This document shows positions 1 to 39,828 of a DNA stretch of 39,828 bases, piece after piece. The DNA is from Haloarculaceae archaeon. GTDB taxonomy: Archaea > Halobacteriota > Halobacteria > Halobacteriales > Haloarculaceae. The stretch spans positions 1-39,828 of the forward strand of contig SKTU01000149.1 in assembly GCA_007122455.1 (NCBI GenBank). Direction: 5' to 3'. Positions within the stretch are counted from its first letter, which is position 1; the number at the start of each line of letters is the position of its first letter. The notes under the pieces were generated by a model, which did no database searches, was not told the DNA's origin, and saw only the letters and a program-made list of their open reading frames with translations. The position numbers were made by a program, and so were the translations under genes.

Positions 1-165
1 CACCGAGGCTTATGACACTTACGTCCAACCCTGTTGTTCCGAGTTCAGTATACTCCATCCCTTGAATATCGACGTTCTCTTTGTTATTTCCTTCTCCTGC
101 TGCTCTGGCACGGCTAACTTAGCGAAACGGTCGGGAGGGTTCGGCTCCTCTCGGAGGTGATCAAC
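1..165. other. No gene recognised at the left edge
   Basis: I see no supported gene here. A 12-bp sequence at 26-37 (CAACCCTGTTGT) recurs at 251-262 inside the transposase relic. The only long frame is a minus-strand reading antisense to that relic, with no recognisable motif. The segment may be flanking or internal debris of the insertion sequence whose remnant follows. Confidence 0.5.
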
Positions 166-456
166 ATGAACCTTCCCGAGTCGGCAGAGATGCTGGAGGA
201 GATTGTAGTTTTTCGAGCGTGAGCGGACGGTCGCCCGTCTGTCGAACTGGCAACCCTGTTGTACAACCACGGTGTGAGTCTTCGCAAGGTTAAGCGAGTG
301 CTCGGTTGGCTTGGCGTCGATTTGCGGTCATCGAGGAATTTCTCGGCGAACTACCATTCTTCGGACTGCTTCGAAGACGAGGACGGCAACCGTCCCGATT
401 TCAAGACGACCGACGCGACCGCCTACCCAATAAAAGACGAAATCGACGATGAGTAA
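166..456 (+). pseudogene. Transposase relic with internal stop
   Basis: A Shine-Dalgarno-like GGAGGTGA (152-159) precedes ATG 166. The frame reads MNLPESAEMLEEIVVFRA, meets TGA at 220-222, then continues in the same frame through ADGRPSVELATLLYNHGVSL and RKVKRVLGWLGVD. This resembles the N-terminal region of haloarchaeal IS6-like DDE transposases (family call from memory). After LGVD the resemblance stops and an unrelated acidic tail runs to the stop at 454-456. No DDE catalytic domain is present. It is a non-functional remnant, disabled by a nonsense change and by loss of the C-terminal two thirds. Confidence 0.6.
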
Positions 457-510
457 GATCAATGCAATAAACGTTGATGTAGTATCGGATCAAACACTCT
501 AGATCAAATC

Positions 511-1182
511 ATGAAGACCGAATATAACGGGATCACGTTCGAACGACCGGGCCACGCAACCGTCCGCATCGAAAGCACCGACGGAACTGTTATTTACATC
601 GATCCGTGGAGTGAGGTGATCGACGATGCCCCCGGCGATGCTGATTTCGTGTTCGTAACCCATGATGACCGTGACCACTACGATCCCGAGGCAATACGGG
701 CCGTATCCTCTGAACGGACGATTGTAGCTGCATATGAAGAAGTCGATACAAGCGATGTATCACAGGACGTGACGCCGCTTCCGTACGATGGAGCGGCCAC
801 AGTCGGTGAAATCGAGGTGCGGACAGTCCCCGCATATAATCGCCCAGACGGTGAACACCTGCAGGATAACGGAGAACCGTTCCACGCGAAAGGTGAGGTT
901 ATTGGGCTGATTCTTCTGATCGACGGGACCTCAATCTACGTGCCGAGCGATACTGATTTCCTCGACGAACATCGGAACATCGACGCAGACGTTGTCATAC
1001 CACCGATCGGAGGGTCCTACACCATGGATCGTCACGAAGCGGCCGAGATGATCGAGAGTATAGGTCCCGACCTCGTATTGCCAGTTCATTACAATACGGA
1101 TGCGGTCCCTGGACTCGATACTGATGCAAAGACATTCAAGAAGGAAATAGAAGCCAAAGGACCTCGGGTTGTTCTTTTCTGA
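511..1182 (+). CDS. Metallo-beta-lactamase-fold hydrolase, UlaG-like
   Basis: This 223-residue protein looks like an intact member of the UlaG-like metallo-beta-lactamase superfamily, metal-dependent hydrolases often of unknown substrate. The first metal motif reads THDDRDHYDP (residues 50-59), so the usual HxHxDH is HxDxDH: the second histidine is aspartate D53. Further metal-site elements follow: SDTDFL about residue 147, GGSYTMD about 168 and PVHYN near 193. There is no signal peptide, so it is probably cytosolic. It stands alone, with its start preceded by two GATCAAA repeats (488-494 and 502-508) whose meaning is unknown. The fold is fairly certain; the substrate is not. Confidence 0.8.
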   Translation: MKTEYNGITFERPGHATVRIESTDGTVIYIDPWSEVIDDAPGDADFVFVTHDDRDHYDPEAIRAVSSERTIVAAYEEVDTSDVSQDVTPLPYDGAATVGEIEVRTVPAYNRPDGEHLQDNGEPFHAKGEVIGLILLIDGTSIYVPSDTDFLDEHRNIDADVVIPPIGGSYTMDRHEAAEMIESIGPDLVLPVHYNTDAVPGLDTDAKTFKKEIEAKGPRVVLF

Positions 1183-1211
1183 TTGAACTTACGCTTGTCC
1201 CCTTCACGAAA

Positions 1212-1661
1212 TCACTGTGGCGACCACAGTGTCACTATTCGTTGCTCTATCGCCGTGAGTACGGTTGAGTATACTTCGAGTGGATGGAGTGACAAGAGTT
1301 CGAGGTCAGTGACTTCGGTGGCGGATGGTGGCTCATGAAAGTGCAATCGGGTGTTGTGCGTGTTCGGGTGCCGGTCCCAGCGGCACTCCCAGAGCTCTCC
1401 ATCCTCGTGTTCTTCGACGTAGTGGACCGAGAAATCACCTGTTGTGAACCACCGAATGTCGAGTCGGGCCGCTGTCACCGAGTCCGGGTATCGTCCAGCG
1501 TCGAACAGTCCATGAAGCAGTCGAGGTTCGTACGAATCCGGGCCGAATGCGGTCTCGGCGACGAGTGAATCTGACGTAAGATGTCGCTTCAGCAGGCGCA
1601 GCGTCTGTCGATCCGGTGGACCTGTCGAGTGAGGCGCTGAATCTTCCGGTGGCGGGCTCAT
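1212..1661 (-). CDS. Hypothetical partner of the winged-helix regulator
   Basis: I do not recognise this 149-residue protein. It starts with a proline-rich, low-complexity stretch (about 18 residues), followed by a compact alpha/beta-looking region. It carries an HYVEEHEDG segment, a tryptophan-rich LWECRWDRHPN segment and an HFHEPPSA segment, and ends ERIVTLWSPQ-like. No membrane segment or signal is seen. Its ATG follows the TAA of the upstream regulator gene with zero spacing, so the two are co-transcribed and probably translationally coupled. This suggests a functional pair, such as regulator and effector or an antitoxin/toxin-like couple. I have the impression that similar pairs recur in haloarchaeal accessory regions, but cannot verify it. 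Confidence 0.7.
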   Translation of the reverse strand: MSPPPEDSAPHSTGPPDRQTLRLLKRHLTSDSLVAETAFGPDSYEPRLLHGLFDAGRYPDSVTAARLDIRWFTTGDFSVHYVEEHEDGELWECRWDRHPNTHNTRLHFHEPPSATEVTDLELLSLHPLEVYSTVLTAIEQRIVTLWSPQ

Positions 1662-2189
1662 TTACGCTGGAATCAGATGCCCGTCGTTCTGGGAGATCTG
1701 GCGAGCAAGTTCGTACAGTCGGATATCTCGAATCACACCCTGCCACTCGCTGACTGCGGTCATTCGCTCGTGAATGGTTTCGTGGTCACCGCGGTCGAAC
1801 ACGGAGATATCCGTTGGGTCTGTCGTCCCGAACTGTGCTTCATATTCCGTCCGCCGCGACTCAAGCGACTCCACGCGATCAATGATCTCTTCGACTGAGA
1901 GTTCGGTTGCGATCCGACTGGCGTCCTGCCACTCGAGATACCCCTCGTTTCGTTCGTATGTCGGTGGACGGCTGTCTCTATCGACTCGGACGATACCCAT
2001 CTCCACCAAGCGGTCGAGATGCTTTTTGGCGGCGTTTGGAGAGCAGTCCGCAAGCTCAGCGATTTCGGTGTACGCAGTCGGAGACGTAATCCCGAGGATG
2101 ACGTCGTAGACACGACCAAACGTGTCTGTTCCCGTCTGCCACCGTCGCTGGGTTTCGTCGGACTCGGGAGCCGGATCGAACTCGGTCAT
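1662..2189 (-). CDS. Winged-helix transcriptional regulator
   Basis: This 175-residue protein carries an N-terminal winged helix-turn-helix at about residues 25-75: AYTEIAELADCSPNAAKKHL is a classic recognition segment, followed by DRLVEMGIVRVDRDSRPPTY as the wing. The remainder is helical (SVEEIIDRVESLESRRTEYE) and may dimerise. It resembles the small regulator families of haloarchaea (DUF7342-like, from memory). The start is supported by an AT-rich box at 2213-2221 on the minus strand, about 27 nt upstream of ATG 2189, consistent with a leaderless transcript. It is the first gene of a two-gene operon and probably autoregulates it, given the divergent promoter region it shares with the antitoxin relic. 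Confidence 0.8.
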   Translation of the reverse strand: MTEFDPAPESDETQRRWQTGTDTFGRVYDVILGITSPTAYTEIAELADCSPNAAKKHLDRLVEMGIVRVDRDSRPPTYERNEGYLEWQDASRIATELSVEEIIDRVESLESRRTEYEAQFGTTDPTDISVFDRGDHETIHERMTAVSEWQGVIRDIRLYELARQISQNDGHLIPA

Positions 2190-2201
2190 ACCTATCTGTA
2201 A

Positions 2202-2471
2202 GTGGCTTTCATCAATATATCTTCTGTCTCTTCAAATATATGCAAGTATATTGGGTTGGCTCTCTACGAACGTGAACGTATCACGCTTGGCGACGCTGCA
2301 CGACTTGCTGATGCCGACCGCTGGACGATGCGTGATATCCTCCGTGAACACGGCGTTGAACTCCGACTCGGTCTCGTTGACGAGGACGACGCAGCCTACG
2401 AGGCAGAGGCAGCGAGCGATCTCAGGTTCAGTGATGAGGACTCGGACGATGAAGAGTCGCGTGCGAAATGA
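2202..2471 (+). CDS. UPF0175-like antitoxin with altered N-terminus
   Basis: Residues about 14-65 (ALYERERITLGDAARLAD, then MRDILREHGVELRLG) match the small helix-turn-helix-like UPF0175 antitoxins paired with PIN toxins in haloarchaea. The expected N-terminal segment is missing. The first dozen residues (MAFINISSVSSNI) are encoded by the AT-rich promoter of the divergent regulator, so the gene was probably truncated at its 5' end and the start is uncertain. The acidic C-terminus overlaps the toxin start by ATGA (2468-2471), the usual antitoxin-toxin coupling. Since the partner toxin is frameshifted, the gene is likely a relic in decay even though it remains open. Confidence 0.55.
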   Translation: MAFINISSVSSNICKYIGLALYERERITLGDAARLADADRWTMRDILREHGVELRLGLVDEDDAAYEAEAASDLRFSDEDSDDEESRAK

Positions 2472-2912
2472 CAGATGGCAGTATTCCAGCGAACCCAAGC
2501 GTTCCCAACACGACTGTCCTTTCGAACTTCGCGTACATCGATCAGCTGTGGGTGATTGCAGGGCTCTCTGGTATCTGTACGGTTCCGGTCGTTTACGAGG
2601 AACTCGAAAACGCCGTTGATGACCACCCGTATCTCCAGTCAGCACTCGACATACTCGGCGACGAGATTCCAGTCACAACGGTGTCGGAAACAGTCGCAAA
2701 TAGAGACGCGGTTGTTAGTGGCCATCTCGATTCGGGTGAAGTACGAGCGTTTGCACTCGCAGATTCCCACGGCGCCGACTGCTTACCGACGACGGGGATG
2801 CTCGGTCATTCGCGAAAGCTCAAGGCGTGACCGTTGTCGGGTCGGTCGGCATCCTGTTAGCTTCACTTGACGCTGGCAAGATCGACGAATCAACCGCTAA
2901 TGAGTGGCTGTC
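2468..2912 (+). pseudogene. PIN-domain (VapC-like) toxin, frameshifted
   Basis: The frame from ATG 2468 encodes a PIN-type ribonuclease toxin: NTTVLSNFAYIDQL at the N-terminus, TVPVVYEELENAVDDHPYLQ in the middle and LDSGEVRAFALADSHG near the second acidic site. After position about 2777 the true protein continues in the +2 frame: LLTDDGDARSFAKAQGVTVV, then GILLASLDAGKIDESTANEW. The catalytic DDGD segment is therefore out of frame and the original frame stops at 2828. The end of the PIN sequence is joined at about 2905-2912 directly to the integrase relic. The reading as a dead toxin is firm; the family label is from recognition of the fold's sequence pattern. Confidence 0.75.
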
Positions 2913-3600
2913 GACGCCCTCGAAGACGGCACCGGGACGTGGGATGCTGTCCGCGCGCTCCGCGACCGGGCGCTCGTGGTCGGTCTCTGCTATACCGGAA
3001 TCCGCGCTGGCGAGCTGCTCGATCGCCCCGACGACGATCGCCGCAACGGCATCCGGTGGCGTGATGTCGATCTCGAGGACGGCCGTGTGACGGTCCTCTC
3101 GAAGAAACAGCGGTGGGATGATCGCTCACGTCCTGAACAGACGATCCACGCGCTGCGAATGCTCGAACGCGTCATCGATCCAGCCGACAACTGGCCTGTC
3201 TTCCCGACGCTCTCGCCGGAGAAACTCTTCTTACCGCTTCGAGCTGCGCTCGCCGATGATGGATACTCCGACGTCGAGATAGACGAATATCTCTCGAAAG
3301 ATCGGCTCTGTCGACTCTATTCGACGTACGAACTGACGCCCGATCCACTCCAGACGTCTGGTGGTTGATCGGTGATGAAACGACTCACTGAGGCTGCCGA
3401 GATCGATCTATAGCAGGGCACCTATCTGCAGCCCCACGGCGGCCGACGCGGAGCCGGCGAAGTGATGGTCCGAACCCACGATACGCGGCCGCAGCGAGAC
3501 TTCTCGACAACACCGAGGAGATGGTTCAGGAACGCTACTCCCATATCGAAGCAGGCGAACTCGCCGTCCTTGCCACCGTCGACCGAGATAACAAAACAGG
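2904..3600 (+). pseudogene. Tyrosine recombinase (integrase) relic
   Basis: The open part (2904-3368) reads as the catalytic domain of a haloarchaeal XerC/D-type integrase, with the first catalytic arginine in CYTGIRAGELL. In-frame TGA (3366-3368) and TAG (3411-3413) follow, between which KRLTEAAEIDL is readable. After the second stop comes PHGGRRGAGEVMVR, containing the HxxR motif (H at 3435, R at 3444). A frameshift at about 3478-3490 moves the rest, AAARLLDNTEEMVQERYSHI, to another frame; the catalytic tyrosine codon is at 3536-3538. The N-terminal core-binding domain is absent, replaced by the toxin relic. All catalytic motifs are recognisable, so inactivation may be fairly recent. Confidence 0.8.
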
Positions 3601-5187
3601 TTACTCGAGCGGAACCTCGACAAGCGACATTACATCGTTCGTGAGCGCATCCCGCAACGCTTCCTCGAGTTCGTCCCATTCTTTGGGGCGATACCCCTCG
3701 ATACCGAAGCTCTCGGCGAGCGTCATAAAGTCGGGATTCGTGAGTCCCGTTCCGAACGACTCGCCGCGGTGGGCCTGCTGCTTCTCGGAGATCAGTCCGT
3801 AATCGTCGTCGACGAACAGCAGGATCGTATAGCCACATCCCACCCTCGTCGCGGTTTCGATCTCGGCACCGTTCATCAGAAACCCGCCGTCGCCGGTCGC
3901 CGCGACGACCGCCGTGTCGGTCGCGAGATCGGCGGCGATCCCTCCCGGAACCGAGATGCCCATCGACGCCAGCCCGTTCGAGATGATACACGTGTTGGGT
4001 TCGTAGGTGAGGAAGTTCTGTGCGATCCGCATCTTGTGGCTCCCGACGTCGGAAATCAGGACGTCCGCAGCGTCCATGACATCCCGTAAAACGGGCAGAA
4101 CCGTCCGTACGGTGAACGGATCATCCTCCGACGGGTCGGCTGCGACATCAGCAAGGATGTGATCCCTGAGATCGCCGTACCATGTCTCGTCGAACTGCGT
4201 CTCGTTTTCGTCCACCCGCTCGGTAAGCTTCGCGAGTGCCGTCGAGAGATCACAGACGAGTTCGAGGTTTGGGTTGTACGCCTCGTACACCTCTGCTGGC
4301 TCGCTGTCGATGTGCACGATGATTGTGTCCGTCCCCTTGTTCCAACCGGCCGGGTCGTGTTCGGCGATGTCGTATCCGACGGTGAGGATGAGGTCGGCCA
4401 TCTCGATCGCATCCGATGCCTCCTGATGGTCACCGGAATCCAGGGTCAACAGCGACTGTGGCGAGCGATCCGAGATCGCCCCCTTCCCCATATACGTCGA
4501 CGCGACGGGGATGTCGGTCGTCTCGACGAACTCGCGGAGTCGCGCCGTGGCGTCCGTCCGTACCGCTCCGTTCCCCGCGATAATCAGCGGCCGGTCGGCT
4601 TCTTCGAGGAACGCCTGGACTCGTTGGAGCAGTTCCGAGTCCGGGGATGCGAGTCGGACACGCTCACGAGGGTCCATCGGAGTGGCGTCGGCCTCCGAGC
4701 CGGCGACGTCTTCGGGGAATTCGAGATGAGTCGCGCCGGGTTTCTCGTATTCGGCAACCTTGAACGCCTTCCGGACGGATTCGCTGATGATGTCGGGATC
4801 GTTGAGCTGCGTGTTCCACTTCGTGATCGGTCCGAACATGCCGACGATGTCGAGTGCCTGGTGGCTCTCCTTGTGCAGGCGCTCCAATCCACCCTGTCCC
4901 GTGATCGCGACGAGAGGTGCTTTGTCCAGGTTCGCGTCCGCGACACCCGTGATGAGATTCGTCGCACCGGGACCGAGCGTCCCGAGACAGACGCCCGCGT
5001 CGCCCGTGAGTCGCCCGTGAACGTTGGCCATGAACGCGGCTCCCTGCTCGTGGCGAACCGGGACGAACGCAATTTCCGAGTCCCGAAGCGAGAAGAGTAG
5101 ATCTTCGGTCTCTTCGCCGGGAACACCGAACACGTGCTCGACGCCTTCGCTCTCGAGACAGCGCACGAGCAGATCCGATGCGTTCAT
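3601..5187 (-). CDS. TPP-dependent decarboxylase, acetolactate-synthase-like (possible 2-oxoglutarate decarboxylase)
   Basis: This 528-residue enzyme has the three-domain architecture of the acetolactate synthase / benzoylformate decarboxylase superfamily. The cofactor-activating glutamate is E47 (RHEQGAAFMA), LGPGATNL is at 71-78, and the diphosphate-binding motif GDGGFLMN is at 432-439. Segments such as LVRCLESEGVEHVFGVPGEE, KESHQALDIV, ITKWN and SDVGSHKMRIAQNF resemble, from memory, the cyanobacterial enzyme first annotated as acetolactate synthase and later shown to decarboxylate 2-oxoglutarate to succinate semialdehyde. No regulatory ilvN subunit gene is adjacent. It overlaps the upstream dehydrogenase gene by 4 nt (ATGA), which supports a semialdehyde product. 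A catabolic acetolactate synthase is the main alternative. Confidence 0.85.
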   Translation of the reverse strand: MNASDLLVRCLESEGVEHVFGVPGEETEDLLFSLRDSEIAFVPVRHEQGAAFMANVHGRLTGDAGVCLGTLGPGATNLITGVADANLDKAPLVAITGQGGLERLHKESHQALDIVGMFGPITKWNTQLNDPDIISESVRKAFKVAEYEKPGATHLEFPEDVAGSEADATPMDPRERVRLASPDSELLQRVQAFLEEADRPLIIAGNGAVRTDATARLREFVETTDIPVASTYMGKGAISDRSPQSLLTLDSGDHQEASDAIEMADLILTVGYDIAEHDPAGWNKGTDTIIVHIDSEPAEVYEAYNPNLELVCDLSTALAKLTERVDENETQFDETWYGDLRDHILADVAADPSEDDPFTVRTVLPVLRDVMDAADVLISDVGSHKMRIAQNFLTYEPNTCIISNGLASMGISVPGGIAADLATDTAVVAATGDGGFLMNGAEIETATRVGCGYTILLFVDDDYGLISEKQQAHRGESFGTGLTNPDFMTLAESFGIEGYRPKEWDELEEALRDALTNDVMSLVEVPLE

Positions 5188-6584
5188 TCGGTCGGTACCT
5201 CGTCTTCGTCATTCGTCTCTGGCTGCTGGCGCCAGACGGTCTTGCGATTGACGAACTCCTTGATCCCGGCTTCCGAGAGCTCACGGCCGTAGCCGGATTC
5301 TTTCACACCACCGAACGGGACGCGCGGATCAGACTTCACCAGTTCGTTGATGTATACACAGCCAGCGTCGATACGGCTGGCCACCCGCTCGCCGCGCTCG
5401 AGGTCGTCCGTCCAGATGCTGGCTCCGAGACCGAACTCCGTGTCGTTCGCTTTCTCGACGGCGGTCTCCTCGTCGGGGACTCGGTAGACGGCTGCTACGG
5501 GGCCGAACACCTCCTCGGCGTCGACTGGACACCCCCGTGGAACGTCCGCGAGCACCGTTGGCGGATAGTACGCCCCGTCGCGGTCGAGCGGCTCACCGCC
5601 GGTGAGCACCGTCGCACCGGCGTCGACGCTCTCGGTCACCTGTTCGTGAATCCCTTCCATGAGGTCCTGGCGTGCCTGCGGTCCGACGTCCGTGTCGTGG
5701 TCCATCGGGTCGCCAACAGTGAACGACTCGACTTCCGCGACGAACCGCTCGATGAACGCCTCGTAAACGGCGTCGTGGACGACGAACCGCTTGGCAGCGA
5801 TACACGATTGACCACCGTTCAGGTTACGTGCCCAGGCAGCGGTCGTCGCGGCAGCTTCGACGTCAGCGTCATCGAGGACGACGTACGGATCGCTCCCGCC
5901 GAGTTCGAGAACGGTCTTCTTGAGGTTCTCGCCGGCCGTGCCAGCGACCGCTTGTCCCGCCGGGCCGCTCCCAGTCAGCGTCGCCGCTTTGACGCGCGGA
6001 TCCGAGAGGACCGCGTCGACGCGATCTGATGAGATCAGCAGCGTCTGGAACGTACCGTCGGGAAACCCGGCGTCGCGGAACACGTCCTCGATAGCGAGTG
6101 CACACTCCGGCACGTTCGAGGCGTGTTTGAGGAGCCCGACGTTCCCCGCCGCTACGTAGGGGGCTGCGAATCGAAACACCTGCCAGAACGGGAAGTTCCA
6201 CGGCATGATTGCGAGTACGGGCCCAAGCGGTTCGTGGACCGTCTTCACGGTCGAACCCGGCGGACTCGGATGCTGTTCGTCCTGTAGATAGCGTCCCGCG
6301 TGCTCAGCGTAGTAATCACAGACCCACGCGCACTTTTCGACCTCCGCCTCGGCCTGGGCGATCGGCTTGCCCATCTCACGAGTCATCAGTTCCGCGTAGT
6401 CGGTCATCCGGTCACGAAGCAACGTAGCCACCTCCGCGAGTGTCGTTTCGCGCTCCGCCACGGACCAGTCTCTGAACGTTTCGAACGTCGATTCGGCCCT
6501 CGAAAGCCGCTCTTCGACCTGCCCGTCGTCGTGTTCGTCGTACGTTTCGATCGTCTCTCCGGTCGCAGGATTGATTCGTTCCAT
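5184..6584 (-). CDS. Aldehyde dehydrogenase, succinate-semialdehyde type
   Basis: This is a full-length (466 residues) NAD(P)-dependent aldehyde dehydrogenase. The nucleotide-binding and catalytic signatures are all present: MPWNFPFWQVFRFAAP (128-142), KHASNVP with K153, LTGSGPAGQ, general-base glutamate E227 in LELGGSDP, and nucleophile C261 in GGQSCIAAKRF. These sequences fit the GabD1/Sad-like succinate-semialdehyde dehydrogenases found also in cyanobacteria. It is the first gene of a two-gene operon, and its stop overlaps the ATG of the TPP enzyme. The likely role is oxidation of succinate semialdehyde to succinate. Substrate assignment is inference; the family is secure. Confidence 0.9.
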   Translation of the reverse strand: MERINPATGETIETYDEHDDGQVEERLSRAESTFETFRDWSVAERETTLAEVATLLRDRMTDYAELMTREMGKPIAQAEAEVEKCAWVCDYYAEHAGRYLQDEQHPSPPGSTVKTVHEPLGPVLAIMPWNFPFWQVFRFAAPYVAAGNVGLLKHASNVPECALAIEDVFRDAGFPDGTFQTLLISSDRVDAVLSDPRVKAATLTGSGPAGQAVAGTAGENLKKTVLELGGSDPYVVLDDADVEAAATTAAWARNLNGGQSCIAAKRFVVHDAVYEAFIERFVAEVESFTVGDPMDHDTDVGPQARQDLMEGIHEQVTESVDAGATVLTGGEPLDRDGAYYPPTVLADVPRGCPVDAEEVFGPVAAVYRVPDEETAVEKANDTEFGLGASIWTDDLERGERVASRIDAGCVYINELVKSDPRVPFGGVKESGYGRELSEAGIKEFVNRKTVWRQQPETNDEDEVPTE

Positions 6585-6933
6585 TGGTGTGTCAGCTCTG
6601 TGTTGTCGTTTTCTTCCGAGTGGTTACCGAGTGACCGTCTCTGGTACCCTTCTACGCAGAACACGCATCCCACAGATCGACGGGCGAGTCTCACTACGTT
6701 CTGGGGCCGTCCGTCGCCACCTCGATTCCTCGGCGCTCGGCAAACCCGTTATGTAGCTGCTCTCCCGGCCTTTCACGCGAAGCCACCTCCGTCCAGTATC
6801 AGTCAGTGTCTGTTACAGCCACTCACACTACGTCGCGAACTCACTTGAATACCGGCGCTACTATCCCCGATGGTGGTGTGAATGGCATCGGGAACTAATC
6901 CCGGGGTCCACGTCTGCTCTGTCTTGGTGAGAT
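6585..6933. other. Intergenic region without recognised gene
   Basis: These 349 bp separate the dehydrogenase operon from the desuccinylase relic. I see no coding signal with haloarchaeal character, no RNA-gene structure and no clear repeat. A T-rich stretch near 6608-6615 sits about 27 nt upstream of the dehydrogenase start (minus strand) and could be a weak TATA-like element. Confidence 0.5.
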
Positions 6934-7506
6934 TCAGTCGTGAGCGCGGCCGGTTCGCTCTTCGATAATTCGTTCCTGCATCTCACCGATCCTGATGAAA
7001 TGACAGAGTGGATTTCCGGGGTATACGACTGGATTTTCGAGCACACCGACGAGAAGCCCCGTAAACGGTGCCTTCACCGTCGTCTCATCGCTTTTAAACG
7101 GATTTGTAATCCGGCAGATCGTCTCGCCTTCGTGAACTAATTCTCCCCGTTCGTAGTGCATTTCGACGATCCCACCAGCGTCAGCCCGGAGCCACGTTTT
7201 GTCGTTCCAGCCCTCGATAACTGTGCGCCACCCTGGCCACCGAACGGTTTCCTGCTGATAGATGCCATACTCGGCGAACACACTCCGAACTCCATCAAGC
7301 GCGTGATCGATTAATTCTCGCTCGAAGCGATGTGCCTTGCCCATTTCGGGGGTGATCGTCGGAACGCCGTCGTCTGTCGCTTCCCGACGGAGCATCCCCT
7401 CCGAACCTTTGCCAGCCATAATGAGATTCGTTCCGAACGCGCGAGCGAGTCGCGCAGCTCCCTTATTGTCCATGTCAGCACGGACGTGGAGCATGTTCGC
7501 CCGCCC
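6934..7506 (-). pseudogene. Succinylglutamate desuccinylase/aspartoacylase-like C-terminal fragment
   Basis: The C-terminal ~190 residues of an AstE/AspA-family (M14-like) zinc amidohydrolase are intact and open: LHVRADMDNKGAARLARAFG, VPTITPEMGKAHRF, VFAEYGIYQQETVRWPGWRT, KTWLRADAGGIVEMHYERGE, then TVKAPFTGLLVGVLENPVVY. The last segments form the barrel-sandwich domain typical of the family. The N-terminal part with the zinc-binding HxxE is missing. At about 7505 the sequence switches to a glutathionyl-hydroquinone-reductase-like head in another frame, so this is the 3' half of a gene broken by a deletion or recombination. The short open frame could still be translated, but without the metal site it cannot be the active enzyme. 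Confidence 0.75.
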
Positions 7507-7762
7507 ACGGGTCGACGATGTCCATCGAAACGACAACGGTCAGGCTGGCGAGTCGGCGTGTGAGCGCAGCACCGTGTGCCCACGGACAGTTCCGCGCGAT
7601 GTAGAGGTGGTATCGCCCAGTTGCCGGCTGGAATTTGCTATCCGGGGCGTCCCGAATCCAATCACGGAACGAGGTTTCAGCCCTATCGAACGAGCCACTT
7701 TCGTCAGTATACGGTTCGATATCCGTCTTCCAGTCCCCGTCGACGAACATATTCCGGCCCAT
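7505..7762 (-). pseudogene. Glutathione S-transferase (Ecm4/YqjG-like) N-terminal fragment
   Basis: The first ~86 residues match the start of glutathionyl-hydroquinone-reductase-like proteins: MFVDGDWKTD, FDRAETSFRDWIRDAP, FQPATGRYHLYIARNCPWAH, where C59 is the family's nucleophilic cysteine, and VVSMDIVDPWA. The rest of the thioredoxin fold and the helical domain are gone. From about 7505 the DNA becomes desuccinylase sequence in a different frame. The ORF closes 9 codons after the junction. Haloarchaea lack glutathione, so intact homologues probably use gamma-glutamylcysteine or another thiol. Here only a dead 5' remnant survives. Confidence 0.75.
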
Positions 7763-7850
7763 AGTACGGTGGAGGGGCTTTCCGCATACGATCCTGCCGG
7801 CCAGTCGTGCTCATCAAGCACAACCGGTGCGTGTCGTGATTGTGAACCAG

Positions 7851-8505
7851 TCAGATGAATTCGGAGTTCTGCGGGCCGTTCGTAATGTGGACCTCGAACG
7901 GCTGTGTACTGATATCGTCCTGTTCGACGAGGTGCCAGTAGGTCTCGGCCATCTCGTCGGGATCGAGGAACGTCTCGTCGTCGCTGTCAGAGAACCGCTC
8001 ACGGACGTCCAACGTGTCGATCTCCCCGTCGATGCCTTCGCGCGGTTACGCCGCTCGAACGGCCCGAGACGGCTTTGCCGCCTCGCTGACGACGTGCGCG
8101 ACGTGAATGTCCTCGGGGCCGATCTTGGGCCAATCCATCGCCATCCCGTGGGCGGCAAACTTCGCAGCCGTGAACCCGATCGCGCCGCCGAGGCACCGTA
8201 CTGTAGAGGTCACGCCCGTGAAAATAACCGTCCTACCGCCCGTTTCGAGCATATCTCCGACCGCTTACTGCGAACAGACGAACTCGCTGCGACCGTTGAC
8301 CGCCCACGCCCGTTCGAATTCCTCGACGCTCACGTCCATGAGGCCCTTCTAGGAGGCGGCACTGGCATAATTCACGAGGACATCGACCGAACCGAACGCT
8401 TCTCGGATTGTCTCGAACCTCTGCCGTATTTGACCAACGTCTGTAAAATCAGTCTGAACGACACTGGGCGCACCATTCGATTTTCCAGGATCACTGAAAA
8501 TAAGA
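7851..8505 (-). pseudogene. Short-chain dehydrogenase relic
   Basis: Reading leftwards, the relic shows VVQTDFTDVGQIRQRFETIR, FGSVDVLVNYASAAS, a TAG stop (8349-8351), KGLMDVSVEEFERAWAVN, a TAA stop (8265-8267), then MLETGGRTVIFTGVTSTV and GGAIGFTAAKFAAHGMAMDW. Around 8040 the frame shifts, and the C-terminus continues as GIDGEIDTLDVRERF, DDETFLDPDEMAETYWHLVE and ends QNSEFI at the stop 7851-7853. The order matches an SDR oxidoreductase; the usual Tyr-x-x-x-Lys appears as a degraded FTAAK. The N-terminal glycine-rich NAD motif is not found. Two stops and a frameshift make it a clear pseudogene. Confidence 0.8.
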
Positions 8506-8527
8506 TGTAGAAGGGTTGAGGAGAAGG

Positions 8528-8533
8528 TATTTT
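8528..8533 (+). promoter_or_regulatory. TATA-like box for the MFS gene
   Basis: TATTTT lies about 27 nt before GTG 8557, the spacing of leaderless haloarchaeal promoters. A GAGGGTGA Shine-Dalgarno-like stretch (8546-8553) also sits just upstream of the GTG, so both signals support this start. Confidence 0.5.
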
Positions 8534-8556
8534 GTACTTCGAGCAGAGGGTGAGTT

Positions 8557-9753
8557 GTGGAAGGGTCGTCTGGGAGAGAACTGTCCGAGGAACAATTATT
8601 TAGGGGTTACACGGGACGGCTGTTTCTCGGGATTTCGCTCGGGTTGTGCCTGCTGGTATTCGGTCGACAGCTACTTCCACCACTGCTCCCGACGATCATC
8701 GCCGATCTCTCTATCACACCATTCCAGGCCGGAGCCGCAGTCACCGTGTTAGGAGCGACTCGGGCAGTAAATCAGTACCTTGGTGGTCGATTCGCCGACG
8801 CGCTCTCACGGAAAACTGTGCTCGTTGGGAGCCTACTGGTCCTGGTTGTGGGATTCGTTTTGCTGAGCATGGCGTTCGCGTACACGTTTTTCGTCTTCGC
8901 GGTTGTCATCGTCGGAGTCGGTGCCGGCGCGTACAACGTATCCACCCGAACGATAGCCGCGGATCTCTACGTCGCAAAACGTGGGCGAGCGTTCGGAATC
9001 CAATCCGCATTAATCAATATAGCCGGCGTCGGAGCGGCAGGAGGAGCAGCTCTCGTCCTCGCTGTCGCGACCTGGCGCAGCGGCTTCCTTCCGATCGCGG
9101 CGATGATGTTACTCGTCGCCGTCGTATTCCACTTCCGGCAGCGTGGTCAGTACGTGGTCAGGCGCGTTGAGCTCGAGATTACCGACACCATACGGAGGCT
9201 GTTCGGCCACGAAGCGACCCGTCTGGTTATCATCGCGATCGTGTTGTTCACCTTCGCGTGGCAAGGGATGATTACGTTTTTACCGGCATTTCTCCAGTCC
9301 GAACGAGGCTTCTCGCCAGCGCTTGCCAGCGCCGGATTCGGTCTCATCTATGTCATCGGTGTGGGGGCCGCACCGGTAGCTGGTGCCGTTTCTGATCGAT
9401 TCGGAAAGGTTCAGATCGCCGCGGGAGCGCTGCTCTGTGCTATCGGCGGCATAACTGCGTTGCTCGTGGCCAACTCGACGCTGTTGATCGGCGGAAGCAT
9501 CGTCTTTCTCGCAATAGGATTTCTGTCATTCAGCCCGGTTATCCTGGCGTACCTGATGGATACGTTCGCAGACGGGTCCATGGCCGGTGATCTTGGTGCC
9601 ACCAAAAGCATCTACGGCGTGATCGGCAGTCTGGGTCCGACCTATGTCGGATTAATCGCTGGATTGTGGAGCTACTCGGTAGCGTTTATCGGGCTAATAG
9701 GTTGTCTCGTTTTGAGTTTGCTACTGGTTGTAGCGGTGGAATATACGACGTGA
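8557..9753 (+). CDS. MFS transporter
   Basis: This 398-residue integral membrane protein has about 12 predicted hydrophobic segments in two halves separated by a charged loop near residues 195-220. After TM2 the characteristic MFS loop occurs as GGRFADALSRKTVL, and its counterpart in the second half is GAVSDRFGKVQIA. The GTG start is chosen because a TATA-like box and an SD-like sequence both fit it. It follows three broken metabolic genes and may originally have served one of them. The substrate cannot be inferred from the sequence; organic anions are common for this type of MFS. Confidence 0.85.
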   Translation: MEGSSGRELSEEQLFRGYTGRLFLGISLGLCLLVFGRQLLPPLLPTIIADLSITPFQAGAAVTVLGATRAVNQYLGGRFADALSRKTVLVGSLLVLVVGFVLLSMAFAYTFFVFAVVIVGVGAGAYNVSTRTIAADLYVAKRGRAFGIQSALINIAGVGAAGGAALVLAVATWRSGFLPIAAMMLLVAVVFHFRQRGQYVVRRVELEITDTIRRLFGHEATRLVIIAIVLFTFAWQGMITFLPAFLQSERGFSPALASAGFGLIYVIGVGAAPVAGAVSDRFGKVQIAAGALLCAIGGITALLVANSTLLIGGSIVFLAIGFLSFSPVILAYLMDTFADGSMAGDLGATKSIYGVIGSLGPTYVGLIAGLWSYSVAFIGLIGCLVLSLLLVVAVEYTT

Positions 9754-9781
9754 ACCGCCCGATCTTCACTATCTGTGGACG

Positions 9782-9997
9782 ATGTTTCGAACGACTACCG
9801 GCGAGGTTCTCGAAGGACTGTACGAAGGGGGACGAAAGGCTTGCCGTGTGGCCGTGCTACCGTACGAATACGGCGAAAGCCAAAACCAGATCAGTGATAT
9901 CGATCCCGAATAGCGAATTCACGATATCGACGACGGTAAACGACCCGAAATCTGGACCGACCTCGTCGAACCTCGATCGATTACGCACGCCGATTGA
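9782..9997 (+). pseudogene. Unidentified coding relic with in-frame stop
   Basis: From ATG 9782 one frame reads 43 residues (including GRKACRVAVLPYEYGESQNQ and ISDIDPE), stops at TAG 9911-9913, then continues in the same frame with RIHDIDDGKRPEIWTDLVEP and RSITHAD to TGA 9995-9997. The acidic composition and use of GAC/GAT codons on both sides of the stop look like haloarchaeal coding sequence. I do not recognise the family. It is either a nonsense-inactivated short gene or the tail of a larger lost one. The surrounding 9754-10179 shows nothing else I can support. Confidence 0.35.
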
Positions 9998-10179
9998 TCT
10001 CTCGAGATAGCGATATCGAAACCGTGTCCGCACCTCACTCTGTTTCCGGGATTCTGCTCCGCACCGAATACCGCTCGACTTATCATGCAAACAGTTAACG
10101 TGTCGCGTGGGCGAACTCCGAGATACAGAACCGAAGCGACGCGTGCCACGAAGGACGTTCAAAAGCGAAGGAGACAGCC

Positions 10180-10797
10180 ATGCCGGAAGAAATCGACGAT
10201 TTGACCGCTCTCGAGCCGTTCGAAATCCGCAAGCGGGCCGAGGAGACGGACGGCGAGTTCGTGCGCGTCGAAGTGACGCTGCATCCGTTTCCCGACGGCA
10301 AACCGACCGAGAGCGACCTCACTCACCGACGCTGGATCGTGGACGGCATCGGGGAACATTTCCATCCCAGACAGGAGGAGTCCTTCCACGTGCGGGCGGG
10401 CGAACTCCACGTCGTTCAGGAGCGGACGGAACGGACGCTGACCGCGGGCGAGGAGATCGCGCTTCCGGCGAACGTCTCACACAGCCACTGGAATCCCGCC
10501 GACCGACCCGCACGCGTGGCGGTCGAACATCGACCGGCGTGTCAGTCGGACAAACTGCTCGAAACGCTGTACGTGCTCGCCCAGGCCGGCAGGACCGACG
10601 AGGCTGGCGTCCCGAACGTCCTGCAGTCGATGGTGCTGCAGAAAGCCTACGCCGACCACGCCTATCGCGCAGATCGCCCTGTGAGCGCCCAGAAGGCTCT
10701 CGCGACGCTCCTCGCTCCGATCGGACGATTGGCGGGATACGAATCGGTACACTCGGTCGAGGAGATCGAAGCGCTCGAACGACGAAACGATCGCTAA
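10180..10797 (+). CDS. Cupin-domain protein
   Basis: This 205-residue protein has one cupin domain at about residues 50-125. Motif 1 is GEHFHPRQEESFHVRAGELH, with two histidines and a glutamate, and motif 2 is LPANVSHSHWNP. The metal site is therefore conserved. A C-terminal helical extension (about residues 126-205) is of unknown role. The ATG is preceded by a good Shine-Dalgarno (AAGGAGA at 10165-10171). It stands alone between the relic region and a convergent universal stress gene. The substrate is unknown; cupins of this size may be oxygenases, isomerases or binding proteins. Confidence 0.8.
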   Translation: MPEEIDDLTALEPFEIRKRAEETDGEFVRVEVTLHPFPDGKPTESDLTHRRWIVDGIGEHFHPRQEESFHVRAGELHVVQERTERTLTAGEEIALPANVSHSHWNPADRPARVAVEHRPACQSDKLLETLYVLAQAGRTDEAGVPNVLQSMVLQKAYADHAYRADRPVSAQKALATLLAPIGRLAGYESVHSVEEIEALERRNDR

Positions 10798-10880
10798 CCG
10801 TCCTTTTTATACCACGTCGAGGAGTGTCAACCCCCGTGGAACTGAACGACTGAAAGAACGACCGCGCCCGAGAGAGCGTC

Positions 10881-11318
10881 TCACCCCGACCGCTTCGGGA
10901 TGACGATCACCGGGACGGAGCTGTGCCGCAGGATCGAATCCGTCGTGCTCCCGAGCAGGATCCGAATGTTGGCCGATCGACCGCGTCGGCCGACCACGAT
11001 CGCGTCGACGTCGTTGTCCTCGGCGTACGTCAGCACCTCGTCGAACGGCTGCCCTTCGAGGATCGCCGTCTCCAGTTCGACGCCGTGCTCCGCTGCGAGC
11101 TCGGTGATCGCGTCGATGGCACGCTCGCCCTGGGCGTGAAGCTCCGATCGGAGCGTTTCCACGTCGACTGCGCCGCGGAAGCCGGGGGGATCGGTGTCCA
11201 TCACGAAGACCGCGTGCAGCGTCGCGTCGTGACGCCTCGCGAGATCGCAGGCGTACGCCGCGGCGTCGATCGACTGCTCGCTGCCGTCCGTCGCGATCAG
11301 GACGCGGTCGTGATCCAT
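10881..11318 (-). CDS. Universal stress protein, UspA family
   Basis: The start at 11318 (MDHDRVLIATDGSEQS) gives 145 residues, the usual length of a single-domain Usp. The N-terminal ATDGSEQS and the C-terminal VVGRRGRSANIRILLGSTTD segment form the ATP-binding G-x2-G-x9-G-S/T signature. Upstream in-frame codons exist but lack family sequence. Function is probably adenine-nucleotide-binding stress signalling in the cytosol. It is transcribed divergently from the aminotransferase gene. Confidence 0.9.
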   Translation of the reverse strand: MDHDRVLIATDGSEQSIDAAAYACDLARRHDATLHAVFVMDTDPPGFRGAVDVETLRSELHAQGERAIDAITELAAEHGVELETAILEGQPFDEVLTYAEDNDVDAIVVGRRGRSANIRILLGSTTDSILRHSSVPVIVIPKRSG

Positions 11319-11394
11319 ACGCGTGGTACTCACTCCACCGGCGAAAGCGTACCGACGCTCCCGGGAGGTCGACGCCGACCCCGTCCGGAGAAAA

Positions 11395-11479
11395 CCTTTT
11401 GGGTGCGGTTCCGAAACGTTCCTCAGTAATGCAATCCACTCGTCTCGACGCGCACTCGCCACCCGGGGGCGACCGATGA
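11395..11479 (+). promoter_or_regulatory. Promoter and 16-codon leader ORF before the aminotransferase
   Basis: An AACCTTTTGG-like TATA element lies at about 11393-11402. The first ATG downstream is 11429, about 30 nt from the box, and opens a 16-codon ORF (MQSTRLDAHSPPGGDR). Its TGA at 11477-11479 overlaps the ATG of the aminotransferase (11476) as ATGA. This could be a leader peptide coupling translation to the main gene, or simply chance in a short leader. Confidence 0.4.
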
Positions 11480-12876
11480 CCATCCGGGAGCGGGACGACG
11501 TCGACGAATCCGAGGTGGCGAAGCGCGAGCTGACGCTCGAAGGGACGAAGCTCTTCCCACGGGCGTTCACCGAGATGCCGGAGATCGTTCGCGGGGACGG
11601 CGCCTACGTTTACGACTCGAACGGCAACGAGTATTTCGACGCCATCGCCGGAAACCAATGCTCCAACATCGGCCACGGCGTGAGCGAGATCGCGGAGGCG
11701 GCGCGCGAACAGATCTCCCGGCTCGAGTACACCTCCAGCGTCCTCTTCGTCAACGACAGGAGTCAGGAGTTCGCCGAGAAGATGGCCCGCTTTCTCCCTG
11801 ACGGCTTCGAGCACACCTGGATGGTCTCCGGAGGATCCGAGGCGAACGAATCGGCCATAAAGATGGCGCGGGAGTACCACCGCGAAACGGGAAACCCGGA
11901 GAAACACGTCGTCGTGGGGCGTCAGCTGTCGTACCACGGGAACACGCTCGGAACGCTCCAGTCGGCCGGAATGCCCGCCCGGCGCGAACCGTTCGTCCCG
12001 ATGTTAAAGGGGTGGCCGACGGCGCCGGCCGCCTACCCGTACCGCTGTCGGTACTGCGGCGACGAGGACGAATGCGCCGAACGCGGCGCCGAGTGCGCCA
12101 AACGGCTCGAGGAACGCATCCGCGACGTCGGCCCGGAGTACGTTTCGGCCTTCATCGCCGAACCGATCGTCGGCGCGGCGAACGCCGCAGCCGTCCCCGG
12201 GGACGACTACTTTCGGATCGTGCGCGAGATCTGCGACGAATACGACGTCCTGTGGATCGCCGACGAAGTCATGTCGGGGATGGGTCGCACGGGCGAGAGC
12301 TTCGCCGTCGAACACTGGGACGTCGCGCCGGATATCATCACCTCTGCGAAGGGAATGGGCGCGGGGTACACGCCGATCGGCGGCACGATGCCTCGAGAAC
12401 ACGTCGCGAAGGTGTTCGCCGAGAAGGAGGACGGCTTCTCACACGGCCACACCTACTCGTTCAACCCCACAAGTAGCGCAATCGCGAGCGCCGTGCTCGA
12501 CTACATGGCGGAACACGACGTCGTCGAGAACGCTCGCCGAGTGGGCGAGTACACGCGGGACCGGTTCGAAGAGTTCTACGAGTACGAGTTCGTCGGCGAC
12601 GTGCGGGGGAAGGGCCTGATGCTCGGCGTCGAGTTCGTCGGCGACCGCGAGACGAAGGAGCCCCTCGAAGGAGGCGGCCCCGAGTTCCGCCAGCAGCTGC
12701 TGGAGATCGCACTTTCGAACCGCGTGACGGTCTATCCGGGCGGCGGATCGGTCGACGGTACGCGCGGCGACCACGTCCTCGTCACGCCACCGCTGACGAT
12801 CACGGAAACGCAGGCCGACGAGATGATGAACCGCCTCCATGCCACGTTCGAAGAGGTCGACTCACGCCTGAGATGA
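11476..12876 (+). CDS. Class III PLP-dependent aminotransferase
   Basis: This 466-residue fold-type I aminotransferase belongs to the class III group (GABA, acetylornithine, alanine-glyoxylate types). Substrate and PLP elements are visible: YVYDSNGNEYFDAIAGNQ, VSGGSEANESAIKMAR, the phosphate and ring-binding IADEVMSGMGRTG, and the Schiff-base lysine in TSAKGMGAGYTPIGG. A cysteine cluster CRYCGDEDEC followed by AERGAEC (12046-12096) lies in the middle. The start at 11476 follows a G-rich SD-like stretch, and earlier in-frame residues lack family character. The substrate is not determined. A GABA or beta-alanine role would connect it to the semialdehyde dehydrogenase upstream, but they are not in one operon. 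Confidence 0.9.
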   Translation: MTIRERDDVDESEVAKRELTLEGTKLFPRAFTEMPEIVRGDGAYVYDSNGNEYFDAIAGNQCSNIGHGVSEIAEAAREQISRLEYTSSVLFVNDRSQEFAEKMARFLPDGFEHTWMVSGGSEANESAIKMAREYHRETGNPEKHVVVGRQLSYHGNTLGTLQSAGMPARREPFVPMLKGWPTAPAAYPYRCRYCGDEDECAERGAECAKRLEERIRDVGPEYVSAFIAEPIVGAANAAAVPGDDYFRIVREICDEYDVLWIADEVMSGMGRTGESFAVEHWDVAPDIITSAKGMGAGYTPIGGTMPREHVAKVFAEKEDGFSHGHTYSFNPTSSAIASAVLDYMAEHDVVENARRVGEYTRDRFEEFYEYEFVGDVRGKGLMLGVEFVGDRETKEPLEGGGPEFRQQLLEIALSNRVTVYPGGGSVDGTRGDHVLVTPPLTITETQADEMMNRLHATFEEVDSRLR

Positions 12877-13013
12877 GAACGCCGCGAACTGTGGCCGGAG
12901 GTTCGACAGGGACCGTAGACCGGTTACCGAGTTGACCGCGGAGCGTACGAACCACCGAGTTCGTGGTGCTCACTTGTCTACGTACGAGAGATAATTCCGT
13001 TCAAATAATTCAC

Positions 13014-13079
13014 GAATGCAGTACATTCATGTAAGAATTAAATCAATATTATATACCATCGTTGGGTAAGCTTCGCTTA
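13014..13079 (+). promoter_or_regulatory. AT-rich promoter with two small inverted repeats
   Basis: Within the 222-bp gap after the aminotransferase lie GAATG-cagta-CATTC (13014-13028), a TATA box TTATATA (13049-13055), and TAAGC-TTC-GCTTA (13067-13079). The ATG of the small membrane protein is at 13099, so the transcript would have a leader of roughly 18 nt. The first repeat is placed where an operator could act. Confidence 0.4.
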
Positions 13080-13098
13080 ACGCGATGACATCACACCC

Positions 13099-13341
13099 AT
13101 GCCTGTAAAAAAGAGACGAGAGTCGGATAAAGATCTGCTTAACCAGCTCACTGGCCTCACCGGACTCGGGTGGACCACGTCGATGCTCGGCTATCTGAGC
13201 GTGGTGATCGGCTACGGGAACAGCCTCGTGATCCGCTTCGTCACGGACCCACAATCGCTTCTGTATCTCGGCGCCGGCTTCTTCGTGGCTACCCTCGGCC
13301 TCGACCGACTCAGGAACGTGCGCCTGAGCAGGGAGGAGTGA
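13099..13341 (+). CDS. Small two-helix membrane protein
   Basis: I do not recognise this 80-residue protein. A basic N-terminus (MPVKKRRESDKD) is followed by two hydrophobic segments, about residues 24-48 and 53-70, and a charged tail. The predicted topology is two transmembrane helices with both ends cytosolic. It has its own AT-rich promoter. Its stop codon abuts that of the convergent ilvD gene with no gap. The basic head is unusual among the acidic proteins here and would suit the positive-inside rule. Confidence 0.65.
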   Translation: MPVKKRRESDKDLLNQLTGLTGLGWTTSMLGYLSVVIGYGNSLVIRFVTDPQSLLYLGAGFFVATLGLDRLRNVRLSREE

Positions 13342-15030
13342 CTACGGGGATTCCTCCGGTGGACGCGTCACGGCCCCGCGCTCCGCAGAATCGAACATCG
13401 AACCGTACTTCGCGAGAGCACGCGGGACCTCGCCGTGTCTCGTCGGCCGGTGGTTCTCGAGCCGCGACTCGATCTCCGCGTCGCTGAGATCGGCGTCGAC
13501 GCGACGGTTCGGGATGTCGACCGTGATAACGTCGCCGTCCTCGAGTGCCGCGATCGGGCCGCCGACGTACGCCTCCGGGGCGACGTGACCGATCATCGGC
13601 CCCCGAGTCGCCCCGGAGAAGCGGCCGTCGGTGAGCAACACGACGTCGTCCTCGTGTCCGGAGCCGACGATGGCCGCCGTTATCTGGAGCATCTCCCGCA
13701 TTCCGGGGCCGCCCTGAGGTCCCTCGTTCCGGATGACGACGACGTCGCCAGAGTCGATCTCCCCGCTCTGTACGGCCTCGAACGCATCCTCCTCCCGCTC
13801 GAAGACCCGGGCCGTCCCCTCGAAGACGAACTCCTCGTCGTATCCCGAGATCTTCACGACCGAACCGCCGGGCGCGACGTTGCCGCGGAGAACCGCGACG
13901 GCCCCTTTCTCGTGAACGGGATCGTCGAGCGGGAAGACGACGTCGGGATCGGGGTCGGGAAGCTCGAGCGCCTCGATGTTCTCCGCCATCGTCTGCCCCG
14001 TAACCGTGAGCACGTCACCGTGGAGGAGACCGGCATCCAGCAGTCGCTTCAGGATCACGGGAACGCCCCCGTTCTCGTGGAGATGCGACATCGCGTACTC
14101 GCCGCCCGGAAGGAAGTTTCCGATGCAGGGGGTGCGCTGTGAGATCCGGTCGAAATCCTCGAGATCCAGTTCGACACCGGCCTCTTCAGCGATCGCGAGC
14201 AGGTGGAGAACCGCGTTCGTCGAGCCGCCGATCGCCATCTGGACCGCGATGGCGTTCTCGAACGCCTCCTTCGTCAGGATGTCGCTCGGCCGAATGTCGC
14301 GTTCGATCACCGTCATCAACAGCTCGCCGGTGTCGTAGGCTACCTCCAGCCGATCGGTCGTTTCAGCGGGTGCGGACGCCGATCCCGGTGGAGCGAGTCC
14401 GAGCGCTTCGCTGATCGTTGCCATCGTATTCGCCGTGTACATTCCGGGACAGGAGCCTTCGCCGGGACAGGCCGCGTGCTCGATCCGCTCCAGTTCCTCG
14501 GCGGTGATCGTCCCCTCCGAGTACGCACCGACCGCCTCGATGGCGTCCTGTCCGGTGATCTCCGCGCCGTCCAGCTGACCGGGCATCATCGCCCCGCCGT
14601 AGAGAAAGACGCTCGGAAGATCCATCCGAGCGGCCGCCATCATCATCGCGGGATGGTTCTTGTCGCAGCCGGCGATGCCGAGGAACGCGTCGAGCCGTTC
14701 GGCGAACATCACGGTCTCGACGGAGTCGGCGATCATCTCCCGCGAAACGAGCGAGGCCTTCATCCCCTGGTGGCCCATCGAGATTGCGTCGGAAATCGTG
14801 ATCGTGCCGAACTCCATCGGCGTACCGCCGTGGTCGGCGATCCCCTCGGTCGCTCGATCGGCAACGCGGTCGAGGTGGATGTTACAGGGGGTGACGTCGG
14901 CCGAGGGGTTTGCGATCCCGACCATCGGCTGTTCGAGGTCGTCGGCCGAGAGACCGGTCGCATACAACATCGAGCGGTGAGCGGCCCGTTCGACTCCTTC
15001 CGTCACTTCTGCACTCCGTCTATCGGTCAT
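13342..15030 (-). CDS. ilvD: Dihydroxy-acid dehydratase
   Basis: This 562-residue enzyme of branched-chain amino acid biosynthesis dehydrates 2,3-dihydroxy-isovalerate and its homologue. The family's cysteines for the iron-sulfur cluster are seen in [22 protein letters not shown] and [15 protein letters not shown]. The C-terminal signatures [11 protein letters not shown] and GHVAPEA are present, and the length is normal. A TATA-like CTATAGA at 15060-15066 (minus strand) fits ATG 15030. No ilvB/ilvN/ilvC is adjacent, so it is a stand-alone gene here. The acetolactate-synthase-like gene at 3601 is 8 kb away and not linked. Confidence 0.97.
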
Positions 15031-15128
15031 GATTCGTGTAGTGTTGTTCCGCTCGGTATCTATAGTTGGGGGCGTCGAGGCGACTCTGTGACGGGTAACT
15101 GTTTACCCCATCCACCGTATTGGCGAGT

Positions 15129-15428
15129 ATGTCGTGGTCGAGTTTGCGGCGAGCGCTACTCGCCGGCACGGTAGCGGCCGTGACCGCAGTTACCGGATGC
15201 GGGGACGCCGAGTCCACAGCGGACGACGCCGCTCGCGAGACGCTCACGCCCGCCGACATCCACCGGCTGGAGATTCACTACGACGACGGGACGTTCCGAG
15301 GGCCGTGGGACGGTTCCAAGGCCGCGGACGAACTCCCGCTGATGGCAGTGAACGCCCTCGACGTGATGTGGTTCGCGTGGGTCGGCTTCTATCCGGAGAC
15401 GGCGGTCGTTTCGGATGCCGATCTCTGA
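15129..15428 (+). CDS. Short putative Tat lipoprotein with DUF3179-like tail
   Basis: This 99-residue protein starts with a twin-arginine signal (SSLRRALLAG) and a lipobox-like AVTGC, with Cys24. Haloarchaeal lipoproteins typically export by Tat and attach lipid at this cysteine. The last third (GPWDGSKAADELPLMAVNAL, then MWFAWVGFYPETAVV) resembles the C-terminal end of DUF3179 proteins, but the bulk of that domain is absent. It may be a natural short form or an internally deleted relic. ATG 15129 is chosen because a GTTTACC box (15101-15107) lies 26 nt upstream, consistent with a leaderless message. Function is unknown. Confidence 0.6.
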   Translation: MSWSSLRRALLAGTVAAVTAVTGCGDAESTADDAARETLTPADIHRLEIHYDDGTFRGPWDGSKAADELPLMAVNALDVMWFAWVGFYPETAVVSDADL

Positions 15429-15490
15429 CGGCGTGCGTAGCACTGCACCCGTCGGCGTAGCGAGCGCGTCAGCTACGGATCGCGGTGGTA

Positions 15491-15529
15491 TAAAAATCCG
15501 AGTTGTCGGCCGTCGCCACGGGCGACGGC
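15491..15529 (-). terminator. Hairpin and T-tract terminator of cspA
   Basis: A perfect 9-bp stem (15509-15517 paired with 15521-15529, loop ACG) lies just after the cspA stop on the minus strand and is followed by GATTTTTAT, a T-rich tract at 15489-15497. This looks like a terminator. On the plus strand the same tract reads TATAAAAAT, a good TATA box with no gene at the right distance. Confidence 0.6.
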
Positions 15530-15537
15530 GAAACCCG

Positions 15538-15744
15538 TTATTTGCGGACGACGTTCGTCGCGCGGGGTCCCTTGGGGGACGATTCGATGTCGAACTCTAC
15601 TTCCTGTCCCTCCTCGAGATCCGGACCGCCAACGTCCTCCATGTGGAAGAAGACGTCCTCGTCTTCGTCTACGCCGTCGTCGTCAGTCGAGATGAAACCG
15701 TATCCGCCTGTGTCGTTGAAGAAATCAACTTTCCCGTTTGCCAT
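15538..15744 (-). CDS. cspA: Cold-shock protein
   Basis: This is a 68-residue single cold-shock domain, the standard length. The RNA-binding motifs are clear: VDFFNDTGGYGFIS (RNP1-like) and DVFFHMEDV (RNP2-like), with the conserved GQEVEFDIESSPKGPRA end. The start at 15744 (MANGKVDFF) matches the family; a GTG-type extension of three residues upstream is less likely. It binds single-stranded nucleic acid and probably acts as an RNA chaperone. A terminator hairpin follows it. Confidence 0.95.
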   Translation of the reverse strand: MANGKVDFFNDTGGYGFISTDDDGVDEDEDVFFHMEDVGGPDLEEGQEVEFDIESSPKGPRATNVVRK

Positions 15745-15883
15745 TACAAACAACCGTACACCGGAAGCGGGGATAACGGTTCCGAGGGTCGTGGTACCAC
15801 TGCCCCGCTCACCTGATCGGAACCACCTTCACAGTCGCCAGCTCTCCGTAATCGTGTCTCCCGATATCGCCACGAGGACCCCC

Positions 15884-16969
15884 TCAGGCGATGCGGTACG
15901 CCTCCAGCGCGTCGTGATCCGGCTCCAGACCGAGACCCGGCTCTTCCGGAAGCGTCACCCGGTTACCGTCGGGGGTCGGTGGATCCCGGTACAGTTCCTC
16001 GCTCGCCTTCCAGACGACGTAGTGGAACTCAACGCGCCACCCGTTCGACATCGCCGCCTGGAGGTGCATATTCTGGTAGGGGTACGCGCCGCCGTTGGCG
16101 ATGTCGAGGTTGAATCCCTGTGCGATCGAGGCCACCTTCTTCCCCTCGGTGTAGCCGCCGACGAAACAGACGTTCGGCTGGCTGATGTCGACGGCGCCGT
16201 TCTCCATCAGCGCCCGGTGTCGGAACCGGTGTCCTTCGTTCTGTCCGGCCGCGATCGGAATCCGGGTCCGCTGCCGGAGATCCGCCAGCAGGTCGGCGTC
16301 GTTTCCGTAGACCGGCTCCTCGAACCAGGTCAGATCGTACTTCTCGATCCGATTACACAGTTCGAGCGCCTGGTTGAACGAGTACTGATAGTTGGCGTCG
16401 ATCATCAGCTCGACGTCGTCGCCGACGGCCTCGCGGACGGACCCGACGCGGGAGGCGTCGCGAATCGGATCGGGTGGGCGTCCGACGACCATCTTCAGTC
16501 GAGTTTTACCCTGGGAGACAAACTGCTCGGCGACGTCGACGAGTTCGTCCTCGCTGAACTCGCTGAGACCGAACGTGACGTAGGATTCGACAGGGTTCTG
16601 GGCGCCGCCGAGAAGTCGCCACACCGGCTCGTCGAACCGTTTACCCTTGATGTCCCACAGTGCAATGTCGACCGCACTGAGGGCCGTACTCCACGGCCCC
16701 GTCTGGTCTCTGGGGTTGAGCTCCTCGTGGGCGAGGGTCCAGATTCGCTCGGTCTCCACCGGGTTCTCCCCTTCGATCAGAGGTGCGATCTCTTCGTTGA
16801 CGAACGCCTTCGTCCCCGCCTGGTACAGATAGCCCGTCAGGCCGTGACCGGTGATGCCGGCGTCGGTCTCGACCTCCACGAAGACGTACTGGCTCCGGAT
16901 GGGATCGTCCAAGTGGGGCACTTCGACCGGGACCTCGTGAAGCGTCGCTTCAGTGTGTGTTATTTCCAC
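15884..16969 (-). CDS. Enolase-superfamily (mandelate racemase/muconate lactonizing) enzyme
   Basis: This ~361-residue enzyme has the N-terminal capping domain (residues 1-125) and the TIM-barrel of the enolase superfamily. Metal ligands appear in order: MIDANYQYS (Asp), TWFEEPV (Glu) and AAGQNEGHRF (Glu). The acid/base strand reads TRLKMVVG, so the KxK motif has Arg then Lys. Near the end come LDIANGGAYP and QNMHLQAA. It probably dehydrates or racemises a sugar acid, but the substrate is not evident. I favour GTG 16969; TTG 16975 is in frame two codons earlier. A TATA-like stretch at 17007-17014 supports either. No sugar-acid pathway genes flank it. Confidence 0.87.
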   Translation of the reverse strand: MEITHTEATLHEVPVEVPHLDDPIRSQYVFVEVETDAGITGHGLTGYLYQAGTKAFVNEEIAPLIEGENPVETERIWTLAHEELNPRDQTGPWSTALSAVDIALWDIKGKRFDEPVWRLLGGAQNPVESYVTFGLSEFSEDELVDVAEQFVSQGKTRLKMVVGRPPDPIRDASRVGSVREAVGDDVELMIDANYQYSFNQALELCNRIEKYDLTWFEEPVYGNDADLLADLRQRTRIPIAAGQNEGHRFRHRALMENGAVDISQPNVCFVGGYTEGKKVASIAQGFNLDIANGGAYPYQNMHLQAAMSNGWRVEFHYVVWKASEELYRDPPTPDGNRVTLPEEPGLGLEPDHDALEAYRIA

Positions 16970-17122
16970 GCACAATCACCGATTAACGGTTGACGGCACA
17001 CAGGCATATAATTACGGGGCAGATCCCGACTCGGCGAGTGTCGAGCGACGACCGGTAGATCGAACCCCGTCGCTGTACCGACAGGAGTAGAGTCAATACG
17101 AACTGGCCTCCAGAGGCTGGCA

Positions 17123-17695
17123 ATGAGCCTAGCGAGCAAGGTCGATCCACTGGCGGTGCGGACGACCGCCGTCGATCTCGTCAGTGACCAGCCCTCCGGC
17201 CACAGCGGGACGTTTCACTACCATCAGCTGGCGGAACTGCACCGGTTCGTCGACGAGAACGTCACCTACGTTCCCGATCCGCGTTCGAGAAACTACGTCG
17301 CCCCGCCCGAGGAGACTCTCGAGACGAACGGCGGCGACTGCGACTGTCAGGCCGTCCTCGTCGCGTCGCTCTTCGAGGCGATCGGTGCGACGACGCGCCT
17401 GGTGACGTGCGAATCGACCGACGGAAACTGGCACGCACTCGCCGAGGTCTATCTGGCAGATACGGACGAAGAGGCAGTGAGCGTCGCGGACAGTCTGGGG
17501 GAGTATTACGCTCCCCGAAGCGGATACAGCCAGTTCTGGTACGACTATGGCGACGAGAAACTCTGGTATCCCGCCGACACGGCGATGGGGCGGTACGTCG
17601 GCGACATCCACCAGCTCGCGGAGAACGGCTACGTCCACAGGACGGAGTCGGACGGCACGTGGTCGTGGCACAACGTCGAGTACGACTACCCGTAG
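17123..17695 (+). CDS. Transglutaminase-like cysteine protein
   Basis: This 190-residue protein has a transglutaminase-like (papain-fold) core. The nucleophile sits in TNGGDCDCQAVLVASLFEAI, preceded by the typical VDENVTYVPDP. The histidine of the triad is in GNWHALAEVYLAD, and a downstream aspartate is likely in the WYPADTAMG region. There is no signal peptide, so it is likely cytosolic. In archaea such proteins are usually uncharacterised peptidases or amidases. It is transcribed in the same direction as the M20 gene 45 bp downstream, which has its own promoter. Confidence 0.8.
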   Translation: MSLASKVDPLAVRTTAVDLVSDQPSGHSGTFHYHQLAELHRFVDENVTYVPDPRSRNYVAPPEETLETNGGDCDCQAVLVASLFEAIGATTRLVTCESTDGNWHALAEVYLADTDEEAVSVADSLGEYYAPRSGYSQFWYDYGDEKLWYPADTAMGRYVGDIHQLAENGYVHRTESDGTWSWHNVEYDYP

Positions 17696-17710
17696 AGGGG
17701 CGTCGAACGA

Positions 17711-17716
17711 TTTATC
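17711..17716 (+). promoter_or_regulatory. TATA-like box for the M20 gene
   Basis: TTTATC is centred about 27 nt before GTG 17741. The fit indicates a leaderless transcript and supports the GTG as start. Confidence 0.5.
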
Positions 17717-17740
17717 AGTTCGTACAGACCCGTTCTCAGT

Positions 17741-18985
17741 GTGTCTATCCGAGAAGACGAACTGAAGCGGATGAGCGAAGAGATCCTCGCGTTCCCGAGC
17801 TATCCCGGCGAGGAGGGCGACGCTCAGCGGTGGTTCGCCGACGAACTCGCCGAGTTCGGGTTCGACTGCTACGAGTGGGAGCCCGACGCGGCCGTCCTCG
17901 ACGGACACGATTCGTTCCCACCCGCCGAGGATCTCGAACTGGACGATCGGCCGAGCGTCGCGGGCGTTCTGGAGTTCGGTGATCCCGACGCGGGACCGAC
18001 GCTCGTGTTGAACGGCCACATGGACGTCGTCCCGGTCGAGGAGGCGAACTGGTCCAGCGATCCGTTCGAACCCCGCTGGGAGGGCGACCGGCTCTACGGA
18101 CGGGGCGCCGTCGACATGAAGTGCGGGCTTCTCGCGTGTGTCTTCGCCGCGCTCGCGGTCTCGGACCGCGACCCCGACGTCGACGGTCGGATCGTCGTCG
18201 AGAGCGTCGTCGGCGAGGAGGAGGGCGGTATCGGCGCCGCGATGGCAGCGCTCGAGAACCCCTACCCGTTCGAGCGGGACGCGGCGATCATCCCGGAGCC
18301 GACAGGGCTGGCGCTCACGGTCGCCTCGGAGGGGAGCCTGATGAAGCGGCTCGAACTCTTCGGAAAATCGGCTCACGCCGCCCGAACGTGGGAGGGCGAG
18401 TCGGTGTTACCGCACTTCGAACGGATCCGGAGGGCGTTCATGGATCTCGAATCCGAGCGCTCCGAGCGCGTCACACATCCACTGTACGAGCGGTACGAGA
18501 CGCCGTGGCCGGTGAACTTCGGCACCGTCGAGGCCGGCGAGTGGGCATCCAGCGTCCCCTCCCAGCTCGTCTCGGAGATCAGGATCGGCGTCGCTCCGCA
18601 GGAGACCGTCGACGAGGTCGAAGCCGAGTTCGAGGCGCGCCTCGCGGAGATCGTCGCCGACAGCGAGTGGCTCTCGGCGCATCCGCCGGCCTTCGATCGG
18701 TTCTCCGTTCAGTTCGAGGGGTCGGAGATCGATCCCGACGAACCGATCGTCCGGCTGCTCCGGGAAACCGCAGTCGAGCACGGGATCGACGAGCCGACGG
18801 TCGACGGGAGTACCGGCGGCGCCGACTCCAGACATTACATCGCAGCCGGGATTCCGACGGTGATGTTCGGCCCCGGACCGACCGAACTCGCCCACCAGTC
18901 CGACGAGTACGTCCACTGGGAAGAGCTACTGTCGTGCGCGGAGATCCTCGCCGACACCGCCGTGTCGTATCTGCAGCGCGGCTGA
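17741..18985 (+). CDS. M20-family amidohydrolase/deacylase (ArgE/DapE type)
   Basis: This 414-residue metal-dependent hydrolase has the ArgE/DapE/peptidase-M20 fold. The metal-binding and catalytic motifs are NGHMDVVPV (His, Asp), GRGAVDMKCG (bridging Asp), VVGEEEGGIG (catalytic Glu), PEPTG, and a distal ligand in ELAHQSDEYV. A dimerisation domain with FGKSAHAARTWEGES lies in the middle. It probably removes an acyl group from an amino acid or cleaves a dipeptide in the cytosol. Start GTG 17741 is supported by the TATA box. The neighbouring Rid gene suggests, weakly, amino-acid metabolism. Confidence 0.9.
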   Translation: MSIREDELKRMSEEILAFPSYPGEEGDAQRWFADELAEFGFDCYEWEPDAAVLDGHDSFPPAEDLELDDRPSVAGVLEFGDPDAGPTLVLNGHMDVVPVEEANWSSDPFEPRWEGDRLYGRGAVDMKCGLLACVFAALAVSDRDPDVDGRIVVESVVGEEEGGIGAAMAALENPYPFERDAAIIPEPTGLALTVASEGSLMKRLELFGKSAHAARTWEGESVLPHFERIRRAFMDLESERSERVTHPLYERYETPWPVNFGTVEAGEWASSVPSQLVSEIRIGVAPQETVDEVEAEFEARLAEIVADSEWLSAHPPAFDRFSVQFEGSEIDPDEPIVRLLRETAVEHGIDEPTVDGSTGGADSRHYIAAGIPTVMFGPGPTELAHQSDEYVHWEELLSCAEILADTAVSYLQRG

Positions 18986-19057
18986 ACGTCTCGCTCCCGA
19001 GACGCGATCTCTGGGCATCTCAACACTAATACCGTGAGGGCCAGTATCGAAGGACGT

Positions 19058-19438
19058 ATGCCCGAAGAAGTGTACACCGAAGAGTCCTACGTTAGCCCGT
19101 CACCGTACTCGCAGGCGATCATCCACGGCGACACCGTCTACGTCGCCGGACAGGTTCCGGTCGACGCCGACGGCAACATCGTCGAGGGCGGGATCCGAGA
19201 GCAGACGGCGAAGGTGATGGAGAACCTCGAAACAGTACTCGAGGAGGCCGGAACGTCGCTGGAAAACGCCGTAAAGGCGACGGCGTTTCTCACGGACATC
19301 GACGACTTCGATGCGTTCAACGAGGTCTACGCCGAACACATGCCGGAGCCGAGAGCGGCCCGGAGCACGGTCGAAGTGGCCGACCTCGCGATCGACGTCG
19401 ATGTGGAGGTCGAGGTCATCGCCGCGCTGGAGGAGTGA
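19058..19438 (+). CDS. ridA: Rid family reactive-intermediate deaminase
   Basis: This 126-residue protein is a standard Rid (YjgF/YER057c) domain, which hydrolyses enamine/imine intermediates from PLP enzymes. The signatures SPSPYSQAIIHGDTVYVAGQ, EQTAKVMENLETVLEEAG and the active-site arginine in RAARSTVEVADLA are present. ATG 19058 is preceded by a CACTAATACC box about 29 nt upstream, so the transcript is likely leaderless. The longer in-frame reading from 19034 adds non-family residues and is not used. The stop is 16 bp from that of the convergent deacetylase-like gene. Confidence 0.93.
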   Translation: MPEEVYTEESYVSPSPYSQAIIHGDTVYVAGQVPVDADGNIVEGGIREQTAKVMENLETVLEEAGTSLENAVKATAFLTDIDDFDAFNEVYAEHMPEPRAARSTVEVADLAIDVDVEVEVIAALEE

Positions 19439-19454
19439 TCACGGGCGAAGCCGA

Positions 19455-20585
19455 TCACTCGAGCGGCCAGTTCGCCGCGTGGTGTTCGACCGCGCGGTCC
19501 GTCCACTGCTCGGCCAATCCGACGCTCTCTCCGTATCGGTCGAACGGATCGCCGGTGCCGTGATCCTCGAGTGAGACCGTCGTGTCGAGCGCTCCTTCGA
19601 GAACGCCCAGCGTCGCGAACGCGAGGTGACTCACCTGGTAGCCGCCCTCCTGAATCAGCACGTACTGACCGTCGGCCGTCTCCGTGGCGAGTTCGCGGAA
19701 CCGGTTCGCGATCGTCCGGAACCCTGGCCGCGTGACGAGGTTTCGCGCGAGCGGATCGGAGACACCGGCGTCCTGTCCGGCCGACGCGACGAGCAGGTCC
19801 GGATCGTACGCCCGAACGACCGGTTCGACGATCCGCTCGAAGACGTGTTCGTATCCCTCGTCGCCGGTTCCCGGCGGCAACGGCACGTTGACCGTACAGC
19901 CTTCGCCGTCGCCGACGCCGACCTCCTCGAGGCTCCCCTCCTGGGGATGATACTCCGGATGCCACGCGCCGTGGTCGTTGTGCAGGGAGATCAGCAGAAC
20001 GTCGTCGCGGTCGTAGAAGATCTCCTGAGTCCCGTTGCCGTGGTGGACGTCCCAGTCGACGATTGCGACGCGATCGGCCGCCTCCTCGCGTGCCGCCTCG
20101 GCCGCGAGCGCGGCGTTGTTGAAGAAACAGAAACCGTCAGCACAGTGTGGCTGGGCGTGGTGACCGCTCGGGCGACAGAGCGCGTAGTGGACGCCCGCTT
20201 CGCCCCGAAGCGCTGCGCGAGTCGCCTCGACCGCCGCGCTCGCGGCGTACCGGGCCGCCTCGAAGGAGTGTTCGTTCACGCCGGTGGTGGTGTCTTCGAT
20301 CCGACCGCCGCCGTCGGCGGAGAACGACTCGAACCAATCGATGTAGTCGGGATCGTGGACGGTCTCGATCAGCTCTCGCGGGGCACAATCGACCGACTCG
20401 AACCGCGCCGTGTCGCCGAAGGCGACCTCGATCATCCGCTTTATATTCCGGATCCGTTCGGGTTGGTCGGGATGCGATTCGGCGGTGTCGAGGATCGCCG
20501 GCTTGCGCAGATGCAGCGCACCGTCGGGAGCTTCGTGCTTCAGTGTCTCCTCGTTCCAGTAGACGTTCAGCTCTGCCGTAGCCAT
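19455..20585 (-). CDS. Histone-deacetylase-family amidohydrolase
   Basis: This 376-residue enzyme belongs to the arginase/deacetylase superfamily that includes class II HDACs and acetylpolyamine amidohydrolases. Zinc and charge-relay residues are visible: CRPSGHHAQP (tandem His), DGFCFFNN, DWDVHHGNGT (Asp, His ligands), SLHNDHGAWHPEY, VASAGQDAGVSDP (third ligand Asp) and QEGGYQ (Tyr). The length fits a single catalytic domain. In archaea the natural substrate is uncertain: acetylated proteins or acetylpolyamines are plausible. It stands alone and converges on ridA. Confidence 0.9.
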   Translation of the reverse strand: MATAELNVYWNEETLKHEAPDGALHLRKPAILDTAESHPDQPERIRNIKRMIEVAFGDTARFESVDCAPRELIETVHDPDYIDWFESFSADGGGRIEDTTTGVNEHSFEAARYAASAAVEATRAALRGEAGVHYALCRPSGHHAQPHCADGFCFFNNAALAAEAAREEAADRVAIVDWDVHHGNGTQEIFYDRDDVLLISLHNDHGAWHPEYHPQEGSLEEVGVGDGEGCTVNVPLPPGTGDEGYEHVFERIVEPVVRAYDPDLLVASAGQDAGVSDPLARNLVTRPGFRTIANRFRELATETADGQYVLIQEGGYQVSHLAFATLGVLEGALDTTVSLEDHGTGDPFDRYGESVGLAEQWTDRAVEHHAANWPLE

Positions 20586-20745
20586 GAACGGCTCTGTGTC
20601 GTGCTACTATTTACCGCTGTGGGAACGTGATTACGGCTGCCCGTGATCGGTCGTCGCTGCGATCGCGACTGCCAGTGAGTGGTGGTTCATCTCAATCCAC
20701 GTATAAGGGAAAGATACATACGGACGGATCGTAGCTTTGTAGCAT

Positions 20746-20904
20746 ATGCCACACTGTCGGAACTGCGAATCCTTCGTGACGGAGAACTACGTACGAGTGT
20801 TTGCGCCGGAGGGGATGTCGACCGTCCGCGTCTGTCCGAACTGTGAGGACAAACTCCGTGACGGTGCCGAAGTGCGGGAAGCGCGCTCGACCAGACAGAA
20901 CTAA
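20746..20904 (+). CDS. Small zinc-ribbon protein (DUF7563-like)
   Basis: This 52-residue protein starts MPHCRNCESFVTENYVRVF and carries two CxxC knuckles, CRNC (residues 4-7) and CPNCED (residues 30-33), a typical tiny zinc ribbon. Closely similar proteins ending in VREARSTRQ are widespread in haloarchaea, from memory. A TATAAG box lies at 20702-20707. Its stop overlaps the stop of the convergent winged-helix gene (20901-20904). The function is unknown; single zinc ribbons of this type are often RNA- or protein-binding accessory factors. Confidence 0.8.
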   Translation: MPHCRNCESFVTENYVRVFAPEGMSTVRVCPNCEDKLRDGAEVREARSTRQN

Positions 20905-21158
20905 CCACAGTCGGCCGGCGCCGTAACTTTGGCGTCGTCCAGATACGCTTTTCCGCAATCGGTGAGGCCGTAGACGACGTCGCCGGTTACGGGCGTCACG
21001 AACTCGTGAGCGACGAGTGCATCGACGCGCTGCTCGACGTAGCCGAGATGCATCCCCAGCCGGTTGGCGATGAGCGGCGCGTAATCCGGCTCGTTCTCCG
21101 CGAGGAACTCCAGGATTCGCTCGTCAGCCGCGTGCATCCACTCGTACCTGTCCGTCAT
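20901..21158 (-). CDS. Small winged-helix regulator, PhiH1-repressor-like
   Basis: An 85-residue single winged helix: MHAADERILEFLAENEPDYA, then IANRLGMHLGYVEQRVDALV as the recognition region and VYGLTDCGKAYLDDAK as the wing and last helix. This is the pattern of the many small PhiH1-like repressors of haloarchaea. ATG 21158 is chosen because the 13 codons before it have no family sequence. It probably acts as a dimeric DNA-binding regulator; its target is not evident. It is convergent with, and overlaps by 3 nt, the zinc-ribbon gene. Confidence 0.82.
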   Translation of the reverse strand: MTDRYEWMHAADERILEFLAENEPDYAPLIANRLGMHLGYVEQRVDALVAHEFVTPVTGDVVYGLTDCGKAYLDDAKVTAPADCG

Positions 21159-21250
21159 TGGCACCGCCTTCGATGGTATATTGGTATTTGGTAACATATA
21201 ACAGTGTCGGAGAGCGAAAGGTGTAGGCCGACTCGACGGTAACCAGATCT

Positions 21251-21502
21251 ATGGACGACTACGCCGACCCTCGACCGGTCGACCGGCGTCGGGACGCCGC
21301 GCGGATCACCGCCGGGCTCGTCGCGCTCTCGGTGACCGTCGTCTGGTTCCACGAGCAGCTGTTGGCCGTCCGTCCGCTGGCGTGGCCGCCGACCGATCCG
21401 ATGGCGCTGACGATGTTTCTCGTCGTCGCACTCTCGCTGTTGCTGCAGACGTTCGTCGTCGCGGCGGCCGTCGACGTCCTCTACGGTCGAGTCGTCGGCT
21501 GA
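21251..21502 (+). CDS. Small two-helix membrane protein
   Basis: This 83-residue protein has a charged N-terminus (MDDYADPRPVDRRRDAAR), then two hydrophobic segments at about residues 19-38 and 51-75, with a short polar loop containing RPLAWPPTDP. I do not recognise a family. It overlaps the 3' end of the convergent btuD gene by about 22 nt. The acidic head and membrane pair suggest an integral membrane protein of unknown role. Confidence 0.6.
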   Translation: MDDYADPRPVDRRRDAARITAGLVALSVTVVWFHEQLLAVRPLAWPPTDPMALTMFLVVALSLLLQTFVVAAAVDVLYGRVVG

Positions 21503-22659
21503 GTCGTCGGCAGCTCCCGCAGGGCGTCGAGCAATCCGGTCGTCTCGACGGTCGGCGTCCCCGCCGGCGGCTCGGTACCCTCGAGAGCGACGAGGACGTC
21601 ACTCTCGGCGGCCACGGCCGCGTTCACGCCCTCTAACGGTCCGGCGAGGACGGTCGCGTCGGCTCTCTCGATCAGTTCCGACACGGCACGCCGGCGCTCC
21701 GTAGAGATCTCCTCGAACGGCGGCGCCGTAACGAACTCCGAGGCGATGCTCCGGGCCGTCGCCGTCGCCACGTCGCCGGCCGGAAGGACGCCGACGGTGA
21801 CCTCGATCCCGGCGTCGGCGAGCCGACCGACGACGCGGGCCGTCCGTTCACCGTGACCGAGGACGTGAACGCGGCGCTCCCCCGGCGGAACGTCCGACAG
21901 CGGGGTCACCGCTCGCGTCCCGGTGACGGGATTCGTCGTCACCGCGGTTCGGACGTCGAACGCCCGTTCGAGCCGACCGGCCTCGAGCACCTCCGACGGC
22001 GATCCGGTCGCCAACAGCGACCCCTCCGAGAGGAGAGCGACCGAGTCACAAAAGCGCGCGGCCAGCTCGAGGTCGTGAATCGCGGCGACGACCGCCTTGC
22101 CGTCCTCGGCGAGTTCGCGGGCGAGAGACAGCGTCGCCACCTGGTGGTTGATGTCGAGGCTCGCCGTCGGTTCGTCGAGCAGCAGTGCGGGAGTCTCCTG
22201 GGCGAGCGCCCGCGCGAGGAGCACCCGCTGTCGCTCGCCGCCGCTGAGCTCCCCGACCAGCCGCTCGGCGAACCGCGTCGTATCGGTTCGCTCCATCGCC
22301 ACCTCGACGGCGGTTTGGTCGTCCGTCGAGGCAGTCGAGAAGCGCGATCGGTGCGGAGTTCGACCCATCGTGACGACGTCCTCGACGGGGAAGTCGAAGG
22401 AGAGTGTCGTCTCCTGTGGCACCGTCGCGACGAGCCGTCCGGTTCGCTTGGCCGAGAGGGCGTCGATCTCGCTGCCGTCGATGCGGACGCGCCCGCCCGT
22501 CGGCGAGAGCAACCCGTTTATCGTGCGCAGAAGCGTCGTCTTGCCGGCGCCGTTCGGTCCGACGAGCGCGAGGAACTGCCCCGCCTCGACCGACAGCGAG
22601 ACGTCCGAGAGGATCGTCGAGCCGCCGAGTTCGACGGAGACGTCGTCGACGTCGATCAC
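21481..22659 (-). CDS. btuD: Cobalamin import ATP-binding protein
   Basis: This 392-residue ABC ATPase has Walker [10 protein letters not shown] (34-42), Q-loop VPQETTLSF, signature [15 protein letters not shown], Walker [13 protein letters not shown] and the switch histidine in AAIHDLELA. It energises uptake of corrinoids through BtuC and BtuF, as shown for the Halobacterium btuCDF homologues. A C-terminal domain of about 130 residues (from [20 protein letters not shown]) is extra to ordinary ABC ATPases; a similarly long BtuD is known in Halobacterium, from memory. The start is GTG 22659, which overlaps the btuC stop by GTGA; upstream in-frame codons are antisense read-through inside btuC. 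Confidence 0.9.
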
Positions 22660-23702
22660 AGCGCGTGCACCTCCTGTCGCCGAAGGAGATAGAGGAAGAA
22701 GGGTGCGCCGAGCGCGGCGGTGACGATCCCGACGGGGAGTTCGCTCGGACCCATCCGGGCGACGGTATCGGTCGCGACGAGAAAGACCGCACCCGCGAGG
22801 GCGCTCGTCGGGAGCAGGATCCGGTGGTCGGGCCCGACGACGAGCCGCATCATGTGCGGGACGATCAGGCCGACGAAGCCGATCACCCCCGAGACGGCGA
22901 CGGCTGCGGCAGTGATGACCGAGGAGCCGGCCAGAAGGATCCGTTTGGTCCGCTCGACCTCGATGCCGAGCGTCTGGGCGTCGTCCTCGCCGAGCAGCAG
23001 CACGTTGAGATCCCGGGCGTACGCGAGCAGCACGACGAAGAGTACGACGACGAGCGGCAGCGCGATTCTGACCCGGCCCCACGTCGAGGCGTGGAGGTGC
23101 CCCATCAGCCAGTAGACCGCGCGTTCGAGGCTGTCCCCGGCGTGCAGAAGCATGTAGGAGATGACCGCGCCGAGAAACGTCTGGACCGCGACGCCGGCGA
23201 GAAGCAGCGTGGCGACCGGCGTCCGTCCGTCGGTCGTCGCGATCAGATAGACGCCGAAGCCGGCGACGAGCGCGCCGCAGAACGCCGCCAGTGGAAGTCC
23301 GAACGGGATCGTCAGCGGTAGAATGATGAAGGCGACGGCACCAACCGCGGCACCCGTCGACACGCCGATGATCGACGGATCCGCCATCGGATTCCTGAAG
23401 AACCCCTGCATGACGGTGCCGGCGGTCGCCAGCGCGAACCCGACGATCGCCCCGAGCAGGATCCGCGGCAGCCGGATCGTCCGAACGATCGTCTCGGCCG
23501 TCCCGGAAACATCGAAGGCGAACGGGCGAACCCACCGGATCCCCCCGGTACCGAAGGACGGGAGGGCGAGCCCGTTGAGGATCGAAAGCGCCACCTCGCG
23601 AACGCCGATGTCGGCGGGCCCGACGGTCGCACTCGCCAGTACGACGGCGACGAGCAGCGCCGTCAGACCGGCCGACCACGCGAGAGTGCGACTGAGGAGC
23701 AT
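22656..23702 (-). CDS. btuC: Cobalamin import permease
   Basis: This 348-residue FecCD/BtuC-type permease has about 10 transmembrane segments. Family signatures are [40 protein letters not shown], and the ATPase-coupling [23 protein letters not shown] 23702 is the start: a TATA-like TATTTGCC (minus strand, 23723-23730) is about 27 nt upstream, and the long in-frame extension above it is antisense to btuF. It forms an operon with btuD (4-nt overlap) and diverges from btuF. Iron-siderophore permeases are close relatives, so the ligand is a family-and-context inference. Confidence 0.92.
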
Positions 23703-23759
23703 CGTCAACTGTAGTTGGTTTAGGCAAATACTTATTGAATACGCTTCACCGTTCCGGTA
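23703..23759. promoter_or_regulatory. Compact divergent btuC/btuF promoter
   Basis: In 57 bp lie two overlapping promoters. ACTTATTG (23730-23737) is 27 nt before the btuF ATG, and TATTTGCC on the minus strand (23723-23730) is 27 nt before the btuC ATG. Both transcripts would be leaderless. A TTTAGGC half-site (23719-23725) overlaps the btuC box and resembles half of the palindromes used by DtxR-family metal regulators in haloarchaea; a matching second half is not evident. Confidence 0.6.
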
Positions 23760-24815
23760 ATGAGACGAAGCCATCGAACGGTCCTCGTGGCTGCACTGCT
23801 GGTGGTCGCCCTCGTCGGAGTCGGGGCGGCGCCGGTGGCAGCGAGCGACGGGGAGTGTGCGTTCCCGTTGACCGAAACGGACGACACCGGAACCGACGTG
23901 ACGCTCGAGGAGCCGGCCGAGACGGTCGTCGTCCTCGATGCCGCGAGCGCACAGACGCTCTGGGAGATCGGTGCCGAGGAGACCGTGATCGGCATGCCGG
24001 TCCGGTCGTACACCGAGTATCTCGAGGGGTCCGAACAGCGCGAAGACGTCCTCACCGAGGACGGAATGGGCGTCGACGTCGAGACGGTCGTCGAGCTCGA
24101 CGCCGACCTCGTGATCGCACCGAACTACGTCGCGGACGACACGATCGAGCAACTCAGGGAGGCCGATCAGACGGTCTACCGAACCGGCTTCGAGGAGTCG
24201 TTCGAAGCGATCTACGAGAAGACCGAGCTGTACGGTCACTTCGTCGGCGAATGCGAGGCCGCCGGCACGGTCGCCGACGAGACCCGCGAGGAGGTCGAGG
24301 AGATCCGCAGCGCGGTCGACGGCGAGGACGCCCCACGAGTGCTCTACTACTTCTTCGGCGTCTCGCCGGGCGCCGAGACGTTCCAGCACGATCTCATCGA
24401 AGTCGCCGGCGGGGAGAACGTCGCGGCGACGGCCGGGATCAGCTTCTACGAGGAGATCTCCGACGAGCTGATTCTCGAACAGGATCCCGAGTGGATCGTC
24501 ACCACCGACGATCCGGACGCGTTCGATCCCGAGGAGGAGCCGTTCCCGGAGACGACCGCCGTTCAGTCCGAGCAGACGCTCGTCGTCGACGCCAACCTCG
24601 CCAGCCAGGCGGCGCCGAGAGTCGTCGAACCGCTCCGGGAGATGGCCGAGGCGTTCCACCCCGAAGCGTTCGAGGAGACGGAGACGCCGACCGAGACGGA
24701 AACGCCGACCCCCGAACCCGAGACCGAAACGCCCGAACCGGACGACCAGCCCGGGTTCGGCGTCGTCGTCGCGATCGTCACGGCCGTCGCAGCCGCGCTC
24801 GTCTACCGCCGCTGA
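23760..24815 (+). CDS. btuF: Cobalamin-binding protein, PGF-CTERM anchored
   Basis: This 351-residue periplasmic-type (cluster A, BtuF/FepB-like) binding protein has a signal peptide (residues 1-28), two lobes, [20 protein letters not shown] and [15 protein letters not shown] in lobe one, and [20 protein letters not shown] in lobe two. The C-terminus has a Thr/Pro/Glu spacer (about residues 303-327) ending in [20 protein letters not shown], a PGF-CTERM signal for archaeosortase processing and lipid anchoring at the cell surface. It is divergent from btuCD and completes the importer. Siderophore binding is the alternative ligand. Confidence 0.88.
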
Positions 24816-24829
24816 ACGGCATCGCCTCC

Positions 24830-24858
24830 TTTTTACGGACCCGTCACCCACGACGGGT
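24830..24858 (+). promoter_or_regulatory. srp19 promoter with inverted repeat at the transcript start
   Basis: TTTTTAC (24830-24836) is about 27 nt before ATG 24859. Between them lies an inverted repeat, ACCCGTC (24839-24845) and GACGGGT (24852-24858), 6-nt spacer, ending directly before the start codon. It could be an operator or part of a btuF transcript terminator. Confidence 0.45.
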
Positions 24859-25137
24859 ATGGTCGAGAACGTCATCTGGCCGGCCTACCTCGACGCCGAG
24901 CGCTCCCGAAACGAGGGGCGCCGCGTCTCCGAGGGGCTCGCAGTCACCGATCCGACGGTCGACGAGATCGCCCAGGCCGTCCAGCAGGTCGGCTACGACG
25001 CGGTCATCGAGCGGGAGAAGACGTATCCCCGCGAGTACGAACCGCGCGGACGGGTGATCGTCAAGGGGGCCGACGACGCGAGTAAGTCCGACCTCCTCGG
25101 TGCCGTCGCGGCGTACGTGGCGGCGATGCGGAAATGA
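24859..25137 (+). CDS. srp19: Signal recognition particle 19 kDa protein
   Basis: This 92-residue protein binds 7S RNA and promotes SRP54 assembly on it, for co-translational membrane targeting. The family features [40 protein letters not shown] and [15 protein letters not shown] are all present. A TATA-like box fits a leaderless transcript. Its TGA overlaps the gar1 start by ATGA, making an operon of RNA-protein assembly factors with the presenilin-type protease gene downstream. Confidence 0.95.
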
Positions 25138-25361
25138 GACGCGTCGGCGAAGTCGTCCGGATCGCACAGGGGCTGGCGATCGTCCGCTCGTCCGACGACG
25201 CGGCCTCGGAACTCGGCTCGGAGCTCGTCGACGAACGGCTCGATCCGGTCGGCCGCGTCGTCGACGTGTTCGGACCGGTCGATCGACCCTACCTCGCCGT
25301 CTCGCCGAGCGGTGACGTGACGCTCGCCGCACTGCTGGGCGAGAAGCTCTACGCGCGCTGA
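25134..25361 (+). CDS. gar1: H/ACA ribonucleoprotein subunit Gar1
   Basis: This 75-residue protein is the small beta-barrel Gar1 of archaeal H/ACA RNPs, which guide pseudouridylation with Cbf5, Nop10 and L7Ae. Family sequence: [39 protein letters not shown], and GEKLYAR. Length is typical for archaeal Gar1, without the glycine-arginine tails of eukaryotes. Translation is coupled to srp19 by a 4-nt overlap. Confidence 0.93.
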
Positions 25362-25403
25362 CCGCAACGCCAAAACGGAACCCACACCACGCCACGATCA
25401 CGC

Positions 25404-26414
25404 ATGAAACGTTCCCTCCTCGCCACCGTTGCCGCCGTCGGTATCTTCCTCGTCGTCCAGCTCGGCGCGCTGGCGCTCGTCGAGCCGTTCATGGACGCCG
25501 GTTACCAGGCGGTCGACGATCCGGGCGATCCGACGAACAGCCTGCTGTACATCGGTGCGATCGTCGTCATCACCGGTGTGATGCTCGCGGCGATCAAACT
25601 CGGCGTCGATCGGTTCATTCAGGCACTGATCGTCTTTGCCTCCGTCCTGATCGCGTTCTACGTCTTTTCGGTCGTGCTTCCGGCCGTGATCGTCGTGGGA
25701 GGCGTCGACGTGGTGGCGGCTGTCGCAGCGATCGGTCTCGGCGTCGCCCTGCTCGTCTATCCGGAGTGGTACGTCATCGACAGCGTCGGGATCGTGATGG
25801 GTGCGGGGGCCGCCGGGCTGTTCGGCATCAGCTTCGGACTCCTCCCGGCGATCGTCCTCCTCGTCGCGCTGGCGGTGTACGACGCCATCTCGGTGTACGG
25901 AACCGAGCACATGCTGACGCTGGCCTCCGGCGTGATGGATCTTCGACTGCCGATCGTGCTCGTGATACCGCTGACGCTCTCGTACTCGTTTCTCGAGGAG
26001 GAGGGACCGGAGAGCCTCGAAGGGGAACCGGAATCCGAACGCCTCGAGGCGGACGCCGACGCCGACGCCGAGGACGGAGACGCGGACGCGGATCAGGTCG
26101 TCGAACGGGACGCGCTGTTCATCGGTCTCGGCGACGCGATCGTGCCGACGATCCTCGTCGCCAGCGCCGCCTTCTTCCGTCCCGGCGGCGCGCCACTCCT
26201 CGAGGTCCCCGGGATCGCGCTGACGGTACCCGCACTCGGCGCCATGATCGGAACGATCGCCGGACTGCTCGCCCTCCTCGGACTCGTGTTGAAGGGGCGG
26301 GCCCACGCGGGACTCCCGCTGTTGAACGGCGGGGCGATCGCCGGCTACCTGCTCGGCGCGGCGATCGCTGGCATCACCGTCGTCGACGCGCTCGGCTTGA
26401 GCCCGTACCTCTGA
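25404..26414 (+). CDS. Presenilin-type intramembrane aspartyl protease
   Basis: This 336-residue polytopic membrane protein has about nine hydrophobic segments and the active-site motifs of presenilin/signal-peptide-peptidase homologues: VYDAISVYG (YD), FIGLGDAIVP (GxGD) and a PAL-like region read here as GLPLLNGGAI. Between the aspartates is a cytosolic loop very rich in Asp, Ala and Glu (about residues 195-235), encoded partly by repeating GAC-GCC units at 26050-26095. It probably cleaves membrane-embedded segments or leftover signal peptides. It follows srp19-gar1 with a 42-bp gap, suggesting a shared functional theme around the membrane. Confidence 0.88.
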   Translation: MKRSLLATVAAVGIFLVVQLGALALVEPFMDAGYQAVDDPGDPTNSLLYIGAIVVITGVMLAAIKLGVDRFIQALIVFASVLIAFYVFSVVLPAVIVVGGVDVVAAVAAIGLGVALLVYPEWYVIDSVGIVMGAGAAGLFGISFGLLPAIVLLVALAVYDAISVYGTEHMLTLASGVMDLRLPIVLVIPLTLSYSFLEEEGPESLEGEPESERLEADADADAEDGDADADQVVERDALFIGLGDAIVPTILVASAAFFRPGGAPLLEVPGIALTVPALGAMIGTIAGLLALLGLVLKGRAHAGLPLLNGGAIAGYLLGAAIAGITVVDALGLSPYL

Positions 26415-27413
26415 TCACTCGCCGGTGAGCGCTTCGCTCCCCGGGGCGAACTCGATCGTCCGACCGAGCCCCTCCTCGCGGGCCTTCCGGTAGAGCATCC
26501 AGCCGGCGGCGACGGTCTCGATTCCGGTCCCGCCGCTGTCGAACACTGTCACCTCGTCGTCGCTCGTTCGTCCCTCGGCGGTTCCCGCGACGACCTCGCC
26601 CAGTTCGGCCGCGACGTGGTCGTCGTCGATCGCACCGGCCTCCAGCGCAGCGAGGAACGACCCGGCGTCCTGGAGCGCCCGCTCGCGCAGGTCGGGGACG
26701 TACGTCGCGCGGGCGATCGTCTCGACCGGTAGCTCGTTTTTCCCCGGCGTGTACTGTCCGATCGCGGTGACGTGGGCGCCGTCCTCGAGATCGCCGTCGT
26801 CGAAGACGGGATCGGAGGCCCTCGTCGCCGTGATTACGACGTCGGCACCGGAGAGTGCAGCGCCCGAGGAGTCAACCGCGACGACATCGGCGTCGAGGCG
26901 GGCATCGAACTCGGCGGCGAACGACTCGCGATTTGCCGGCGTCGGCGAGAAAACGCGGATCTCCTCGAAATCGCGGACGGTCGCAGTCGCGCGGAGCTGA
27001 CCGCGCGCCTGAGCGCCGCTCCCGATGACGGCGCAGGTCGTCGCATCCTCGCGGGCCAAGGCGTCGACGCCGACCGCGCCCGCGGCCCCCGTCTTGAAGG
27101 GGTTCATGCTCGCCCCGTCGAGCAGCGCGGCGAGTCGCCCCGAATCGGCTTCGAAGATCGGCAGCACGAAATGTGAGTCCTGGTCGCCGAAGCCGGATGC
27201 GTAGGTGTAGCCGCCCATCGCGCCGACGCCGGGCAACATCGCGAGATAGCCGGTACAGATCCCGCCGGGGTCGTCGCTGACGAGTTTCGTTCGCGGCTCC
27301 GCGGCACCGCCGCGGCCCCGGTCCTCGTAGCCGGCACGTACGGCGTCGACGTACTCAGTAACGGTTGCGAGGCCCGATATCTCGTCGCTTCGCAGGAACA
27401 GAACGTCAGTCAT
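26415..27413 (-). CDS. Ornithine cyclodeaminase / alanine dehydrogenase family enzyme
   Basis: This 332-residue enzyme belongs to the mu-crystallin family (ornithine cyclodeaminase, archaeal alanine dehydrogenase). The substrate-side segment is AEPRTKLVSDDPGGICTGYL, followed by GGYTYASGFGDQDSHFVLPI and MNPFKTGAAGAVGVDALARE. The NAD(P)-binding motif is CAVIGSGAQARGQLRA, with DVVITATRASDPVF downstream. In archaea the substrate is usually alanine or a related amino or imino acid. The gene stands alone, converging on the presenilin gene within one base. Substrate assignment is open. Confidence 0.9.
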   Translation of the reverse strand: MTDVLFLRSDEISGLATVTEYVDAVRAGYEDRGRGGAAEPRTKLVSDDPGGICTGYLAMLPGVGAMGGYTYASGFGDQDSHFVLPIFEADSGRLAALLDGASMNPFKTGAAGAVGVDALAREDATTCAVIGSGAQARGQLRATATVRDFEEIRVFSPTPANRESFAAEFDARLDADVVAVDSSGAALSGADVVITATRASDPVFDDGDLEDGAHVTAIGQYTPGKNELPVETIARATYVPDLRERALQDAGSFLAALEAGAIDDDHVAAELGEVVAGTAEGRTSDDEVTVFDSGGTGIETVAAGWMLYRKAREEGLGRTIEFAPGSEALTGE

Positions 27414-27488
27414 GGGCGACGATTCGGCGTCGAGGGGCTTAGGCGTACTGCAACGGGAACGGGAAAATCAGCCGATTCGGTCGGATCG

Positions 27489-27704
27489 CTACTCCGCGCT
27501 GCCGCGTCCGGGCGGCGCGACGGCCGGGCTGGCCTCCGGGACGGGTGCCCGGACGAACATCGCGTGTGCGACCAGGCCAATGGCCGCCAGCGACCCCAGG
27601 GGCACGGCCACCGTCATAGAGAGCCCGACGAGGAGGAACAGCGCGGTCAGGCCGACGAACGACACGGGAATGAGGCCCAAAACGAGGTCGTAGTATCCCA
27701 TCAT
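27489..27704 (-). CDS. Small two-helix membrane protein
   Basis: This 71-residue protein reads MMGYYDLVLGLIPVSFVGLT and then a second hydrophobic stretch, VAVPLGSLAAIGLVAHAMFV, with a proline/alanine-rich tail. Two transmembrane helices are predicted. No family is recognised. The start at 27704 (or the next ATG, 27701) fits a TATA-like box in the palindrome TGAGATATACTCA (27721-27733), about 26 nt upstream, so the transcript is leaderless. Confidence 0.65.
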   Translation of the reverse strand: MMGYYDLVLGLIPVSFVGLTALFLLVGLSMTVAVPLGSLAAIGLVAHAMFVRAPVPEASPAVAPPGRGSAE

Positions 27705-27717
27705 AATACATTCAGAA

Positions 27718-27900
27718 TTATGAGATATACTCATTTAAGTCTTTTTCAAAAGTCGCTGATATTTGACTCAGGTGCGATGGGTATTTGCTATCGACGTTTC
27801 CCGATGCATTCTCATAACTTATGAGGACCGTATCTCTCAAATAATCGCACGCAAACGGACCGATGGATAGTTCGACGCCGTCCATCTCGATTTCGAACAT
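27718..27900 (-). CDS. Possible 60-residue hypothetical protein
   Basis: A minus-strand frame starting MFEIEMDGVELSIGPFACDY is reasonably acidic at its N-terminus and ends 14 nt before the small membrane gene. The second half is AT-rich and overlaps the promoter palindrome of that gene. I do not recognise it. It may be a true small gene, the 5' remnant of one, or chance; no Shine-Dalgarno is seen. Confidence 0.25.
   Translation of the reverse strand: MFEIEMDGVELSIGPFACDYLRDTVLISYENASGNVDSKYPSHLSQISATFEKDLNEYIS
27721..27733 (-). promoter_or_regulatory. Palindromic TATA/operator element
   Basis: TGAGATATACTCA is a symmetric element that contains the TATA-like core for the downstream small membrane gene (start 27704). 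A symmetric TATA region is a plausible site for repressor binding. Confidence 0.4.
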
Positions 27901-27983
27901 ATCCGTTCACGTATTGACAGAGACCACCACACGGCGACCGAAAGTCCGGTCCTTTATCTCGGAGGCCATCGGAACGCGGAACA

Positions 27984-29285
27984 ATGAGCGACGACGCGGA
28001 CGGCATCGACGATGCGAACGGCATCGACTACGCCGGACGGGCAAAGGAGATCCTCGGCTTTTCGAGGTGGTGGCAGGTCGCAGCCGCGGCTGCGATGATG
28101 GCGGCCGTCAGCCCGTACCAGTACGTCTGGTCGTCGATCGAGCGTCCGCTCGCGGAGAGTCTCGACATCGCGCTCCCGGCGCTCGGCGCCGTCTTCTCCT
28201 TTTACGTGGTCTTTCAGTCGCTGTCGCAGTTCCCCGCCGGCTGGTGGCGCGACCGCCGAGGCCCCGGGGCACTGATGTTTCTCGCGGCGCTACTGGCGGG
28301 CGGCGGGTACGTCGGCCTCGCCTACGCGAATAGCCTCTGGCAGCTGTACGTCCTCTACTCGCTCGGCGCCGTCGGCGTCGGGATCGTCTACACCGTCGCC
28401 GTCAACACCGCCGTGAAGTGGTTCCCGGACCGAACCGGCCTCACGACCGGTATCGGAACGATGGCGTTCGCGGGCGGGAGCGCGCTCGTCGTGCCGTACG
28501 TTCGAGCGAACGCGACGCAAGCCGGCTACGCAGACGTTCTCAGAAACGTCGGGCTCGTCATCCTCGTCGTGCTCCTCGTCGGGGCGTTTCTGCTTCGGGA
28601 TCCGCCCGACAACTGGCTCGGCCTCGACGACGATGACGACGAGCGGGACGGGCTGGCCGACTCGCTTCGTGGAAAGGCGTACACGACCAAGGAGATGCTG
28701 AAGACGTGGCAGTTCTGGCTGCTCTACGCGATGTTCATTGCGGTGGCGGGGGCGGACCTCATCGTCATCGCCAACGTCGTCCGCTTCGCCGAACACTTCG
28801 GGTTCGCCGCGATCGTCGCCACGGCGGCCGCGACGCTACTCCCGATCGCGGCGGGCGGTTCGCGGATGGTACTCGGCGAGGTCTCCGACCGGTTCTCCCG
28901 GGAACGCGTGATGCTCGTCTCCTTCCTGCTCGCGGGGCTGTTCCGTCTCGGCCTGGTCGGCGCGGGCACGGCCAGCGCCGAGATCGTCTTCGTCGTCTTC
29001 GTGATGGCGGCGATGTTCTTCTCCTCGCCGCTCTACGTCTTCTTCCCCGCCATCCTCGCGGACTACTACGGGGCACAGCACTCCTCGTCGAACTACGCGG
29101 TGCTCTACACCGCGAAGGTCGGCGGCGGCGTTTTCGCCGGAACGGTCACCGGATTCATGGTGGCGACGCTCGGCTGGAACACGACGTTCACGATCGGCGG
29201 ATTGTTGGCGATCGGCGCCGGGATCGCCGTGTTGATCCTGCGGCCCCCAGCCGGATCCGGGCTCGACGGCGCGGAGCCGGCGTAG
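27984..29285 (+). CDS. MFS transporter, oxalate/formate antiporter-like
   Basis: This 433-residue protein has about 12 transmembrane segments. An N-terminal acidic cytosolic tail is followed by MAAVSPYQYVWSSIERPLAE, the MFS loop WWRDRRGPGALMF, and SLGAVGVGIVYTVAVNTAVK. The central loop is acidic, with LGLDDDDDERDGL, and the second-half loop reads GEVSDRFSRERVMLV. It resembles the OFA (oxalate/formate antiporter) branch of MFS. CTTTATC (27952-27958) lies about 28 nt upstream, supporting a leaderless start at 27984. The substrate is not known; monocarboxylates are a reasonable guess. Confidence 0.85.
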   Translation: MSDDADGIDDANGIDYAGRAKEILGFSRWWQVAAAAAMMAAVSPYQYVWSSIERPLAESLDIALPALGAVFSFYVVFQSLSQFPAGWWRDRRGPGALMFLAALLAGGGYVGLAYANSLWQLYVLYSLGAVGVGIVYTVAVNTAVKWFPDRTGLTTGIGTMAFAGGSALVVPYVRANATQAGYADVLRNVGLVILVVLLVGAFLLRDPPDNWLGLDDDDDERDGLADSLRGKAYTTKEMLKTWQFWLLYAMFIAVAGADLIVIANVVRFAEHFGFAAIVATAAATLLPIAAGGSRMVLGEVSDRFSRERVMLVSFLLAGLFRLGLVGAGTASAEIVFVVFVMAAMFFSSPLYVFFPAILADYYGAQHSSSNYAVLYTAKVGGGVFAGTVTGFMVATLGWNTTFTIGGLLAIGAGIAVLILRPPAGSGLDGAEPA

Positions 29286-29699
29286 CTACTGGAGTTTGAA
29301 GTAGAGATACCGCCAGACGCTCAACACGATGGCACCTCCGAGAAGGATGACCGTCGCGAACGTCAGATCGGCCCCACGGGCCGGCAGCGCGACTATTCGA
29401 ACACCGAGTCCGATGAGCACCGCGAGGATCCACGACCGGAGCGCGAGCGGGATCGAGGAGTTCGGCGCCGAGCCGCCGCCGGGGGAGTACGCCCCGACGA
29501 GCGGTGCGGCGATTATCCAGCCGAGCACGAACGGCCCGGCGGCGTAGACGTAGATGAGCGGATCGGCCAACAGCGCATCGAGTGGCCAGTGTTCGAGGGT
29601 CCCGACGAGGAGAAACGCGAGCAGCGCCGTGATATCGCCGACGGCGATCGGCCACGTGCTCGCGTCGATACGTCGTTCGAGGAACGACTGCTCTGTCAT
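29286..29699 (-). CDS. DUF3054-like membrane protein
   Basis: This 137-residue protein has four hydrophobic segments (about residues 18-35, 48-68, 85-105 and 110-130) with the segment WPIAVGDITALLAFLLVGTL near the start. This matches DUF3054 integral membrane proteins, whose role is unknown. Start 29699 (MTEQSFLERRID) is chosen since earlier in-frame residues are not family-like. Its stop is one base from that of the convergent MFS gene. Confidence 0.75.
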   Translation of the reverse strand: MTEQSFLERRIDASTWPIAVGDITALLAFLLVGTLEHWPLDALLADPLIYVYAAGPFVLGWIIAAPLVGAYSPGGGSAPNSSIPLALRSWILAVLIGLGVRIVALPARGADLTFATVILLGGAIVLSVWRYLYFKLQ

Positions 29700-29755
29700 A
29701 CTCGCCGGTTCGAACGCCCCCACCCAAACGTTTGCGGCTTTCCCGCGCCGAACGA

Positions 29756-30235
29756 TCACTCCTCGTCCCAGTAGCCAACCGTCTCGTCGAGGTCGTAGAA
29801 GCCGCTGAGCGACCGTTCCCCGCGACCGCCCGGTGGGGAGCCGACGAAGACGCCGAACCGGTTCGAATCCGGGTAGACCGTCACGTCAGGCTCGTTCATC
29901 GTCGAGACCGCGAGATAGCGGAGCGGTTCCTCACCGTCGTTGATCACCCGGTGACCGCCCGAGCTGTCGGCGGGGAGCGCGACGTAATCGCCGGCTTCGA
30001 GGCGGTGGGTGTCGTCCGCACAGCGAACCGAACCCTCACCCGCGAGCACGTAGATCGCCTCCTCGTTCGCCGTGTGGTAGTGATACGGCCAGGATTTGTG
30101 ACCCGCCGGCAGTTCGTAGAGGCTACAGCCGATCCGCTGTCCACCGGCCGCCTCGCCGAGCTGCTTGCGCCTGAACGTCGTTTCACCGCGCTCCAGTTCA
30201 CTCCACTCGAGCTCCGCTTCGTTCACGTGACCCAT
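29756..30235 (-). CDS. Cupin-domain protein
   Basis: This 159-residue single-domain cupin has motif 1 as HKSWPYHYHTANEEAIYVLA, metal ligands HxH and E, and motif 2 as ALPADSSGGHRVIN. It resembles cupins of sugar-phosphate or auxin-binding-like type, of unknown substrate. The start at 30235 (MGHVNEAELEWSELE) is preferred over 30307, as the intervening residues overlap the methyltransferase gene and are not family-like. Both genes are on the minus strand, 46 bp apart, and may share a transcript. Confidence 0.85.
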   Translation of the reverse strand: MGHVNEAELEWSELERGETTFRRKQLGEAAGGQRIGCSLYELPAGHKSWPYHYHTANEEAIYVLAGEGSVRCADDTHRLEAGDYVALPADSSGGHRVINDGEEPLRYLAVSTMNEPDVTVYPDSNRFGVFVGSPPGGRGERSLSGFYDLDETVGYWDEE

Positions 30236-30281
30236 GCCAAAAGTACCACCGTCGCCGTAAATAGCTCTTCGTGCGCCGTCG

Positions 30282-30857
30282 TCACGCCGACGATTCGCGA
30301 ACGCCAACGATACTCATCCCGAAGCCGTAATCGACCGGTCGCGGATCGAGCCCGACTGACTCGATCGCCGCGATCAGTTCCTCGGCCGTATAAAAGGCCG
30401 AGTCGAATCCGACGACGCGCTCGGCGGCCGCGAGCGCCCTCCCGCGCCGCGTCGCCCGATCGAACTCCCGCACCACGAGCACGCCACCGGGTTCGAGTAC
30501 CCGTGCGGCCTCGGCGAGCGCTCGCTCGCGGTCGTCGAAGTGGTGGAGCGCGTCGACGATCAGCACGGCGTCGACACTCCCATCGGCAAACGGGAGCGCC
30601 TCAGCGGCGCCGCGAACGGTCTCCAATCCACGATCGCGCGCCCGTTCGCACATTCCACGGGCCGGATCGACGACCGTCGCACCGACCACCGAGGCGGCTC
30701 GTCCGGAGCCGCCGCCGACGTCGATGACTCGCTCGACGTCGCGATCGGCGCAGTAGAACCCCTTCCGGACGTCGACGTCGTCGGCCGGCGGCATGAACAG
30801 GTCGTACAGCGGCGCCAGGAGATCGAACGCGCGAACGTCCCAGCTGGAAGCGTGCAT
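30282..30857 (-). CDS. Class I SAM-dependent methyltransferase
   Basis: This 191-residue methyltransferase (UbiE/COQ5-like group) has motif I as RVIDVGGGSGRAASVV, motif II around ATVVDPARGMCERAR, GAAEALPFADGSVDAVLIVD as the motif around the post-I acidic loop, and RVLEPGGVLVVREFDR as motif IV. The substrate is not evident. It diverges from the acetyltransferase gene across a 50-bp promoter. Confidence 0.88.
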   Translation of the reverse strand: MHASSWDVRAFDLLAPLYDLFMPPADDVDVRKGFYCADRDVERVIDVGGGSGRAASVVGATVVDPARGMCERARDRGLETVRGAAEALPFADGSVDAVLIVDALHHFDDRERALAEAARVLEPGGVLVVREFDRATRRGRALAAAERVVGFDSAFYTAEELIAAIESVGLDPRPVDYGFGMSIVGVRESSA

Positions 30858-30877
30858 GGTGGAACGTCGGGCGCGGG

Positions 30878-30885
30878 ATATAACA
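30878..30885 (+). promoter_or_regulatory. TATA box for the GNAT gene
   Basis: GATATAAC is centred about 27 nt before ATG 30908, indicating a leaderless transcript. The region also serves the divergent methyltransferase gene. Confidence 0.5.
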
Positions 30886-30907
30886 CGATTACCACCGACG
30901 AGTTCGT

Positions 30908-31438
30908 ATGGAGTTCGAGCTCCTCGGGTGGCCCCCCGACGGTCCGACGCTACGGCTGGACTACCGGCAGTTCAGCTACGCCGGCAAGTTCGTGATGACG
31001 AACACCGGGAAGGCGGTCCTTCGGCCTGACGAGGCGGAGGCGGGTGGCGAGTTCGACGACGTGCTCGCGGCGGTCGCGTTCAACGAGGACAGGACGAATC
31101 CCGACGCGCTGTGGATCCGGTACGTCACGGTCCGCGCGGATCGTCGCGGCGAGGGACTCGGGCCGAGGCTCCTCGACCGCGTCTCGGAACTCGCTCTCGG
31201 GCGCGGCTACGATCGGCTCCGAATCGCCGTCAACAATCCATTCGCCTACGAGGCGCTCTACCGCGCCGGTTTCGGGTTCACCGGCGAGACGACGGGGATC
31301 GCCGAACTCGTACTCGAGAGGCCGGGGGATCGAACCGCCGAACGCTACCGGGCCGGTCTCGACCAGTTCCGGGAGCGGGAGCTATCCGACGCCGAGAGTG
31401 CGTTCCTCGACGACAAGCGCAATGCCGACCCGCCCTGA
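30908..31438 (+). CDS. GNAT-family N-acetyltransferase
   Basis: This 176-residue protein is a single GNAT domain. The acetyl-CoA pyrophosphate loop is RADRRGEGLGPRLLDRVSEL, preceded by the strand ALWIRYVTV, and the C-terminal NNPFAYEALYRAGFGFTGE is the usual motif B region. The start has its own TATA box. The substrate (amino group of a protein or small molecule) cannot be told. Confidence 0.9.
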   Translation: MEFELLGWPPDGPTLRLDYRQFSYAGKFVMTNTGKAVLRPDEAEAGGEFDDVLAAVAFNEDRTNPDALWIRYVTVRADRRGEGLGPRLLDRVSELALGRGYDRLRIAVNNPFAYEALYRAGFGFTGETTGIAELVLERPGDRTAERYRAGLDQFRERELSDAESAFLDDKRNADPP

Positions 31439-31496
31439 CGCCAGTCGAAGTCGATTCCCGCTCTTATAAGCCGTCCGGGGATCCATCCCGATTCGA

Positions 31497-32675
31497 ATGC
31501 CGCGATCGTTCCGGCGAACAGTCTCCCTCGTGACCGCGTGGCAGGTCGCCGCGAGCGTCTGCTACTACACGGTGTTCGCCGCGACGCCGTTCTTCCGGGA
31601 TGCCTTCGGCCTGAGTCGCTTCGAAGTCGGCATCGTCGTGACCGTCCTCTCGCTCGGTTACGCGGCGTTTCAGCTCCCACTCGGTAGCGCAACCGACCGG
31701 TACGGCGAAGCGCTGACGCTCCCGCTCGGGCTGCTCGCGCTCTCGGCCGGCGTCCTCCTCGTGGCGGGCGCCCCCACGTACGCCGCGCTGCTCGCGGCGG
31801 TCTTCTTTCTGGGGTCGGCGTACGGGGTCGCGGCGCCGGGAACGAACCGGGTGATCGTGGAGATGATCGCGGTAGAGCGGCGGAACGTCGCGATGGGAAT
31901 CAAGCAGGTCGGCGTCACCGCCGGGAGCGGTCTCAGTGCGCTCCTCGTCACCGGACTCGCGGGGTTTTTCGTCTGGCAGACGGGCTTTCTCGTCGCCAGC
32001 GGGCTCGGGATCCTCGTGGCCGCAGCGTTCGCGCTGTCGTACAGCAGCGACGGCTCGCGGGACGGGGATCGCCCGGAGTTTCGGACGCTGTTGGGTGAGC
32101 CGCCGTTCCGTCGATTACTCCTCGCCGGCGTCCTGCTCGGCGCGGCGCTGTTCACGACGACCGGCTACACCGTCCTCTACGTCGAGGAGACGGCGGGTAC
32201 AGCCGTCGTGGTCGCCGGCGCCGTCCTCGCACTCGTCCAGCTGTTCGGCAGCGTCGGCCGGATCGTCGGCGGCTGGCTCGGCGACGTCCTTCCGGGATCC
32301 GAACTGCGTCGCGTCGGCGGCATCCTCACGGTGCAGGCGGTCGCCGCCGCGGCGGTCTTTCTCGCCGTTCCGGAGCTATCGTCGACGCTCGGTGCCGTCG
32401 TCGTCTTCTCCGTTCTCGGCTTTTTTGCGCTCGGCAACACGGGAATCTACTTCTCCTGCGTCGCGACGCTCGTCCGCAGTGAGGAGATCGGTGCCGCGAG
32501 CGCGGGCGGCCAGCTCGCGCTGACTGCGGGCGCCCTCGTCGGACCGCCGGTCTTCGGCTATCTGGCCGACACGGTCGGATATCGCGCCGGCTGGAGCGCC
32601 CTCGCCGGCGCCTCCCTGCTCGCAGCCGCACTTTCGCTCTCGATCGTTCGGAGCGAAGCGCCCGCAGCGGCGTGA
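31497..32675 (+). CDS. MFS transporter
   Basis: This 392-residue protein has about 12 transmembrane segments. The first MFS loop is LPLGSATDRYGEALTLP, and a later loop reads GGWLGDVLPGSELRR. SAYGVAAPGTNRVIVEMIAV and MGIKQVGVTAGSGLSALL are sugar/drug-type MFS features. A TATA box CTTATAAG (31463-31470) is about 30 nt upstream of the ATG. The next gene is another MFS in the same orientation with its own TATA box, so the two may be paralogous but separately transcribed. The substrate is unknown. Confidence 0.88.
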   Translation: MPRSFRRTVSLVTAWQVAASVCYYTVFAATPFFRDAFGLSRFEVGIVVTVLSLGYAAFQLPLGSATDRYGEALTLPLGLLALSAGVLLVAGAPTYAALLAAVFFLGSAYGVAAPGTNRVIVEMIAVERRNVAMGIKQVGVTAGSGLSALLVTGLAGFFVWQTGFLVASGLGILVAAAFALSYSSDGSRDGDRPEFRTLLGEPPFRRLLLAGVLLGAALFTTTGYTVLYVEETAGTAVVVAGAVLALVQLFGSVGRIVGGWLGDVLPGSELRRVGGILTVQAVAAAAVFLAVPELSSTLGAVVVFSVLGFFALGNTGIYFSCVATLVRSEEIGAASAGGQLALTAGALVGPPVFGYLADTVGYRAGWSALAGASLLAAALSLSIVRSEAPAAA

Positions 32676-32722
32676 TCCCGAATCGGCGGCTATAACGCCC
32701 CCGGTGTGTAACCCGTCTCCGA

Positions 32723-33967
32723 ATGAACACCGAGGATCGCCGAACCGTCCTCTTCACGTCGGCCGCCCACGGGCTGGTTCACACCTACGAACTGGCCATC
32801 CCGATCCTGATGACCGTCTGGCTCGCGGAGTTCTCCACGACCGCCGCGGCGCTCGGCCTCGTCGTCACGGTCGGTTACGGGCTCTTCGGTGTCGGCTCGC
32901 TCCCCGGCGGGGCGCTCGTCGACCGGTTCGGGTCGCGTCGGCTCATCCTCGTCTGCGTCGCCGGCATGGCCGGCTCGTTCCTGCTCGCCAGCGCCGCCCC
33001 GTCGCTCGGCGTCCTCGCGGTCGCCATCGCGGCGTGGGGGATCGCCGCCAGCGTCTACCACCCGGCCGGCCTCGCACTCCTGTCGAAATCCGTCGAACGC
33101 CCCGGAACCGCACTCGGCTACCACGGCATCGGTGGCAACGTCGGCATCGCCGTCGGCCCGCTCGTCGTCGCCGTGCTGCTTCTGTGGTTCGACTGGCGGC
33201 TCGTCGCTGCCGTCCTCGCGGTACCGGCGTTCGTGGTCGTCGCGTACGGCCTTCTCGTTCGCGAGGAGATCGACACCGGGACGGGACGCGGCGTCGAAGC
33301 CGACGGCGGCTCCCGGGACTGGGGAGTGGCGAGCGTCGTTGCCGACACGCGCGTGCTCATGACGATCGGGTTCGTGCTCGTGCTCGTCGTCGTGACGCTG
33401 AACGGGCTGTACTATCGGGCGTTCCTCACCTTTCTCCCCGAACTGCTCGACGACGCGCTGCCGTGGCTCTCGGACGTTCAGCTCTTCGCCCCCGACAGCC
33501 CGCAGGCCGACCAGTTCGACCCCGCGAGCTACCTCTACGCGATGATCCTGATGGTCGGCGTGTTCGGTCAGTACGTCGGCGGACGGCTCGCCGATCGGTT
33601 CCGCCCGGAGCGAGCGCTCGCCGCCGTCGTCGCGGGACTGTCGCTGCTCGCCGCCGCGTTCATCCCGGCCAGCGCGACGCTTCCGACGTTTCTCGCGGTG
33701 TCGATGCTCCTCGGCGTCGCGCTGTTTACCATCCAGCCGCTATCACAGGCGACCGTGGCCTCCTACTCGGCGCCGGAGATGCGGGGTCTCTCCTACGGCT
33801 TTAGCTACCTCTCGATCTTCGGAATCGGCGCCCTCGGCGCGGGGGTCGCCGGGGCGGTACTCACCCACGGCTCGCCGGCGGCGCTGTTCGGTCTCCTCGC
33901 GGTGCTCGCGGCGATCAGTGCAACCGTCTGTGTGACGATTCTCCGAGTCGGCGAGCCGCGCAGCTGA
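32723..33967 (+). CDS. MFS transporter
   Basis: This 414-residue protein has about 12 transmembrane segments. MFS loops are GGALVDRFGSRRLILV after TM2 and GGRLADRFRPERALA in the second half. An elaborate extracytoplasmic loop (about residues 237-270, FLTFLPELLDDALPWLSDVQ) lies between two second-half helices. The N-terminus includes AAHGLVHTYELAIPILMT, resembling fosmidomycin-resistance-type MFS. CTATAAC (32691-32697) lies 29 nt before the ATG. The substrate is not determinable; efflux is a plausible role. Confidence 0.87.
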   Translation: MNTEDRRTVLFTSAAHGLVHTYELAIPILMTVWLAEFSTTAAALGLVVTVGYGLFGVGSLPGGALVDRFGSRRLILVCVAGMAGSFLLASAAPSLGVLAVAIAAWGIAASVYHPAGLALLSKSVERPGTALGYHGIGGNVGIAVGPLVVAVLLLWFDWRLVAAVLAVPAFVVVAYGLLVREEIDTGTGRGVEADGGSRDWGVASVVADTRVLMTIGFVLVLVVVTLNGLYYRAFLTFLPELLDDALPWLSDVQLFAPDSPQADQFDPASYLYAMILMVGVFGQYVGGRLADRFRPERALAAVVAGLSLLAAAFIPASATLPTFLAVSMLLGVALFTIQPLSQATVASYSAPEMRGLSYGFSYLSIFGIGALGAGVAGAVLTHGSPAALFGLLAVLAAISATVCVTILRVGEPRS

Positions 33968-34009
33968 GTTCCCAATGGATTCAAGCGCGGGCGATCCGTA
34001 TGGCCGCCG

Positions 34010-34996
34010 ATGGGTAACGCGGATCTCCGACAGCTGGCCGTCATCGAGCCGATCGCCTACGAAGAGTTGAGCGGTTCGATCGTCGCAGTCGACGCACACA
34101 ACTGGCTCTACCGGTATCTGACGACGACGGTGAAGTTCACTCGAACCGACGCGTACACGACCGACGACGGGTTCGAGGTCGCGAACCTCATCGGCATCGT
34201 GCAGGGGCTGCCGAAGTTCTTCGAACACGACGTCACGCCGGTGTTCGTCTTCGACGGCGGCGTGACGGAGCTGAAGGCCGACGAGGTCGACGCACGCCGC
34301 GAACAGCGCGAGCAGTACGAGACACAGCTCGAGGCGGCACGGGAGGACGACGCGGCCGACGCCGCGGAGATCGCGACGCTCGAATCCCGTACGCAGCGAC
34401 TGACGGAGACGATACAGCGGACGACCCGTGAGCTACTCGAGTTACTCGACGTGCCGATCGTCGAGGCGCCCGCCGAGGGCGAAGCCCAAGCCGCGTACAT
34501 GACCAGAGTCGGCGACGCCGACTACGCAGGGTCGGAGGACTACGACACGCTCCTTCTGGGCGCACCGTACACGCTTCGGGGGCTGACGAGCAAGGGCGAC
34601 CCCGAATGTATGGACTTCGAGGCGACGCTCGCCGAGCACGAACTCACGTGGGAGGGGCTCGTCGACGCCGCGATCCTCATGGGGACGGATTTCAACGACG
34701 GCCTCGACGGCGTCGGACCGAAGACCGCGGTGAAGCTGATCCGCGAATACGGCGATCTCCACGCCGCCCTCGAGGCACGCGGCGAGCGGATCGAGGGCGC
34801 CGACCGCATCCGCTCGCTGTTCCTGGATCCGCCGGTGACCGACGAATACGAGATCGACACGACGATCGAGCCGGACGTCGGCGCCGCTCGCCGCTACGTC
34901 ACCGAAACGTGGGAAGTTCCGGCCGACGAGGTCGAGCGCGGCTTCGAGCGGATCGAATCGTCGTTCGTCCAGACCGGGCTGGATCGGTGGAGTTGA
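34010..34996 (+). CDS. fen: Flap endonuclease 1
   Basis: This 328-residue structure-specific nuclease cuts 5' flaps in replication and repair. The N-domain contains [14 protein letters not shown] and [20 protein letters not shown], whose acidic residues bind metal. The I-domain has [17 protein letters not shown] and [12 protein letters not shown], and the helix-hairpin-helix region is [20 protein letters not shown]. The C-terminus ends QTGLDRWS, a PCNA-interacting (PIP-like) box. The length is typical for archaeal FEN1. Confidence 0.96.
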
Positions 34997-35002
34997 GCCG
35001 CG

Positions 35003-35788
35003 TTACCGACCTTCGAACTCCGGCGTCCGGTTGTTCATGAACGCCTTGACGCCCTCCTCGTGGTCGTAGCTGTCCTTCGCCTCGGCCTCGATGCGCTCGG
35101 AGAGTTCCCGCTCGGCGTCGGTCAGCGTCGTCTTCTCCTGGATCGCGCGGATGATCCGCTTCATTCCCATGAGCGAGAGCGGCGCGTTGCTCGCGATCGT
35201 CTCGGCCATCTCGTAGGTTCGGTCCTCGAGTTCCTCGCGGGGGACGACGTCGTTGAGGAATCCCATGTCGTAGGCTCGCTGGGCGTCGATGAACTCGCCG
35301 GTGAACAGCATCTCCTTGACGCCGGACGGTCCCGTGTGGGCCATGATCTCGCCGATCGCGTCGCCGCCGTAGACCATTCCGAGCTTCGCCGGCGTGATCC
35401 CGAACTGGGCGTCGTCGACGGCGATCCGCATGTCGCAGCTGGCGATCAGATACATCGAGCCGCCGAAGGTGCCGCCGTTGAGCATCGCGATGACCGGATA
35501 GTCGTAATGCTTGATCCGGTCGACGATGTCGCCGATCGTCGACTCCTCCTCGTCGGGTTTCTCCTCGAGGTTTCGCTCGTGGAACGAGATGTCGAACCCG
35601 GAGCTGAACGCCTTCTCGCCGGCACCGGTCAGGACGATACACCGGACGTCGTCGTGGTCCTCGAGTTCGTCGAGTTCGTCGACGATGTCGCCGATCAGCG
35701 GCGGGCCGAGCGCGTTCCGCTTCTGCTGGTTGTCGATCGTCAGTGTTGCGACGTTGTTCTCTATCTCGCGGTGGATTTCACCCGACAT
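35003..35788 (-). CDS. Enoyl-CoA hydratase/isomerase family protein
   Basis: This 261-residue crotonase-fold enzyme has the oxyanion-hole segments GEKAFSSGFDISFHERN and MLNGGTFGGSMYLIASCDMR, and the conserved FGITPAKLGMVYGGDAI. The catalytic residue that would be Glu in hydratases is near GDAIGEIMAHTG. It probably acts on a 2-enoyl-CoA in fatty or amino acid breakdown. Start 35788 (MSGEIHREIENNVATLTID) fits the family; the residues before it lack similarity. Its stop lies 6 nt from that of the convergent FEN1 gene. Confidence 0.9.
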   Translation of the reverse strand: MSGEIHREIENNVATLTIDNQQKRNALGPPLIGDIVDELDELEDHDDVRCIVLTGAGEKAFSSGFDISFHERNLEEKPDEEESTIGDIVDRIKHYDYPVIAMLNGGTFGGSMYLIASCDMRIAVDDAQFGITPAKLGMVYGGDAIGEIMAHTGPSGVKEMLFTGEFIDAQRAYDMGFLNDVVPREELEDRTYEMAETIASNAPLSLMGMKRIIRAIQEKTTLTDAERELSERIEAEAKDSYDHEEGVKAFMNNRTPEFEGR

Positions 35789-35890
35789 AGCTTCACCGAC
35801 ACCGAGCCTACTGATGAAAATTCGGAAATCGGCTAAATACGACACTTCCTCTCCGAACGGTTCGGGATCGAGTGACTCAGCGGGTGTCAC

Positions 35891-37048
35891 TCAGATGGAG
35901 ACCCGCTCGGCGCCGGCGGCGTCGCGAGCTGCCCGCTCGAAGAGGTCGTCGGGCTCGGCGGATCGCTGGTCTTCGAGCCGACCGTTCGTCTCGGGGCGGG
36001 ACGGCGCCAGTCGGTTGCAACCGGCGGCTATCGAGGCCTCGGCGTCGGTCCCGAGTTCGGCGGCTCGACGGACGATCTCGGGCTTGTCGACTGAAAAGAG
36101 CGGCCGGTGGATCGGCAGCTCCGTCGCCGCGCTCGTCACGCAGAGGTTTCCCGCCGTCTGACTCGACTTCTGGCCGAGCACCTCGCCCGTAACGATGCCG
36201 ACCGCACCTTCGGCGTCGGCGATGGCCTCCGCCACGGAGAAGAAATACCGCCGCACCGCGAGCATCCGCCCGCCGTCGAACCGCTCGACGAGGTCGGCGA
36301 TCGCGTCACCGCCGTCGACGAGTACCATCTCCTCGAGGTGGTTCGGCGCCCGCATCGCCAACCGCTCGCAGGCCGCGATCGCGCGAGCGCGGTGGTCGGC
36401 ACCGCCGTACGCCCCGAGATCGACGTAGATCGGAACGACGGGGCTACCGCGACACATCGCTTCGAAGGCGGCGACCGGCGAGTCGATCCCGCCGCTGACG
36501 AGCGCGACGAGCGGCGTCTGTGATCCCACCGGGAGCCCCCCGGGACCCGACAGCCGATCTGCGAAGACGAACGCTCCGGATTGCCGGACGTCGACCTCGA
36601 AGACGACCTCCGGGGTGTCGAGATCGACGCCAGCGTCGACGACGTCGCCGACTGCGGCACCCCCCTCGCGTTCGAGTTCGGGACTCGGAACGTCGAAGGC
36701 GTCCCAGCCGCGGTGGGCACGAACGGCGTAGCTGTCGAACGCGCCGTCCCGTTCGGCAGCGAGCGTCGCCAGCGCGCCGTAGATCGTCTCCGCGTCGGCG
36801 GCCACCCGTCGAGCCGGGCTGGTGGAGACGACGCCGGGGATTTCGGCGGCCACACCGGCCGCAGCCTCCGCCGCGTCGGTCTCGAGGAGGATCCGGCCGT
36901 GGATGCGCTCGGCGTCCGCCTCGATCCCGCGCGACCGGAGTGCGGCCGCGACGTTCGTCCGGAGGATCCCCTCCATGCGTCCGCGAACGCCACCGGTCTT
37001 CGTTCCGATCTCGCCGTAGCGGACGAGAACGCTGTCGGGAGTCGACAT
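35891..37048 (-). CDS. thiI: tRNA 4-thiouridine synthase / thiamine sulfur transfer protein ThiI
   Basis: This 385-residue enzyme activates the uridine at position 8 of tRNA for sulfur transfer and contributes to thiazole synthesis. The N-terminal ferredoxin-like and THUMP domains (about residues 1-165) include VLVRYGEIGTKTGGVRGRME. The PP-loop is LVALVSGGIDSPVAAFEAMC. The C-terminal part has LPIHRPLFSVDKPEIVRRAA and AAGCNRLAPSRPETNG, with a cysteine in place of the rhodanese domain found in some bacteria. ATG 37048 is used; the long in-frame extension beyond it is antisense to bolA and fumC. Confidence 0.93.
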   Translation of the reverse strand: MSTPDSVLVRYGEIGTKTGGVRGRMEGILRTNVAAALRSRGIEADAERIHGRILLETDAAEAAAGVAAEIPGVVSTSPARRVAADAETIYGALATLAAERDGAFDSYAVRAHRGWDAFDVPSPELEREGGAAVGDVVDAGVDLDTPEVVFEVDVRQSGAFVFADRLSGPGGLPVGSQTPLVALVSGGIDSPVAAFEAMCRGSPVVPIYVDLGAYGGADHRARAIAACERLAMRAPNHLEEMVLVDGGDAIADLVERFDGGRMLAVRRYFFSVAEAIADAEGAVGIVTGEVLGQKSSQTAGNLCVTSAATELPIHRPLFSVDKPEIVRRAAELGTDAEASIAAGCNRLAPSRPETNGRLEDQRSAEPDDLFERAARDAAGAERVSI

Positions 37049-37132
37049 CACGTTGGCGTCGGCGGCGGGCGAGGTAAAGCCGTTCGGTCCGGTGAGCGAC
37101 GGGCTTTTCGCCTTCGGCGCGAACGCCCGGAC

Positions 37133-37366
37133 ATGAACCTCGCCGAGATCGAGCGACTCATCGAGCGGCGGATCGACGGCGCCGAGGCGACCGTTGAGCG
37201 TGCCCGCGGCGAACACGACGACGACCACCTCCGAGCCGAGGTGGTCGCCGAGGCTTTCGAGGGGAAGACGCTGCTGGAGCAACACGACATGGTCTACGAC
37301 GCCCTGGGCGAGCTGATGACGACGGAGATTCACGCCCTCGAACTGTCGACGCGAACGCCCGAGTAG
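37133..37366 (+). CDS. BolA-family protein
   Basis: This 77-residue protein matches BolA: MNLAEIERLIERRIDGAEAT, then the variable loop, VVAEAFEGKTLLEQHDMVYD, and ELMTTEIHALELSTRTPE with the invariant histidine that helps ligate iron-sulfur clusters together with a monothiol glutaredoxin. BolA is unusual in archaea outside haloarchaea, where it was probably acquired from bacteria. It is transcribed divergently from thiI and 45 bp upstream of fumC in the same orientation. Confidence 0.88.
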   Translation: MNLAEIERLIERRIDGAEATVERARGEHDDDHLRAEVVAEAFEGKTLLEQHDMVYDALGELMTTEIHALELSTRTPE

Positions 37367-37411
37367 CGCCGTTTCGGTGGGTTTTACCTCCGCGAGCGAG
37401 AGGTTTCGCGC

Positions 37412-38818
37412 ATGACAGACGAGTTCCGCGTCGAACGCGACAGTCTCGGCGAAATGCAGGTGCCGGCCGACGCCTACTGGGGCGCCCAGACCCAGCGCGC
37501 GGTCGAGAACTTCCCGATCTCCGGGATCAGCTTCGGCCGACGGTTCGTCCGCGCGCTCGGGATCGTCAAGAAGGCCGCCGCGAAGGCCAACCGGGATCTC
37601 GGACTGCTCGAACCGGAGACGGCCGACGTGATCGTGGAGGCAGCCGACGAAGTGATCGCCGGCAACCACGACGCTCAGTTCCCGGTCGACGTCTTCCAGA
37701 CGGGATCGGGAACCTCCTCGAACATGAACGCCAACGAGGTGATCGCCAACCGCGCCGCCGAGATAGCGGGCGCGGAGATCGGCGATCGCACGGTCCACCC
37801 CAACGACCACGTCAACTACGGGCAGTCGTCCAACGACGTGATCCCGACGGCGATGCACGTCGCCGCCCTCGAAGCGGTCGAGCGGGACGTCATTCCGGCA
37901 CTGGAGACGCTGGCCGAGGCGCTCGAAGCGAAGGAGCGGGAGTTCGACGACGTCGTCAAGACGGGACGAACCCACCTGCAGGACGCCACGCCGGTCCGGC
38001 TCGGTCAGGAGTTCGGCGGCTACCGAACTCAGATCGAGAAGGGGATCAGCCGGGTCGCGAGAGCCCGGGAGAGCCTCGGCGAACTCGCGCTGGGCGGCAC
38101 CGCGACCGGAACGGGGCTGAACACCCACCCCGAGTTCCCCCAGCTCGCTGCGGAGTACATCTCCTCCGAGACCGGCCTCCAGTTCCGTGAGGCCGACAAC
38201 CACTTCGAGGCGCAGGCTGCCCACGACGCGATGAGCGATGCCCACGGCGCGCTGCGGACCGTCGCCGGATCGATGAACAAGATCGCCAACGACCTCCGGC
38301 TGCTCGCCTCCGGTCCGCGGAACGGTCTCGGCGAGATCGAACAGCCGGAGAACCAGCCCGGCTCGTCGATCATGCCCGGAAAGATCAACCCCGTCGTCGC
38401 CGAGTCGGTGAATCAGGTCCACAAGCAGGTCCTCGGCAACGACGCCGCCGTGTCGGCTGGTGCCGCCCGCGGCGAACTCGATCTGAACCTCTACAAACCG
38501 ATCCTGGCACACAACTTCCTCCAGTCGGCGAAGCTGATCGCCAACTCCGCGGAGGTCTTCGGCGAGCGGTTCGTCGCGAAACTGGAAGCCAACGCCGAGC
38601 ACTGCCGGACGCAGGTCGACCAGTCGATGGCGCTGGCGACGGCGCTGAACCCCGCGATCGGCTACGACAAGGCGTCGAAGGTCGCAAAGCAGGCGCTCGA
38701 GGAGGGAAAGACGGTTCGAGAGGTCGCCGTCGACGAGGGCTACCTGACCGAGTCGGAGGCCGACGAGGTGCTCGACCCCCGAACGATGACCGAGCGAGTC
38801 ATTCTGGGACAGGACTGA
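37412..38818 (+). CDS. fumC: Fumarate hydratase class II
   Basis: This 468-residue enzyme interconverts fumarate and malate in the TCA cycle, without an iron-sulfur cluster. The fumarase/aspartase signature is GSSIMPGKINPV. Other family segments are MQVPADAYWGAQTQRAVENF, TGSGTSSNMNANEVIANRA, and TGRTHLQDATPVRLGQEFGG. The length is normal. The stop overlaps by 20 nt the convergent hypothetical gene. It follows bolA and may be co-transcribed with it. Confidence 0.97.
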   Translation: MTDEFRVERDSLGEMQVPADAYWGAQTQRAVENFPISGISFGRRFVRALGIVKKAAAKANRDLGLLEPETADVIVEAADEVIAGNHDAQFPVDVFQTGSGTSSNMNANEVIANRAAEIAGAEIGDRTVHPNDHVNYGQSSNDVIPTAMHVAALEAVERDVIPALETLAEALEAKEREFDDVVKTGRTHLQDATPVRLGQEFGGYRTQIEKGISRVARARESLGELALGGTATGTGLNTHPEFPQLAAEYISSETGLQFREADNHFEAQAAHDAMSDAHGALRTVAGSMNKIANDLRLLASGPRNGLGEIEQPENQPGSSIMPGKINPVVAESVNQVHKQVLGNDAAVSAGAARGELDLNLYKPILAHNFLQSAKLIANSAEVFGERFVAKLEANAEHCRTQVDQSMALATALNPAIGYDKASKVAKQALEEGKTVREVAVDEGYLTESEADEVLDPRTMTERVILGQD

Positions 38819-39098
38819 GCGGTGATCCCTCGGGAACGTCGATCCCCCGCGTCGCCAGATCGCGCCGGGCGCGTTCCCGGACCCGCTCCGGCGACGGAAG
38901 TCGCTCGTTTCGCTCAGTCCACGCGATCATCCACTCGGTGAACTCCTCGACCGCCTGCTCGCCGGCCAGCGACTGCAGCTCCGTGAGAATCGTCTCGTAG
39001 GCCGCCTCGTAGCGTTCGAACCGCCCACCAGTCGGTGGTCGCTTCGCCTCTCGTCGAGCGATTCGAACGCGACGCAACAGCGCAGGGACGCTCGCCAT
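38799..39098 (-). CDS. Hypothetical 99-residue protein
   Basis: I do not recognise this protein. It has a basic N-terminus (MASVPALLRRVRIARREAKR), a helical middle (YEAAYETILTELQSLAGEQA, then EFTEWMIAWTERNERLP) and a charged tail. It is likely cytosolic and helical. Its 3' end overlaps fumC by 20 nt. Codon use and length are consistent with a real gene, but no motif identifies its role. Confidence 0.6.
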   Translation of the reverse strand: MASVPALLRRVRIARREAKRPPTGGRFERYEAAYETILTELQSLAGEQAVEEFTEWMIAWTERNERLPSPERVRERARRDLATRGIDVPEGSPLSPVPE

Positions 39099-39225
39099 GG
39101 CGGACGTTCATCGCGACCCGTGTTAACGGTTCGTCCCGGTGGGGACGCCGACGTCGCCGTCCGGGTAGGAACTGACAGTTCCGTTCGGGGGAACACGAGC
39201 CCCGACCCGTCGACGGAGTGTAACT

Positions 39226-39246
39226 TTATTATAATTCATGGTGAAT
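39226..39246 (+). promoter_or_regulatory. usp promoter with small inverted repeat
   Basis: TTTATTATA (39225-39233 region) lies about 27 nt before ATG 39257, supporting a leaderless start. ATTCA-TGG-TGAAT (39234-39246) is a short inverted repeat just downstream of the box and could be an operator. Confidence 0.5.
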
Positions 39247-39256
39247 GTTCGCGTAC

Positions 39257-39715
39257 ATGTTCGAACGAATTCTCGTTCCGACAGACGGGAGCGAACCGTC
39301 GCGAAACGCCGCGAAGACGGGGATCGAGCTGGCGGCCGCACACGGCGCGACGGTTCACGCCCTCTACGCGGTCGAACCCATTCCACTGGGAGGGTTTACG
39401 GCCGGTTCCGGGCCCGCCTCGAGGGAGTTCGGCGACGTCGTAGAGAAGCAACGCGCCGAGGGGCAGGAGGCCATCGACGAACTCGTCGCAATGGCCGACG
39501 AGCACGGGGTGACGGTGATCGAGTCCATCGGCTACGGCAAGCCCGACGAGGAGATCCTCGAGTACGCCGACGAGGAGGGGATCGACGCCATCGTCATGGG
39601 AACCCACGGACGGTCGGGAGTGGGCCGGTTCGTGATGGGCAGCGTCGCCGAGAAGGTCGTCCGCAAGAGTCCGATTCCCGTCGTGACCGTTCGCACGAGC
39701 GAGGAGGATTTGTGA
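39257..39715 (+). CDS. Universal stress protein, UspA family
   Basis: This 152-residue protein is a single Usp domain. MFERILVPTDGSEPSRNAAK begins the fold and the ATP-binding motif is VMGTHGRSGVGRFVMGSVAE near the C-terminus. The leaderless ATG at 39257 is preferred to 39245, since the TATA box fits it. It is the second Usp gene in the window (the other is at 10881) and differs in sequence. Its stop codon sits immediately beside the inferred IS200/IS605-type end. Confidence 0.92.
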   Translation: MFERILVPTDGSEPSRNAAKTGIELAAAHGATVHALYAVEPIPLGGFTAGSGPASREFGDVVEKQRAEGQEAIDELVAMADEHGVTVIESIGYGKPDEEILEYADEEGIDAIVMGTHGRSGVGRFVMGSVAEKVVRKSPIPVVTVRTSEEDL

Positions 39716-39828
39716 CATCCTCGCCGCCCTAAAGGGCGACGCTTCCCGAGGTTCCTCTGTTACTCCCGTCGATTCGGATGGTTGGGAATCTAAGGTCTGC
39801 GACCGACGGCGCTGGCTCTGCCACGAAG
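39716..39828 (-). mobile_element. Right end of an IS200/IS605-type (TnpB) element, partial
   Basis: From 39713 the sequence reads TGACATCCTCGCCGCCC and then a hairpin: CGCCC (39725-39729), loop TAAA, GGGCG (39734-39738), followed by ACGCTTCCCGAGG. In my experience this is a signature of the right end of haloarchaeal IS200/IS605 and IS1341-type elements, where the tnpB gene lies to the right on the minus strand and the hairpin forms the 3' end of its guide (omega) RNA. No tnpB coding sequence is visible in the window, so the call rests on this end alone. Confidence 0.5.

Follow-up and report, generated by a model that had tools for sequence, protein, structure and literature searches.

A candidate 2-oxoglutarate decarboxylase and succinate-semialdehyde dehydrogenase gene pair in a haloarchaeon

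Introduction

Can a gene automatically named acetolactate synthase, together with the aldehyde dehydrogenase gene that it overlaps, encode a route from 2-oxoglutarate to succinate in a haloarchaeon? The question is raised by two genes within a contig of 39,828 nt from a Haloarculaceae archaeon, the whole of which is termed the window here. The original prediction was of a candidate operon of the kind that forms the 2-oxoglutarate to succinate bypass in cyanobacteria. That the pair encodes such a bypass, in two steps and independent of CoA, is considered probable (roughly 0.7). The genes, their overlap, the homology, the kept residues, the recurrent pairing and the distribution are shown here; what the enzymes convert and form, which cofactor they favour, whether they are expressed and what they do for the cell is inferred.

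Results

Organization of the gene pair

The candidate 2-oxoglutarate decarboxylase (OgdA/KGD-like), a ThDP enzyme of 528 aa, is encoded at 3601–5187 on the minus strand. An aldehyde dehydrogenase of the succinate-semialdehyde dehydrogenase (SSADH) type (SsaD/GabD1/Sad; 466 aa) is encoded at 5184–6584 on the same strand, and the two adjacent genes form a putative operon. Both ORFs, and the overlap between them that had been claimed, are present: CGAATGAACG, the reverse complement of positions 5181–5190, contains the ATGA (5184–5187, minus strand) common to the stop codon of the dehydrogenase gene and the start codon of the ThDP enzyme gene. Translation of the two may be coupled at this site, and an identical 4-base overlap is found at 16 of 40 other haloarchaeal loci. 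Both genes have full-length family matches and dN/dS values of 0.12–0.14 relative to the two nearest relatives; thus, the pair is regarded as maintained coding genes.

Family and active site of the ThDP enzyme

The ThDP enzyme scores 615 bits against NF006187/PRK08322 (cut-off 509), an NCBIfam model named ‘acetolactate synthase large subunit’. The AlsS model cut-offs are not reached (429 vs 510 and 384 vs 551 bits), and among the matches listed the protein is under the cut-offs of both AlsS and IlvB models. Across five cyanobacterial genomes, the highest-scoring PRK08322 gene reaches 868–883 and the next, taken as IlvB, 373–388. Two of three control genomes (B. subtilis, M. jannaschii and M. 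acetivorans, at E ≤ 1e-130) are above the model cut-off, and the PRK08322 model is therefore not KGD-specific. Identity is 46 % to an A2770-like enzyme (locus L144, presumably A2770 itself), encoded beside a Synechococcus-type SSADH, and about 32 % to AlsS. Three segments, KESHQALDIV among them, had been described as closer to the cyanobacterial enzyme, which agrees with the counts: 15/20, 7/10 and 8/14 positions are identical in the A2770-like protein, vs 10–11/20, 5/10 and 5/14 in two AlsS and 9–12/20, 3/10 and 5–7/14 in two IlvB proteins. The nearest solved structures are AlsS, with no 2-oxoglutarate decarboxylase named among the matches listed. A predicted structure built on 15 alignment rows has a mean pLDDT of 76.7, with residues 99–175 poorly modelled, and its Foldseek matches have an rmsd of about 15–16 Å; given this quality, it is taken to support a ThDP-enzyme fold only and is not used for arguments on the pocket.

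Seventeen active-site residues are given for the Microcystis enzyme MaKGD in PMC10418658. The window enzyme is identical at 14 of them, including E50, H385, K386, M410, D435, D462, Y465, L467 and K471. The ThDP/Mg residues and the catalytic Glu (E50, GDGG 434–437, D462) are all identical, yet are weakly diagnostic since many are common to other ThDP enzymes. Five of the six 2-oxoglutarate contacts predicted by docking are identical (V382, K386, A408, L467 and K471) and the sixth, Q254, differs; the roles of Q254, K386 and K471 in MaKGD likewise rest on docking, according to PMC10418658. K386 occurs in 33/33 haloarchaeal rows and K471 in 27/33 (N or Q in the other six); neither residue occurs in any of 11 IlvB or eight AlsS rows. 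Additionally, the window enzyme lacks the residues of AlsS and IlvB at 386, 408 and 471. The MaKGD residue Q254 is present in none of the 33 haloarchaeal rows, S mostly takes the place of A384, and Y531 is lost with a shorter C-terminus, the window protein being 17 aa shorter than that of L144.

The dehydrogenase

The dehydrogenase is 51 % identical to a cyanobacterial SSADH, and in the PDB it matches SSADH 4it9 best (E 3e-152). Its score against NF006915 (617 bits) is under the cut-off of 730, and it is therefore assigned to the broader family as SSADH-like and not to that equivalog. Compared with the SSADH active-site residue set taken from PMC7510979, all ten comparable residues are kept (W130, N131, W135, R139, K154, S157, S207, E228, C262 and S419), as they are in 32/32 haloarchaeal homologues. 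These include catalytic C262 and E228, the succinic semialdehyde carboxylate site W135/R139/S419 and the NADP site K154/S157. Because Lys154 and Ser157 are kept, NADP+ is probably preferred.

Phylogenetic placement

Clustering of the ThDP enzyme inside IlvB or AlsS, which had been named as the outcome that would count against a decarboxylase, was not seen in three trees (midpoint roots). In each, the window enzyme is in a PRK08322 clade together with cyanobacterial KGDs and with relatives from marine bacteria, and is separated from AlsS (support 96–99/87–92) and from IlvB (100/99–100). AlsS is monophyletic and separate in the tree with eight AlsS rows (100/100). A grouping of the haloarchaeal sequences with AlsS is disfavoured without formal rejection, at an AU p of about 0.08 (0.075 with two AlsS rows, 0.083 with eight). 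A clade of haloarchaeal, Vibrio-type and cyanobacterial sequences is not demonstrated, nor does the AU test reject it (p 0.394), and branching of subgroups within the PRK08322 clade is weak (85–94/46–84 in the first and third trees, unresolved in the second).

As KGD anchors the trees contain the A2770-like L144 along with further SSADH-linked genes from cyanobacteria. The first tree holds a selection of 19 cyanobacterial KGD-type rows; the second leaves out three long-branch paralogues from the source genome (L002–L004) and seven cyanobacterial rows; the third leaves out ten rows from haloarchaea, two each from presumed methanogens and cyanobacteria, and two of IlvB. Groups of no assigned function that keep K386 and K471 are also within the clade (Streptomyces, Roseomonas, Pectobacterium and Agrobacterium rows), and other branches have other neighbours, e.g. 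AEC transporters.

Conservation of the pairing

At 28 of 40 haloarchaeal loci, SSADH is encoded directly upstream of the ThDP gene, with computed gaps of at most 207 bp. The 40 loci are a non-random set made up of six of 13 haloarchaeal plasmid records, 18 further loci and 16 picked from the 242-genome survey described below. With three near-copies (>95 % identical) removed, the count is 25 of 37. Among 52 cyanobacterial loci found through SSADH, 41 have the ThDP gene ≤400 bp downstream. In the f19 genome family, presumed to be Methanosarcina kin, an aldehyde dehydrogenase is located 2 and 231 bp upstream at two of four loci (L186 and L185, respectively). As a control, none of seven haloarchaeal loci taken as IlvB has an aldehyde dehydrogenase within the 1.5 kb flank. 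All seven tested genomes that lack SSADH at the ThDP locus encode one elsewhere (60–66 % identical).

Distribution and neighbouring DNA

The nearest copies of the pair are plasmid-borne, and each of the 13 top-ranking plasmid matches comes from a haloarchaeon, in keeping with the haloarchaeal host that had been proposed. By blastn, the unit common to plasmids spans 3598–6612. Positions 3600–6612 (91.0 %) are the only DNA common to the window and the compared 17.6 kb plasmid stretch of Haloarcula sp. JP-L23, and a Halorarius halobius plasmid shares 3598–6588 (88.5 %) as well as part of the upstream AstE gene. This 5′-truncated AstE/AspA-family gene (PF24827; 6934–7614, minus strand) is directly upstream of the pair; by tblastn only residues 120–341 are aligned (77 % identity), and on the Halorarius plasmid the longer AstE copy is directly upstream of the same pair. 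A probable tyrosine-recombinase remnant, read by eye, abuts the stop of the ThDP gene (2904–3595, plus strand); no Pfam or NCBIfam family match was found for 2904–3368. The near-identical plasmid copies in different genera suggest how such a bypass can spread. Outside the archaea, gdhA adjoins a homologue in Sulfitobacter.

Other routes in the genome

No ilvN adjoins the ThDP gene, as had been claimed, and the enzyme is outside the IlvB clade; ilvN is within an ilvB-ilvN-ilvC operon on another contig (C72), where ilvN and ilvC were recognized by eye from the translation. A KorA-type protein is encoded in 237 of 242 haloarchaeal-class genomes, including the source genome. NCBIfam models fail to separate Kor from Por; the two haloarchaeal 2-oxoacid:ferredoxin oxidoreductases were told apart by subunit length (about 588/289 vs 631/312 aa). 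With ilvBNC elsewhere and a KorA-type subunit present, the pair would constitute a second route. The rarity implied in calling such a route notable is not borne out, as the ThDP gene is present in 78 of the 242 genomes.

Three genomes without detectable KorA (G044, G045 and G661) retain the ThDP gene; a test for a statistical link between the pair and lack of KorA gave no significant result (3/5 vs 75/237, Fisher p 0.33). OGDH E1 above the cut-off was found in none of eight genomes tested. A missing succinyl-CoA synthetase beta subunit in the source genome was considered as a clue and dropped: a match to the model (E ≤ 1e-40) is present in all 25 relatives, exceeding the cut-off in 22, and the source assembly is 87 % complete.

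Discussion

At the level of sequence, the trees, the active-site residues and the conserved SSADH pairing support the reading of the pair as a 2-oxoglutarate decarboxylase and an SSADH. The ThDP enzyme would convert 2-oxoglutarate to succinic semialdehyde and CO2, and the coupled dehydrogenase would oxidize succinic semialdehyde to succinate, probably with NADP+. In the source organism the bypass would run beside the 2-oxoglutarate:ferredoxin oxidoreductase; in a few relatives without detectable KorA, 2-oxoglutarate may be oxidized to succinate mainly through the pair.

That the ThDP enzyme is instead an AlsS-like acetolactate synthase, serving acetoin or branched-chain synthesis beside an unrelated dehydrogenase, appears quite improbable. 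The NCBIfam model name, the AlsS proteins that are the nearest solved structures among the matches listed and the survival of the haloarchaeal–AlsS grouping in the AU test all point towards AlsS. However, the enzyme does not reach the cut-off of any AlsS or IlvB model listed, AlsS forms its own clade in the eight-row tree, and the AlsS/IlvB residues at 386, 408 and 471 are absent. Additionally, budA adjoins three of six AlsS loci compared (300 bp flanks, one record unannotated), whereas no acetolactate decarboxylase family match was obtained among the window ORFs scanned (Pfam); ilvBNC is elsewhere and the SSADH partner is conserved. It is also unlikely that another dicarboxylic 2-oxoacid (e.g. 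oxaloacetate, 2-oxoadipate or a branched or hydroxylated relative) is decarboxylated or ligated, with the dehydrogenase taking the matching semialdehyde. K386 and K471 would suit any dicarboxylate, positions 254, 384 and 531 differ from MaKGD, and some branches of the clade have other neighbours and no assigned function. Against this, the complete W135, R139 and S419 set of the dehydrogenase argues for a C4 semialdehyde, and MaKGD, the closest characterized relative, used only 2-oxoglutarate among six 2-oxoacids, although 2-oxoglutarate was the sole dicarboxylic 2-oxoacid in that published panel.

A reading that overlaps with the TCA bypass, and does not exclude it, is that the same chemistry has a peripheral role, either in breaking down glutamate or related compounds or in supplying NADPH. 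This is a serious possibility, if somewhat short of even. It is favoured by the near-ubiquity of KorA-type proteins, by the patchy, partly plasmid-borne distribution, and by the truncated AstE/AspA gene upstream and gdhA beside the Sulfitobacter homologue; retention of the pair by G044, G045 and G661 speaks against it, with the non-significant association noted above. Extending the bypass to haloarchaea at large, such that about one-third possess a mobile, NADPH-yielding, CoA-independent version and KorAB has been replaced in lineages such as these three, is tentative and rather doubtful. If true, archaea of this type would complete the TCA cycle through a route that has until now been attributed to cyanobacteria.

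A literature search, with most subscription papers outside its scope, recognized no report of an OgdA/SsaD-type pathway in haloarchaea. If the bypass is real, many haloarchaea would possess a TCA-cycle enzyme under the routine annotation of acetolactate synthase. Archaeal metabolic models in which ferredoxin enzymes alone are assigned to this step would have to gain a second branch, in which the electron carriers differ and substrate-level ATP is not formed. Genomes with the ThDP gene and without detectable KorA make a direct genetic test possible.

Comparison with known systems

The cyanobacterial OgdA/SsaD systems (Synechococcus 7002 A2770/A2771; Microcystis MaKGD) share with the window pair both families, a gene order with SSADH first, most catalytic residues and an identity of 46 % for the ThDP enzyme and 51 % for the dehydrogenase. 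They differ in that the archaeal host also possesses a ferredoxin-linked KorA-type enzyme, in the 4-base overlap of the archaeal genes (vs, e.g., a 49-base spacer in L144), and in the loss of Y531 and change of Q254. The f19 ThDP–dehydrogenase pair, from the same phylum, likewise belongs to PRK08322 (722–800 bits), but is only 39–46 % identical, has other residues at 254 and 471, is on separate branches and has no assigned function. AlsS/BudB has the ThDP-enzyme fold, a similar length and about 32 % identity, but belongs to another clade, has other residues at 386, 408 and 471 and has budA beside three of six loci. Haloarchaeal KorAB, the product of which is succinyl-CoA, is responsible for the same physiological step, 2-oxoglutarate oxidation. 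It is described in PMC8305020 as a two-subunit ferredoxin enzyme, and is unrelated to the ThDP–SSADH pair.

The gene pair in the window

The pair consists of two minus-strand ORFs, an aldehyde dehydrogenase (ALDH, 466 aa, 6584–5184) followed by a ThDP enzyme (528 aa, 5187–3601), which overlap by ATGA. Both ORFs and the overlap are present where the original prediction of an archaeal 2-oxoglutarate decarboxylase–succinate-semialdehyde dehydrogenase (SSADH) operon (3601–6584) had placed them. Compared with the two nearest relatives, dN/dS is 0.12–0.14 for both genes, and they are thus maintained coding genes. Judged from sequence, the pair is most likely a cyanobacterial-type 2-oxoglutarate decarboxylase (KGD)–SSADH bypass, which would give this haloarchaeon a second route beside the ferredoxin enzyme; homology, pocket residues and the partner gene all point to this chemistry. 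Genes for IlvD (dihydroxy-acid dehydratase) and a histone-deacetylase-domain protein also lie on the contig (13342–15030 and 19455–20585, respectively), unlinked to the pair.

Family and phylogeny of the ThDP enzyme

The window ThDP protein matches NF006187/PRK08322 (NCBIfam) at 615 bits against a cut-off of 509 and, among the best 25 of 52 families, falls below the cut-offs of two models for AlsS (catabolic acetolactate synthase) and of those for IlvB (the anabolic enzyme). The NF006187 name, ‘acetolactate synthase large subunit’, probably misleads annotation. The highest scores seen belong to cyanobacterial genes of the SSADH-linked KGD group; across five genomes of cyanobacteria the top-scoring gene reaches 868–883 bits, versus 373–388 for the next gene, taken as IlvB. 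This top gene adjoins SSADH at two loci (L068, L104), is about 2 kb from it at two more (L063, L088) and falls outside the locus for L051. NF006187 is not exclusive to KGD: B. subtilis, M. jannaschii and M. acetivorans are the listed controls at E ≤ 1e-130, and two of these three score above the cut-off.

Three maximum-likelihood trees (67, 71 and 61 rows; midpoint roots) place the window protein inside a fully supported haloarchaeal clade, whose sister is a set of Vibrio, Sulfitobacter and Octadecabacter plasmid genes (98–99/94), both lying inside the PRK08322 clade with cyanobacterial KGD. AlsS is split off from this clade at 96–99/87–92 and IlvB at 100/99–100; the order of subgroups within it is unsure (85–94/46–84 in two trees, unresolved in the 71-row tree). 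The expected grouping with cyanobacterial KGD, apart from AlsS and IlvB, was therefore recovered in all three trees, but a forced grouping of haloarchaea with AlsS was not rejected at 5 % by the AU test (p 0.075 with two AlsS, 0.083 with eight). A relative of the window gene on a Sulfitobacter sp. S190 plasmid (L038, 46.6 %) lies about 20 bp downstream of gdhA, whose product, glutamate dehydrogenase, would supply 2-oxoglutarate.

Active-site residues of both enzymes

Characterised cyanobacterial KGDs were reached via their partner. Among solved structures, the window ALDH matches PDB SSADH 4it9/3vz1 best (E 3e-152; 51 % identity to 4it9), and 3VZ3, of the same match group, is the Synechococcus PCC 7002 enzyme according to the available text of PMC7510979. 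The ThDP gene adjoining a 99 %-identical SSADH in genome G093 served as the ‘A2770-like’ reference (L144), which we infer to be A2770 itself. All 17 active-site residues of Microcystis MaKGD, as listed in the available part of PMC10418658, land on identical residues in L144 at one constant offset.

By the same partial source, 14 of the 17 are present in the window protein; A384 is replaced by Ser, Q254 is not kept and Y531 falls past the shorter C-terminus. H385, K386, A408, M410, D435, D462 and L467 occur in 33/33 haloarchaeal rows, with variation at Y465 (32/33), V382 (30/33), K471 (27/33) and Q254 (0/33). Positions 386/408/471 are Q/G/W in IlvB rows (n=11); AlsS rows (n=8) have H, Y, A, G or a gap at 386, and Q at both 408 and 471. 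K386, K471 and Q254 are implicated in MaKGD by docking only (PMC10418658, in its accessible portion). Same-clade proteins on Roseomonas and Pectobacterium plasmids (L166, L167) adjoin AEC-family transporters and carry Ile in place of His-385, with Ser at position 408; they are probably a related group with a different function.

The window ALDH retains W130, N131, W135, R139, K154, S157, S207, E228, C262 and S419, as do 32/32 haloarchaeal homologues compared; residue 360, which the paper gives for the Cyanothece enzyme, failed to align and was left out of the count. Since K154 and S157, kept here, set the NADP preference of the Cyanothece enzyme (PMC7510979, in the text available), the public label ‘NAD-dependent’ on plasmid ALDH copies may be wrong for the haloarchaeal enzyme.

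Conservation of the pairing

Forty haloarchaeal loci were compared, comprising 6 of 13 haloarchaeal plasmid records, 18 loci from 17 genomes and 16 hand-picked loci from above-cut-off genomes. SSADH lies directly upstream on the same strand in 28 (gap −13 to 207 bp by the ORF routine), with the identical 4-base overlap in 16 of these pairs; in three loci it is 1.0–1.8 kb upstream and in one on the opposite strand about 2 kb away. Three loci, all with the pair, are near-copies (>95 % identical), and their removal brings the directly upstream count to 25/37. Eight of the 40 have no SSADH in the locus, and all seven of these genomes tested carry it elsewhere. SSADH-like ALDHs were absent from the 1.5 kb flanks of 7/7 haloarchaeal loci taken as IlvB. 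Among loci found via SSADH, the ThDP gene is in 44 of 52 cyanobacterial loci (≤400 bp downstream in 41/52) and in none of 16 acidobacterial ones.

Four loci (L185–L188) of a family in the same phylum (f19), presumed to be Methanosarcina kin (methanogens) because the control M. acetivorans matches there, encode PRK08322 members (722–800 bits). ALDH precedes the ThDP gene by 2 bp, 231 bp and 2 kb in three loci (directly upstream in 2/4) and is absent from the fourth; a second archaeal lineage with the bypass is possible.

Distribution and the ferredoxin route

Sampling of the class covered 242 genomes; the ThDP gene exceeds the cut-off in 78 of them, and is therefore common but patchy. A search for KorA-type proteins, with the two haloarchaeal enzyme types assigned to Kor and Por by their subunit lengths, gave matches in 237 of these genomes; the window's own genome is among them, with a protein 82 % identical to the query. 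At the E-value limit of 1e-170, and given that drafts can miss genes, no KorA-type protein was found in G044, G045, G046, G451 and G661. G044, G045 and G661 have both the ThDP gene and SSADH, and G045 (L146; a small haloarchaeal genome, 98 % complete) has no match at all to TIGR03710, the 2-oxoacid:ferredoxin oxidoreductase alpha family. Neither KorA type, ThDP gene nor SSADH was found in G046 and G451 (2.1–2.2 Mb, 1–3 contigs), apparently leaving them without any of these routes at the 2-oxoglutarate step. Absence of KorA was not significantly associated with presence of the ThDP gene (p 0.33), the numbers being too small. OGDH E1 was above cut-off in 0/8 genomes tested. The known haloarchaeal enzyme for 2-oxoglutarate is KorAB (PMC8305020, in the part available).

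Probable mobility and comparison with known systems

Plasmids from Halorarius halobius and Haloarcula sp. JP-L23 carry the same pair, with ThDP proteins 91–92 % identical. A 17.6 kb Haloarcula stretch has only 3600–6612 in common with the window, i.e. both genes plus a few bases; a 25.6 kb Halorarius stretch shares 3598–6588, 6933–7517 and 105 bp at 8335–8439. Because this common DNA mostly coincides with the pair, the two genes may well be mobile as one unit. The 6933–7517 segment is part of a 5′-truncated AstE/AspA-family gene (6934–7614) without its first ~120 residues; the Halorarius plasmid gene is longer and adjoins a RimK/LysX gene. Pieces of a probable tyrosine recombinase/integrase remnant, recognised by eye (2904–3595), abut the stop of the ThDP gene; they gave no family match. 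GC content drops to 54–59 % in places within the first 10 kb, versus 62–70 % further right, and 61–63 % in the stretches holding the pair.

The breadth of the bypass in archaea was not found described in the available text of the literature searched, including PMC5160925, PMC8305020, PMC7510979, PMC8659255, PMC5111396 and PMC4224347. The OgdA/SsaD-type bypass is already known from cyanobacteria.
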